Assembly (NCBI GenBank): GCA_963971225.1
Contig: OZ020270.1
Coordinates: 29,263,123-29,327,122, forward strand
Origin: Melieria omissa
Taxonomy: Eukaryota > Arthropoda > Insecta > Diptera > Ulidiidae
Length of the DNA stretch: 64,000 nt
Direction: 5' to 3'
Shown here: one piece after another, positions 1 to 64,000 of the stretch
Layout: each line of letters starts with the position of its first letter
Position numbering within the stretch: the stretch's first letter is position 1
Notes under the pieces: generated by a model
Told to the model about the DNA's origin: nothing
The model's database searches: none
Seen by the model: only the letters and a program-made list of their open reading frames with translations
Program-made: the position numbers and the translations under genes

Positions 1-25
1 TCCTCATTTTCGATTTATTTTCGGT

Positions 26-898
26 TAGGGATGGCAGAAAAAAAATTTAATCGATTAATTAATCATATGATTAATCATAAGACAAAAAAAAAATAATTAC
101 AATTAATTGCAATTAATGTAAAATAATCAATTAATAATGCTTATTTTTGAAAAATGTGGAATTGAGCTTAATAAAATAAAACAAGTGTTGTTGGAGTAAA
201 TAAAAATAATTTAGTGTTCAACCAAGTTTGCAGAAACAATAATTTTCATAATCGTTTTGTTGTTAAACGGTTGCGTTTTTCGGTAGCCGTTGCACCAGCT
301 TTTGAAAAGAGGTGCTCTACTGGAACGGAAGTACCAACTAAATGGCAATATTTTTTTGAAAGCGCGTAAAGTTTTGGGTATACTGTTTTAATTTCGTCCC
401 AAGCATCAATAATGTTTCGGTTTAATTCTAAAACTTGACAATTTAAATAAAAACTCATCTCATCCTGTGGGTGAGCACAATCGTCATTCTTCCCTCTTCT
501 TTTGTGCACTAGAGCTTTATGAGGAGCCCAAAGATCAAACTCATTCTCTAACGATTCCCCTAACGATTCGCTACTCGTTTCTATGGCATCATCTGCAATA
601 ACAGTTGAAGATCAGATTCAATACGTAAAAACTTGATAACTGAGGCCAGTGCTAATGGATCTTTAAAATGAAAGTTTTTGAATCTTGGGTCGAGTAATGT
701 TGATGAAGCTTGCAAAAAGGAATATTCGATGGAGCAATATTAATTGCGAATTATATTCAAAAATGTAGGTTGCGATTATTTTGCTATTAATCGATTAATT
801 CTCGATTAATCAAATGGAGTGTTACGATACAATTAAATCGAAAATTATACAAAAATAATCGATTATTTTAATCAAATGATTAATCGCTGCCATCCCTA
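26..898. mobile_element. hAT element, internally deleted
   Basis: The ends are TAGGGATGGCAG (26-37) and its reverse complement (887-898), flanked by a perfect 8-bp duplication TTTTCGGT (18-25 and 899-906). An 8-bp TSD with short TIRs is the hAT signature. Subterminal DNA carries many ATTAATC/GATTAAT motifs, as expected of hAT transposase binding regions. The 873-bp body keeps only a small piece of transposase on the minus strand, so it is a deletion derivative. It sits inside another dispersed repeat whose relative lies at 38.7 kb. Confidence 0.88.
246..509 (-). pseudogene. hAT transposase C-terminal fragment
   Basis: An 87-codon open stretch whose second half, around residues 50-80 (PKLYALSKKYCHLVGTSVPV, then EHLFSKAG), matches the hAT C-terminal dimerisation region of Ac/BED-type transposases. 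In that region a conserved pattern of (A)S(S)ER(V/L)FS follows short hydrophobic helices. Here the motif reads SVPVEHLFSKAG. The catalytic core and the N-terminal BED zinc finger are absent. It lies inside the 26-898 element with both TIRs present, so it is a remnant left by internal deletion and not a gene. Confidence 0.75.
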
Positions 899-1194
899 TT
901 TTCGGTCAATCTATCTAAAAACATCATCAAATGGCGGCGCCACGGAAACCGTAGAATCCCCAATTAAAAGACAATTTATGAATATCAAAGAATTACTTTT
1001 TGAAACCCCTCTCGAAATATTTTTCGGAATCCGCCCCTGTTGCAGAAGCAGGAATCTCTTTAGAAATGTGTGCTATTCAGACCGATGCAAGCACGAAAAA
1101 GAATTTTACATTTTAATTGAAAATTGTATTTGAAAAAGTAAAGTCCAAATTAAAAGTGCGGAAAAAGTAGTAAAAGTAAGCGAAATTCGTAGTG
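899..1194. repeat. dispersed repeat hit by the hAT element
   Basis: DNA on both sides of the hAT insertion (1-25 joined to 899-960) matches, in inverted orientation, the segment near 38685-38770: CGATTTATTTT then TCTATCTAAA, AAATGGCG and CCACGGAAACCGTAG. One TSD copy aside, the two halves are continuous, so the hAT element landed in a pre-existing repeat. From about 1000 to 1194 I see nothing recognisable; the open frame at 876-1133 has no protein similarity I know. Confidence 0.6.
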
Positions 1195-1223
1195 GTGACC
1201 GGCGATCAAATGACCGTCAGCAT

Positions 1224-1909
1224 CATGGTACAATAACAAGGTATGCCAAGTAGACAAATCTCGCTCTTTTTTCGTTTGTTTACATTTGGAAATGCTGTCA
1301 AACAGAGATACTGGAGTTGCGTGTACGCTAGAAATTTAGTACCTTTTTCCATGCATACCATACCTTTTGGAAATGTTCATGCTAAACAAACAAGAAATAT
1401 GCACTAGCTACCTTAGAGTGAAAAGGTGCTAAATCCACTTTTTCAAATTTTACAGGAAAGACAAAAAACTAAGTAAAAATAATTTATATTTATGTTTATT
1501 CTTTGGACTTTCTTTGCTCTGGACTTTTTGCACTTTTCCACGAAGCAAGACTTTTTCTTTTTCTCTCTTTTCATGCATGTTCCGCCGACTTATGACGACA
1601 TTTTATGCCGTTATTTTTAATTTGTGCTTTGTGAACTTTTTCGCCTTGCTGTGAGTCTGTGCTTTTCATTTCAAGAAGTGATTGAGTGTTGAACATTTTT
1701 AAATTGAAAATCGTCCGTGTGAATTAATAATGCCGGGAAATTCGTGTGCGTTGTGTATTGTAAAAACTGTATGCTTTTCAGTATTTTCTGTGCAGCCCTG
1801 CGCACGACTCCCATTCATAAGCACCTCTAATTTTTGTCGTTTGACATTCACATCTCATAGTACTTGAAGAGTACTCTCCCTATCTGGCATACCTTGTTAT
1901 TGTACCATG
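1224..1909. mobile_element. P-like MITE, family A
   Basis: TIR CATGGTACAATAACAAGGTA at 1224 with a matching inverted end finishing at 1909. Flanks are GTCAGCAT (1216-1223) and GCCAGCAT (1910-1917), a 7/8 match for an 8-bp TSD. The TIR order (CATG, then AATAA, then AAGGT) mirrors the D. melanogaster P element end (CATGATGAAATAACATAAGG), which also makes 8-bp TSDs. The 686-bp interior has no coding potential I can support. Confidence 0.75.
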
Positions 1910-1928
1910 GCCAGCATAACATGCTTCC

Positions 1929-2388
1929 CATGGCACAATAAACAAGGTAGTGGCAGAAAAGAGCGAATTTTATTTTTTTCTCGTCAGAGTTCGGTAGGTT
2001 GTCAGAAATTTTTGTCTGTTTTGTTTACATTCGGCGAACAGCATTGCCAGTCAACTCTTTTTCTGTGGAATTTTAAACATTTTTGCAATGACGAAAGAAT
2101 ATTATTTTTCCAACTTTTATGAATTAACGCAAAATCGGAGAACTATGGACTTAGCACTTTTGCCCCTAATTGTAAAACAACAGATTAAAACAAAGAAGCT
2201 ATGTACTTTTGCTGTTAATTGATGTATTTTTACGTTTTCGAATAGACCAAGTGGTCTATTCGATGCTGGCAATACTGTTAGCAAGAGAACCGTCCGTCCG
2301 ATTTGACAATGAACCGAACAAAAACACTAACAAAATGCACGTGAATTTTTTCGCTCCTTCCTGCCACTACCTTGTTTATTGTGCCATG
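1929..2388. mobile_element. P-like MITE, family B
   Basis: TIR CATGGCACAATAAACAAGGT at 1929 with an inverted copy ending at 2388, flanked by a perfect 8-bp TSD ATGCTTCC (1921-1928 and 2389-2396). It starts only 19 bp after family A ends; both are inserted in the same older element. No coding region is seen. Confidence 0.8.
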
Positions 2389-2762
2389 ATGCTTCCTACA
2401 CGGAGTAGAGAAATTAAAACGAGAGCGTAAAAAGTGACGTGACCGACGATCATTTGACCGACATTTGATCATCACCGTATGGGCGATGTTATGCTGCTGG
2501 TCAAATGATCCCGGTCACGGATAAAACTGTTGTTTCAAAGTAATGCGGCCTTTAGACGGTCGCACAAGTTCGCAATCATGTGCGGCGCGACGAGAAGAAT
2601 GACCGTGTAAACACAAGAAATTCGTGTCGTCGGACATGTTTGAAGGTTTTCAAAATTTTTTGATTTCTCTGTCGGCGTGACGCACATGTGCGACCGTGTA
2701 AACGGCTGTGTCACACACATAGTGCATTTTGTCATTCGATCGGTAGACAGCAAGCAGTGAGG

Positions 2763-3178
2763 ATGGCGTCGCAAAGAAATGAAATGTTATGGAAGGAGTT
2801 CATTCAAGTGTATAGAGAACATCCCGAACTGTGGAAAGCATGGCACAAGAATAAGGTAATAGCATCCCCGCAACACCAAAAACCACATGTATTTTGTTGG
2901 TAGGATTGTTTATCGCTACTGTCAAAATCAGCTGATGTTTTCCGACGAAAGAGGGAGAAACTGAAAACATACAAAACTGATTGTTGCCAGACGGTGCTGT
3001 ATTTGAGTGAAAAAACGGGAAAAGTGTTGTTTTCAGTCAGATATTTTCATTTCAACCGATGCGGCAACACAGCACACCGACGATTTTGACAAAAGCGATA
3101 AACGATCAGCCGGTGGCTTGCTACAACCTTGTAGTTCAGCCATGGTGGAAAGTGAAAAGCGAAGAATATAAGAATTAA
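2763..3178 (+). pseudogene. MADF-domain protein, 5' exon, interrupted by a MITE
   Basis: Translation begins at ATG 2763 (MASQRNEMLWKEFIQVYREH, then PELWK). It fits the first helix of the MADF DNA-binding domain, in which a short acidic/aromatic helix is followed by YREHPELW. At 2838 the frame is broken by a 306-bp P-like MITE (2839-3144); after the second TSD copy it continues in the correct frame as VKSEEYKN and then meets a TAA at 3176-3178. Beyond that stop the frame would read on with MADF-like residues (ANEVLL). In PIF/Harbinger elements a MADF or Myb protein is the second, DNA-binding subunit for transposition. It is dead here. Confidence 0.7.
2839..3144. mobile_element. P-like MITE, family D, inside the MADF exon
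   Basis: Starts CATGGCACAAGAATAAGGTA (2839) and ends, read inverted, CATGGCTGAACTACAAGGTT (3144). A perfect 8-bp TSD GTGGAAAG lies at 2831-2838 and 3145-3152. A second copy, in opposite orientation, is at about 28594-28918. There is no coding content; the apparent continuation of the MADF frame into it is accidental. Confidence 0.85.
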
Positions 3179-3313
3179 GTGAAAAGAAACGCAGCAAATG
3201 AGGTGCTTTTATGCAAATTTAACCCATTTTCGCTGTTTTTGCGAAAAAAATTATTATTCAAGTAAAATCGATATATATGCTATCAGTTATTCTTAAAAAA
3301 CTGATTTTATATA

Positions 3314-3917
3314 GGGTGTGTTTTTAGAGGTTTGTTTTTCGAATAGAGATAAAACTGGCATTTTGTGGTCAAATCTGGCAACTCTAATGTCATTTATGTT
3401 CAGTTTGGTTTGCCATTTCATCATGAACAGGTTGACAAAAGAACAACGCTTGCAAATCGTGCAAATTTATTTCGAAAATAATGGTTCAGTTCCTAAGTTT
3501 ACCGCAAGCTCCGTCCATTTTATGGTCGACATAATCGTCCATCAGAGCAATTAATTCGGTTAACCATGGGTCGTTTTCGCACTACGTTTACTCTATGTGA
3601 TAATACGCATCCGCAGAGACGTCGAACAGTGCGCACCGAAGAAACAATTGCCGCTGTAGAGCAAAATGTTGACCCGAGGACCCGAATGAATCGATTCGCC
3701 ACCGTGCACAGCAATTGGAGCTTTGTCCATCAACTGAAAATTGGACCTGTAGAATTGGCTTTATTCGAGCCAGCCGCGGCGGCTACATGCCCGAAATCAT
3801 ATTTAAACATTAATGGCATAAAATTATCCTTCCAATAAAGCCAAATTGATGGACATTAAAACGATTTTCTTGTGTTTTATTTCAATTCGAAGTTCTATAC
3901 CTCTAAAAAAAACACCC
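3314..3917 (+). mobile_element. mariner-type MITE carrying a truncated transposase, copy 1
   Basis: TIR GGGTGTGTTTTTAGAGG (3314) and inverted CCTCTAAAAAAAACACCC (ending 3917), flanked by TA (3312-3313 and 3918-3919). It is 604 bp and collinear with the copy at 46183-46788, including the same internal deletion, so the deleted form itself was mobilised. The TA on its right is shared with the Tc3-like element that begins at 3920. Confidence 0.85.
3423..3838 (+). pseudogene. Tc1/mariner-type transposase N-terminus (DUF4817-like)
   Basis: Begins MNRLTKEQRLQIVQIYFENN (ATG 3423), the helix-turn-helix start of a DUF4817-type transposase. A small deletion near 3494 shifts the frame; the rest reads from about 3566 (RRRTVRTEETIAAVE). 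The catalytic DDE domain is missing: after the second DNA-binding helix the sequence jumps to a non-homologous 40-residue tail. The intact-frame sister copy is at 46262-46678. Confidence 0.7.
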
Positions 3918-3919
3918 TA

Positions 3920-5535
3920 CACTGCAGAGCATAACTATAGACGCACCCACATTTTTGCGTTTCTCAGCAATTAGAAATTTTTGAGAAAAATCTGATGATG
4001 CAGGATGAAAGAGCTTTAAAAGTTATTTACTTTAGGTCCTTGTGCAAATTAAAAAAAAAATTTGCTGAATACTGCGATTAAAAATGCCGTTTTTGGCTGG
4101 TGCATAACTATAGACGCACTTTGAATATTTTATTTTGAGTACAATAATAACGTGTTAAAGAAAACAAATGTAAGTTGTGTGAGTGTCAGTAGTGAGTAGG
4201 TCCTTCTTTGTTTTGGATAAGCTCGAAAACTCGGTTTGGCAAGCTTTCTAGAAGGTTTAAGCGCACAGAATTGCTTATCGACTCCCAAGCTTGAATAATT
4301 GCCATTTTTAAGCTCTCCACCATGTCGTATTGCTTGTTTTCAGCAAACACAATGCGAACCAGTATTCCCCACATGTCCTCCATGGAATTTAAATCTGGAG
4401 AACAAGCTGGCCATTGAAGAAAAGGAATGTGATGTGTCTGGAGCCAAGTGTTTTTCTCGTTGCTTTTGTGAACAGATGCATTATCTTGTTGAAAAATTAG
4501 TCCACTTCGCCGATATCGGTTACAAAATCGTAGCAGATTCGTTTGCAAGAGTGTAGTGTACTCTGCCGAATTCCTTTGCGTACTAGGAAAAGCCAGCTCC
4601 AACATACCGTTCCCACAAAATGCTCCCCACATCATTAAGCAACCCCTCCGAAACTTCTTTTGGAAACATATCGCGGTCCTTTGTGTAAATCTCTCCAGTA
4701 AGAGTTAAATCCATCGAGTTAAATCCATCTGGACCGTCAAGGTTAAACTTCTTTTCATCGGAGAATATTATCTGATAGAAAAATTTATGCATAATTTTAG
4801 CATAATTGGGGATTCGGAAAACTGTCTTAACTTTTTCCAATCCGTACTCATATTGTTTCAAGCGAATTGCAATCGGGATTCCTTATGGCGTGGCAATAAT
4901 CGTGTCATATTTTTCAATTTCTGCCGGGAAATGTTCGGAGACTCCTTTAACACCCTGTTCACTGTCCAACGAGACACATTAACTCCACAATCTTTTCCAA
5001 TTTGCTTAGCTGTTCTCATAAAGTTACTAGCGGCACCAATTACACGACGTTTATCCCGTTCAGAAAGCTTTGGTTTTGTTCCTCCTTTTTTGTTTATGCC
5101 ATAATTGGTTGTATCTGTTAAAAACGATCGCACTACTTTGTCCGATCGCTTCAATTTTCGACCGATTTCGCGAAGTCCAGCACTTTCTTCGCGAAAAGCT
5201 AAAATTATGCCTTTTTCGATTTCCGACAAGTACGAACCACAAGGCATTTTTAAATAATATGGAAATAAATCAAAAAAAGTCAAAGAAGTACCGCTATTTC
5301 TTGACTTACTCGATCAACAGACTAAATAACTCACATTTTTACAGTGCGTCTATAGTTATGCACCAGCCAAAAACTACATTTTTAATCGCAGTGTTCAGCA
5401 AATTTTTTTTTTTAATTTGCACAAGGACCTAACTTTTAAAGCTCTTTCATCATGCATCATCAGATTTTTCTCAACAATTTATAATTGCTCAGAAACGTAA
5501 AAATGTGGGTGCGTCTATAGTTATGCTCTGCAGTG
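3920..5535 (-). mobile_element. Tc3-like element (DD34E Tc1 group)
   Basis: TIR CACTGCAGAGCATAACTATA at 3920 and its inverted copy ending 5535, flanked by TA (3918-3919, 5536-5537). An inner copy of the core GCATAACTATAGACGCAC lies about 190 bp inside each end (near 4101 and 5343), giving the IR/DR layout known from Tc3, Minos and Sleeping Beauty. Length is 1616 bp, close to a full element. The transposase on the minus strand is frameshifted. Confidence 0.88.
4186..5247 (-). pseudogene. Tc3-like transposase, two frameshifts
   Basis: Starts at ATG 5247 (MPCGSYLSEIEKG). The paired helix-turn-helix region runs to about residue 130; the frame breaks near 4860 and again near 4610-4640. Catalytic residues are visible: first Asp in FSDEKKFNLDGPDGFN, second Asp in FQQDNASVH and Glu in SPDLNSMED, with 34 residues between the last two, i.e. 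DD34E. A short duplication of GTTAAATCCATC lies between the first Asp and the second break. Length without breaks matches the roughly 330-350 residues usual for Tc3. It would cut and paste at TA, but this copy cannot make protein. Confidence 0.82.
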
Positions 5536-5691
5536 TATATAATTTCATTTTAATTTAAATTCATTTGTCGAACAACGCGCCAACGTTGCGTACACGCAAC
5601 ACAGATTCGAGACTTATCTAGAACACGCATAATGACGCCCAGATAATTCACAAACCAATTCTAATTTTTCCTTGCCTTTATGTGAACGTAT

Positions 5692-6123
5692 TGTAACGAT
5701 AAGACAGTCGGTCGCTGTGCAAAGCAACCCTGCCGCTACGTGCCGTGCAACGACGGCCGCGATGGTAACTTTTAGTCCAATCTGGCAACGACGGCCGCGA
5801 TAATAACTTTTAGTCCAACCTGGCAATGATGGAAACTTTTAGTCCACTCCGGAATGTGCGGGAACGATCTGCGCGATGGCCTGGCAGGTATAAAAGGCAG
5901 CCGGATGCGGCGCAGCGAGTCAGTCTGGTTTTGACAAGTGAAGTTGCCACACGGAGTGATTAAGCAAATATTTAAGTGTACGAACAGTAAAGTGTAAACT
6001 GTGAATAATAAAGTGACTGTTGGTTTATTTTATTGTCTGCGTTTAAGAAACTGACTGTGTTTTATTTTCAAATTACACAATCCAGAGATACGTAACAGCC
6101 CACTAGACGTAGTATTCGTAACA
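5692..6123 (+). repeat. Gypsy copy 1, 5' LTR
   Basis: Begins TGTAACGATAAGACAG and ends GTAGTATTCGTAACA. The U3 part holds about three diverged tandem units of roughly 35 bp (GGCAACGACGGCCGCGAT then TTTTAGTCCAA). One 16-bp piece of that array, present in the 3' LTR, is missing here. AATAAA at 6007-6012 is the likely polyadenylation signal in R. Confidence 0.9.
5889..5925 (+). promoter_or_regulatory. LTR core promoter: TATA box and initiator
   Basis: TATAAAA at 5889-5895 is followed 33 bp later by the arthropod initiator TCAGTC (5920-5925; A at 5922 would be +1). The spacing is that of a standard TATA-Inr promoter. The same pair occurs in the other LTRs of this family, for example near 11536-11575 and in the solo LTR near 13589. 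Confidence 0.8.
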
Positions 6124-6125
6124 TT

Positions 6126-6144
6126 TGGTGTCAGAAGTGGGATT
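6126..6144 (+). other. primer binding site, tRNA-Leu
   Basis: TGGTGTCAGAAGTGGGATT begins two bases after the 5' LTR and is complementary to the 3' end of tRNA-Leu(CAA), whose acceptor end reads AATCCCACTTCTGACACCA. Use of tRNA-Leu is typical of the mdg3 clade. In copy 2 (45453-45471 region, minus strand) the first base is C instead of T. Confidence 0.85.
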
Positions 6145-6197
6145 GTGGAAAATTGAAAGTAAACAAAAAAAAAATAGAAAATTATAAAAGCAAGGAC

Positions 6198-7714
6198 ATG
6201 GTTAAACTCGAGCTGCTGAAGGTAGACCAGCTGAAGAAGGAGCTGGCTGCCTGGAATTTGCCGACGGCTGGCGGAAAGGTGGAGTTGCAGTTGCGCTTGC
6301 GAGAAGCATGTGAGGCACGAGGCGTCGATTGGACTGTGTACGAGTTCGGAGCGCAAGAACTAGAGGCGTCGGCCAAGGTGGAGGAATCGCCTGCTGCTAC
6401 TGCGTCGCTGCAAAGTACGGCTGCAGCGGCTGCGCCACTACAAGCATTGGACATGAGCCAGCTAATGGTTGCACTTAGAGGCTTGTTCGAGACTTCCAAC
6501 CGTGAAATGGCAGCGAAACTGGAATCTTCGAATCAGGAGATGGCAGCGAAGCTGGAAACTACAAATCGAGAAATGGCAGCAAAAATGGAAACGGCGACCC
6601 AGAAATATCGGCGCAAGTGGCGGAGCGAATGGAAGTCAAGCTTCAGGAAAATTCTGCGCGCTTGGAGCAGAAAGTGGAGGAAATATCGGACAGGATTAAT
6701 GGGAAAGTCGAGCACCTGGAGACGCGGGTAGAGCATTTGGATAAACGAGTAGACGACTTAGATGATTCCCTGAACAAACGAGTTGGCGATCTGGATGATT
6801 CCCTAAACAAACGTGTTGACGATCTTGATGATTCCCTGAACAAACGAGTTGATAGTCTGGAAGTTTCGATGAACAGAAAAATGGACGAGCGGCTTAGGGA
6901 GGTACAGCCGCGAGAATGGTTGCCGCCGGTTCCGGAAAGTGTTGCCACCCGAGCAGAAGTGCCTACTTATGATGGGACTACGCCGTTCGATACCTTCAAG
7001 CTACAATTCGACCTGGCTGCTCTGGAAAATCAGTGGACCGATGTAAGAAAAGGTCGGAGATTGGCGCTGGCTCTTAAAGATGCTGCGGCTGAGGTAATAA
7101 AATCAGTTCCAGAATGTTTACGAAGTGAGTACGAGACCGTCATAAGGGCGCTGGCAGCCAAATACAGCGACGAGCACAACAGAAAGCTGTACTACTGTGA
7201 GCTGAAGAACCGCAGGCAAAGATCCAACGAGGCGCTGCAGACATATGCAGCAGACATTGAGCGGCTCGTGCAGCTGTGCTACCCGTCCTTCGGCGCCGAG
7301 GATCTCGAGATGATGAAGATTGAGGCGTTTATTGAAGGTCTTCATGATCCGGAGACACGTCGCAGTGCGTTGATGATGGGCAAGCCGACATTTAGGGAGA
7401 CGGTGACCAGCGCGATGACATACGAGGCGACATGGATTGGGAGCACTCGGTATGCACCTGCAAGGGTACGCCAGATCCAGCCGGACAACGACATTGCGAT
7501 CCAGGCCATAAGCTCTGAGCCACCGGGCAGGCCACGGGTGGTCTCCTCTAAAGTTCTTTGCTGGGTATGTGGCAAGCAGGGCCACATATCACGAGACTGC
7601 TGCCAACGAAAGAGGCGTTCCCGTTCTCGATCGCAATCGCCTGAAGCGAGGAATACTGACAATCGAGGCCCAGCTAACAAGCGCAGGGCTGAGGACGGCG
7701 AGTCGTTAAACTAA
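6198..7714 (+). pseudogene. gag: Gypsy copy 1 gag, one frameshift
   Basis: ATG 6198 opens with a SAP-like motif (LLKVDQLKKELAAWNLPTAG, then GKVELQLRLREA; residues about 6-36). SAP motifs usually bind DNA. Next come an Ala-rich linker and 11-residue tandem repeats of the types NREMAAKLETT and KRVDDLDDSLN, which should form a coiled coil. The Gag core follows, then a CCHC knuckle CWVCGKQGHISRDC (from 7559) and an Arg/Ser tail. The frame is lost at about 6600-6616 and resumes from 6617. The stop at 7712-7714 overlaps the frameshift signal that leads into pol. Confidence 0.85.
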
Positions 7715-10700
7715 AACGGGTCAGCCCAAAGGGGCGTGAGCTGATCCCCGCAATCTGCCGCCCCACCGTCCTTGTCTCACAGCTGAAACGACAGCCCAGC
7801 AGCTTGACAATTGAAGGAAGGATAGATGGAAAGTTGTTCGTGTTGACACTGGATACTGGAGCGTCATATTCGATCATAAAAAGGAAGCTGCTGAAGAACT
7901 GGGAACCGCTGCATGGCATACAGCTACGGACTGCGACTGGCGAGCGCGCGCCGGTAAGAGGGAAAGTTACGAAAACGATTGCTATCGGCACCAGCAGCCT
8001 GGAACATGAGTTCATCGTCGCGGATATAATGGACGACGTGATTATCGGCGTGGATTTCATGATTAGGCACGGTTTTACGCTGGACCTGAAGGAAAATGTG
8101 CTGAGATATGCCAACGTTGAATTCCCGCTGCACACCGGCTATGAGCGAAGCGTGGCGGTAAGGAAGGTTGTATCGTGTCAACACAGGAGGATACCAGCGA
8201 ATTCTGAGGCGATTGTGTGGGCAAAGGTGGACGAGGACGATGGGACGAGTCGGCTGTGGGTAGTAGAAGCACCGAAACAAGGACACGACAACATCATCAT
8301 CGGACGTACATTAGTGGAACCTAAAAATGGCAGAATACCAGTCAGAATACTGAACCCCCTGAATGCACCCAGATATGTCGGGAAAGATGAGGTAATTGGC
8401 GAGTGTAAGGAAGCTGTAGCAGTGGTCAATTGCGAGAGTAGCCCGCTTGGAGGTAATAAGAAGAGCGGTTTTAACATGGACGCCATACCGCAGGAGAACC
8501 AGTGGAGCAGCGAGTTGGCGGCCAAGCAGAAACAGAAGGCGAGGTCACTCCTGCAGCACTATGGGTCAATATTTGCGGTGGAAGCAGGCGGAAGAACAGC
8601 CATAGTGAAGCACAACATCGGTACCGGAAGTGCAAAACCGATTCGCCAACCGCCAAGACGAGTTCCTCTGGCCGAGAGGGAGGAGGTCAGAAATTTGATC
8701 GAGAACATGCGGAAAGACAAGGTCATAGAGCCGTCTTCGGGCCCCTGGTGCTCGCCGGTCGTGCTAGTCAAGAAAAAAGATGGCAGTACCCGGTTTCGTG
8801 TGGACTATCGGAAGCTCAATGATGTGACCAAGAAGGACAGTTATCCACTACCTCGGATCGATGACACCCTGGACACACTGTCAGGCACGCAGTGGTTCTC
8901 CACACTCGACTTACGCAGCGGCTATTGGCAGGTAGAGCTTGCAGACAAGGACAAGGAGAAAACGGCTTTCAGTGTTGGCGATGGTTTGTGGCAGTTCACC
9001 GTCATGCCGTTTGGACTCTGCAACGCACCAGCAACATTCGAGCGGCTAATGGAACGCGTGTTAAAAGGGGCTGCATTGGCGGACGTGTCTGGTGTACCTC
9101 GACGACATAATCGTAATGGGTAAAAGCTTCGACGACCGCCTGGGAAAGCTGAAGGAGGTATTTGAGCGGATACAAAAAGCTGGGCTTAAACTCAACCCAA
9201 AGAAGTGCTCGCTGTTCCAAAAGGAGGTCAAGTATCTGGGTCATACGGTTTCCGCCCGCGGAGTACATACGGATGAAGGCAAAATCACGGCGGTGAAGGA
9301 GTGGCCCCGGCCACGCAATCTACACGAACTCCGCAGTTTCCTGGGCCTGTGCACATACTACCGCCGATTTGTTCCGGGATTCGCGAACATAGCTAGCAGC
9401 CTGCACAAACTGACGAAAAAGGGCCAAGATTTCGAGTGGAACGAGGATCAGGAAGAGGCTTTTGCACGTCTGAAGGAAAAACTGTGCAGTGCTCTAATTC
9501 TGGCCTTCCCCGTGCCTGGGGAGATGTTTGTGCTGGATACAGATGCAAGCGGGAATAGTATTGGCGGTGTGCTATCACAGATAATAAACGGCCAGGAACA
9601 AGTGATAGCGTACTACAGTAGGGTTCTATCGAAACCGGAACGCAACTACTGTGTGACACGGAGAGAACTGCTGGCGGTATTGGACTGCGTAAAACACTTC
9701 CACAAATATCTGTATGGACAAAGGTTTCTCCTGCGCACAGATCATGCGGCATTGAAATGGCTCCTGAACTTTAAAGATCCTGAAGGGCAATTGGCGCGGT
9801 GGATCGAGCGATTGCAGAGCTACGACTACACGATAGAGCATCGCAAAGGCAGTAGCCATGGAAATGCCGATGCATTGTCCCGCCGTCCGTGCAAAGTCGA
9901 ATGCAGGCAATGCTCGCGAGCCGAAAGCAAAAAACTGATAGTGGACGTCCGGTTGGTAAGCGTTATGCCAGAGGAAGGGTGGTCGGCGGAGAGGCTACAA
10001 AACGACCAGCGTGAGGATGCGGATCTTGCAAAAATCGTCGAAGGCAAGGAGCAAGGCGCACGTCCAGACTGGCAGGAGATGGCCGGTGAAAGCCCGATCG
10101 CCAAGGCTTACTGGGCACAGTGGAAAAGTCTGCGACTGAAAGAAGGATGCCTGTACCGCGAATGGGAGAGCGCGGATGGTCGGACCAGCAACTCTCTAAT
10201 GGTAGTGCCGAAATGCAGAATCAACGAGGTCATCGAGGCATACCATAACGACTCCAGTGGAGGGCACCAGGTGTATCACCAAAACCGTCGCCAAAATAAA
10301 AAGACGATTCTACTGGGTAGGATGTCAGGAGTGTGTAGCCGAGTGGATTAAGAGCTGCGACCGATGTTCAGCCGCGAAAGGGCCGACAAGAAAATCTCGA
10401 GGCCGCATGCAGCAGTACAACGTGGGAGCGCCCTTCGAGCGGATTGCTATGGACGTCGCCGGCCCATTCCCAACTAGCACTCAAGGCAACAAATATGTGC
10501 TGGTGGTAATGGATTACTTCAGCAAATGGCCCGAAGTGTATCCTATTCCTAACCAGGAGGCCACTACGATCTCGGAAAAGCTGGTAAACAACTGGGTAGC
10601 CAGGTTCGGAGTTCCGTTGGAGTTACACCCAGATCAAGGCCGGAATTTCGAGTCTGCGGTATTCAAGGAAGTGTGTGAGCTACTGGGGATAAAGAAAACT

Positions 10701-11312
10701 CGTACCACGCCTTTGCACCCACAGTCCCACGGCATGGTGGAACGCTTTAACCGGACACTGGAGGAATACCTGCGGAAAGTGGTAGACAGGAATCAAAAGG
10801 ATTGGGACACGCATATCCCCCTGTTCCTGATGGCGTATAGGTCAGCCCCGCACGACACGACATCACTCACTCCAGCCCGAGCAGTGTTCGGCACAGAGTT
10901 GTGGTTACCCGCTGACTTGAAGTTCGGCGTAGTCAGCACGACGGGAGGCGCTAAGACGGACTACGCGGTCAAAAAGCGGGCGGAACTGGAGGAAATTCAC
11001 CAGTTTATAAGGAGCCGCACCAAACTGGTCAGCGATAAGGCGAAAGCCAGATATGATCTACGGGCCAACTCAGCAGGGTTCCAAGAAGGCGATCTGGTAA
11101 TGCTCTACAACCCGCAGCGGTGGAAAGGTTTGTCTCCGAAACTTCAAGCGTCATGGGAAGGACCGTACGAAGTCGTGACTAGGATTAACGACGTGGTATA
11201 CAGGATTCAACGTTGCAGCAATGAAGGCGCTAAGCTGAAGGTAGTCCATTTGGAGCGCCTGGCGCCTCATCACAGCGGAGCCTCGGCACTTGTTCGGGAC
11301 GAACAAGTCTAA
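7693..11312 (+). pseudogene. pol: Gypsy copy 1 pol, two frame breaks
   Basis: The frame opens at 7693 in the -1 phase relative to gag. Protease: LTLDTGASYS (about 7846-7875). Reverse transcriptase: WCSPVVLVKKKDGSTRFRVD, then LPRIDDTL, MPFGLCNAP and YLDD (9095-9106). RNase H follows (DTDASGNSIGGVLSQ, TDHAALKWLL). Integrase: a zinc-binding YHNDSSGGH...CDRC, then catalytic Asp in AMDVAGPF, Asp in LHPDQGRNFES and Glu in MVERFNR. The frame slips by +1 at the G run 9067-9070, just before YLDD, and again near 10265-10272 in the integrase zinc finger. Both breaks recur in copy 2. Compared with copy 2, this copy has His instead of Asp in the loop before MVERF. Confidence 0.88.
7705..7764 (+). promoter_or_regulatory. 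predicted -1 ribosomal frameshift signal, gag to pol
   Basis: GTTAAAC at 7705-7711 lies in the gag frame as G TTA AAC, directly before the gag stop TAA. This heptamer is a known -1 slippery site (equine arteritis virus). Six bases downstream, GGGTCAGC (7718-7725) can pair with GCTGATCC (7740-7747). The loop GGGGCG (7731-7736) can pair with CGCCCC (7759-7764), giving an H-type pseudoknot with loops of 5, 3 and 11 nt. Pol is in the -1 frame and overlaps gag by 22 nt (7693-7714). The prediction is by eye. Confidence 0.72.
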
Positions 11313-11323
11313 GTGGTGGGCAG

Positions 11324-11771
11324 TGTAACGATAAGACAGTCTGTCGCTGTGCAAAGCAACCCTGCCGCTACGTGCCGTGCTATAATCCAATCTGGCAACG
11401 ACGGCCGCGATGGTAACTTTTAGTCCAATCTGGCAACGACGGCCGCGATAATAACTTTTAGTCCAACCTGGCAATGATGGAAACTTTTAGTCCACTCCGG
11501 AATGTGCGGGAATGATCTGCGCGATGGCCTGAGAGGTATAAAAGGCAGCCGGATGCGGCGCAGCGAGTCAGTCTGGTTTTGACAAGTGGAGTTGCCACAC
11601 GGAGTGATTAAGCAAATACTTAAGTGTACGAACAGTAAAGTGTAAACTGTGAATAATAAAGTGACTGTTGGTTTATTTTATTGTCTGCGTTTAATAAACT
11701 GACTGTGTTTTATTTTCAAATTACACAATCCAGAGATACGTAACAGCCCACTAGACGTAGTATTCGTAACA
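11324..11771 (+). repeat. Gypsy copy 1, 3' LTR
   Basis: 448 bp, preceded by the purine-rich tract AAGTGGTGGGCAG, the likely primer for plus-strand synthesis. It carries an extra 16 bp (TATAATCCAATCTGGC) absent from the 5' LTR. Otherwise it differs by about seven substitutions. Confidence 0.9.
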
Positions 11772-12077
11772 GTATTTTCATGTCGACCAAAAAAAGAATT
11801 AACGTTTGACAATTTTTAGTGTGCGATTCAAAATTTGTCTGAAAAACATGGGTCTACATATACAAGTGTGTGTGTCAGTGTGTGTTTTGTAGATGGTTGA
11901 GATATGGTGGGGAAGAAAGCCTAAGGATATACCTTCCGAACAAAAAAAACTTTATCGCAATACCTCACACACACTGCACATACGAATTTTTTAGTAACGT
12001 TGCGTATACGCAACAGAGGAAGGAAATGGGTTAAAGAAATAGATGCGAATTCGCGTGCCATGTTGCTTCGTTGACAG

Positions 12078-12853
12078 CAGCGATAAAGCGATGTGAAACT
12101 GGGAGAGGAAGCCGATTTTTGTGCGTTTTTGCAATTCACGTACACAGTGCGTGTGTGCTGGCAGTGATCAGCTCTTCACTGTGTCTGCTCTTTTCCCGAT
12201 ATTAGGGATTAGGGATTCCTTTCAATTATCATCCTTTCAATTATCAATTATCATTAATTTTCTTCATTAAATGCCAACACATGAATTTTTTTGGTTTCAT
12301 TATGTAAATATTAATGAAAAATATACCAAAGAACACAAAGCTAAATGCATTGAATATGACGGGGTCAATTGCCGTCCTTTTTATTTCGCATTTCTTCATT
12401 TAGCGAATCTCTAACCATCAGATCGGATCAGGTATGCTTTTGGTGCTAAATGCTCTAGTTTGACCGCAGGGTTGTTTTTTTGGATGCAGCTAATCAAATC
12501 TTAATTTAATTAAATTAAAAGCATACCCAAGGATTAATTTGGCACTTTTGGGCAATAATATATTTTTCTAGTCAATTTTATACAAACGTATTACGAAATA
12601 GCACCAAAAATATACAAATAAAAAGACAAATTTCTTTGGTCACAAAAAATGACTCACACCAGCAACACTGGAATTTTGAAATGAACTAGAACAACCACCC
12701 CGTTTTAGGAATTTATATGGAGGAAAAACTACGTTCCTGATCAAGCTTGGGGCCTACTAGTACGCCCCAAGGTTGCAATTTTGCAATAATATTAGTGTAA
12801 TTCTGTGCATGTATTTCTACCGGCTCTCCCAGTTTCACATCGCTTAATCGCTG
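12078..12853. repeat. inverted repeat within the Harbinger right half
   Basis: GCGATGTGAAACTGGGAGAG (12087-12106) recurs inverted at 12824-12843 with several further matching bases. The stretch between has no coding region that I recognise. From 11776 to 12077 the only feature seen is the perfect palindrome GTTGCGTATACGCAAC near 11999; a sister motif GTTGCGTACACGCAAC is at about 5584 on the other side of the Gypsy insertion. Confidence 0.4.
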
Positions 12854-12971
12854 GTTGACAGCAGCGAGACAACTGAAGTGTGCTCACATGTTTGACCGTG
12901 TAAACGCTCATCGCAAATTTCCCCCATCGCACATGATTACGAACATGTGCGACTGTCTAAAGGCCGCTTAA

Positions 12972-13452
12972 GGTGTTTCTTCGCTTCACGCATCTGTTTA
13001 TTAGTCAAGGTCTATAGAACAAAGGTCCCGCCACTTAGACGTCAAAAAATTTGTTGTGCTCGTGTGGCGTCACACAGAAGCGAGCTCTGATTGGTCGAGC
13101 TTGTAAAATGCTAGAAAATGTAAACAAACCCGAAAAAGGTAGTTGCCATACAGTAAAAATTAAGCAAGTTGAAATATGTGCACATGCATATGGAATTATT
13201 TTACAATTTTTTTTAGTTTACGCCTTTTAATGCAAGAGTTGTCTCGCATTTGAGCATCCAGGCTGCGTATTCGAAAATACATTTTTGATCGAAACAAATT
13301 TTTTTTAACATTATAACTGCAAGAAATGTGTTGCGATTCTTCAATGTGCCGCTGCAAATAACAAGGTGCAGCCAACAGTCCATCGCCGTTGATACTTTGG
13401 AACACCATTGCAAGACTTTTAACGCTTAAAGCTCAGAGGCAAGGTAACATAT
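12972..13452. other. unassigned DNA
   Basis: About 480 bp between the Harbinger right end and the solo LTR. The short minus-strand open frames here show no recognisable protein. I see no RNA gene and no inverted ends. Confidence 0.5.
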
Positions 13453-13820
13453 TGTAACGATGAAACAGTCTGTCGCTGTGCAAAGCGACAGACTCCCAAG
13501 CAACACAAAATCTGATCGCGATCATCAGGGAAACCTTTAGTCCACTCGGGCATGTGCGAGAACGATCTGCGCGATGGCCGGACAGGTATAAAAGGAAGCC
13601 GGATGCGGCGCAGCGAGTCAGTCTGGTTTTGACAAGTGAAGTTGCCACACGGAATAATTAAGCAAATACTTAAGTGTACGAACAGTAAAGTGTAAAACTG
13701 TGAATAATAAAGTGACTGTTGGTTTTGAATTGGCTGCGGTGGAATAATTAAAGTTGTTTCATTTTCAAATTGCACAATCCAGTGATACGTAACAGCCCAC
13801 TAGACCTAGTATTCGTAACA
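13453..13820 (+). repeat. solo LTR of the Gypsy family
   Basis: TGTAACGATGAAACAGTCTG to ATTCGTAACA, 368 bp, with TATAAAA near 13589 and the initiator TCAGTC 30-odd bp later. Flanks are ATAT (13449-13452) and GTAT (13821-13824), a 3/4 match. No internal sequence remains, consistent with LTR-LTR recombination. It lacks most of the U3 tandem units. Confidence 0.85.
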
Positions 13821-13841
13821 GTATATACATTAAGGTCCATT

Positions 13842-14188
13842 TCATTCATTTTATATTAAGGCAAACATAACTAGAGTCCGGCCGATTAATCGGCATCGGC
13901 CAAAAAATTTGGTATCGGTCGGCAACATAACGTAAAATTTTATTAAGGCACAAAATTCATTTAGTTCATATTAAGGTGGTAAGTTAAACCCATTGAGAAT
14001 TATAAAATTATCAAACGTGGTAAATGAAAATTTTTCTCAACTAATCTCAAGTCGTTCTCAAGTTTATAGCAAACATTTTAGAAACGTTTGAGAAAATATT
14101 CATTTTCAAATTGTAATAATGCTGGAAAACAATTTGATATCAAAGGGTTTCTCAAAGGTTTGAGATTTTTTTGTTCAGTGTTTGTTGG
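13842..14188. repeat. dispersed repeat R, copy 1
   Basis: From CATTAAGGTCCATTTCATTC to TTTTTTTGTTCAGTGTTTGT it matches 47283-47402 joined to 52883-53050. Copy 1 lacks the hAT element found in copy 2, so the AGAATTA(T) at about 13997 is a paralogous empty site. Nature unknown; the internal CTCAA/TTGAG repeats resemble those around 32700-32810 and 38420-38560. Confidence 0.7.
13872..13923. mobile_element. 52-bp insertion with a perfect 8-bp target duplication
   Basis: AACATAAC occurs at 13864-13871 and 13924-13931 and is present once (AACATAACG) in repeat R copy 2 at about 47323, so this is a clean insertion. The insert TAGAGTCCGGCC...GGTATCGGTCGGC is GC-rich and contains the perfect palindrome GCCGATTAATCGGC. 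The 8-bp TSD suggests hAT-type (or P-type) mobilisation of a minimal element. Confidence 0.65.
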
Positions 14189-14221
14189 GATTGTGGAATT
14201 TTTTTGTCAAGTGGTGTGAGT

Positions 14222-14451
14222 CAAGGCACATTAATAAGGTAGTGGTGGCAACACAGCTGCTTAAACTTTTTTCTTCTGATTTTCTTTTGACTTTTCGCGA
14301 AGGGGCATGCAAATTGTCAAAAATAGGTAAAATTGTTTTTGTGTTGTTTGTCTTTTGATGTGATTTTGACAAGCAGCATGCCCAAAAGCACTAACAAAAT
14401 ACATGGGCATTTTGATTATGCAGTAGTGCCATCACCTTATTATACACCTTG
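14222..14451. mobile_element. P-like MITE, family E, copy 1
   Basis: Starts CAAGGCACATTAATAAGGTA and ends inverted as CAAGGTGTATAATAAGGTGA (14451). Flanks are GTGTGAGT (14214-14221) and GTGTGAGC (14452-14459), a 7/8 TSD. Other copies are at 60040-60292 and 62208-62455. The short stretch 14452-14650 holds nothing I recognise. Confidence 0.75.
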
Positions 14452-14652
14452 GTGTGAGCGGTGTAAATTACCCCAATTGCGAATTTTCTCTTTCACTCAT
14501 ACTCAAGGCGACTCATACTACTGCTACAGCACAGCTTCTCATGCACATAGATACAAATAGAAAAAATGTCATAAATAGAAAGTCAAGTTTTAGAGGTTAT
14601 AGTTTAAAGATAAAAACTACATACATCAAAAGAAAATATACAAAATATTTTA

Positions 14653-15171
14653 CTACATGGGCTGAAAAGTCTTTGGCCTGACATAGAGATGGCGCCAAAA
14701 ATTAAGAATTATTGTGTTGTACATGGAAACCCATCCTTAACTTAGATTCTGTCAAAGTTTCATGACATTTGGTTGACTCGTTTTCAAGTTATTGCTTTCG
14801 AAGTGACGCTACCTCTGAATTTTTGTAAACAATGGAAAAAAGTGAATTTCGTGTTTTGATAAAACATTGCTATTTGATGGGCAAAAATACAGTGGAAACA
14901 AAAGCATGGCTTGATAAATGTTATAATACATCTGTATTTTTGCCCATCAAATAGCAATGTTTTATCAAAACACGAAATTCACTTTTTTCCATTGTTTACA
15001 AAAATTCAGAGGTAGCGTCACTTCGAAAGCAATAACTTGAAAACGAGTCAACCAAATGTCATGAAACTTTGACAGAATCTAAGTTAAGGATGGTTTTCCA
15101 TGTACAACACAATAATTCTTAATTTTTGGCGCCATCTCTATGTCAGGCCAAAGACTTTTCAGCCCATGTAG
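14653..15171. mobile_element. mariner fold-back element with near-perfect 240-bp arms
   Basis: Arms 14653-14892 and 14932-15171 are inverted copies with a single difference by eye; the loop is 39 bp. Each arm begins CTACATGGGCTGAAAAGTCT and is flanked by TA (14651-14652, 15172-15173). Reading plus-strand from ATG 14832, the arm encodes a mariner transposase N-terminus (MEKSEFRVLIKHCYLMGKNT), cut off in the loop. So two mariner 5' ends are joined head to head. A transcript would fold into a long hairpin. Confidence 0.88.
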
Positions 15172-15173
15172 TA

Positions 15174-15788
15174 AAGTGTGGTTTGTTTATGAGAACTTAG
15201 AAGTATAATTGTAAAAAATGTGGGACTTGGGAGGAGTTTATTTTTGAAAAATATAAAGAGACAAAAATGTCTATGAAACATAAACAAGGATTTCAAAAGT
15301 AGTTAATTTAAGCTAATAGTGGAAAAAACCGAAATTTAAGTAAATTGCAGAGCTTTAAATGTTATGAAATTACTTATGTAAATAATATGAATTTCTTTTT
15401 TGATACTTCAGGGGTGTTTCATTACGCTTTTAGGGATATTTTTCCAACATTTTGTGGGCCTTTGGTACACTTTCGAAAAATTGCTGTAAAATGTCATTAA
15501 TATAGTTTTTATCTGACAGAGTCGAATATTTTATGACTTTTGTTCGAATTCTTTTGGCACAGTTTTGGAAAATACCAAGTATAAAATGAGGTAAGCTATT
15601 TCATCAGGCGGTTGGTTTTTTTAAACGTAGTATGCAAGGGATTATTTGACCTTTGTTTCGATTTGCTAGCTTTTTGGCGATTTTTAGAGCAGATTCGAAA
15701 AGTTAGAGCCTATTTATACGAAGGCTTTCCCCTTGCGTTTTTTTCAATTCTCTTTTGAAGTTGCTGCGTAAATCGTCAAGAATTTATG
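15174..15788. other. unassigned AT-rich DNA
   Basis: About 600 bp between two TA-target elements. No open frame, inverted ends or RNA gene that I can support. Confidence 0.5.
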
Positions 15789-16321
15789 TACAGTGGCAAA
15801 CAAAATTATTGGCACAGCAGGTCTTTTTTTACACAACAAGAAATTTCAAGTTAACGAAGTAACATTTGTCTTGCATTTTGTTTTACAGTTATTCACATAG
15901 GTGCTGTTCATTCAGCGGTAGTATAAACGAAAACTATACATAGTTAACCCTTAACCACCTAGCACCTGTTATTGTCATACTACCACCTAACATACGTCTG
16001 TGAGACCCCGGCACAAAATTATTCGCGTTTGTAAAATTTTGTGAATTACGTTTTAGTTTTTAACCCTAGTGTGTGTGCTGAAAAAAACACCCTTACCCGT
16101 GTGATGGGGTACCCGGGTACCCCAGTACAAAGTGTATGAAAATTTCTCACTTTTTGTTCGACCTTTAAAAAATTTTACTGTTTTTGCTTAGTTTTAAAGA
16201 TTTCAATAATATAAAAGTACATTTTGGGATAACCTTTCTTACAAAAAATGACTTGCAAACTAGTTTCTTTAATTTCCAGTAATAAATTTTTATGCATTTT
16301 CGGATCCCTCTTTCATAAAAA

Positions 16322-16585
16322 GTGGAATACAAGAAGCAGCAGCAGTGGAATACAGCAAGAGCTCGTTGTGAAAGATTTATCCCAGCCGAAATTCAAGAAA
16401 TACTGTGCGAAAGTAAAAGTGTTGAAGAATTTTTCATTTCCGAAGGCGAAGAAGAACATATTCCATCAGTTGACAACGCAGCAATAGAAGCCTCTGACGC
16501 TGAGCCTGCGGGTTGCATAGAAACTGACCATTTCATATGACTCGAATGGTAGTGACGAAGAGAAATATCCAAATATCGAACTATG
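16322..16585 (+). pseudogene. probable piggyBac-like transposase N-terminal part
   Basis: An acidic stretch (ESKSVEEFFISEGEEEHIPS, then DNAAIEASDAE) reads from about 16322; acidic, low-complexity N-termini precede the catalytic domain in piggyBac transposases. The frame ends at 16538-16540, just before the LINE. Sequence after the LINE (17445-17790) has broken frames that may be the continuation, but I could not recognise catalytic Asp motifs. The assignment rests mainly on position inside TTAA-flanked ends. Confidence 0.45.
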
Positions 16586-17281
16586 GCTGCGTCAACGATG
16601 CTGTACGCTGCGCAAGTGTGGGTTCCGGCGATGAGGGTCAAGTCGTACCGGAGCCACATAGAAACGGCGTATCGCCTCAGTGCGGTGCGGGTCTGTTGCG
16701 CCTTTCGCACAACGTCCTACGACGCCGCATGCGTGGTGGCAGGCATGGTCCCCATTGACCTGCTGGCGGAAGAGGCGTTTTTGAAATATGCGGAGCGTGG
16801 CAAACCTCCAGAATGCACTGACTATGAGAAGCAAACACTGGAGAAGTGGCAAGTACGCTGGAACTGTTCCAGTAAGGGGCGATGGATTCGCGCCCTTATA
16901 GCCGACCTGCAGCAGTGGACAAGCAGGACGCATGGACCCTTAAACCACCCCTTAACGCAAGTCCTCACAGGGCACGCTTGCTTTAAGGCCTACCTCCACC
17001 GTTGTGGGTTTGAAGATGACCCGTACTGCGGCGTATGCAACGGCAAAGTCGAGGACGCGGAGCACGTCGTGTTCGAGTGTGCTAGATACAGCGGACAACG
17101 ACGCCGCTTGACCACACAGCTGGGATGTGTGCCCACAGTGCAGACGCTTATTAGCGAAATGCTTAAATCGGCCTCAAATTGGAGTGCAGCGGATGAGTAT
17201 GCAGCGAGCATCATGGCGGCGCAACGACAAGTCGAAGGAGAGAGGCGAGCGCAGACGCGGGTTAGGACGGAGCCAGTCTAG
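16586..17281 (+). pseudogene. R1-clade ORF2 C-terminal fragment
   Basis: About 231 codons open from the truncation point to TAG at 17279-17281. It reads YAAQVWVPAMRVKSYRSHIE, then VCCAFRTTSYDAACVVAGMV and PIDLLAEE, the post-reverse-transcriptase region of R1-type elements. A CCHC knuckle CGVCNGKVEDAEHVVFEC follows near residues 150-167. Reverse transcriptase and endonuclease are absent because of 5' truncation. The frame itself is undamaged, so the insertion is recent relative to its host element. Confidence 0.82.
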
Positions 17282-17430
17282 GCAGGAGTCCCCCCTGTGT
17301 TGTAATGCCGGGAGGCGGGTGCCACAGGGGTCGAACGTGGGGGGTGGTTTTTATGCGGTAAAAATCCGTAATGCTGGTGCTGGAGCACTAGTATCTTACG
17401 AAGATTTTCCACCTCCGTCAGAAAAAAAAA
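16586..17430 (+). mobile_element. R1-like LINE, 5'-truncated 3' end
   Basis: A target duplication of about 14 bp (AATATCGAACTATG at 16572-16585 and 17431-17444) brackets it. A poly(A) run (17422-17432) precedes the right copy. It carries only the C-terminal ORF2 region and a 3' UTR of about 150 bp. A 5' truncation with variable TSD and an A tail are hallmarks of target-primed reverse transcription. Confidence 0.88.
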
Positions 17431-18295
17431 AATATCGAACTATGTGACAAAGATGGCATACAGACTTGAGCCATTTCGGCGTAGTGTGCCAGCGTTGTGG
17501 CCTCGATTCGTTCTACAATACATGCACCGCAAAAGCTATATTCAAAAGTATTTTATCAAGTAAAATATGTGACATAATTTTACGTGAAACCAACCGAAAA
17601 GGGCACTTTATTCAATATATATAATCGAAATCTGAAAAATATGAGTTATCAACTTTTTGGGCTTATGACGCAAGAATTTCTTATCATCTCCAAGGTCAAT
17701 TGTACCCGGGAAAACCCGCTGAAGGCGAATGTCGATAAATGTAGGCGAGAGAGTTGTTTTGGATCTGGTTTTTAAATATAAAATATCTTGGAGTTTATAT
17801 AACCAAAATCAAATTTTCGTTTCCTCAAAATCGATTGAGTGATTGTTTTCCGTTGACAAAATTGTTTTATTACAAATTATTAACTTTAGAAAAATTTTAC
17901 TTACAAAAAAAATCTATGAAATCTACGCAACTCCATATAAAATGTATTGGGGTACCCGGGTGCCCCAGCACACGGGTAAGGGTGTAAAAAGTTAAATGTT
18001 GTGCCACACCCTCAAAAATACAAAAAAAGGGATTAAAGACTCGAAAATAAAGACAGAATACCATTTTGGGAGTTTTCATGAAGATTCACCTTTCTAGGTT
18101 ATCCGCAAGTACATAAAATTTCGATATAAAAGTGATTTGGATACCCGGGTACCCCATCACACACATAAGGGTTAATTAAAATCAGTTAAGGAACATATTA
18201 AATTATTTATTTAAATAAGAAAAGCACAGAAAAACCGAAATTTTCAATTTTAATTTAATTTAAGAAGTCAACATTTCTTATTTTATACTTATAAA

Positions 18296-18760
18296 CTAAC
18301 ATATTTGGAAAATGAGATCCATTATAACAATAACATAAAGTAGGTACTTCTTTGTTTCTTTTTTTATATATTCAGTCATCGAAAAACATAAATAAAAATA
18401 AATATTCTCAATAAAAACAAAACTTAAACAAAATTGCAAGACCTTAACTTGCAGTTTTTCGCGAAAGTCAAAACACAGATTGTGTGAGTATTCCAGGAGC
18501 TTTGCATTCGAAAAACACTGTGTTTTACGTTTCTTTCTCGAGTCCCTAATAGAGCAGTTCTTACGCACTGCTAACCTTTCTTCAGCGCTACTACAAGATG
18601 GAGCTGCTGATGGAGCGGTTCCATTGTTACGCTGGAGGATGCGCTGAATAGCCATTCTGATATCACGTTGTAATTCAAAGCCTACATCGGCCTCAACATC
18701 GCTGCAGTCATTGTTCGGTATATTTTCGTCATCTGAAAAATCTTCTTCCAACCACGTCAC
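18296..18760 (-). pseudogene. deleted piggyBac-like transposase remnant
   Basis: The minus-strand frame from ATG 18760 begins MTWLEEDFSDDENIPNNDCS, an acidic start. It then jumps to a basic, Cys-containing stretch (RKKRKTQCFSNAKLLEYSHN, LCFDFREKLQ) like the damaged end of a Cys-rich C-terminal domain. This fits an internally deleted transposase inside piggyBac-like element 1. The last 45 codons are low-complexity read-through. No catalytic residues are seen. Confidence 0.45.
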
Positions 18761-19552
18761 GCTGCGTCATTTAGAGCGATTATCAACCAAAACAATAAAA
18801 AACTAGGAATGTAAAAAAGTCACGTAACCGCCTAACATGGGTCGTCTAGACTCCTAGCAACAGTTTTTTACTCACTAGAGACAAACGCGATCACATCCGA
18901 CTGCGACATGGGGTTGCGCGGCACTGAGTGGCGCAAGGAAAAGGTACATGAACTAACACATTTATGCGAAGCTCGGGCGTAAAAATATTCACGCTTAAAC
19001 ATTTCTGGGGGTCTGTAAGACGTATGCTAAGTGGTTAAGGGTTAAAAGAAAACAAAATAAAAACTCATTAACCCTTTCGCTATTTTGTTGCCATATGGCA
19101 ACATGTTACTTTTTTGACGTCTGAACTCTCTGTGGTTTAAAGAATACATTTTTATTGGTCCTTAGCATAGTTTGAAGTTTTAGGAAAAATACGAAATTAA
19201 TAAACTGAATATTAAAGTCTAAGGATGAGAAATATACACGTTTTTTAATGGTATATCTTGACACAAGAAAGGAAGAAGCAGAAAACTTTAGACAACTTTT
19301 TAGTTTGACGTTTTATTTGACGTTTTCTTTCAATTTAGATACTTTTTTTAATTTTGGCTGAAGTAAATGAAGAAATGTTCAAATTTTCGTTATGCGTAAA
19401 AAGTTGTATGTTTAAGTAATTATTACAGCCACAACGATGTGGTTGCTCTCATAGAAAAACACTCTAAAATACCGGGTCCGAGTATAAAAATTAAAAAATT
19501 TCTTATAGAATGTTGCTAAATTCACCACATAGAAGCCTAAAACGTTGAATAT

Positions 19553-20374
19553 CCTTTTCGCTTAACAACTTCATTTAGTCTTCTAGACATTGAATTAACT
19601 AATTTTTTGGTTATATCTACACCAATATTTTTCCATTCTTGCACCAGGATCTCCATCAGTTGGTCTTTGTTAGATATGTAGGCTTTCTGATGCGCCGTTC
19701 TAACTCTTCCCATAAGTGTTAGATCGGATTTAGATCGGGTGATTGTGCGGGATCCATTATTTCATCGATGAATACCAGCTCCCCCACACCTGATTCCGCC
19801 ATGCAACTTGCGTGTTACTTTTGTTGAACTCAGTATTCTGTTTTCGCCATACCAACATTCTGCCATTTGATCGGAATATATTAAATTTGCGTTCATCAGA
19901 AAACAAAAGCTTACAGGTTTAGTTTTATATCTGGGCATATGCTAACCGCTTTTTTCTATTCATTACACTTATAATCAGTTTACGTCTTGCAACTCTTGCT
20001 TTGTACCCAGCGCGATGTAGTGTTCTGCGCTCGGTTACTGGATGAATTTCCTTATCAAAATCTTCCCTTATTTCTACTGCAATCTGCGTTGACGTTAACT
20101 TGGAATTTTTTTTTACTTTTCTGATGATTTGCGACTCTTCTCTCGCATTACTTGAGAAGTTTGTCGTATTAGCAAATCGTTTCACGATGCTGCGAAAAGT
20201 GAATCGGCTTCTTTCCATAATTTCCCCAATTACGGCATACGATTTCTTCTGGTTCTGCAAATGTGAAATAATTTCGCTCGGCTTCGGTCGTTTCTCTTTG
20301 TTTTCAGAATTTGCAGCTAACACGAACACTTTTTGAAATGTATCAATGGCGTTATTGAAAAGTAACGGTAGCAA
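19553..20374 (-). pseudogene. Tc1-like transposase remnant
   Basis: The N-terminal 150 residues are open (20374 to 19925): SRFTFRSIVKRFANTTNFSS, then KVKKNSKLTSTQIAVEIRED and HRAGYKARVARRK match the two Tc1 helix-turn-helix units. After a break, the first catalytic Asp is visible in FSDERKFNIF (near 19890). The region with the second Asp is deleted. SPDLNPI near 19735 is followed by a stop where the catalytic Glu should be. Dead transposase of the 15791-22226 element. Confidence 0.8.
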
Positions 20375-20414
20375 CCATGTGCTCGCATACGCCTATGCTG
20401 GCAGATCAACACAT

Positions 20415-21985
20415 CTATATCTATACTATTATATAAAAGCAAGTGTGACGTTTTTTGAGCCACAATCAGGCAAAAACCACTGAACCGATTTAGATGAAAT
20501 AAGCACCAAACATTTTTTTATCTGTTTGAATGGTACATAGGCTATAACAAAACTCATCTATGGTATGCTTTTGTAAGGCAATATGGGTATCAAACGATTC
20601 CGCTTATCAATTCGGCAAACATAGGCTATAACATAATCGGCCACGCCCACTTTCCGTGCCCACTAAACTAACAAAACGAAGCTACGGTACATGTTAGTAA
20701 ATCAGTATTAATACCAAATGATTCCGTTCCGTTCCGTTCTTCGTTGATGTTAATATAGGATATATAAGATTGACCACGCCCACCCGATATGCCTTTTCGC
20801 CACGCCCACTATAATAACAAATCAGCCATGGTATATTTGTCTTAGCAATATGGGTATCAAACGATTCAGCGTGTCATTGCGGCAAACATAGGCTCTAATA
20901 TAATCGGCCACGCCCACTTTCCGTGCCCTCGAAACTAACAAAACGAAGCTACGGTACATGTCGGTAAATCAGTATTAATATCGAATGATTCCGTTCCGTT
21001 CTTCGTTGATGTTAATATAGGATATATAAGATTGACCACGCCCACCCGATATGCCTTTTCGCCACGCCCACTATAATAACAAATCAGCCATGGTATATTT
21101 GTCATAGCAATATGGGTATCAAACGATTCAGCCGTTCATTGCGGCAAACATAGGCTATAATATAATCGGTCACGCCCACTTCCCGCGCCCACTAAACTAA
21201 CAAAACAAAGTTACGGTACATGTCTGAAAATTAATGTTGATATAAAATGATTCTGTGTTTCATAGCGGTAAACATAAGCTATATAAGGTTGACCACGCCC
21301 ACCTTTTACGCCTTTCTGCAATTTCCATGACGACAGAAATTTACTGTGCTATATTTGTGCAAAACAATATGGATATAAAAAAATTTTGCGAGTCATTGCA
21401 GCAAATATCTTTATGTTGTATATAAAAATTAATGTATATTTGTTTGTTGGTCCCACGGCATTAAAACTCAAAAACTAGATAGCCGATTAGCTGAATATTT
21501 TCGTAATGAGAAGTCGAACAGCATTTGAATTTGGTGCGGGTCCACCGTTTAGATGTTCCGTTTCACTGGTAAAATTTGATGGGCGTTGGACAAGAGGCGT
21601 GGCACTTTTTAAATGCCGGTGTAACTTTGAAACTATAGCGTTCTCATTAATGACACTCGGTACAAACGTACGGTTTAGTTGTGTTTTTCCATATGGGGAA
21701 TAGGGTGGGTTTTTAACAAGGGGGCGTGGCACCGCCCATAGAACTTAAATTTTTTATATGGAATATCTTCGGAATGAGATATCGGGCAGCATTAAAATTT
21801 GGTACGGGGCCACCGTTTAGATGTGCCGTTTCACTGGTAAAACTTTGTGAGCGTTGGACAAGGGGCGTGGCACTTTTTAAGCAACTCAAATGTTGTGATT
21901 AACTGTGGAACTACAAATCACACATCAAAGATTTACGTGGGTGGGTGGGTATTGGACGAGGGGCATGGCACCGCCCATTGAGTAA
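20415..21985. repeat. tandem-repeat block, possibly Helitron-like
   Basis: Begins TCTATACTATTATATAAAAG, a start I associate with insect Helitrons, then CTGAACCGATTTAGATGAAA. Roughly 3.3 units of about 260 bp follow: the junction TTGACCACGCCCAC recurs at 20770, 21032 and 21289, and GCCATGGTATATTTGTC at 20825 and 21087. A second pair of diverged units (about 275 bp apart) starts near 21490 and 21760 (CCACCGTTTAGATG, GTTTCACTGGTAAAA). I could not find the 3' hairpin and CTRR end, so the class is uncertain. Confidence 0.5.
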
Positions 21986-22228
21986 ATAATAAAATAATAA
22001 GACTTAGAGTTGCTATGCCAATAATTTAGTTCCTGCGAAAAGGGGCTGTTGAATGAGTTTCTTTTCTATCTTTATATTATAATTTGAAAATTATGCTACT
22101 ACCAAATGAACAACAACTGTGTAAATACGTGTGAAATAAAATTACATTAATTTTCTATTTCATTTCCATGAATTTTCTTGATTTATTTCAAAGTTCTTGC
22201 TGTGCCAGTTATATTGTTTGCCACTGTA

Positions 22229-22517
22229 TATGAAGACTTCTTACTTGCAACTCTGCTTGACTTTTTCTGACGTTTAAGCGGCCAATCTTATTTCATTCCC
22301 ATTTTCGCCTAGTTTTTGATATTCTCATTATTTAAAGAAAAATGGATTTAAACAGAAGAAATTATTGATATTTTAGAAGTCACTAAAATGTCTATTAACC
22401 ACTCAACTTTGTCCACATTTGTCTTCCAGCCCCTTTGTCCACATTTTAATTTCAATGGAAAACAAAACGTCCGGCCCGTCCGTCCGTGTAAATAAGCTCT
22501 TATGACACGTTCTGACT
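22229..22517. other. unassigned DNA
   Basis: About 290 bp between the Tc1-like element and the inverted Gypsy insertion. I see no coding or structural feature here. Confidence 0.5.
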
Positions 22518-22994
22518 ATATTGTTACGAATACTAGTTCTAGTGGGCTGGTACGTATCTCTGGATTGTGCAATTTAAAATAAAAAAAACACTTAATTTCT
22601 CAAACGCAGTGAATAAAAATTAACAATCATTTTATTTCACAAATTTCACACTTTACTGTCTTTACACTTAATGATTTGCTTAATTACTCCGTGTGGCACC
22701 TTCACTTGCCTAAACCAAGACTGACTCGCTGCGCCGTACCCGGCTGCCTTTTATACCTGTCCGGTTATCGCGCAGATCGTTCGCGCACATTCTTATTGGA
22801 CTAAAAGTTTCCATTATTATCGCGGGCCATCATTGCCAGATCGAATTATAGCAAGCCGCTGTACTTTAAAGTGCATGTCTAAAAGTATGCCCGTAAAAGC
22901 ATTCATAGTACGGCGCGTAGCGACAGGGCGCCTTGCACAGCGACCGGCTGCTTTGCACAGCGAAAGACTGTCTTATCATGACACTGCCCACCAC

Positions 22995-23551
22995 TTAGAC
23001 TTTTTCGTCCCGAACAAGTGCCGAGGCTCCGCTGTGATAAGGCGCCAGGCGCTCCAAATGGACTACCTTCAGCTTAGCGCCTCTATTGCTGCAACGTTGA
23101 ATCCTGTATACCACGTCATTAATCCTAGTCACGACTTTGTACGGTCCTTCCCATGGGGTTTGAAGTTTTGGAGACAAACCTTTCCTCCGCTGCGGGTTGT
23201 AGAGCATTACCAGATCGTCTTCTTGGAACCCTGCTGAGTTGGCCCGTAGATCATATCTGGCTTTCACCTTATCGCTGTCCATTTTGGTGCGGCTCCTTAT
23301 AAACTGGTGAATTTCCTCCAGTTCCGCCCGCTTATTGACCACGTAGTCAGTCTTAGCGCCTCCCGTCGTGCTGACTACCCCGAACTTCAAGTCAGCGGGT
23401 AACCGCAACTCTGTGCCGAAAACTGCTCGGGCTGGAGTGAGTGATGTCGTGTCGTGCGGGGCTGACCTATACGCCATCAGGAACAGGGGGACATGCGTGT
23501 CCCAATCCTTTTGATTCCTGCCTACCACTTTCCGCAGATATTCCTCCAGTG
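22995..23551 (-). pseudogene. pol: Gypsy integrase C-terminal fragment
   Basis: Reads RTLEEYLRKVVGRNQKDWDT through VYRIQRCSN to the stop at 22995, equivalent to the last third of the integrase in copies 1 and 2. The catalytic Asp and Glu residues lie upstream and are not included. The first dozen residues of the open frame come from the opposite-strand arm past the junction at about 23551. Confidence 0.8.
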
Positions 23552-23944
23552 TCCTTGGAGCGCTTGGCGCCTTATCACATCGGAGCCTTGGCACTTGTTC
23601 GGGACGAACAAGTCTAAGTGGTGGGCAGCGTAACGATAAGACAGTCTTTCGCTGTGCAAAGCAGCCGGTCGCTGTTCAAGGCGCCCTGTCGCTACGCGCC
23701 GTGCTATGAATGCTTTTACGGGCATACTTTTAGGCACGCACTTTAAAGTACAGCGGCTTGCTATAATTCGATCTGGCAATGATGGCCCGCGATAATAATA
23801 GAAACTTATAGTCCAATTAGAATGTGCGGGAACGGTCTGCGCGATAACCGGACAGGTATAAAAGATAGCCGGGTACGGCGGAGCGAGTCAGTCTTGGCTT
23901 TGGCAAGTGAAGGTGCCACACGGAGTAATCAAGCAAATCATTAA

Positions 23945-24501
23945 CAGCCCTATTCTGGCACTACCGTAACAATTGTTACCCTCCGTAACAATTGAATTGA
24001 ATTTGATTGTTTCCGTATTCTGGAAAAATGGTGCCAAGAAGAAGTTCAAACAATTCACCACTCGAGGTGAAAGCTCTTTTATTGTCGAAACAGCTGTTTT
24101 TTGTATTTTTTCTGTCAAACTGTAAAAAAATAAATAAACAAAAAATGGCAAATGCAGAAAATCTGGCGAAGCAAGTCTTTTTTTTGGAGTTTCTTCACAA
24201 TGTATATAAGTATATGTTCTTTTGGTTTTTAGAGTTCCTAAGTTTAAGCGCACAACACGTCGCGACGCAGGAGCAGCTGAAGCATTTTTTTTGCAGTTTC
24301 TCACGGCGCTTTTGAACACGAAATTTAAATTTTATAATTTTTGTATGCTTGTCACCTGCTCGTACGGAGGTAACAAATTTCGAAACAATTGTCACCTCTT
24401 GAGCTTTTGAATTTGCTCCAGAATACCAAAAAGTGACAATTATTACCAAGTATGCAATTGTTACCGAGGTGACTATTGTTACGGTTGCCAGAATAGGGCT
24501 G
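23945..24501. mobile_element. MITE with TAA duplication (Harbinger-like) in an LTR
   Basis: CAGCCCTATTCTGGCA at 23945 and its exact inverted copy ending 24501, flanked by TAA (23942-23944, 24502-24504). The uninterrupted LTR sequence is seen in the sister arm near 22660-22685. 557 bp. Internal open frames show no known protein. Confidence 0.75.
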
Positions 24502-24846
24502 TAAGTGTAAAGACAGTAAAGTGTGAAATTTGTCAAATAAATTGTTGGTTTTTATTGACTGCGTTTGAGAAATTAAGTGTTTCTTTTTTATTGTAAATTG
24601 CACAATCCAGAGATACGTACCAGCCCACTAGAACTAGTATTCGTAACAATATCATATATGGTGTCATTTGTAGTGAGTTAAATGAGAACGGGTTGTCATA
24701 TGGCAGTGGCTTCCCCAGGGGAGGGGATTGGGGGGGATGGATCCCCCTTGGTGGATAAATTCATTTATCCAATTTGATGTAAACATTTAACAAACATTGA
24801 AATATTTTTATTAGTTGCTTTCCCTCTTCTGTGGGCACCTACTTAA

Positions 24847-25366
24847 CCATTTCCTTCCCATGGTAGCCATATGGCTACCAAATTCAAATTTGGAATTTCG
24901 ATGTATAATTTTCGATTTTTCCCCATTCTATGAATTGTATCGCTTAAAAGAAACATTGTTCTGAGCTTTTTCAGCAAAATATGTAGTTTGTTTTTATGGG
25001 AACATTGAAAATTGTTAACATTTGTGCAACGGTTCCCGCTCGACAGTGCAGCAGAATTAAATGGCAAAAATGTAATATTGCTCTATGTTTAACAAAGGAC
25101 ACCAAATAACTCTAAAATTCTAACAAATAACTCTAAAAACTTGAAAATAAGGGACATTTTGTTTTCATATAAAATATGTTTTAATTTTGCTTCATAAAAG
25201 CCCAGTGTAGTCTAGTGTAGTATGGCTACCTCCTCCTCGCACCTTCCACTGGAAAGTCGAAACCATTTTAAATATGATGCAAAATACTTTTAAACAGTTC
25301 TCTCGTTTCAAATAACCAACTTCCAATTTGTTTCTATGGCTATTTCATAATTCGGGAAGGAAAGGG
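24847..25366. mobile_element. piggyBac-type MITE
   Basis: TTAA at 24843-24846 and 25367-25370; ends CCATTTCCTTCCC and inverted CCCTTTCCTTCCCG. The 18-bp palindrome GGTAGCCATATGGCTACC lies just inside the left end. A related single end (CCCTTTCGC...TTGCCATATGGCAA) occurs at 19072 after TTAA, without a detectable partner. The 24653-24842 stretch has an isolated hAT-like end (CAGTGGCTTCCCC, 24703). Confidence 0.65.
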
Positions 25367-25370
25367 TTAA

Positions 25371-26156
25371 AACCTAATAGTTAAAAATATACTAGAATAA
25401 TTAAGTAAATAGCGAGTTTCAACTTCAATGAACTAAATTTGAAATTAAGAAACTGTCGTATTTTTTATTTAAAGCAAGAAAATAAAAAGAATTATAAATG
25501 TAAAATACGTTACATATGGATCTGCTTCAACTGCTTGACCAATGCAAATATTGCAACGATATAATGCAGTATCATGACTCAAACACATTGAGATTTTATA
25601 TTGGACACATAAAAATCGCGTTTTGATATACATATCAATTATTATTTCTAGATTTCTTGCACTGTTAACAGTTCAATTTGTCCTCTCTGATTTATGTCCA
25701 GCGTCGAAGTTCAAAAACAATGTCCACCTGAAAACACTCAATCGAATTGCTAAAATACCAGACAGGACATGACAACAAATACTTCCTTCAGGAATGTTAT
25801 TGAATTGACATTGGCCTAACTACGAATACAATGGATTAATATTAATTTTGAATATGTTCCGATATTATTTTCCAACGAAAATTATAATTTATTAACGAAA
25901 AAGAAAATAAAACCCAAGGCGAGTGAAAAACACTTGGATCAGATAAATTTTGCGCCAACTAACGTATGCCACGACTACATGGGATGGCATGAAAAGGGTT
26001 CAGGGTTTGAGTCAAATAAAAAGGCCTGATTGAAGCCCTATGCTTGAATAAGGAACAGACGAAAAGAATATTTTTAAGCCATTCTGATAATAAGTACGTA
26101 AAAAATAAAAACAAGAATTGTAACTAACTGGCAAAGTTGTATGAAAATACACCATG
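25371..26156. other. unassigned AT-rich DNA
   Basis: Nearly 800 bp with no open frame of interest, no inverted ends and no RNA motif that I can support. Confidence 0.5.
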
Positions 26157-26164
26157 GTCTGGTC

Positions 26165-26750
26165 CCTGATACGAAAATAGAAGGTAGAGCTAATGCTTCT
26201 TCTCAGCCGTCATATTGCGCATCTGACACTAAAGGTCTTTTTGACGTTCTTCTTTGAAAATGAGATACCGTACTGTTGTTAGAAAATCCCTTCAACATTT
26301 TTTAATACTGCTATGTATTATCTGCTGTTGAATGTGCATTAACATTTTTAAACTTTCGCCCAAAATGTATTAGTCACAGTGAAATGTCTAACCTAACCTA
26401 ATATTTCAAGAACCTTGAATATTTCTAACCATTTAACCCATAAAGCCCTGAATGGACAAAAAATCAGGCACGTTTTCAGCTTGTTTTCTTCCTTGTTAAT
26501 AGTCCCGGAAATTTAGAGCACTAAATTCTACATTGGATAGGGTGGTTTTCAAATTTTTTCCGGGACTATTAACAAGGAAGAAAACAAGCTGAAAACGCGC
26601 CTGATTTTTTGTCCATTCAGGGCTTAATGGGTTAATATAACATCGAAGTGGCATTACGGCTCAAGCTTTTGACAAATACGAAAAACGTCAATATGCACGT
26701 TTAGTGTCAAAACAATTGACAGCGGTTCTACCTTCTATTTTTGTATCATG
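26165..26750. mobile_element. P-like MITE, family C
   Basis: Left end CCTGATACGAAAATAGAAGG and right end, inverted, CATGATACAAAAATAGAAGG, both followed by TAGA. Flanks are GTCTGGTC (26157-26164) and GTCTGGCC (26751-26758), a 7/8 TSD. The right end is especially close to the P element terminus (CATGATGAAATAACATAAGG). A TTAA hairpin MITE is nested at 26437-26631. Confidence 0.7.
26437..26631. mobile_element. TTAA hairpin MITE nested in a P-like MITE
   Basis: TTAA (26433-26436, 26632-26635) flanks CCCATAAAGCCCTGAATGGA and its inverted partner. The arms pair through CCTTGTTAATAGTCCCGGAA on each side, leaving a loop of about 40 bp. 195 bp. It is piggyBac-type by target site. Confidence 0.75.
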
Positions 26751-26758
26751 GTCTGGCC

Positions 26759-27255
26759 ACAGATAACTCATCATATATGTTAGATGTCCACTCTCATACG
26801 ACGAAAACGGCACCAAAATTTCAAGCTCTGAATTAGCTATTTTCCGCAAAACTATGATATTTTATGCACACAGCTGCATGTGCTCATCCAGAACTTTTGT
26901 CGGATTGAATTAATTTGGAATTTCTTTGCTTGCTTGTGATATTCTTTTTTGAAACATACATTTATGATTTTAGCTACACTGATCACGTAATGTATTTGGT
27001 GTAACAGGTAGACAGCACATCAGATCAGCTCGGGTTCAAGGCTGCGCGAGAAACAAAATTTGTCTTAACATTTAACCGTTTTTTTTATTAACTTTTTTAA
27101 TCGGTTATACCTGAAATTAATAATGTGTTGAAAAATTGTGATATAAATAAATCGGCACTAAAAATTGTGTGTATGATCAAAGAATATGAAGTCTTTATTT
27201 TCTTTGTCATAATACATACACGTTGCTAAGGCAACGCATTGCCAATAGTTGCGGC
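26759..27255. other. unassigned DNA
   Basis: No gene recognised. GGTAGACAGCACATCAGATC followed by GGGTTCAAGGC near 27008-27048 is faintly tRNA-like, but it lacks a plausible A box and is not called. Confidence 0.4.
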
Positions 27256-27332
27256 GCCAGCAGCAGTGTGCTTACTTCTACCACATATGTGGTAGATCTA
27301 CCACATTTATTTTTAAAATCAAGTTTCTACTA

Positions 27333-28073
27333 TCAGGTGTACAACTTTGCTTCCGCCGTTTTCCGATAGGTGGCTGTACCGGCTGAGGCTGGTTGAAATA
27401 CATAGATGGTAATGCCTTTAAAGTGAGTGTGGACAGTGCCTAACGAATTGTCATCGCCGTTTCAGTGACAGTTGTTCTTGTTTTCGTATTATTCACGCTC
27501 GAAAATGTCCGTTTATGTGCCCAATTCTCGCCATTTGCGGGAAGTTTTACTTTTCTGTTACAACTCGAAAAAAAATGCAGCTGAAGCGCATCGAATGCTC
27601 TCAGAAACTTACGGTGATGCTGCTCTGAGTGAAAGAACGTGTCGGGAGTGGTTTCAACGTTTTAAAAATGGTGATTTCGACATGATAAAGTCATCCTCCA
27701 ACACGACAATGCTCGGCCTCACGTCGCAAAAGTGGTCAAAAAGTACCTGGAAACGCTGAAATGGGAAGTCTTGCCCCACCCGCCGTATTCCCCAGATGTC
27801 GCCCCTTCTGACTTCCACCTATTCCGTTCGATGGCACACGGCCTGGCAGATCAACATTTTCAATCCTTCGAAGAATTGGAAAAATGGATTGCTTCATGGA
27901 TAGCGTCAAAAGAGGACTCCTTTTTTTGAGCCGGGATCCGAAAATTGCTGGAAAGATGGGAGAAAGTTGTCGCTAGCGACGGACAATACTTTGAATAATA
28001 CATCTGTGAGCACTTTTTCACAATAAAGCTTTTAATTTTGGAAAAAACGGCGGAAGCAAAGTTGTACACCTGA
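27333..28073 (+). mobile_element. mariner element, internally deleted
   Basis: TIR TCAGGTGTACAACTTTGCTT and its inverted copy, each continuing with CCGCCG; TA on both sides (27331-27332, 28074-28075). 741 bp versus about 1.3 kb for a full mariner. The paralogous uninterrupted site is near 59116. Confidence 0.88.
27505..27994 (+). pseudogene. mariner (DD34D) transposase, central deletion
   Basis: Starts MSVYVPNSRHLREVLLFCYN (ATG 27505), the mariner DNA-binding domain, and reads to FKNGDFDM. The part with the first catalytic Asp is deleted. In another frame HDNARPHVAKVV gives the second Asp, and SPDVAPSDFHLF gives the third, 34 residues later, so it is DD34D. A stop at 27927-27929 precedes the C-terminal GIRKLLERWEKVVASDGQYF, which ends near 27994. 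Non-functional. Confidence 0.82.
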
Positions 28074-28472
28074 TACATCTACCACGGAGGGCTTAAAATC
28101 TACCACATTTTTGTGGAACATAAATTTTTCTATTAACCAACCTATTACTCCAAGTAAATTAGAGCTTTGTGTTGCAAAATTGTTGCAGCCGCCGTGGCTC
28201 AGTTGGTTAGTGCGTTAGACAACGAGTCAAAGGCAGCAACCGCAGGTTCAAATACTGCCTGTAATAACACCTAAAACAAAAATAACGGGAAACTCGTTTT
28301 CTCTTTCGGTGGCTGTCCTCTCAGCTGGAAATGGCAAACCTCTGAGAGTAAAAATTGCCTATGAAAAAGCTCCCAACCTGCCGTTCGGAACCGGCACAAA
28401 ACTGTAGGTCCCTTCCACCCGGGTACAAAATTCACACGCACATCACGGGTGGTTGCGGGAAGCTAGGTCTTA

Positions 28473-29187
28473 AGGCTTGATTACACGTAACGAGTAGAGT
28501 GAGAAGACAGCAACTCGAACGAGTACTCGTTTCGTCTAAACGGTAAGGCGAGTTCTTGATTGAGTCAGTCACCGATGAAAGTGGCGAGAGAGCCACTAAA
28601 ACTAACAAGGTTATAGCAAGCCACCGGCTGATCGTGTATCGCTTCTGTCAAAATCGTCGGTGTCAGCAGTGGTGCGGTGTTGCCGCATCGGTTGAAATGA
28701 AAATACCTGACTGAAAACAACTGACCTGAGCACTTTTCCCGTTTTTCACTCAAATACAGCACCGTCTGACAACAATCACTTTTGTCTGTTTTCAGTTTCT
28801 CCCTCTTTCGTCGGAAAATGACAGCTGAATTTGACAGTAGCGATACACGATCCTACCAACAAAATACATGTGGTTTTTGGTGTTGCGGGGATGCTATTAC
28901 CTTGTTTATTGTGCCATGACCACTACTTTACCGTTATATTTTTCTCTTTTCGCAGCGATTCGCGCAATCGCTCGTGACATGCGGTATGCGTCACACACCA
29001 CTTTTCGCTCGGTTGAGTTTAATTGCGCGAGTTGCTTAGTTCATTTTGTGCATTGTAAAACCGAACTGACTCGCCGCGTGTCGAAATACGTTTGAACAAC
29101 TCGTCGCTTTTGCTCGCTATCCCAATTCTTTCGGCCTAGTACCATTTTGATGTCTCGTCACTCGACTCGTTACGTGTAATCAAGCCT
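28473..29187. mobile_element. Harbinger-type MITE, tandem copy A
   Basis: TIR AGGCTTGATTACACGTAACG and its inverted copy. TTA at 28470-28472 on the left; TTA 29188-29190 on the right is shared with copy B. It differs from copy B by a P-like MITE that replaces about 28 bp. Confidence 0.78.
28594..28918. mobile_element. P-like MITE, family D, copy 2
   Basis: Inverted relative to 2839-3144. The right end reads, inverted, CATGGCACAATAAACAAGGT then AATAGCATCCCCGC. The left end keeps ACAAGGTTATAGCAAGCCAC but has lost the terminal CATGG. No clear TSD; the insertion was accompanied or followed by a small deletion of the host MITE. Confidence 0.7.
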
Positions 29188-29190
29188 TTA

Positions 29191-29614
29191 AGGCTTGATT
29201 ACACGTAACGAGTAGAGTGAGAAGACAGCAACTCGAACGAGTACTCGTTTCGTCTAAACGGTAAGGCGAGTTCTTGATTGAGTCAGTCACCGATGAAAGT
29301 GGCGAGAGAGCCACTAGAATCACATTTTGTTTGCTAGGCCGAGCGACCACTACTTTACCGTTATATTTTTCTCTTTTCGCAGCGATTCGCGCAATCGCTC
29401 GTGACATGCGGTATGCGTCACACACCACTTTTCGCTCGGTTGAGTTTAATTGCGCGAGTTGCTTAGTTCATTTTGTGCATTGTAAAACCGAACTGACTCG
29501 CCGCGTGTCGAAATACGTTTGAACAACTCGTCGCTTTTGCTCGCTATCCCAATTCTTTCGGCCTAGTACCATTTTTATGTCTCGTCACTCGACTCGTTAC
29601 GTGTAATCAAGCCT
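29191..29614. mobile_element. Harbinger-type MITE, tandem copy B
   Basis: The same TIRs as copy A, with TTA at 29188-29190 and 29615-29617. 424 bp, no insertion, and nearly identical to copy A outside the P-like MITE. Tandem MITEs sharing one target triplet are consistent with insertion of one copy into the TSD of the other, or with a composite move. Confidence 0.78.
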
Positions 29615-30352
29615 TTAGTCTCGCGTAAGCGGGCTGTCGTGCCAGTCAATTATTATTACTTATTTATTGTTGTAAAATTTATTTTAGGGTTGCATTGAAC
29701 ATTGTAAGTGAAAATGTGCAAAAAAAAACTTATGCGGTAGCACTGTCATCACTTCGCAAGCAGTGCATTGCAAATAGTTGACAGTTTGACAATTGTTTTG
29801 GCGGCAGGTGCAATTAAAAAGGAACAATTTCTAAAAAAGTTGAAGTTGAAGTTAATTTTTGTCTTTATATTTTAGTAACGTTTAGTATTTTAGAATATCG
29901 CATGGCGATGGCAATGCGCTTGGACGGGACGAAGTTTTACCACGCGAAGTTGTACCTGCTGCTGAAATTTGCGAGTCCGAGCTCCCAAAAAAGAAAAAAA
30001 AATATAGTCAACAATACAAAAAACAATGAGAAGAAACCCGGCACAGGTTAAAGTGCATAAAAGAACGTAAAATACAATTAATGTACAAATACAATGAAAT
30101 ACAATAAATGTACAAATGCAATAAAATACAATTAATGTGCAACAAAAAATCTACCACATTTCATTCAAATCTACCACATTTTTTTCACTGAGTCTACCAC
30201 ATAAATGAAAAATTAATTAAGCACACTGGCCCAGCAGGTCTATCCTTTGCGTCGGCGTAACTGTATTGCGACAATGAAGTGACCGCTGAACAATTAAATT
30301 CGTTTTGGCAGATTGTGCCGATCTTTTCATACTTTTTTGCGAAAAGCAAGTG

Positions 30353-30523
30353 CCTGGGCGTACCCACTAACAAATTAAAGGGGGCAAAGACATAACTACA
30401 TTTCCAAATTCATAATATAAAATTTAAATAGAATAGAATATAGATTTCTGTACATATGTATATAAAATATAGAATTACGAGGGGGAATATACCCTCCTAT
30501 GCCCATACCTAGGTACGCCCATG
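30353..30523. mobile_element. possible hAT MITE
   Basis: CCTGGGCGTACCCACT at 30353 and inverted CATGGGCGTACCTAGG ending 30523 resemble hAT ends of the CAGTGGCGTACC type. The flanks do not give a clean 8-bp duplication. The remainder of 30229-30618 is unassigned. Confidence 0.35.
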
Positions 30524-30618
30524 AGCGCCTGTCATCATCAACCGAATCTTTTTGCTGTATGGTTGTTTACAGCCGTATGCTGCGCTTGGTTGATTGATTT
30601 TAAAACTTGCGAACAATA

Positions 30619-30931
30619 ACACCACTCGACAAAAAATGGGTTCATCGCGTGCTCCTCAAAACAAAAGTATTTTGTAGACTAATCTTCGGCTGCTGAACAC
30701 GAAACTGAAAATCAAAAAATTTTCTTGAGAAGAAGTTTTTCCCTCTAATTTCAGTTATGATTACATATTTCGTAAACTAACCATCCGACTAACACAAGTG
30801 GCCCGTCGTTCAAAAGGTAATTAAAAGTTATGTACTCATAACTAAAATAAGAGGGAAAAACGTGTTTTTCGAAGATTTTTCAAAAACGCTTCTTAAGAAA
30901 TCTTAGGAGCATTTTCCGTATCGAGTAGTGT
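30619..30931. mobile_element. TA-target MITE
   Basis: ACACCACTCGACAAAAAATG (30619) and inverted ACACTACTCGATACGGAAAA (30931), flanked by TA (30617-30618, 30932-30933). The arms also share inner AGAGGGAAAAA motifs. 313 bp, no coding. Tc1/mariner-type by target. Confidence 0.55.
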
Positions 30932-31082
30932 TATATGTGTCTCCAAAACCAAACAATTTACTAATCAAGAGATCTAGAAACCAAATAAATTTTTCATTTA
31001 TATTGTTTTCACGGGTCATAGAAAAGGAATATTAAAAAAAAAGCCACAAAAATCTTAGCAGCTACAGTAAGGATAGAACCGC

Positions 31083-31150
31083 GAACTCGTCGTCCGAGAC
31101 CCTCCTGCTTACGCGTTTGACCATCAACTCTTAACCCTGACTGGTTGCTT
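31083..31150 (-). repeat. tRNA-like sequence, possible SINE head
   Basis: On the minus strand TGGTCAAACGCGTAAGCAGG resembles a Pol III A box region, and GGTTCTATCC (31074-31083) a B box with one change. No complete cloverleaf can be drawn by eye, so it is more likely a decayed SINE head than a tRNA gene. The 30934-31082 stretch has nothing else. Confidence 0.35.
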
Positions 31151-31177
31151 AAAAGGTATGATAGCAGACAAGCGCCG

Positions 31178-32500
31178 CACATCTGGGTAAACATGCCGAA
31201 AACCCGCGCATTACGGCTAATCTTAAAGTTACGGGCCTAACCTTTTTTTTTTATTTTTCGTAATCTACATGCATGTAGCAGTCAGAAAATGCATGTAAAT
31301 TGGACCGAAACTGGCTGCTGTATAGCCGTTCAAAGTTGGGTGTTTTTATACTCAATTTCATTTTATCGATGCAACTTTTTTGATGGTGATGCTGAAATGT
31401 CAATTAAATCGTTATTTTTAAATATAATCAAATAATTTTTGGTACGTATAATAATAATGTATTCCTACATTTAATTTGACATATAATTCTTTTCCATTGC
31501 ACATTTTCTTGTAAGTTCTCAAAGTTTGGGAAAAAACAACGATTTTTTTAGGAAAATGTCCTACTTTCGTGGTGTATAACTTTTATGGATAATCATGGAT
31601 AATCGAAAATCTTTAGGGAAGGTAAGTAGGAACCTTCATAAAAAAAATGATACCCAACTTGTCTGCGGAAAGCTGCGGAATGGTTAGATTTTTGGACTTG
31701 TATTCACTTCTCTTAGTAAGAAAACAAATATATATGAACTAAAAACTTTTGAACGCGCGTATGGGTCGGTACGTTTATAGCACTTGATGCATATATATAA
31801 TATTAAAAATAATAATTAAAGTAAAAATAGATGTGATTTATCACCTGAAGTAATAAATATGCTAAACAAATATTTTGTATAAATTTTTTCGGCGGGTATG
31901 CAGGATGATTCTTGAAAAAGGCAATATATTTTAATAAAACTTTGTGTGGAATTTACGCGTGACCTAACTAACATAAACTCTGACGTAAAAATGGGCATGG
32001 AACGCCCACTTTTAAGTAGGGTTGCCATATAAGCATACTTGGTTAAATTGGGAAAATTTATTATATTTATATACTTACTTATAACGGTAAGTGGGCATGG
32101 TACTCCCCATTAACCCGTTATGAGCCGTATCAACCCGTATCAAATGGTTTTTGCTTAAATACGAATTACACTACATGTATGTGTTTTTTGTGGGTGTTTT
32201 ACGAAAGGAGGCGAAAAATGGGGGCGTGGCTACAATCTAGAATATTCATAAGTCAGTTTGGGTCGATTTAAATACTTTAACTGTGGTTTTGTTTTTTACT
32301 AATGAAGATTTTAAAAGTGCCTAATTGCCGACTGTAGGGTGCCGGTGCGAGGTACAGTAAATCAAATAAAATTATGGTGAACAAATCTCTGAAGAGTCCT
32401 GAAGCAGATGTCCAAATTTGAGGTATTTATCTTTAACCGTATAGATACTACAGCATAAAATAGGCAATGCGCGGGTTTTTGGCATGTTTACCCCATTGTG
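31178..32500. mobile_element. Transib-like element 1
   Basis: Ends CACATCTGGGTAAACATGCC and inverted CACAATGGGGTAAACATGCC, each followed by AAAACCCGCGCATT, with a perfect 5-bp TSD CGCCG (31173-31177, 32501-32505). A CACWRTG start and CGNCG target are Transib hallmarks. 1323 bp with no transposase, hence non-autonomous. Internal stretches such as AACGCCCACTTTTAAG and GGGGCGTGGC resemble the block at 20.4-22 kb. The 32506-32810 stretch is unassigned. Confidence 0.85.
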
Positions 32501-34454
32501 CGCCGTTTCAACTAAAGATTATATATTTCTGAATCTCAAAACAGAGCACAATGCGTGTGAAGCGGTAGTTGTGTGAGTGACATTAGATGCCAAAAAGCTC
32601 TTATCGGAAGCCAAATTTGTCGAACTTTTTGACACATTTTTTCCTTGGCCGCTGGACATCTACTTGATGAGTTATCTGTGGTCTGGCCAAGCCATGGTTT
32701 TGGTTTTTGTGCTTACCAAACAAACATTAATGACTAATCTCAAATTGAGGTACATTTGAATCAAATTGCTTTCTCAAATCTCAAACGTTTGTTCTCAAAT
32801 TGATCTCAAATACACTCAATTCTCTTTTTATGCGAATTTTTTTTATGCGGTTTTGAAGTTATGCGATTTTTCCTGAGAATCTAATGCTGATTTTCGTACA
32901 AGATTTTGAAGTTTTGTTTTTCTATAGTATTTTGTATGGGATTTCCCTTTTTAAATATTTCTTCTATACAGAGCAAGCACACAATAGTTACATATGCTCA
33001 ATGCTATTTGTGTATGAATGAATTATCACTTGAGCTAAGGCTTTCGTTGCGTAAAGACGCGTTTGGTTGATTAAGAACTTTAATTTTTTTAATTGTAAAA
33101 TAACAATTTGTTTGAAGATGGAAAAAAGAAGCAGCAACGAAAAGCAATTTCTTTAGAAATAAAAATTGCAATTTTAGATTGCTAAGTGAAAGGAGAAAGA
33201 TTTACTGATGTTGGGAGGCGTTTTGGCTACGGTGAATCGACAATAAGAGCCATTAAAAAGAATGAAGTTTCAATAAGGCAGTCTGTAATATCCGGTACTA
33301 AACTAAGTTCCAAATTTTCTTCATATTCAAGAAGTGTTTTAATTGAAAAAACTGAAAAAGCGCTGGTGGTTTGGATTGAAGAACTTAAAAAAAAAGGGTT
33401 CCTTTAGATGGTAATTTAATAAAAAAAAAATCTTTTTGCTTTTACGAGAAGCTAAAGTGGAACCATCTACTACTTCTTGCACTCAGTCTGGTACAGAATT
33501 TTCAGCGAACACAGGATGGCTGACTCGTTTTCTAAAAAGAAATGCTTTTCACAACGTGAAGATTACTGGCGAGGTTGCATCAGCAGATGAAGAAGCTGCA
33601 AAACGTTTTTCTGAAAAGTTGATTACAATTATTGAAGATGGTGGATACTGCCCCGATCAAGTTTTCAGCGCAGACGAAACAGGATTGTTTTAGAAAAAAA
33701 TGCCTACGCGAACTTACATTTCGAAAGCCGAAAAAAAGCAAGTGGATTTAAAGCAGCCAAGGATAGAGTAACATTCCTACTTTGTAGCAATGCATCAGCT
33801 GATCGAATACTTAAACCCTTGCTCATTAATCGATCTCTTAGACCATAGGCACTAAAAGGCAAAGTTTTAAAAACATTACCGGTGCATTGGATGTCCAATA
33901 AAAAAGCTTGGATAACATCTACGGTTTTCACTGACTGGTTTTATCAATGCTTTGTTCCATAAGTAGAAGTTTATATACAGCAGAAATCACTAAATTTTAA
34001 AGTTTTATTAATTATTGATAATGGTTCATCTCATCCACATTTAGAACATCCAAATGTTCAGATACTTTTTATTCCACCTAATACAACGAGCATCATTCAA
34101 CCACTAGATCAAGGCATAATTGCTACGTATAAAAAACATTATGTAAAACATACTTTTAATTTTATTTTTGAGCAAATTGATAGTGAGCCAGTAACAGTAA
34201 CCGACGCACAGTGGGGTAATTGATGCCGAAAATACCGATTAATTCACCCAGGCTATTTAGATATGAAATAACTATTAGGTTTAGTTAATCGAACATTAGA
34301 AAGTAAAAAACAAATGTTTTTTGGTATACTTTAGTGGACAGTTTTTTAGAATACGGTAAAAAACTAAAATAGTTACAAAAGATAAATCTGCACATTTCTA
34401 ATGAAAGTTAAGTTGAACAGTTTAACTGAAACATTTCATCGCCACCTTTTACAG

Positions 34455-34552
34455 CTAATTCAATATCATCATTATGATGATGATTATCATTATTATAATC
34501 TTCATCATCAACATTATAAGCCTCACCATCACCATTATCATCATTCTTCATT
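34455..34552. repeat. CAT-rich microsatellite
   Basis: Imperfect (ATC/CAT)n with interruptions such as ATCATCATTATGATGATGAT, about 100 bp, inside Transib-like element 2. Confidence 0.75.
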
Positions 34553-34969
34553 AGTATCAACTTAATAGTAAGCAACTTTGGGCATAATATACATATGATG
34601 TACTTTTGTGTAGCAATTTTTTCACACTTGATACAATGGTGTCAAAATTAAAAAAAAAACTAAAAAATATTTTCAATGGTATTTTTTCTGTCCACATTCG
34701 TGAAAAATTCTCCCTGCAACACTTGAAATCGTTTTTCCGTGATGCTTGAGCTTCTTCCGACAGTTGGCCGATTGGCAATGAAGCATATGATATTATTTGT
34801 GGAAAATGTTGGGCAAATTTTACTAGGAATAGCATTTAAAAAATTATTTTACAGTTTTTAATCCATAGCTGCGAAATTTTTTTATTTCGATTTGATGTTC
34901 CCTAGAAACAACCATAAAATGGTGTGAATGTTTTTATTCAAGTCTACATCGATTTCTATTATTGATGTA

Positions 34970-35342
34970 CGAGGGCGGGTCAATAAGTCCGTGACTTTTA
35001 CATTTACCACATTTAGTTTGTTTTTGACAGCCGTTAATATCAGACTACCGTGTTGACTGCCTATTCACCCCATCTAGCCCCAAGTGACTATTTCTTGTTC
35101 CCAAACTTGAAGAAATGGCTCGGCGGAAAGAGATTTGCCTCCAATGACGAAGTCATCTCACAAACAAATGCCTATTTTTAAGACCTCGACAAATCATATT
35201 TTTCGGAAGGGATAAAAAAACTGGAGAAACGTTGGGCTAAGTGTATAGATCTCAAAGGAGACTACGTTGAAAAATAAAATAACTTTTTATCTAAAAACCT
35301 GTGTTTCATTCAAAAAGTCACGGACTTATTGACCCGCCCTCG
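34970..35342 (+). mobile_element. mariner deletion derivative with transposase C-terminus
   Basis: TIR CGAGGGCGGGTCAATAAGTC and its exact inverted copy, TA on both sides (34968-34969, 35343-35344). The interior encodes, with one in-frame stop, the mariner C-terminal part: SPHLAPSDYFLFPNLKKWLG (third Asp), then GGKRFASNDEVIS, EKRWAKCIDLKGDYVEK. The N-terminal two thirds are deleted. Confidence 0.85.
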
Positions 35343-35881
35343 TATTTTGAAAAAAACAATTAAAACAACAATAAAACCTTTTGCTTGTTTGTTTTCATCT
35401 AAAAAATAATTTTTGAAAAAATTTTCTGCATATGTCTATTTGTTCTCATACATGGCCCATTTGGCCCATGAGTTCGCACACAAAAATCGAAATGCTGGAA
35501 AAGTGCGCAACATTCAGCCAACTTTTTTTTCATAAAATGTTACTGAAATATCTAAGCTATACGCTAATGAAAACAGTTTTGCTCGATCTCACGAGACTCA
35601 CAACTATATGTCTATGAAAAGGTCCAAAATTGGATAATTTTTAAGCTTTTCAACAAAAAATAAAATAAAATACTTATAAACATTTTTTAACAAAACAAAA
35701 TACACACTGCATTACAGAAATACCTGAACATGAAGGTTGCATAATTAATTTTTAAATACTTTTTGAAATCACAAAAAGAGATCGTTTCGAAGTAAAGGAA
35801 AAAACGCGTTTATCGCTGTTCACACAAAAACTAAAAAGAAATGTCAACTTTCAGAGTGCTTTGCGGAAAAACAGTAAACTA

Positions 35882-36056
35882 CACCTAATTCTGTTTTTAC
35901 ACGGTCTGTTTTTACACGGTTTTGATTTAAGACGGTTAGAAAATTAAAAAAATAAAATTTTTCGTGCTAAATAGAATAAAATCGTGTAAAAAAATTAAAC
36001 ATTTTTTAATTTTCAAACCGTGTTAAATCAAAACCGTGTAAAAACAGAATTAGGTG
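35882..36056. mobile_element. pogo-like fold-back MITE
   Basis: CACCTAATTCTGTTTTTACA on both ends in inverted orientation, TA flanks (35880-35881, 36057-36058). CTGTTTTTACACGGT is tandemly duplicated in the left arm only. The termini resemble those of the Tigger element that encloses it (CACTCAATTCTCTTTTTATG). Confidence 0.75.
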
Positions 36057-36271
36057 TATTTTATAACAAATTTTTCATGAAGTGATGCAGAATTTTATTC
36101 TCTTTAGCCCGGTACCAAAAACATATGTGTATCTTTATTTTTCGTTTTTGAATTAATCGGCACTTTACTTATATATTACCCCACTGTGCGACGTTTGGAA
36201 AAAGTTCTCTATTTTAGACTGCATAAATCATTCTTCTTCTGCAATCAGTGAAATAAGACCACAAACTTTAA

Positions 36272-36988
36272 GGGGTCATTCTCATGCGCGGACAGGAAAA
36301 ATAGACATTCTTCAGAAATTATTTCCTTTGTGAATACGAGGAATTATCAAAAAAATATATTCCACTTTAATTTATTCATTGTTATGGTATAAAAATAAAA
36401 AAAAAATTTTTTTTATTTTTTCAAACACTTTTTTTCGATTAAAGACACGGCTTCTGCCGCGTCATGGTCAGCTGGCGGGGATTGTTTTAAGTCACAGGAT
36501 TATCTGAAACATAAATTTCAAAGAAATTCTTAATCAGTATGAACGTAACTCTCACCCGTAGTAAATTTGAATTTTTTCATAAGAATCTCACAAAATGGCA
36601 GGCATTGGAAGTTAGAGCAGTAAAAAATTGTTGTTTTTGAAGATTTTATCAATGAAAAAAAATATGAAATTTTTAACATATCGGAGTGAATTTACTAGGG
36701 GTGATAGCTAACAGTATGTAGAATGACGTGACAAAATCGCAGAGATCGGATGAATGGTTTTTTAAGTTATCCCCGCCATTTCAAAAAAAGGCGTTCCGAG
36801 AAAAACACGTTAGAAATACGTTAAACATGCTACAATCCTTGACCGCTCGTTATATAAATGTCTGTAGAAGCCGAAATACTTGAAATTTTCCCATAAAATT
36901 TTGACATCACCTTCTTCCAGGATGATACATTCCAAATATGTTAAAAAACAAAATTGATTTTTACAAAATTTCACATGAGAATGACCCC
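36272..36988. mobile_element. TTAA-target MITE in the Tigger gene
   Basis: GGGGTCATTCTCATG and its inverted copy, flanked by TTAA (36268-36271, 36989-36992). It interrupts the Tigger frame exactly between two codons' worth of conserved sequence. 717 bp, AT-rich, no coding. Confidence 0.75.
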
Positions 36989-37639
36989 TTAAATGCCTGC
37001 TAGAAAGCAATCTGGCCTGAATGCGTTACAAGGGACAATGCTACTTATCAAGCAATGCCGGTTTCTACTGAAATTATTGCTTTGGCACATGAAATTGGTG
37101 GCGAAGGTTTTGATACCCTTAACGAGATTGACATCAATGAGTTGCTTGTAGATGAGCCCCCAAGTGATGATGATATTATTGAAATGTTATTTGATTCAGT
37201 CGAAGATCCAGAAAATAACCGTGAGGAAGAAGATAACAATCCTTCCCCATTCACTGCAAAAATAGTTCGAGAAGGTCTTCAACTTTGCAAAAAATTAGCA
37301 ACACATTTTCTTAAGAATGACCCGAATACTGAGCGGGCATTCAAATTCCAGCGTGAGCTTACTAATTGCATTTCTGGGTATCAAGAACTTCATAAAGAAT
37401 TACGGAAAGATTCGCAAAGCTTAATAACTGATTTTCTAATCAAATCAGGAGAACCTTCAGCAGGCGAGACTAACGTTGAATCTATTGATGTAGTAGCAAT
37501 CTCGTCACAAAATGAACTGACTATTCCAGTGATGATAATGTTTTCGCGCCAGTTCACAAACGGTTGCGGGTGTTATCAGAAAGCGAAGAAAATGACTAAA
37601 TATCAAATTTTTATAAAACTACTAATTACAGTAATATGA

Positions 37640-38050
37640 AATTTTTTTTTTTTGTTCCTTGTTCACTCTCAGGAGCATAGGGCCTCCACAAGACAGCCTT
37701 GTGTTGGTTACATTAATCAGTTGTGTTGTTCTGCCAGGGTAGGTGATTGGCCTGCCGCAGGTAGTCCTAAGTGATGGAATCATCTAACGCCGCTCAGGAA
37801 CGTCGCCTCCGCTCGTAGCGCCATCTGTTGTGAGGAGGTTACAGCAGAATGGTTGGGGACCTCGCTAGAGATCAGGTTGGTGCGCGCTGTTTTCGCAGTT
37901 GTCCGCTTCCCCTTGCAGATGTCGCTCGTGCGCCTGTTTTGCGTAACTTTTTATTTGTTTGCTTTTATCAGCCGCACAGTGCATAATTGCGCGTTCTATT
38001 GCGTGGAAGTAAGTGGAATATTAAATAAATATATTTAATTAAATATAAAG
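37640..38050 (-). mobile_element. probable LINE 3' UTR fragment, reverse orientation
   Basis: A run of 12 T (about 37644-37655) starts a GC-richer block unlike its surroundings (GGAGCATAGGGCCTCCACAA, CCGCTCGTAGCGCCATCTGT). Read on the minus strand it ends in poly(A), as expected of a non-LTR element. No coding part remains and I could not define a TSD. The open frame at 37853-38038 is not supported. Confidence 0.4.
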
Positions 38051-38402
38051 TAATGTTATGTATTTGATTTGAATTTCCCAATCTGTTTACTCTGCTCAAA
38101 AATTCTCAGGTATCCTCATTTTTTATTAGTTGATATCGACTTTTCCTTGCGATTTTTTGGTCCTATGAACTTTTAAAACATTTTGGAACGTATCCCTAAT
38201 TATATAATGTAATTAATGCCTTTTTTATATGATTTTATGCGTTTTTGAAAATAATGGAACACATTCCTTTTTTTACACTACATTAGTGTATTTTTTTATG
38301 CGACTTTTTTTGTGCGGTTAGTTTTGGAACGTATCTACCGCATAAAAAGATAATTGAGTGTATACTGTTATGGCCTTCTCCACTTAAAAGGCACATTTTT
38401 AA

Positions 38403-38577
38403 TATGGAAATTTGCCTTTATTCTCAAATTGAGAATTTAAAATTCTCAAATGTATCTCAAACGAGCGGAACGGATGGAATCCAATTCGCCATATTCGCAC
38501 ATTTTTTTATGGAAATTTGCCTTTATTCTCAAATTGAGAATTTAAAATTCTCAAATGTATCTCCAACGAGCGGAACA
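38403..38577. repeat. 106-bp direct duplication
   Basis: ATGGAAATTTGCCTTTATTC through AACGAGCGGAAC occurs at about 38404 and again at 38510, differing by one base (CTCAAACG/CTCCAACG). The internal TCTCAAATTGAGAATTTAAA motif is itself a small inverted repeat. Confidence 0.8.
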
Positions 38578-38639
38578 TTCGCCTCTTGTATAGATTGGCG
38601 TTGTAATTCGCGTGAAATAAAAAAACGAATAGATACATT

Positions 38640-38935
38640 TACATAAATAATATTTTCATAGCATTTCATTGCATTACATGGCACGACTACGGTTTCCGTG
38701 GCGACGCCATTTGAGGGTGTCTTTAGATAGATCGACCAAAAATAAGTCGAAAATACTGAAAAAGTTAAAATTTTTCGATATCTCGCTTCGTTTTCGAGAT
38801 ATCGAGGTTCAAAGTTTAAAATTTCGCTCAAAGTTTAAAATTCGCGCTTTTTTTTCGCAATCCCAGAGGTGCACAATATGGCAATATAAAAACTTTGAAC
38901 CTCGATATCCTTGAATTGTTATATTGGTTTACTAT
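38640..38935 (-). repeat. dispersed repeat related to the one at 1-990
   Basis: ACTACGGTTTCCGTGGCGAC followed by CCATTTGA, GTCTTTAGATAGAT and AAATAAGTCGAAAATA matches, inverted, the DNA around the hAT insertion at the start of the window. Short TTCGATATCTCG palindromes follow. The 38936-39033 stretch is unassigned. Confidence 0.55.
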
Positions 38936-39033
38936 ATCTTTGAAGATGGAGTGTTGTTGGGCTCAGGGTTCACGTAGACCCCTTATATACTCAGTTAGAT
39001 GCACGTTAGGTGATTAGGGAGGTACTTTTTCAA

Positions 39034-39348
39034 CTATTTTGAGTCAGTCAATAGCAAACATAGCTTCACATCGTATCCATTGCGCCCTAAGGCCATCGTA
39101 AAGTTGAAAATAAATGTTGGAATCTGATCCAAAATTTTGAAACCTTGGCTTACATAAGGTTTTAGAATATGTAAATAACCCCTCGGAACAATTTCTGAAT
39201 AAAAAAACAGTCTGCTCACTCCTCTTCCTGACATGCAGCCCCATACCATATCCCCACATATGCTATGCTTCACTGATAATTTCAGATTTTTGTTATTAAC
39301 AGGATCCTTTTCAAATAAGTTGATGCCTTTTAATGCCAAATGTGCCAA
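39034..39348 (-). pseudogene. Tc1-like transposase fragment
   Basis: MVWGCMSGRGVSRLFFYSEI, then GYLHILKPYVSQ matches the stretch of Tc1 transposases between the first and second catalytic Asp (the VMVWGCMS...G...Y..IL pattern). The expected QQDN is lost at a frameshift near 39100. No terminal repeats could be assigned, so this is an orphan fragment. Confidence 0.6.
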
Positions 39349-40177
39349 ACCATTATCATATAATAATGAATAGTCCCACTTTCTATAGATAACGAAACAT
39401 CGTCCCGGAAATCCGGTTTTCTAAGCTCTTTGATGGACTCTTTTACGAAAGAAATTCTGTGCCCCTTGTAAGTACGCAAAACGTGGGCTTCTTACATGCT
39501 GTTATGTGGGGTAAATATATTTTTTTCAGGACCTTTCTTAAAGGTCACTGCTACTGGGTTGTAAAAAATACTTCTGTACATTTCTAAAGATATTGAATGA
39601 AACTAGCCTTATAGCCTATTTGCACCGGGCCTTAAATGCATTTAACGCTTTAATGCATTTAACATCGCATTTAAATGCTCTAATTTCCATGCAATTGTTT
39701 TTATATCAAAGTGAGTTTTCACTTTCAAAATTGAGTTAACTCAGTTTTGCCTTTTCAGACGTCTAACAGAAAATGTTACGTTAAAAGCGGGAGCAATACT
39801 CACAAATGTACAAATTTTGATAGCATGCTTTCACGCGTTGCAAGAGCCGTACGAACACAAATGAAAGAATTACTTTCTACTGCATTTTTCGCAAAAATAC
39901 ATATCGTCTGTCATAATCAAAGTCAAAACTTTTATTATTTCCCAATAATAAGTGCTGAAAAAGAAAATAAAAAACGTGAAACTTCTGATGAACCCTCTTG
40001 ACATTAAAAATTCAGACAGCTCTGATATCAATCAGCTGACAACTGTCACAAATCAAATAAACATTGACAAATGAAATAAATTTTCACAAATATGAAAACG
40101 CAGACATTCCCAGACTGTTGAGAAGGAAAGTGGAGTGGTTTTCATGCAGTAGAGGGGCTACAAGAAACCATACATAC

Positions 40178-40591
40178 TGTTACGGATACTACGTCTAGTG
40201 GGCTGTTACGTATCACTAGATTGTGCAATTTGAAAATAAAACACACTCAGTTTCTTAAGCGCAGACAATAAAATAAACCAACAGTCACTTTATTATTCAC
40301 AGTTTACACTTTACTGTTCGTACACTTAAGTATTTGCTTAATTACTCCGTGTGGCAACTTCACTTGTCAAAACCAGACTGACTCGCTGCGCCGCATCCGG
40401 CTGCCTTTTATACCTCTCAGGCCATCGCGCAGATCGTTCCCGCACATTGCCAGGTTGGACTAAAAGTTTCCATCATTGCCAGGTTGGACTAAAAGTTTCC
40501 ATCATCGCGGTCATCGTTGCCAGATTGAATTATAGCACGGCGCGTAGCGACAGGGTTGCTTTGCACAGCGACAGACTGTCTTATCGTTACA
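40178..40591 (-). repeat. Gypsy copy 2, 3' LTR
   Basis: 414 bp, TGTTACGGATACTACG to CGTTACA as written on the plus strand. Its U3 tandem units differ in arrangement from copy 1 (two GCCAGGTTGGACTAAAAGTT units side by side). Confidence 0.88.
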
Positions 40592-40602
40592 CTGCCCACC
40601 AC

Positions 40603-43600
40603 TTAGACTTGTTCGTCCCGAACAAGTGCCGAGGTTCCGCTGTGATAAGGCGCCAGGCGCTCCAAATGGACTACCTTCAGCTTAGCGCCTTCATTGCTGC
40701 AACGTTGAATCCTGTATACCACGTCGTTTATCCTAGTCACGACTTCGTTAGGTCCTTCCCATGACGCTTGAAGTTTCGGAGACAAACTTTTCCTCCGCTG
40801 CGGGTTGTAGAGCATTACCAGATCGTCCTCTTGGAACCCTGCTGAGTTGGCCCGTAAATCATATCTGGTTTTCGCCTTATCGCTGACCAGTTTGGTGCGG
40901 CTCCTTATAAACTGGTGAATTTCCTCCAGTTCCGCCCGCTTATTGACCACGTAGTCCGTCTTAGCGCCTCCCGTCGTGCTGACAACCCCGAACTTCAAGT
41001 CAGCGGGTAGCCGCAACTCTGTGCCGAACACTGCTCGGGCTGGAGTGAGTGATGTCGTGTCGTGCGGGGCTGACCTATACGCCATCAGGAACAGGGGGAT
41101 ATGCGTGTCCCAATCCTTTTGATTCCTGCCTACCACTTTCCGCAGGTATTCCTCCAGTGTCCGGTTAAAGCGTTCCACCATGCCGTCGGACTGTGGGTGC
41201 AAAGGAGTGGTACGCGTTTTCTTTATCCCCAGCAGCTCACACACTTCCTTGAATACCGCAGATTCGAAATTCCGGCCTTGATCTGAGTGCAACTCCAACG
41301 GAACTCCGAACCTGGCTACCCAGTTGTTTACCAGCTTTTCCGAGATCGTAGTGGCCTCCTGGTTAGGAATAGGGTACACTTCGGGCCATTTGCTGAAGTA
41401 ATCCATTACCACCAGCACATATTTGTTGCCTTGAGTGCTAGTTGGGAATGGGCCGGCGACGTCCATAGCAATCCGCTCGAAGGGCGCTCCCACGTTGTAC
41501 TGCTGCATGCGGCCTCGAGATTTTCTTGTCGGCCCTTTCGCGGCTGAACATCGGTCGCAGCTCTTAATCCACTCGGCTACAGACTCCTGACATCCTACCC
41601 AGTAGAATCGTCTTTTTATTTTGGCGACGGTTTTGGTGATACACCTGGTGCCCTCCACTGGAGTCGTTATGGTATGCCTCGATGACCTCGTTGATTCTGC
41701 ATTTCGGCACTACCATTAGAGAGTTGCTGGTCCGACCATCCGCGCTCTCCCATTCGCGGTACAGGCATCCTTCTTTCAGTCGCAGACTTTTCCACTGTGC
41801 CCAGTAAGCCTTGGCGATCGGGCTTTCACCGGCCATCTCCTGCCAGTCTGGACGTGCGCCTTGCTCCTTGCCTTCGACGATTTTTGCAAGATCCGCATCC
41901 TCACGCTGGTCGTTTTGTAGCCTCTCCACAGACCACCCTTCCTCTGGCATAACGCTTACCAACCGGACGTCCACTATCAGTTTTTTGCTTTCGGCTCGCG
42001 AGCATTGCCTGCATTCGACTTTGCACGGACGGCGGGACAATGCATCGGCATTTCCATGGCTACTGCCTTTGCGATGCTCTATCGTGTAGTCGTAGCTCTG
42101 CAATCGCTCGATCCACCGCGCCAATTGCCCTTCAGGATCTTTAAAGTTCAGGAGCCATTTCAATGCTGCATGATCTGTGCGCAGGCGAAACCTTTGTCCA
42201 TACAGATATCTGTGGAAGTGTTTTACGCAGTCCAATACCGCCAGCAGTTCTCTCCGTGTCACACAGTAGTTGCGTTCCGGTTTCGATAGAACCCTACTGT
42301 AGTACGCTATCACTTGTTCCTGGCCGTTTATTATCTGTGATAGCACACCGCCAATACTATTCCCGCTTGCATCTGTATCCAGCACAAACATCTCCCCAGG
42401 CACGGGGAAGGCCAGAATTAGAGCACTGCACAGTTTTTCCTTCAGACGTGCAAAAGCCTCTTCCTGATCCTCGTTCCACTGGAAATCTTGGCCCTTTTTC
42501 GTCAGTTTGTGCAGGCTGCTGGCTATGTTCGCGAATCCCGGAACAAATCGGCGGTAGTATGTGCACAGGCCCAGGAAACTGCGGAGTTCGTGTAGATTGC
42601 GTGGCCGGGGCCACTCCTTCACCGCCGTGATTTTGCCTTCATCCGTATGTACTCCGCGGGCGGAAACCGTATGACCCAGATACTTGACCTCCTTTTGGAA
42701 CAGCGAGCACTTCTTTGGGTTGAGTTTAAGCCCAGCTTTTTGTATCCGCTCAAATACCTCCTTCAGCTTTCCCAGGCGGTCGTCGAAGCTTTTACCCATT
42801 ACGATTATGTCGTCGAGGTACACCAGACACGTCCGCCAATGCAGCCCCTTTTAACACGCGTTCCATTAGCCGCTCGAATGTTGCTGGTGCGTTGCAGAGT
42901 CCAAACCGCATGACGGTGAACTGCCACAAACCATCGCCAACACAGAAAGCCGTTTTCTCCTTGTCCTTGTCTGCAAGCTCTACCTGCCAATAGCCGCTGC
43001 GTAAGTCGAGTGTGGAGAACCACTGCGTGCCTGACAGTGTGTCCAGGGTGTCATCGATCCGAGGTAGTGGATAACTGTCCTTCTTGGTCACATCATTGAG
43101 CTTCCGATAGTCCACACGAAACCGGGTACTGCCATCTTTTTTCTTGACTAGCACGACCGGCGAGCACCAGGGGCCCGAAGACGGCTCTATGACCTTGTCT
43201 TTCCGCATGTTCTCGATCAAATTTCTGACCTCCTCCCTCTTGGCCAGAGGAACTCGTCTTGGCGGTTGGCGAATCGGTTTTGCACTTCCGGTGCCGATGT
43301 TGTGCTTCACTATGGCTGTTCTTCCGCCTGCTTCCACCGCAAATATTGATCCATAGTGCTGCAGGAGTGACCTCGCCTTCTGTTTCTGCTTGGCCGTCAA
43401 CTCGCTTATCCACTGGTTCTCCTGCGGTATGGCGTCCATGTTAAAACCGGTCTTCTTATTACCTCCAGGCGGGCTACTCTCGCAATTGACCACTGCTACA
43501 GCTTCCTTACACTCGCCAATTACCTCATCTTTCCCGACATATCTGGGTGCATTCAGGGGGTTCAGTATTCTGACTGGTATTCTGCCATTTTTAGGTTCCA

Positions 43601-43947
43601 CTAATGTACGTCCGATGCGCGACGATGAACTCATGTTCCAGGCTGCTGGTGCCGATAGCAATCGTTTTCGTAACTTTCCCTCTTACCGGCGCGCGCTCGC
43701 CAGCCGCAGTCTGCAGCTGTATGCCATGCAGCGGTTCCCAGTTCTTCAGCAGCTTCCTTTTTATGATCGAATATGACGCTCCAGTATCCAGTGTCAACAC
43801 GAACAACTTTCCATCTATCCTTCCTTCAATTGTCAAGCTGTTGGGCTGTCGTTTCAGCTGTGAGACAAGGACGGTGGGGCGGCAGATTGCGGGGATCAGC
43901 TCACGCCCATTTGGGCTGACCCGTTTTAGTTTAACGACTCGCCGTCC
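40603..43947 (-). pseudogene. pol: Gypsy copy 2 pol
   Basis: Protease DTGASYSIIKR is present (about 43790), but about 290 bp are deleted near 43610 between protease and reverse transcriptase. Reverse transcriptase, RNase H and integrase are otherwise as in copy 1, with YLDD near 42808-42819 and integrase LHSDQG and SDGMVERFNR intact. The +1 slips at the C run 42845-42848 (before YLDD) and near 41640-41655 (integrase zinc finger) are the same as in copy 1. The stop at 40603-40605 is 11 bp from the LTR. No env. Confidence 0.88.
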
Positions 43948-45410
43948 TCAGCCCTGCGCTTGTTAGCTGGGCCTCGATTGTCAGTATTCCTCGCTTCAGG
44001 CGATTGCGATCGAGAACGGGAACGCCTCTTTCGTTGGCAGCAGTCTCGTGATATGTGGCCCTGCTTGCCACATACCCAGCAAAGAACTTTAGAGGAGACC
44101 ACCCGTGGCCTGCCCGGTGGCTCAGAGCTTATGGCCTGGATCGCAATGTCGTTGTCCGGCTGGATCTGGCGTACCCTTGCAGGTGCATACCGAGTGCTCC
44201 CAATCCATGTCGCCTCGTATGTCATCGCGCTGGTCACCGTCTCCCTAAATGTCGGCTTGCCCATCATCAACGCACTGCGACGTGTCTCCGGATCATGAAG
44301 ACCTTCAATAAACGCCTCAATATTCATCCTCTCGAGATCATCAGCGCCGAAGGTAGCACAGCTGTACGAGCCGCTCAATGTCTGCAGCGCCTCGTTGGAT
44401 CTTTGCCTGCGGTTCTTCAGCTCACAGTAGTACAGCGTTCTGTTGTGCTCGTCGCTGTATTTGGCTGCCAGCGCCCTTATGACGGTCTCGTACTCACTTC
44501 GTAAACATTCTGGAACTGATTTTATTACCTCAGCCGCAGCATCTTTAAGAGCCAGCGCCAATCTCAGACCTTTCATTACATCGGTCCACTGATTTTCCAG
44601 AGCAGCCAGGTCGAATTGCAGCTTGAATGTGTCGAACGGCGTAGTCCCATCATAACTAGGTACTTCTGCTCGGGGGGCAACACTTTCCGGAACCGGCGGC
44701 AACCATTCTGGCGGCTGTACCTCCCTAAGCCGCTCGTCCATTTTTCTGTTCATCGAGTCTTCTAGACTATCAACTCGTTTGTTCAGGGAATCATCTAAGT
44801 CGTCGACTCGTTTATCCAAGTGCTCTACCCGCGTCTCCAGGTGCTCGACTTTCCCATTAATCCTGTTTGAGATTTCCTCCACTTTCTGCTCCAAGCGCGC
44901 AGAATTTTCCTGAAGCTTGCTGGACAACTCCCGATTTGCATTTTCAAGTTTTGCTGACATTTCCCGATTTGCAGTCTCGACTTTTGCCGAAATTTCGAGA
45001 TTCGTAGTTTCCAGCTTCGCTGCCATCTCTCGATTCGTAGTTTCCAGCTTCGCTGCCATTTCTCGATTCGTAGTTTCCAGCTTCGCTGCCATTTCTCGAT
45101 TCGCTGTTTCCATTTGCGCCGACATGCCTTTGAGTGCAGCCATTAGTTGGCTCATGTCCAACGCTTGTATTGGTGCAGCCGCTGCAGCTGTACTCTGTAG
45201 CGAAGCAGCACCAGCAGGCGACTCCTCCACCTTGGCCGACGCCTCCAGTTCTTGCGCTCCGAACTCGTGCACAGTCCAATCGACGCCTCGCGCCTCACAT
45301 GCTTCTCGCAAGCGCAACTGCACCTAAACCTTTCCGCCAGCAGTCGGAAAATTCCAGGCAGCCAGCTCCTTCTTCAGCTGGTCTACCTTCAGCAGCTCGA
45401 GTTTAACCAT
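43926..45410 (-). pseudogene. gag: Gypsy copy 2 gag, stop at codon 29
   Basis: ATG at 45410. A nonsense codon (45324-45326) falls in the SAP-like motif; after it the frame is open for 465 codons. It has about six 11-residue units of the NREMAAKLETT type (copy 1 has three) but only two KRVDDLDDSLN units (copy 1 has four). About 20 residues are altered or lost around EALQTLSGSYSCATFGADD. The CCHC knuckle CWVCGKQGHISRDC is intact. The slippery heptamer GTTAAAC (43929-43935, minus strand) lies at the gag stop. Confidence 0.85.
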
Positions 45411-45471
45411 GTCCGTGCTTTTATAATTTTATTTATTTTCAGTTTTCCACAATCCCACTTCTGACACCGAA

Positions 45472-45874
45472 TGTTACGAATGCTACGTCTAGTGGGCTGT
45501 AACGTATCACTGGATTGTGCAATTTGAAAATAAAACACACTCAGTTTCGTAAGCGCAGACAATAAAATAAACCAACAGTCACTTTATTATTCACAGTTTA
45601 CACTTTACTGTTCGTACACTTAAGTATTTGCTTATTTGTGGCAACTTCACTTGTCAAAACCAGACTGACTCGCTGCGCCACATCCGGCTGCCTTTTATAC
45701 CTCTCAGGCCATCGCGCAGATCGTTCCCGCACATTCCAGAGTGGACTAAAAGTTTCCATCATTGCCAGGTTGGACTAAAAGTTATTATCGCGGCCGTCGT
45801 TGCCAGATTGGATTATAGCACGACACGTAGCGGCAGGGTTGCTTTGCACAGCGACAGACTGTCTCATCGTTACA
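45472..45874 (-). repeat. Gypsy copy 2, 5' LTR
   Basis: 403 bp. It lacks 11 bp (AATTACTCCGT) present in the other LTRs. Next to it on the left is the tRNA-Leu primer site with one mismatch. Confidence 0.88.
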
Positions 45875-46182
45875 ATACGTATACAAGGAGATGGCGGCGA
45901 TGGGTAAGCTGTGGCTGCCTAGAAATAAATACAGAATTTGGCTCGACCAACTAAAAATGTTAACAAAAACCAGCTGTTGGAGTTAACTCAGTTTTGGTGG
46001 AAACGCTTGACATTTCTCAAGGTTAACAGAGCCCTTAAATGCATTTAAGCGCTCGGTGGAAATAGGTCATTAGATTATGATGCACTGATTACAAACAATC
46101 TAATCCTCTTGGTCGGGTAGCTTAAGAAAATGGCTAGATCGTAGTAACGAAACAAAATTTTCTTTTTTTTTTAGATTATATA

Positions 46183-46788
46183 GGGTGGTTTTTTTAGAGG
46201 TATAGAACTTCGAATTGAAATAAAACACAAGAAAATCGTTTTAATGTCCATCAATTCGGCTTTATTGGAAGGATAATTTTATGCCATTAATGTTTAAATA
46301 TGATTTCGGGCATGTGGCCGCCGCGGCTGGCTCGAATAAAGCCAATTCTACAGGTCCAATTTTTAAAGTTGATGGACAAAACTCCAATTGCTGCGCACGG
46401 TGGCGAATCGATTCATTCGGGTCCTCTTCAACATTTTGCTCTACAGCGGCAATTGTTTCTTCGGTGCGCACTGTTCGACGTCTCTGCGGATGCGTATTAT
46501 CACATAGAGTAAACGTAGTGCGAAAACGACCCATGGTTAACCGAATTAATTGCTCTGATGGACGATTATGTCGACCATAAAATGGACGGAGCTTGCGGTA
46601 AACTTCGCGAACTGAACCATTATTTTCGAAATAAATTTGCACGATTTGCAAGCGTTGTTCTTTTGTCAACCTGTTCATGATGAAATGGCAAACCAAACTG
46701 AACATAAATGACATTAGAGTTGCCAGATTTGACCACAAAATGCCAGTTTTATCTCTATTCGAAAAACAAACCTCTAAAAAAAACACCC
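46183..46788 (-). mobile_element. mariner-type MITE carrying a truncated transposase, copy 2
   Basis: TIR GGGTGGTTTTTTTAGAGG and inverted GGGTGTTTTTTTTAGAGG, TA flanks (46181-46182, 46789-46790). 606 bp and collinear with 3314-3917, so both copies derive from one deleted progenitor. Confidence 0.88.
46262..46678 (-). CDS. truncated Tc1/mariner-type DNA-binding protein (DUF4817-like)
   Basis: An uninterrupted 138-codon frame from ATG 46678: MNRLTKEQRLQIVQIYFENN, VREVYRKLRPFYGRHNRPSE, then RRRTVRTEETIAAVEQNVEE and IRHRAQQLEFCPSTL. These are the two N-terminal helix-turn-helix units of a Tc1/mariner-type transposase. The catalytic domain is replaced by a 40-residue tail (KIGPVELALFEPAAAATCPK). 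If expressed, it could only bind DNA and might act as a competitor of the full transposase; that is inference. A promoter is not evident. Confidence 0.6.
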   Translation of the reverse strand: MNRLTKEQRLQIVQIYFENNGSVREVYRKLRPFYGRHNRPSEQLIRLTMGRFRTTFTLCDNTHPQRRRTVRTEETIAAVEQNVEEDPNESIRHRAQQLEFCPSTLKIGPVELALFEPAAAATCPKSYLNINGIKLSFQ

Positions 46789-47055
46789 TATAGATTTAAG
46801 ATGGCTTTTTGAAATGACGAGTGTGCTCTCCCAAAAGTTTCCCTAATTTCATGAAATTTTTTGTCAATTTTGGAAAGTTTTAATAAGATTATCCTTTAAT
46901 ACATTTTTAATTTTTTTCTGTTGGATTCTATTGCTTTACAAAAAATTTCAAGCACATATACATATAAAGTTATTTACAAGTCCGTTTACTGTTCAATGGA
47001 ATAAAAATTTTTCAAAAAATAAAAAGCGTAACCCGAAATTCCCGTTAATAGTTTT

Positions 47056-47279
47056 GTACGCAAACTTATTCTGCACCGTTTTGTGAGTATATTGTCAATA
47101 AATACGAATACAGGGAAAATTATTATTTTAATTCTTCTAAAACAGAACAAAAAGTGCAGTTAAAGCATATGTGAAAAATGTGGATAACTTTTTAAAAAAA
47201 CAGAGAACCCATTTTTGAGGTCAACATTAATCATAACATCATTTTAACTTGCCTGTACGCAAACTTATTTTGACTAGTG
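47056..47279. mobile_element. right end of a Tc1/Tc3-like element
   Basis: The end inverted reads CACTAGTCAAAATAAGTTTG, with TA at 47280-47281. An inner copy GTACGCAAACTTATTCTG lies 198 bp inside, the same IR/DR layout as the two Tc3-like elements in this window. I found no matching left end. The DNA from 46791 to 47055 is unassigned. Confidence 0.5.
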
Positions 47280-47682
47280 TATACATTAAGGTTCATTTCA
47301 TTCATTTTATGTTAAGGTAAACATAACGTAACATTTTATTAAGGTACAAAATTCATTTAGTTCATATTAAGGTAAACGAAAGTTAAACCCATTGAGAATT
47401 ACCAGTGGCGTACCTAGGGGGGGCGGGGGGGGCGGTCGCCCCGGGCGCAACGATTTGGGGGCGGCAAAATGAGCTCCGCTGTTCCTCAAAATTGAGAAAT
47501 AATACACAAAAATTTTTTTTATAAAAAATTTTTTTATTACAATTAAATTGTGTTTTACATTTATGAAAAAGATGACGTTGACATTTTATATGAATTTTTG
47601 ATGAAAAATGAAACTTCGATCCTATTTTCATACTCTCGAAACATTGAAAACTCAAACTTTTTCTTTATAACATTGAAAAAAC

Positions 47683-50280
47683 TCAAAAGTTAACTTTTCT
47701 CGATTTAATTGCTGCAAATTCGCGTATTATATCCTCGTAATCTAACATTGCAGCAGTTTCACTTTCGATTGAAAGAATTGCAAGGTTTGATAATCTACTT
47801 TGACTCATGGTTGATCTCAAGTAAGATTTTATCAATTTAAGTTTGCTGAATGATCTTTCACAGGAAGCAACTGAAACAGGTATGGTTAGTAATATTTGCA
47901 AAGCTGTCGCTAATGTCTTGTAAGCTTCGCGTCCCATTGATGAAATGTATAACAGAAGTTGTTCAGGCGAAAATCCAATTTCCTTTTCGTTTTTCTTCGC
48001 TCTTTTTAATAAAAGTAGGACGTCTTGAATATCGTTGAACAAGTCTTCGTTGTCCAAGTCATCTGGATAAAACTCGGCAAGTTTCTTGCATTTTCCTTCT
48101 ATTTTGAGAAGCTCATCTTTGTAAAAATCTCTGGGTAGTTGTATTATTTTTTCAAAGTTACAAAGGAAACCAAAACGTTCATCGAGCTTCTTCAAATTTG
48201 TGAAACGTGTAGATATTTCCATTGAAAGTTTATCCAAAATTTCAATTAGAGATCGTCGCATTTCTTCTTCTGAATCCAATCCAGAATCTTCAGATGTTTC
48301 TCCTGGCATATTTCGCTTTTTTCGAATTCTTTTGACAATGCTCACACCCAACTCGTTACATTTTTCTTTAGCTTTACAAATGGCACGGTCGCACAAGTCG
48401 ATTCTCCAATCATTCAGTTTGTCTGTCAACATTTGCAATTGTCCAAGTACATAAGTAAAACTGATTCCTTTTTCTTGTAACCGTTTCTGAACTCTATCAA
48501 ATGATACAAGAATTTCTGCCCAAAAAAACAAAAAAGCAATGAAATCAAATGTTTCTATAGCATTGATAACCAACGCTGCATCTTGTCTGGTATCAATATT
48601 TTCTGTGACCGTATCTCTCAAGTGTTCCAGCGCTGAAATGACTTCGTCCAATTGTGTTGATACTGGTTTCACAGCTTCAGCTTCTGAGCTCCACCTAGTT
48701 TCACAATGCCTTTTGACCGTTATACTAACGTATTCTTTAAGAACGTCCCATCTGTGGGTAGAGGAGGAGAAATAAGTGAAGAGACGCTGTATTGTTCCAA
48801 AAAATGTTACTGCTCGGACATTGACGTGGGCTGCGTGTACTCCTGCCAAATTGAGAGAATGATTATCACAAGGAACGAAAACAGCTTGTTCATTCAGGTC
48901 GATGATTCTCTGCTGGACTCCTGTATGGATACCGGCCATTGTTGGTGCATTGTCGTATGATTGACCTCTACAATCTTTCAGGATTAATTCATCTTCATCC
49001 AGTTTGTTCGTAATAGCTTCAGTAACTTCTTCTGCTGTTTTGACTTTCAGAGGTATGAAATCAATGAAGACTTCTCTGATTTTTACTGAATTTGGTTTAA
49101 CTTCGACGAATCTGATAATTTGAGACATCTGTTCCTCATGTGCGGAATCCGGAGTTGAATCGAACATTAGACTGTAATATTTCGCATCTTTGCACTGAGA
49201 AATGAGAAATTTACGCACTTTGTTCCCCATCATAGTGATGAGTTCATTTTGAATTCTGGGAGAAAGATACGATAAGCATCCTGGTTCTGAAGAAATGTGT
49301 TCGAAGTGAGATTTCATGACAGGATCAAATTTGGCCAAATATCTCAGCAGAGCTAAAAAATTCCCAGGATTCAGATTATCGATCGACTCGCGATGTCCTC
49401 TCAGAGCCAAATTTTGTTGTGCAAGCGTTTGAATAGTTACAATAATTCTTTCGAGTATATTCCTCCAATATTTTTCCTCTTCAGCAACTTGGCGTTGTAA
49501 ATCATCATCGATACCTCCACCTTGATTCAGAGTTCGTTCTAATTCCTTCCATTCTAAGAAAGCTAAGCGGTGAGCAGGACTATTTTCATGATCTTGGACA
49601 CGTGGATTCAATTTACGCCACGATGAAAACCCCGAAGCATTGGTAAAGTGACTCTGACTGCTCTGACAACTTTTTTGTGGGAATAAGATGCAACAAAAAC
49701 AAAACAAAGCATTTTTGATCAGGGAAAAACACATCCAGGTGCGAGCGATCCGTTCGCCATTTTTCAAAGTTTTCTCAAACCAAGTTTTGGTTAAAGATCG
49801 TCCAGTATCATCCTGTGGGAATTCCGCATCAATATTTTGAAGTCTGCTCGTGCCTTGTCCAACCATCAAATCGCGAAAAGATGAATCTATCTTAACAGGC
49901 CAAGTTCCCACATCTTTTGTAAAAGTAGCATTCACACCACTTGCGTTTGGACTCTTGTCATCTTCTTCAGGATTACGCAAAGCAATATCTTCTTCCGGAT
50001 GATTTGAGTGAATATCAAGTTCATCGCTGGTTCCAATGACATTTAATGAATGTTTTTCTGATTTTTCTTCGCTATTCTTACTGACTTCATCTGCATTCTT
50101 ATCGTACTCAATATCAGTTTCCTCAGCTGATGTCGAGTCCTCACTTGAAAAAACAGGATTTTGTGCAGTCGTGCCTTTTTCGACGAAAGCTTCCATAAAG
50201 TTTTTAGACTTCGTAGAACTCTGCAGTTTTTGCATTTTCATTTTTCGAAACTGGGCACCACTGGGTTTGTTTCTCTTCAT
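47683..50280 (-). CDS. hAT transposase (TTF-finger, DUF4371 type)
   Basis: 865 codons, ATG 50280 to TAA 47683. An acidic, Ser-rich N-terminus (residues 1-125) precedes a TTF-type zinc finger (about 165-225: RIARTWMCFSLIKNALFCFC). The DUF4371/RNase-H-like core has Asp motifs SLMFDSTPD (about 370) and CRGQSYDNAPTMAG (about 440), then FVPCDNHSLNLAG and HCETRWSSEAEAV. The C-terminal hAT dimerisation domain (LLTIPVSVASCERSFSKLKL) ends the protein. Size and order match ZMYM1-like hAT transposases. It would bind the CAGTGGCGTA ends and cut and paste into 8-bp targets. No frame damage is visible; promoter not identified. Confidence 0.88.
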   Translation of the reverse strand: MKRNKPSGAQFRKMKMQKLQSSTKSKNFMEAFVEKGTTAQNPVFSSEDSTSAEETDIEYDKNADEVSKNSEEKSEKHSLNVIGTSDELDIHSNHPEEDIALRNPEEDDKSPNASGVNATFTKDVGTWPVKIDSSFRDLMVGQGTSRLQNIDAEFPQDDTGRSLTKTWFEKTLKNGERIARTWMCFSLIKNALFCFCCILFPQKSCQSSQSHFTNASGFSSWRKLNPRVQDHENSPAHRLAFLEWKELERTLNQGGGIDDDLQRQVAEEEKYWRNILERIIVTIQTLAQQNLALRGHRESIDNLNPGNFLALLRYLAKFDPVMKSHFEHISSEPGCLSYLSPRIQNELITMMGNKVRKFLISQCKDAKYYSLMFDSTPDSAHEEQMSQIIRFVEVKPNSVKIREVFIDFIPLKVKTAEEVTEAITNKLDEDELILKDCRGQSYDNAPTMAGIHTGVQQRIIDLNEQAVFVPCDNHSLNLAGVHAAHVNVRAVTFFGTIQRLFTYFSSSTHRWDVLKEYVSITVKRHCETRWSSEAEAVKPVSTQLDEVISALEHLRDTVTENIDTRQDAALVINAIETFDFIAFLFFWAEILVSFDRVQKRLQEKGISFTYVLGQLQMLTDKLNDWRIDLCDRAICKAKEKCNELGVSIVKRIRKKRNMPGETSEDSGLDSEEEMRRSLIEILDKLSMEISTRFTNLKKLDERFGFLCNFEKIIQLPRDFYKDELLKIEGKCKKLAEFYPDDLDNEDLFNDIQDVLLLLKRAKKNEKEIGFSPEQLLLYISSMGREAYKTLATALQILLTIPVSVASCERSFSKLKLIKSYLRSTMSQSRLSNLAILSIESETAAMLDYEDIIREFAAIKSRKVNF

Positions 50281-50673
50281 TTTGTTTCGTTTCTAGTAAG
50301 GTTTATCTGAAACCGGGAAATATCCAGATAAATCATCTTATTATATTATTAGTGATAGGAAAAACGAAAGAAAACTGCAACATTCCGAAGAGATAAATAT
50401 ATTCCATACGCAACAAGCCTGTAACAAGCCTGAAACGTTATGTTGTTCATAACAAAACACCGCAGAGAAATTAGTTCTAATGACTGCCGCCTCGTAATCC
50501 ATAATGTCAAACGACGCCTGCCGAAACTAAATACCCTTTGCTATCGTGTTATGAATAACATAACCTCATTTTTCAGAAAACGATTTTTACATACATCAAC
50601 GCAATGTCGCGGACATCAATTTTTACTAAAGCGAACTAGATACTTACTGTGAACTGAAAAAGTTGAGTAACAA

Positions 50674-51820
50674 CCCTGCCGGCAACTCAATTAACTTTTA
50701 ACGCACTTTAATCTAACTAATTCTCAACTAGTTGTGGTTGATAGTTGGATTATTTTCAATGGAGCCAACTGACTATTTTAACATGGCGATGGCCTAGGCA
50801 GTAGTCAATTGTCCGACTCTGCATGACTTTTCAACTAACTTAAAGTTAGTTATTTAAAAGTTAGTTCAAAGTTATCTAATTTGTGGTTAGCTATAAACTA
50901 ATTACATTTCAGTTAGCTTCAAGTTGACTTTATTTAAATCAGCTATAACTCAACTATTAGTTAATACGTCTTTATCCATAAAAATGGATATTTCTATGAT
51001 TGTTTTGTAAATTTAAAATTTTTGTATTTCCTTTTTTATTTGAAAAATGTTTAAATACCTAACAACTCTTGAAAACACTTGCGAGATGGCCTATTTTTAA
51101 AATACCAATCACCGATTTTTTCTTTTAATGCATTTTTTGTTGGACAATTTTTTCGGAACAATTTTCTTGGACACAAATATTTTCAATATAAATTCCGTTT
51201 TGGCTCTGCACATTAGCAGAGGAACAACCCTTACCAACATTACATGAATTTAATTTATTTGAATACGAATCCATTTCCTTTTCCAAAAGCCTTCTTAACT
51301 TTCTTTTGCTTGCACCTCTCATTTTGGCTTAGCTTAAATAATGAAAATTAAAGCAATCACTTGAAATAATTATATAAAATTGTTTAACAATTCACGTTTT
51401 TTAATTTAGTTTTACACTTAGATTTCAATTAATTTTATTTCGATGGACTGCGACCGCACGCACGAGGCTAAAGCACTGATTATGATTTCATAATGCACGA
51501 AAGAAAATGACAAATATGTTAAATAAAATTCCAAAGAGCAAAAAAACAAACAACAATTAACTGTTTTTTTTAATTTCTATGCCACAGACGCATTAAATTT
51601 GGGTGGGTTCTGCATTACTTTGCAGTTAGCTTATAGTTAGTGACATAAAATCGCATAAGAACAAATAGCAATTAACTGTTCTTTAAAATATGCCAAAAAG
51701 CAAAAGTTGCATTGTTTTTTGGGAAGTTCTGCATTACTTTGTAGTTAGCTTATAGTTAGGTCATGAAAGTTAACTAGAAGTGAGTTATTTTTGTAGTCGA
51801 CTACCGAGTTGCTTGCAGGG
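50674..51820. mobile_element. inserted sequence in the hAT 5' region
   Basis: CCCTGCCGGCAACTC (50674) and inverted CCCTGCAAGCAACTC (51820) are its ends. The interior is dense in AGTTAGTT/AACTAACT motifs. No target duplication is evident. A minus-strand 65-codon frame (51125-51322, MRGASKRKLRRLLEKEMDSY) may be the start of an element-encoded protein that I do not recognise. Confidence 0.45.
51545..51757. repeat. diverged tandem duplication, about 116 bp
   Basis: CAATTAACTGTT...TTCTGCATTACTTTGCAGTTAGCTTATAGTTAG occurs twice (key words at 51554/51669 for CAATTAACTGTT and about 51608/51725 for TTCTGCATTACTTTG). It lies near the right end of the inserted sequence. Confidence 0.65.
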
Positions 51821-53540
51821 AATCGTTCGATTTTGGGCTTCAACTTCAAAAGGGCACGGCCAGGTAGAACCACTTATTTCTGCGTTTCTTATACGATTAA
51901 GTTGCAAGAATTGTCGCCGCAAATGAATACGAGCCTTACATTCCATATGATGCAAGTGTTGCCATTCCCTAATTATATTTGTGTGGACTTTGTGGATCGT
52001 TTCAATTTGAAGTTCAAGTTCAAGGACAGTTCAAGTGCACACCAGAATTTGAACACACACGCCGCACACACGACACTCACACACACGCAAAGACAGAGAG
52101 AGCAGAGAAGCTGATATTGCGGGAGTTGCAGTGATAGACGCCGTTCCAAGGGAAAGCGAAAATTGTATTGAAATTTCTAAAAGAACTAAACAAATAATAA
52201 TAAAGTTTTAATAAAAGAAGTGGTAAAGCCTTCAACAAGAATCCTGTGAAAAAAATGCTATTATAGAAAATGCAAATCGTAGAAAAGTTACATTATTAAC
52301 ATGTGATGGTTATCAACAATCCACTTATTCAAGCCTAATGAATACTTACTCTCGCACAAAATCCATTAATATCGATAAGCAAGAGATATGCATCTGTCAA
52401 ACGCATTCGGTTTGTTATTTGAGGTTATGTATAAAAAACGATAGACGGAAAGATGGGTCAAGAGCATGGAGCAAAGTGGAGCGAACTGACAAGTGACTCT
52501 TAAATGCACAAAGATAGGAACTCATAGCGTTACCACCGTAGTGCTGCGGTCGCTGAGTTCTACGAATGTGATTGGTCGCGAAGCGCGCGCATGTTTTAAA
52601 ACTCAAATCATCGGCAAAGCACTTTTCATATTTTTATTACACCGTAATGTATCACAATGTTGTGGCCACGAGAAAATATCGTCAGTGACGTAAGAATATG
52701 TACGCAAATTTGCGTAAATAAGGAAATAAAGCATTAAAATTGTAAAAAATTATCTGCAAAATTATAACAGGACTCGATTTACGTAGTTTGTATGTATGGG
52801 GACCATATAAAACGAGGGGCGGGAGGGGGGGGCGGCGAATTTTTTTTTGTCCCGGGCGCTCAATTTTCTAGGTACGCCACTGAGAATTACAAAATTATCA
52901 AACGTGGTAAATGTAGATTTTTTCTCAACTCATCTCAAGTCATACTCAAGTTGATAGCAAACATTTGAGAAATTGTAATAATGCTGGAAAACAATTTGAT
53001 ATCAAAGGGTTTCTCAAAGGTTTGAGATTTTTTTGTTCAGTGTTTATTGGGTAGAAAGGATCAGTTGAGAATAAATTTCTGAACGTCACACATTTTTTAA
53101 ATGTTGGATTTCTTTCACATAGCTGATGTGTTATGCTTTTTAAAATAGGTCTTTTTCGTAATTCTATTAGTTAGTTTAGTTTAGTTTTAAATATGTCATA
53201 ACTGAAAACAAACTGGAATTTTGTAGTTGGGATTTTATGACATACAAATACGTGTCACTTGAATTTTTCGTCCTAAGAATTTTATGTTAGTATATGTATA
53301 CATATACACTGCGGGACACTTGATTACCCTCACTTTACTTTGTTAGCTAAGATTTTTGTTATGAAGTCAAAAACTTGTTTTCAATGTCAAAATTTTCTGG
53401 ATACGTAGTTACATGTGTTCCTGTTTTTGAACTGCAAAAATTTTATGCAAATTGATGATGAACCACATTTTTGCCCTTTTAAGCCTATTTCAAGTGGGAC
53501 ATTTGATTACCCTCACCAAAAGAAAACAAAGAAAAAAGGG

Positions 53541-54079
53541 TACAGTGGACGACAGGTATAACGAACTTCCCATTTAACGAATTTTCGATTTAACGTACGG
53601 CCAAATTTTTTCCATTGATGGTTCTATATTACGACCAAAAGTGAAAATCGCTATTCGACATAACGAATATTTATGTTGTTTTTGTTACTTGTTGTAACAA
53701 TGAATATTTGGTTTCGTCATGTGAACGGTACCTCAATTGTTTTTGTTTTTGTTACGTTGAAACTTTCAAGCTCACGTCAAGTTGCCAACATTTTCAAATT
53801 CTGTATGATGCATTGTTGATAATTTTCACAGGATTTGTTTTGCGTTCGGTCGGCTTTTTTCTTTTAAAAACTAAAATTTCAATAATCAATCAAGAGAAAT
53901 TGCCAAACAGAAATGTTACTTGCAACACAAGTAGACGACCGCTCAACTGTTTTTAATTCCGCCTGGGGTCAAATAAACCCCAAGGGACAGGCAGAAAAAA
54001 AATTCATTCGATTTAACGAATTTTTCGATTTAACATATTGGGGTTACAACATTAGATTCGTTGTATTGGACGTCCACCG
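53541..54079. mobile_element. pogo-like MITE
   Basis: CAGTGGACGACAGGTATAAC and inverted CGGTGGACGTCCAATACAAC, TA flanks (53539-53540, 54080-54081). Inner ATTTAACGAATTTTTCGATT motifs recur near both ends. CAGTGGACG...TATAACGAA is a familiar pogo/Tigger terminus. 539 bp. Confidence 0.75.
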
Positions 54080-54126
54080 TAGTTCTTCATTAAATTCATT
54101 AATTTTTTATTACTAATATTTTGTAG

Positions 54127-55666
54127 ATAGATAGATAGATAAATCCTTTATTAATTTTCATTTCTCTTATAATTATAGAACAATTCATACAATTTCTTAT
54201 AATATAGCTATATATATGAACGAAAATTTATAAACAAAGGATATACAACATTGCCCCTCAGGTCGTCTGTCGGCAAACTTAGCATACATACATTATTTTT
54301 TATTTACTTATTTTTAGCTTAACTATATTCATTTACAATTAGTCTTCTATATCTCAGAGCGCCCGTGACAAACCATACTAAACTATTCCATCCACCAGAC
54401 CCGATACCATTCAAGCTGTTATTTACTTCTCCTCTTGGTCTAAGTAGAATTGTCCAAAGTACCGAAATCGGATTTCTTTCAATATTGTGCACCTTCCAAG
54501 AAAGTGTGCCAAGTCCTCTAATTCGTTTAAATTACAGAGAGTGCAGTTTAAATTTTTGTGGCCTCCGAGGTAAATAAGGTCACATCTAGACTTCAATATC
54601 CAAGAGATTTTATAGTTTTCTACCATGTCATTGAAATAACTTTTACCAATATTGTGTATACTCGTGAGCTATTCATAGCTCTTTCCCACAATTTTTGTTT
54701 ATTCGTCAGATTCACATTTGATAGCAATAAGTCTATATTGGCACTCCACAATCTCCTCTCTGCAATATCATAAACTAGATTCATATTACATTTTTCCCTA
54801 AGTCTTCAGGACTTTGCCTTTGCCCAAAAGATTTGTCTTCGTAGGATTATTTTTGAAAGTCTGTGTGGTAATCTTTTAGCGTCGTAGTCAAATAAAGTCT
54901 TGTATATATACCTAAGGTGGAGTTGCAACGTATACAAATGACAATTTGAAAGGCCCGATTCCAATAAAATACAGTACGCTGGTGTATTGGTTGGTAGATG
55001 CAAAATTCTTTTTAAAAAGTAGAACTGAGTTTTATCAACCTCTTCAAACTGTACGAAACCCCATACTTGTGCAGCGTAACTTTGTATCGCTCTTGTTACT
55101 GCCAGAAACAAGCTCCATTTTGTCGATAATTTTATTTTGTCTTTGGCCAAAAACGAACGCCACGTAGCGTTTATACTGTTTTTAGCCAAATTACCTCTGT
55201 TTAAAACATGTTTCTTGAAACTTACACCTAAATAACTATATTCTGTCGTAATTGGTATCTGTACTCCGTTAAACGTCCATTTCTCTCTTTCTGCCAACCT
55301 ACCGCCTTGCCTGAAAACCATTATAGCTGACTTTGCCAAGTTTACTTGCATATTCCACATGCTACAATACTTTTCAAGATTCCAAATCATTTTTTGCAGT
55401 TCATTCACATCGTCAACTAACAGAACTATGTCATCGGCATATAGGAGAAGTCTTATGTTTATGTCTTCAATCCAAATACCACCTTCCAAGCTGTTATGTA
55501 AATCATTCAGATATATCGAAGATAGTAAGGGCGACATCAGACAACCTTGTTTCACTCCTGACGAAATATTAAATTTTTCCGAAATTTCATCCCCTGTCCA
55601 TATCACAGAGTCCGTATTTTTGTATATGTTTTCGATGAAATTTACCACTCTTGTTGAAATGCCTAA
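54127..55666 (-). mobile_element. non-LTR retrotransposon (LINE), 5'-truncated
   Basis: Minus-strand LINE ending in a short (TCTA)n tail (TAGATAGATAGATAGATAAA on the plus strand at 54126). The 5' side stops at 55666, where a Harbinger MITE follows. A microsatellite tail in place of poly(A) suggests the CR1/L2 side of the LINE tree, but the clade is not certain. Confidence 0.75.
54423..55666 (-). pseudogene. LINE reverse transcriptase, C-terminal part
   Basis: Open from the truncation to 54806: FNISSGVKQGCLMSPLLSSI and YADDIVLLVDDVNELQKMI are the reverse transcriptase core (YADD catalytic Asp pair), then YSYLGVSF and the thumb. A break between about 54626 and 54806 shifts the frame. The last part holds a CCHC-like knuckle CTLCNLNELEDLAHFLGRC. 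Endonuclease and N-terminal RT motifs are missing. Confidence 0.82.
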
Positions 55667-56267
55667 GGGCCGTTTTCTCATCATCAACTTTAAAAATCAC
55701 TTTAACGGGCCGATAAACGCATTTTCGTTTTCTCATCTGCCCGTTAAGCTATCCTCCCGATAAAATTTACCGGGAGGATTGAGTGCCTGTTAAACTTTAA
55801 AGTGAACTTTAAGTGAAAGTGGTGCCAAGTACATGCATATGTTTGTTTGCAAACAAAAAACGGCTGAATTAAATTACAATTTGAAATGAAATTTGAATTT
55901 GAGATCTTTCGGTATGGAAAATAGGCGTGTTTCTTAAATTCATGCACTGGAAGAGGCTTTTGAAGGTACGGAGTCGCAAAATGCGGCAAATATAACATAT
56001 AACAGCCAATTGGACTATTTCACTGCTTTGCACTGCTGACAAGTGCAATCGCTGCTGGGCCGCCACCTGTGCGATACGTCTCGCTCTTCTGCGCTGCAAG
56101 TTCCAGCTTGGACTTACGCTTCAACACTGTCAGACCAGTGTTGCCAAAAAATCAGACTTGTTAAATTTATATTTATCAGGACGATGAGAAAACGAAAATA
56201 TTTACCGGGCACTTTAAAGTGACCTTTAGCTAAAGGTCACTTTAACGGGAAGATGAGAAAACGGCCC
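55667..56267. mobile_element. Harbinger-type MITE at a LINE/DD37E junction
   Basis: GGGCCGTTTTCTCATC and its inverted copy, TAA on both sides (55664-55666, 56268-56270). Subterminal CACTTTAACGGG motifs recur in both halves. 601 bp. It sits exactly between the LINE truncation point and the DD37E coding remnant. Confidence 0.78.
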
Positions 56268-57817
56268 TAAGCATTGCAAGGGAAAGCAAAGCGAGCGTAG
56301 TGACGGTTTATAATGTTATAAACAACTACAACGTGGGAAACTCCATCTACAGAGCCGAAGAATCAGGCAGAAAAAAGGGTCCAATAACCCAGAAGTGCTG
56401 AAGAGGCTTGTTAGCACATATCGGAATAAACCCACGAGGGCGACTTGAGATGTTGCTGCATAAGGCACATCGTAAGCGAAGTCAAGGGTTAAGTACCTAC
56501 GAACAGCAGAAAGTGCCTGACCGGTCGGAAGCAAAAGAAAAAATAGGGAAGACGCGGGCTCGAAAACTGTATGACGATTACGTAACCAAGTTCGATTGCG
56601 TGATTCTCGATGATGAAACCTACTCTTAGGTGGACTTCAAGCAGTTGCCTGGGAATGCCTATTTCACTCAAAACAATAAGAATGGAACACAAAGAAAGTA
56701 CTCCGAAGTGAAATACACCAAATTTCCAAAACGCTTCATGGATTGGCAAGCTATTTGCACCTGTGGTCTACGGAGCAAGGCGTTCATTACGACAGGAACA
56801 ATAAACTCTAGAATTTATATAAAAGAATGTATGCAAAAACGCCTTCTACCATTTATTGAATAGCACAAACAGACATGGGGGTTTTGCACTAAAATCCACT
56901 ACCACTAGAGGTCTGCTGGGAAATTTTCCATTATCCACTAAATAAATTTTAGTGGTAGCTGAATTTTTTCCACTAATCACTGATCTTTATTTAGTGGTAG
57001 TGCCATTTTTTTCCACTAATTTTTTTTTAGTGGTACTTTTTACCACTGCCACTGCCATTAAATTCAGTGATTAGTGGAAGAAATTCAGCTACCACTAAAA
57101 TTTATTTAGTGGTAATAAAAAGCATAGTGCACTATGACTTTAGTGCAAAACCCCGATGTCTAGTCTTGTTGAAAGCAAATAAGTTGTTTAAATAAAAAAT
57201 ATATTTTTGCGCATATCGTTGTTAGTGGTTTATTTAATGGTAATGGATGTCTTTGTTTAGTGCACTATGCTTTTCACTACCACTAAATAAATTTTAGTGG
57301 TAGCTGAACTTTTTCCACTAATCACTGATCTTTATTTAGTGGTAGTGCAATTTTCTTCCACTAATTTTTTTTAGTGGTACTTTTTACCACTGCCATTAAA
57401 TTCAGTGATTAGTGGAAAAAATTCAACTACCACTAAAATTTATTTAGTGGTAGTGAAAAGTATAGTGCACTATGAATTTAATGCAAAACCCCCATGTCTG
57501 AGCACAAAGAAGCAGTTTTGTTTTTGCCAGACCTAGCGACAAGCCACTACTCCAGGTCAACTATGGAATGGTGTGAAGGAAATTGTGTCACGGTGGTCCC
57601 AAAAGAGGCAAATCGTCCCAACTCCCTGGAACTTCGGCCTATTGAAAGATATTGGGCTGTAATGAAGCAAACTCTAAGAAAAACAAAGAAAGTTTGCAAA
57701 AATGATGTACAGTTCCAAAATCGATGGAAGCAAGCCTATGCAATAGTCACCAAAAGTACTGTCCAGTCTCTAACTAAGACCGCCAAGAAAAATATAAAAA
57801 AATGTTGCAACCACTAA
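56268..57817 (+). pseudogene. DD37E-type Tc1/mariner transposase, interrupted
   Basis: Reads LSIARESKASVVTVYNVINN at 56268 (HTH part), then CVILDDETYS (first catalytic Asp), GNAYFTQNNKNGTQRKYSEV and FITTGTINSRIYIKECMQKR. A 631-bp hAT MITE intervenes at 56870. The gene resumes HKEAVLFLPDLATSHYSRST (second Asp) and LELRPIERYWAVMKQTLRK (Glu). There are 37 residues between the second Asp and the Glu, the DD37E spacing first described in mosquitoes. A stop at 56626-56628 and another at the MITE junction inactivate it. No TIRs were recognised. Confidence 0.78.
56870..57500. mobile_element. hAT-type MITE with doubled internal hairpins
   Basis: CAGACATGGGGGTTTTGCAC and its inverted copy; perfect 8-bp TSD AGCACAAA (56862-56869, 57501-57508). 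The inside contains two long hairpins (about 56920-57140 and 57265-57475) built of TTTAGTGGTAGTG/CACTACCACTAAA arms. A diverged internal end (GTGCAAAACCCCGATGTCTAG, 57142) lies between, as if two MITEs were fused. Confidence 0.85.
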
Positions 57818-57954
57818 CTATATTTCATGAAATTTTTTTGTAAATTCGAGTTTAAGAAATGTATAATAAACTGCAGTTTATTTTAGTAAAATCAGACTAT
57901 TACTTTTTTTTAATGTATCCTTAAAAATTCTAAATTTTTTCTGGTTCACCTCTT

Positions 57955-58905
57955 AAGGGGTTACGCCACTGTAACCGCTCAAAAAATAGGCTTTTTTTGT
58001 GATTTTTTTTCCTCGCTTTCAAAAAGTTTGTAGAAGAAGTTATTCACAGGTGTTATTGGACACATATTAGACTTTATTTTGGAATTTTTTTGACACAGCA
58101 ATATCAACATATAGGGGGCTCCACTGCATCCTCCTAGGCTATGTTTTCCCTGCAGGGCTTCACGGCACGCAGCACTGAAGATGCAATTTTGAATCTGCGA
58201 CAAAATAAAAAATTCCTGTTAATCTAGAGGCTTTTTGCTAGAGAAGATCGGGTGGATTTTTAAAAATATTGATTTTTAAAATTTTGGCGGGAGTTTCAAA
58301 AAATTTTTTGATTTTTGAGGTAAAAAATGACATGTCTTTTGTTAATTAAAAATCAACAAATCGAGTTATCAAAAATTCCACACGATCTTCTCTAGATAAT
58401 GTTATTGTTAAGATCCAGTCAAAATTTTAAGTCAAAATATTGAAAATTGTTCGAGTTGTGCCGCGTGCCATTTGGAAAAATCGTGTTTCGAGAAAAACGC
58501 GTTCAAAGTTTTGGGAATGGTTTTCTATGGTCATAACTGAAAAATTCGAGATGCGAAAATTGTTTACCATTAGTCGGCAATGCCAGGGCCATAGAGCTGG
58601 CCTTCAAGGTTCAAAAATGCCTCATTCGCCTCCTTCCTGACTGATTTATTGAGCGCGCGCCTCTTTCGCCGCGTCGCTCAAAGCGGAAAAGTTCGCGGAA
58701 GCGAGAACGTCGCATACACCCGCTTCGGCATACGCGTGACGCGCTTGGCGGTAACCTCGTATTTCGCATAAAATTTTTTTATTTTATGCATAAAACGTTT
58801 TGTTTCTTATTCTATAGGGTTCAAACTATTTTTTAAGCCAATAAAAAAAAAATCGATTTTTTTTTTAATTTTACAGTGGCGTAAAAGTGTGTGTTAAGTG
58901 TGCTT
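57955..58905. repeat. inverted-repeat element, GTTACGCCACTGTAA ends
   Basis: GGTTACGCCACTGTAAC (about 57959) and inverted TTTTACAGTGGCGTAA (about 58871-58886) face each other about 900 bp apart. Between them is AT-rich DNA and one GC-rich patch with CpG-rich hexamers (58640-58760, e.g. GAGCGCGCGCCTC). Class unknown, target duplication not clear. Open frames here are not supported. Confidence 0.45.
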
Positions 58906-59055
58906 TTGTTGTTAAATTGCCTGCCATCTGCACAACTTTTACGTGTCAACCATCCCCAAACATTTTCGATTATGTTTAGGTAGAGAATGCAGGCCAATTT
59001 ATTTCATTAACATTCTCCGCTTCAAACCAATACTTCAAGCGACTGGCGGTGTGAA

Positions 59056-59759
59056 CAGTGTGCTTACTTCTACCACATATGTGGTAGATCTACCACAATT
59101 ATTTTTAAAATCAAGTTTCTACCACATCTACCACGGAGGGCTTAAAATCTACCACATTTTTGTGGAACATAAATTTTCTCTTAACCAACCTATTACTCCA
59201 AGTAAATTAGAGCTTTATGTTGTAAAATTTATGCTAGGGCTGCATTGAACATTGTAAGTGAAAATGTGCAAAAAAAACGTATACGGTAGCACTCTCATCA
59301 CTTCGGAAGCAGTGCACTACAAATAGTTGACAGTTTGACAATTGCTTTGGCGGCAGGTGCAATTAAAATGGAAAAATTTCTAAAAAAAATGAATAATTTT
59401 TGCCTTTATTTTTAGTAACGTTTAGTTTTTTAGAATATCGCATAGGGATGGCAATGCGCTTGGACGGGACGAAGTTTTACGGCGCGAAGTTGTACCTGCT
59501 GCTGAAATTTGCGAGTCCGAGCTTCCAAAAAAGAAAAAAATATAGTCAACAATACAAAAAAAAAAGAGAAGAAACCCGGCACAGGTTAAAGTGCATAGAA
59601 GAACGTAAAATACAATTAATGTACAAATACAATGAAATACAATAAATGTGCAAATGCAATAAAATACAATTAATGTACAATCTACCACATTTCATTCAAA
59701 TCTACCACATTTTTTTCACTGGGTCTACCACATAAATGGAAAATTAAGTAAGCACACTG
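59056..59759. mobile_element. hAT-type MITE (CAGTGTGCTTAC family), copy 2
   Basis: CAGTGTGCTTACTTCTACCA and inverted CAGTGTGCTTACTTAATTTT; perfect 8-bp TSD GGTGTGAA (59048-59055, 59760-59767). 704 bp. It serves as the uninterrupted reference for 27264-30228. CTACCACAT/ATGTGGTAG motifs are clustered near both ends. The 81-codon open frame inside is not supported as a gene. Confidence 0.88.
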
Positions 59760-60039
59760 GGTGTGAATGGCAGCGTTATCATGCTAGAGAATCTAGCGTT
59801 CCCCCCGAATATTTCGCCAAAGTTTACAAATTCAATTTATAATAGTTAAATAACGCCTTGAGCCGAGATTCCTGCCCACAACATAACTGAGAATGCTGCT
59901 GAATGACGCCGCGACAGAGATCGTTCAGATTTTCTTAGATCGTGAAAATAGTGTTGGAAGTCATTGGGTCCGTCCAAATTAAATTTCCTTTTTTTTTTAC
60001 TCCTGCTCCCAACTGAGATGAGCTCTCGCGAACTCTAAG

Positions 60040-60292
60040 CAAGGCACATTAATAAGGTAGTGGTGGCAACACAGGTGATTAAACTTTTTTCTTCTGATTT
60101 TCTTTTGATTTCTTCTGATTTTCTTTTGATTTTTCACGAATGGGCATACTAATTGTCAAAATGGTAAAAATGGCCGCCCGCCGCTGTGGGTTTTGATTTG
60201 ATTTGAACAATCAGCATGCCCAAAAGCACTAACAAAATGGGAATGGGAATTTTGTTTTTGCAGTAGTGCCATCACCTTATTAATACACCTTA
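60040..60292. mobile_element. P-like MITE, family E, copy 2
   Basis: CAAGGCACATTAATAAGGTA and inverted TAAGGTGTATTAATAAGGTG. AACTCTAAG flanks both sides (60031-60039, 60293-60301), i.e. an 8- or 9-bp TSD depending on where the end is drawn. It sits inside the Tc3-like transposase remnant. Confidence 0.75.
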
Positions 60293-60988
60293 AACTCTAA
60301 GCGTACCGTTTTGTGACGTCGCAGTAAACGTGTTTTTTTTTGCAGCCTTTTGCGTTTGATGTAAGGGCACTGCTTAATTCCTCTGCGGACAGTGCGGACA
60401 CTAGCTGTCTTCCCGGTTAGACTTCGTATGTGACCGCAGACGCAGAGGAATTGGACGCTTCACGAAGAATTGCTCTTCTCTCTCTAAGAGAAGTTGCTAT
60501 TGCGGTGCGACCTTTGCGGGTTTTGCCATAAGTGTTTTAAGAAAATGATTTACTACCCATGGATCGCGATCGATTCTGCGAGCGATTTCGCGATTACTTA
60601 TGTTTTCCTACTTGTACGCCGAAATTCGCCCCTTTCTGTTAAGGTTTTACCACGAACCATTGCTTCTGCCGTCTTTAAATTTCTCAAAAATGATATACCT
60701 AATAGTTTCGATTCAGTTTTTCAAATCGATTTACACTAATCCTACCTTCTAACACTTGTTACAGGTCTAAAACTGCAATGAGGGTAATCAAGTGTCTCAT
60801 TGGAATTAGGCTTAAAAGGGCAAACATGTCCATCCTCATTTTGCATACAATTTTTGCAGTTAAAAACCAGGAACACTTGTAACCACGTAACCAGAAAATT
60901 TTGACATAAAAAGAAAATGGTTTTAACTTCATAACAAAAATCTTAGCTAGCAAAGTAAAGTGAGGGTAATCAAGTGTCCCGCAGTGTA

Positions 60989-62207
60989 TGTATGTATGTA
61001 CATATCGCGCACCCACTACAAAAGTGACACAACCCAAAATTTTTAGTTTTTGAGGAAATGCTAAAAACTGTCTTTAAGCTGAATAAACATGTTTTTATTT
61101 ATTAAGTTAATAACGTATAGACCGTTTAGTAGAAAATCCCTACAGATTATTCTTTAGGATATGTTACAAATTTTTTTTTTTTATTTTACACTAGAAAATC
61201 CAAATTTTTGAGTTGTGACTCTTTTGATGATATTTTAATTTAATAATTACCGAATTATTTTAAGATATGTCACTTTTGCTGAATTTAATAATTTTAAATG
61301 ACAGTTAAAAGTTGAAAGAAAAATTTTGAAAATTCGAAATAAATTTTTTTATTTGAAAATATATACACCCATAGCTCACTTTGCGTCGTGGTTACGTTCC
61401 AAAAAGACACGACGCAAATTGAAACGACGCAAAGTGAATTGTGATTTTCTATAGCAAATCATGTAAAGATCGAAGATAGGTTCCAGGGTTACGAAAATAC
61501 TGCGTTTTAAAAAGATAATTGAACAAAGTAAACATTTAAAAAACAAAAATAATATACAATTTCATTACATACATACAAAAAACCAAAAAAACAAATTCAA
61601 TTAAAACAAAATAAAATATTCAATTAATTTATAAGAAAAAAATAAAAATGAATCACTGTCTGATGAGTCCATAGTGGCTTTTGTCGTAAGTCAGCTTTTT
61701 TTCACAAAAGTTAGAAAGGGAATCCCCGTATCGCCCCCTTCCCGAAATTGTTTGTTTGCGTTTGCCTGCATGTATGACTACGATTTGCCATACGAAATGA
61801 CAATCAAATGAGAACTGTAGAATTTGTGTCGAACGAACGATTTGACTACGTTTGACGACAAAACGAAAATGTCAACAAATGTCAAAATGTCTGGCAAATC
61901 GTTTGTCAATAGGGCAATTCGCGATAACGTGCAAATAGCTGGGCAAATGCACGTCATTTCAAATATTTGCCATCAAGACTGTGCACACTTTTTGAAATTT
62001 CATGTGAAATCGATTTGCAGCTGTTTTTGAAGAATAAATCAAGAAAAAGAGCATATTTGCGCCGTGGGAGCCTGCGAGAATAAAGAGCATGCATAAGTTA
62101 CTGCCGCGGAAGCCGAAAACAATTCACACCTCTAACTCCAGCGCTTCTTGCAAATAACACAAAATTGTACGAATCTCCTCCTCCTTCCACTTTTTATTTG
62201 GTTTTTC
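60989..62207. other. unassigned AT-rich DNA
   Basis: No coding region recognised. TTTGCGTCGTG and CACGACGCAAA near 61380-61425 form a small hairpin, with a third copy ACGACGCAAAGTG just after. Open frames here (e.g. 61824-62030) have no known similarity. Confidence 0.5.
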
Positions 62208-62455
62208 CAAGGTGTATTAATAAGGTGATGGCACTACTGCAAAAACAAAATGCCCATGTATTTTGTTAGTGCTTTTGGGCATGCTGATTGTCAAAATCAA
62301 ATGAAAACACAAATAACACAAAAATAATTTTCCCAATTTTTGACAATTAGCATGCCCAATCGCGAAAAATCAAAAGAAAATCGGAAGAAATCAAAAGAAA
62401 ATCAAAAGAAAAAAGTTTAATCAGCTGTGTTGCCACCACTACCTCATTAACTGTG
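62208..62455. mobile_element. P-like MITE, family E, copy 3
   Basis: Starts CAAGGTGTATTAATAAGGTG; the other end keeps, inverted, TAATGAGGTAGTGGTGGCAA but its outermost bases are altered. It is inverted relative to the other two copies. No target duplication. AATCAAAAGAAA units are tandemly repeated near the right side. Confidence 0.68.
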
Positions 62456-63181
62456 AAACCTAAATTGGAGCGTTTTCTGACGCAACGCTCTTGCTCAGTG
62501 CCAAGGTTTATTGAATATAAGGATACGACATCCGAGACAGATAATTTGACAGCGGCACTCATGACGTCACTGAAATTATGCCAACTGTCAAATTTTTTGT
62601 AGGAACAGTGGGACGAACAGCACACTAAACTAAAAAAAATTAAAATTCATGAAATTGTTGTTTTGTTTATATTTATATTTTGTTTATATTTATTATATTT
62701 TTATATTAAGTTCAAAAAATTTCTTGCACTGTTGCAATGATGGCGCACGCACTCTTCGCTGGTATGGTGACCACTGGCCACCCAGTATGATAGTGGCACC
62801 TTACGTAATTCATTACAGCATACTTACTTTTCATCCGGTAAGCATTCCAACTTCCTTGCCAAACGCCCATTACGTTTGTACAGAGCATGGCCGCCGCATC
62901 ATGCATGATTTTGTAAAGTATAAATGGTATCATAGCAAAATTTTTCGGAATTGTTCGGCTTCCCATTCAAATGTACTTTACTTAGTAATGTGGCGGTATG
63001 AAGGAAAACGTAAGGGGACCGTAATGTTGGAATGGGCTTAAAATGATAAAAAATAAAATGACCTACTCCGTTTGTGCCTTACTCGCTACGGATAATGTGA
63101 GCACTGCTGATTTCTTCACTTACGATGGAAGGTAGACGTAAGCATGTGAATAGCGATGGAATTAGACGAGTGTTTAAAACA
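62456..63181. other. unassigned DNA
   Basis: Open frames at 62649-63041 and its complement show no recognisable protein. No inverted ends or RNA motif seen. Confidence 0.45.
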
Positions 63182-63252
63182 GCCTCCGCTGGGAGTTGAA
63201 CATGGGCCTCTGGCATGAAGAGTCAACGCGCTACCCTCTGGACTACCGAGGC
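63182..63252 (-). repeat. tRNA-like sequence (pseudo-tRNA or SINE head)
   Basis: On the minus strand GCCTCGGTAGTCCAGAGGGT opens like a tRNA acceptor and D arm. The loop TCTTCAT would give anticodon UUC, and TGTTCAACTCC resembles a B box. The acceptor stem pairs for only five bases (GCCTC/GAGGC), and several stem pairs are lost. It is therefore likely a decayed tRNA or SINE start and not a working gene. Confidence 0.45.
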
Positions 63253-63635
63253 CAACTTATTATGCTTGTAAAATCACGTCTTTCTTTTAGATTCGTTCTA
63301 CTTAAATGTACATACCACGTACATTACAACGTAAAGTACACTTGGAAATGACGATACGAACAATAATTCGGGTTTTAAATATACTTTTTTTTGCACTTCT
63401 GGTGCCTTATTGTTTGATTTCTTAGCGTAAGTTACAACCGGAGGTACTCGGAACGTACCTTACTGACACCTTACTTTCGGTGGAGGAAAACATGCATTAT
63501 TCTGGTAAGCACCTTACCATTTTCGTACTGGGCAGTGCTTCAGTGCGTTATTGTGTTTGTGGTGGTTGGTGCTGTAGGCGCATTTGTGCTTGCAAGCGTT
63601 TTAACTGCGACTCCCTTGGCTTTGTTTTTTTTTAG

Positions 63636-64000
63636 AAATGGAAAGCATCAAAAGCCAAAACCCCGTCAGTGTGGGACTTTAACCACACTAAAACCATCTT
63701 TGTCAGATCTGATTTACCCTCACTGGTACGACCGTCAGGAACAGGCGCGGATCCAGAAAAATATTTCGGGAGAGGATTTTAAAAAGTAATTCTTTAATAT
63801 CTATAAAATGTCTTTTAATTTGTATGTAGTTTTATAGTCGATCCAAATATTTCGGGGGGTTTCAACCCCCAAACCCCCTCCCCCCTGGATCCGCCGCTAG
63901 TCAGGAATTTCGTCAGGAAGCGGAGTTAAGCTTAAAGCTCGAATTTTGTTCAAGTTGGTTTGTCTAACTGTTAGCCGTTCTAGTCCGTTGTCCCGGTTCA
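63636..64000 (+). other. possible exon, interrupted by an hAT MITE, runs off the window
   Basis: A pyrimidine tract and AG (TTTGTTTTTTTTTAG, ending 63635) looks like a 3' splice site. From 63636 the frame reading KWKASKAKTPSVWDF is open to 63741. If the MITE at 63742-63899 and one TSD copy are ignored it stays open to the window edge, about 66 codons with no stop. No protein family is recognised. Chance openness of this length is possible. Confidence 0.22.
63742..63899. mobile_element. hAT-type MITE, 158 bp
   Basis: CAGGCGCGGATCCAG and inverted TAGCGGCGGATCCAG, perfect 8-bp TSD GTCAGGAA (63734-63741, 63900-63907). AAATATTTCGGG recurs near each end. Confidence 0.82.

Follow-up and report, generated by a model that had tools for sequence, protein, structure and literature searches.

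A probable programmed -1 frameshift signal, with a predicted H-type pseudoknot, at the gag/pol junction of a Ty3/Gypsy retrotransposon of Melieria omissa

The window, by which we mean the whole 64,000-nt stretch of Melieria omissa DNA analysed here, contains two copies of one LTR retrotransposon, whose features are collected in Table 1. Copy 2 ends in the same manner as copy 1, with LTRs of the TG...CA type and a short target-site repeat. In copy 1, TGGTGTCAGAAGTGGGA starts 2 nt past the 5' LTR, at the candidate primer-binding position, and it might match tRNA-Leu. The gag of this copy changes frame somewhere between 6506 and 6731; its putative zinc knuckle is visible as the motif CWVCGKQGHISRDC, with a zf-CCHC profile match (E 7e-4, 20.0 bits) slightly below the cut-off of 20.8 bits. 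Within pol the Pfam domains follow the order protease, RT, RNase H and integrase, the best PDB match of the RT piece is Ty3, and the gap between integrase and LTR in copy 1 is too small for env. Judged by this anatomy, the element is a Ty3/Gypsy LTR retrotransposon without env.

Table 1. Features of the retrotransposon copies and of the gag/pol junction (positions in the window).
Feature	Position	Strand	Remarks
Target-site repeat GTAT, copy 1	5688-5691 and 11772-11775	+	4 bp; flanks both LTRs
5' LTR, copy 1	5692..6123	+	TGTAAC...GTAACA; self-BLAST, end reading
gag region	6198..7714	+	ATG 6198; SAP-like domain at start, putative zinc knuckle near end
gag/pol overlap	7693..7714	+	22 nt; frame reading
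Slippery heptamer GTTAAAC (G TTA AAC)	7705..7711	+	gag frame; read from sequence
pol, -1 frame: protease and first part of RT	7711..9123	+	DTGA Asp codon 7852; frame ends 9123 in copy 1
gag stop TAA	7712..7714	+	adjoins 3' end of heptamer
Spacer TAAAAC	7712..7717	+	6 nt; starts with gag stop
Stem 1, 5' arm	7718..7725	+	8 pairs, one G-U, with 7740-7747
Loop 1	7726..7730	+	5 nt
Stem 2, 5' arm	7731..7736	+	within stem 1 loop; 6 G-C pairs with 7759-7764
Loop 2	7737..7739	+	3 nt
Stem 1, 3' arm	7740..7747	+	
Loop 3	7748..7758	+	11 nt
Stem 2, 3' arm	7759..7764	+	7759 is C or T, either pairs with G7736
End of RT and RNase H	9092..10351	+	open piece
Integrase	10257..11312	+	open piece
3' LTR, copy 1	11324..11771	+	self-BLAST
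Junction stretch, copy 2	43876..43947	-	heptamer 43935-43929

The 3' end of gag reads TCG TTA AAC TAA, and the -1 frame of pol stays open from 7693 onward. Direct frame reading thus bears out the initial annotation in placing GTTAAAC in the gag phase right before the gag stop with pol in -1; its further statement, that the slippery site incorporates the stop, is incorrect, the TAA lying outside the heptamer. The + strand of the 64-kb window has nine occurrences of GTTAAAC; within the overlap, no in-frame slippery candidate other than this one lies wholly before the stop. Read as G TTA AAC, it lacks the strict XXX triplet of X XXY YYZ, and it is a natural variant tabulated as a shift site. The 6-nt spacing to the putative stimulator falls inside the range of ~5-9 nt usual for -1 signals.

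The spacer, the 8-bp stem 1 and the 6-bp stem 2 that had been proposed as an H-type pairing are all present on direct reading, and copy 2, as had also been claimed, keeps the heptamer, spacer and stem 1 together with five of the six pairs of stem 2, the outermost being lost. In a simple energy model, which takes nearest-neighbour stacking values with a fixed penalty of 9.6, is uncalibrated on known frameshift knots and is more reliable for ranks than for energy values, the pseudoknot scores -22.07 and ranks first among 127,840 positions across the two strands of the window, with the runner-up close behind at -21.35. When 7712-7796 was dinucleotide-shuffled 50,000 times, 4 of the shuffles matched this score with stem 1 starting 4-10 nt past the heptamer. 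Folded without pseudoknots, the region is of unremarkable stability (z -0.76; 46 of 200 shuffles equally stable), and Rfam returned no matching family at the junction, its four hits each being below their own cut-off.

Conservation was followed through 103 copies of the family in the same genome: 30 loci from 40 listed matches, 9 of a further batch of 20 (the other 11 being without the junction by BLAST in the fetched piece), 20 picked from the copies with a 1205-aa pol, 40 picked from 150 listed rows, and 4 of 5 old copies recognised among 20 pieces (L113 being without the region). L031-L060 were left out of the junction analysis, and L165 and L166 entered only the BLAST comparison. The heptamer is kept in 98 of the 103 copies, stem 1 is complete in 96, and the gag stop is TAA in 98, TAG or TGA in four and TAC in one. 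It had been stated in advance that absence of stem 2 from other family members would speak against the pseudoknot; all six stem 2 pairs are retained in 95 copies. The overlap is identical in 27 of 30 family loci, the others being L012 and L017, where the text anchor failed (base change in stem 1 / loop 1), and L013 (13 nt). In 51 of 150 listed copies pol has an open frame of exactly 1205 aa, so that its -1 position is the normal state of the family and not decay; by hand count, 60 of the 150 fall at 1192-1209 aa. Three of the four loci inspected (L008, L023 and L004) share one gag span, with identical start ATG and stop.

The only widely shared stem change is C7759T, present in 17 of the 103 copies, which retains pairing as G-U; it may represent one event, the variants in loop 3 and at 7759 being found again in further copies. 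Alignment of more family members, which had been suggested as a source of compensatory changes, accordingly yielded this one shared, pair-keeping, one-sided G-C to G-U change, and two-sided compensatory pair changes were found neither among the 103 copies nor in the diverged lineage described below. Variants common to at least four copies, a threshold of our own choice, number 15 in the 103 copies, with 14 in the 87 other sites and one in the 41 heptamer, spacer and stem sites (Fisher p 0.036; p 0.005 with the pair-keeping change uncounted). With C7759T excluded, changed pair cells are broken in 15 cases and kept in 12, and private changes are scattered over all parts of the junction. The copies are not independent, since the majority are closely related and some of them are arranged in tandem (L018-L022 in one array). 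Considering this closeness and the private changes everywhere, we do not accept stem conservation as plain proof of selection.

A more distant comparison came from a genome search with a distant relative, which returned the same family, the top four rows being a separate lineage (lineage B, L161-L164) with 92-93% identity over 900 nt, that is, 7-8% diverged. Lineage B shares the junction arrangement of the window copy. Its four fixed differences inside the frameshift element are all amino-acid-changing and break no pairs, whereas the pol flank has 30, of which 25 are silent (p 0.003 for the contrast between element and flank; p 0.010 with 7750 left out, a site at which the window copy carries the rarer base). 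Between lineage B and the window copy, depletion of differences in the core was not significant (1/41 vs 38/724, Fisher p 0.72). The knot is possible in both lineages (model -22.1 and -20.7), and the competing nested fold differs between them. Distant relatives suitable for covariation were not confirmed in the viral_contigs scans, and the gag protein search scored none. A protein search with pol gave 3107 relatives, and among the 120 listed the named sources were mostly orb-weaver spiders, with a single beetle, a butterfly and other animal entries; these are proteins without DNA and hence lie outside the junction comparison.

We consider it probable that the junction is a programmed -1 ribosomal frameshift signal with an H-type pseudoknot as its likely stimulator. 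The earlier proposal of such an element at a Gypsy gag/pol junction is supported by the Ty3/Gypsy order of pol, the -1 position of pol, the sole candidate heptamer and the pairing kept across subfamilies. The closest competitor, which we regard as unlikely, keeps frameshifting at GTTAAAC and dispenses with the pseudoknot, the stimulator being a nested hairpin made either of stem 2 with inner pairs or of a small GGG/CCC hairpin 6 nt downstream. The minimum-energy nested fold of the window copy (-18.3) indeed holds stem 2 at a probability of ~0.95 and a 3-bp hairpin directly after the spacer, with stem 1 pairing below 0.01, and in L134, which has a stem 1 mismatch, nested folding scores at least as well as the knot (-18.3 vs -18.0). 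However, the strong helix of that fold lies 19 nt from the heptamer, the fold is not the minimum in lineage B, L123, L149 or L134 and is not complete in copy 2, and for the window copy the model favours the knot at -22.1; furthermore, stem 1, which the nested fold excludes, is the very helix found intact in nearly all copies.

One might also imagine, as a long shot, a junction RNA with two competing states, the pseudoknot at a model value of -22 and, at -18, a nested fold built on stem 2 to the exclusion of stem 1; a switch from one to the other, co-translational or driven by a protein, would then determine the ratio of Gag to Gag-Pol or the passage from translation to packaging. Still more improbable is a separate pol protein made by reinitiation, internal initiation or splicing. 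Such routes occur in some retroelements; here, however, the first pol-frame ATG, at 8029, follows the codon of the protease catalytic Asp, so that an AUG-started pol would lose the protease active site, and the heptamer and pseudoknot would become a coincidence. Decay, that is, an indel in an ancestral single gag-pol frame with the heptamer and stems incidental, might be entertained given that gag or pol is disrupted at other places in the two window copies and that a single frame carries both zinc knuckle and protease in several other families of the same genome, but we reject it as the cause of the offset, as the least credible reading of all, because it is contradicted by the pol frame and overlap common to many copies, by the gag span shared among the loci inspected and by the like arrangement of lineage B.

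For the programmed frameshift with a pseudoknot, we envisage the following scenario. Ribosomes near the end of gag would pause with the P site on UUA and the A site on AAC, held by the H-type pseudoknot 6 nt downstream, which would resist unwinding. In some ribosomes both tRNAs would then slip back by one base, from UUA to GUU and from AAC to AAA, and these ribosomes would read CTA AAA CGG onward to produce Gag-Pol, while those that did not slip would terminate at the adjacent UAA; such a tandem slip would give the junction peptide ESLNLKR. A point against this scenario is that re-pairing of the P-site tRNA should be poorer on GUU than on UUU. Our observations are the frames with their overlap, the heptamer and spacer, the potential for pairing and its excess over chance, its preservation in the family copies and in a diverged lineage, and the single open pol of other copies; from them we infer that the knot forms and stimulates slippage, and that its efficiency might play a role in the Gag to Pol ratio. 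The frameshift mechanism itself is well known, and what we find here is that it is well preserved in many copies of one family.

Pol is likewise in -1 in two other families of the same genome, represented by one copy each (L103 and L119), where the overlap measures 46 and 43 nt and contains the in-frame heptamers TTTAAAC and AAATTTT, respectively; their model pseudoknots are much weaker, at -13.2 starting 11 nt past the heptamer in L103 and -1.5 in L119. Frameshifting of the PEG10 type is stimulated by a pseudoknot and uses a heptamer different from GTTAAAC. PEG10 and other Gypsy-derived host genes resemble the present element in Gypsy origin and in -1 frameshifting, but they are domesticated host genes (PMC5009743, PMC2800197). 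A 2003 survey, as reported in PMC5009743, found pol in -1 in 28 of 51 animal LTR retrotransposons, and suitably placed heptanucleotide shift sites, an arrangement like that of the present element; the account of these elements given there is without a pseudoknot stimulator, whereas the present element has one supported by conservation. The AgCR elements of Anopheles, which are CsRn1-like, are likewise Ty3/Gypsy elements of an insect, and the text of PMC2582038 on them is without the words slippery, heptanucleotide, pseudoknot and stem-loop. The same heptamer, as GUUAAAC, followed by a two-stem pseudoknot is described in PMC3835772 for equine arteritis virus, with a spacer of 5 nt there against 6 here; this is an unrelated virus, whose stem 1 has 10 bp and whose loop is very long, unlike the compact knot of the present element with its loops of 5, 3 and 11 nt.

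A -1 pol is found in many Gypsy elements of animals, but in the open-licence literature, judged by title, no article dealing with an RNA stimulator where gag meets pol in a Gypsy element of arthropod type was found. Use of GUUAAAC beyond the arteriviruses has a bearing on the kinds of re-pairing that the P site tolerates. A compact, well-placed knot that persists in two or more lineages of a family both very abundant and recently active would offer a convenient natural system in which to study how such elements set their Gag to Pol ratio.

The junction considered here belongs to an LTR retrotransposon of which two copies, in opposite orientation, lie in the window (table). Because of its pol domain order (protease, reverse transcriptase, RNase H and integrase by Pfam), because Ty3 is the nearest solved relative of the reverse transcriptase piece, and because the gap between the integrase frame end and the 3′ LTR leaves no space for env, we class it as a Ty3/Gypsy element without env. 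The zinc knuckle at the gag end gives a Pfam match just below cut-off, and the LTRs differ at 7/432 aligned positions in copy 1 (LTRs of 432 and 448 nt) and at 17/403 in copy 2. Gag begins with a SAP domain, a nucleic-acid-binding fold, and the gag of three other loci (L008, L023, L004) opens with the same SAP-containing N-terminus; by title, no paper in the literature searched concerned an LTR retrotransposon with a SAP domain in gag. Unlike many copies elsewhere, whose pol frame is unbroken, both window copies have later pol in two open pieces, with the same two lengths in each copy; they seem to have pol defects in common, which would seem to reflect either mobilisation in trans of a single defective parent or a duplication. 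The sequence flanking both insertions hints at a target-site preference.

Features of the window (positions in nt)
Feature	Position	Strand	Remarks
Copy 1	5692-11771	+	ends TGTAAC...GTAACA; GTAT repeat on either side
Copy 1 flanks	5686-5691; 11772-11775		ACGTAT before the insertion (as in copy 2); GTAT
SAP domain, gag start	6207-6308		Pfam PF02037, E 3.1e-8, above cut-off
Pol frame opening	7693		
Heptamer GTTAAAC	7705-7711		
Gag stop TAA	7712-7714		
Stem 1	7718-7725 with 7740-7747		8 pairs including one G-U
Stem 2	7731-7736 with 7759-7764		6 G-C pairs; 5′ arm in stem 1 loop
Protease catalytic Asp codon	7852		
First pol-frame ATG	8029		
Later pol, copy 1	9092-11312		pieces of 419 and 351 aa
Integrase frame end; 3′ LTR start	11312; 11324		
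Inverted repeat	14649-14892 and 14932-15175		perfect, 244 nt; arms 39 nt apart
Copy 2	about 40178-45874	-	GTAT on either side
Later pol, copy 2	40603-42823		pieces of 419 and 351 aa
hAT-type transposase	47683-50280	-	865-aa frame, unbroken; DUF4371 and hAT dimerisation domains

Gag ends in TCG TTA AAC TAA, and GTTAAAC is the sole in-frame slippery candidate wholly 5′ of the stop within the 22-nt overlap with pol. As the initial annotation had proposed, this heptamer stands in gag phase directly before the gag stop, pol lies in the -1 frame, and a 6-nt spacer leads to an 8-bp stem 1, whose loop can form a 6-bp stem 2 in an H-type pseudoknot (hereafter the knot); its account of copy 2, in which heptamer, spacer and stem 1 are kept and stem 2 lacks only its outermost pair, also holds. 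The loops of the knot measure 5, 3 and 11 nt. The stop, however, is not built into the slippery site as had been stated, since TAA comes after the heptamer, outside it. The layout matches a programmed -1 frameshift signal. Ribosomes would decode TTA AAC and then stall against the knot; a fraction would slip both tRNAs to GTT AAA and then read CTA AAA CGG, for a junction peptide of Ser-Leu-Asn-Leu-Lys-Arg, while non-slipping ribosomes would terminate at UAA. An AUG start for pol would lose the active site, because the first pol-frame ATG lies past the catalytic Asp codon.

The frame comparisons show that the -1 offset is the normal state of the family. When the 490-Mb assembly was searched with the first 150 pol residues, 150 copies were listed of 2988 first-look candidates, and among those listed the open pol frame was exactly 1205 aa in 51 (hand count) and 1192-1209 aa in 60. 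It opened exactly 22 nt before the gag stop end in 27 of 30 loci, and in three of the four loci with long gag frames examined, the ATG and the stop of gag were shared (516 aa in L008, for example). Some copies form regular arrays of near-constant spacing (C4 8005424-8064477, about 8.4 kb; C3 74086803-74107777, about 6.9 kb; C3 51185203-51200082, about 7.2 kb), suggesting tandem amplification of blocks containing the element. Among the 150 copies listed, the family is spread over all of the sequence C4 (79 Mb) but is mostly central on C1 and C3, a pattern that might be expected if C4 were a sex chromosome or rich in repeats.

Chance is a poor explanation of the knot pairing, because its position had already been picked out by frame, stop and heptamer. 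With a simple, uncalibrated H-type model using stacking energies and a fixed penalty, position 7718 scored best (-22.07) among 127,840 positions on both strands, by a small margin over the runner-up (-21.35 at 31266). When 7712-7796 was shuffled 50,000 times with dinucleotides preserved, this score was matched in 4 shuffles with a stem 1 start 4-10 nt past the heptamer, and that of the copy 2 knot in 24. Plain nested folding of the region is unremarkable (46/200 shuffles as stable), and its optimum leaves out stem 1.

Most copies compared retain the pairing. Among 103 copies pooled from five retrieval sets of the same genome (30 + 9 + 20 + 40 + 4), GTTAAAC is kept in 98, an adjoining stop triplet (of any kind) in 102, all eight stem 1 pairs in 96 and all six stem 2 pairs, on whose persistence in other copies the initial annotation had staked its proposal, in 95; heptamer and every pair are intact in 84. 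Rare changes are scattered over all parts of the junction, which is expected for decaying copies. Changed pair cells number 44, of which 29 can pair and 15 are broken; 17 of the 29 are one shared variant, C7759T (17/103 copies), which turns a G-C pair into G-U, and with it left out 12 pair and 15 are broken. The 15 variants common to at least four copies comprise 7 in 42 gag flank sites, 4 in 26 pol flank sites, 3 in 11 loop 3 sites and, among the 41 heptamer, spacer and stem sites, C7759T alone, a paucity in this core that gives Fisher p 0.036, or 0.005 without the pair-keeping change, under a cut of our own choosing and with copies that are not independent.

When P0092, a pol protein of a distant relative, served as query, four copies of a second lineage (lineage B, L161-L164) ranked top. 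Over 900 nt their junction regions share 92-93% identity with the window, with heptamer, spacer, stem 1 and loops 1 and 2 identical; the element differs at three loop 3 positions and by C7759T. At one of these, 7750, the window copy carries the rarer base, and the other differences recur in further copies of the 103. All four alter an amino acid, as against 25 of 30 silent changes in the pol flank (p 0.003, or 0.010 without 7750), so that the peptide here seems free to change while the pairing is kept. Taken by itself, however, the core had not significantly fewer changes between lineage B and the window copy than the remaining sites (1/41 vs 38/724, p 0.72). We consider the folding models more telling: lineage B lacks the inner helix of the nested fold and folds otherwise (-17.0), but both lineages could form the knot (model -22.1 in the window, -20.7 in lineage B). 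L123 and L149 resemble lineage B in folding, and in L134, which has a stem 1 mismatch, the knot is not favoured (-18.0 vs nested -18.3). The anatomy of the junction, its rarity by chance and its conservation are shown here, and we infer knot formation, stimulation of slippage and its efficiency.

Other elements of the host also have classical -1 sites, for among 20 junction pieces retrieved with protease matches two other Gypsy-like families, L103 and L119 (one copy each), have pol in -1, with in-frame TTTAAAC in a 46-nt overlap and in-frame AAATTTT in a 43-nt overlap, respectively; in several other pieces zinc knuckle and protease share one frame. Among the three families checked, a strong model pseudoknot was found only in the present one. 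Of 51 animal LTR elements in a 2003 survey, 28 reportedly have pol in -1, and many have properly placed heptamers (PMC5009743); nine AgCR elements of Anopheles are reported to use -1 overlaps (PMC2582038), and frameshift spacers are described as typically 6-9 nt (PMC3835772). Equine arteritis virus is listed with the same heptamer, GUUAAAC, and a two-stem pseudoknot, as predicted here, but a spacer of 5 nt rather than 6 (PMC3835772). Since -1 heptamer systems are known, and no open-licence paper listed dealt by title with a pseudoknot at an arthropod Gypsy gag/pol junction, the junction would be a further case of a known kind of frameshift.
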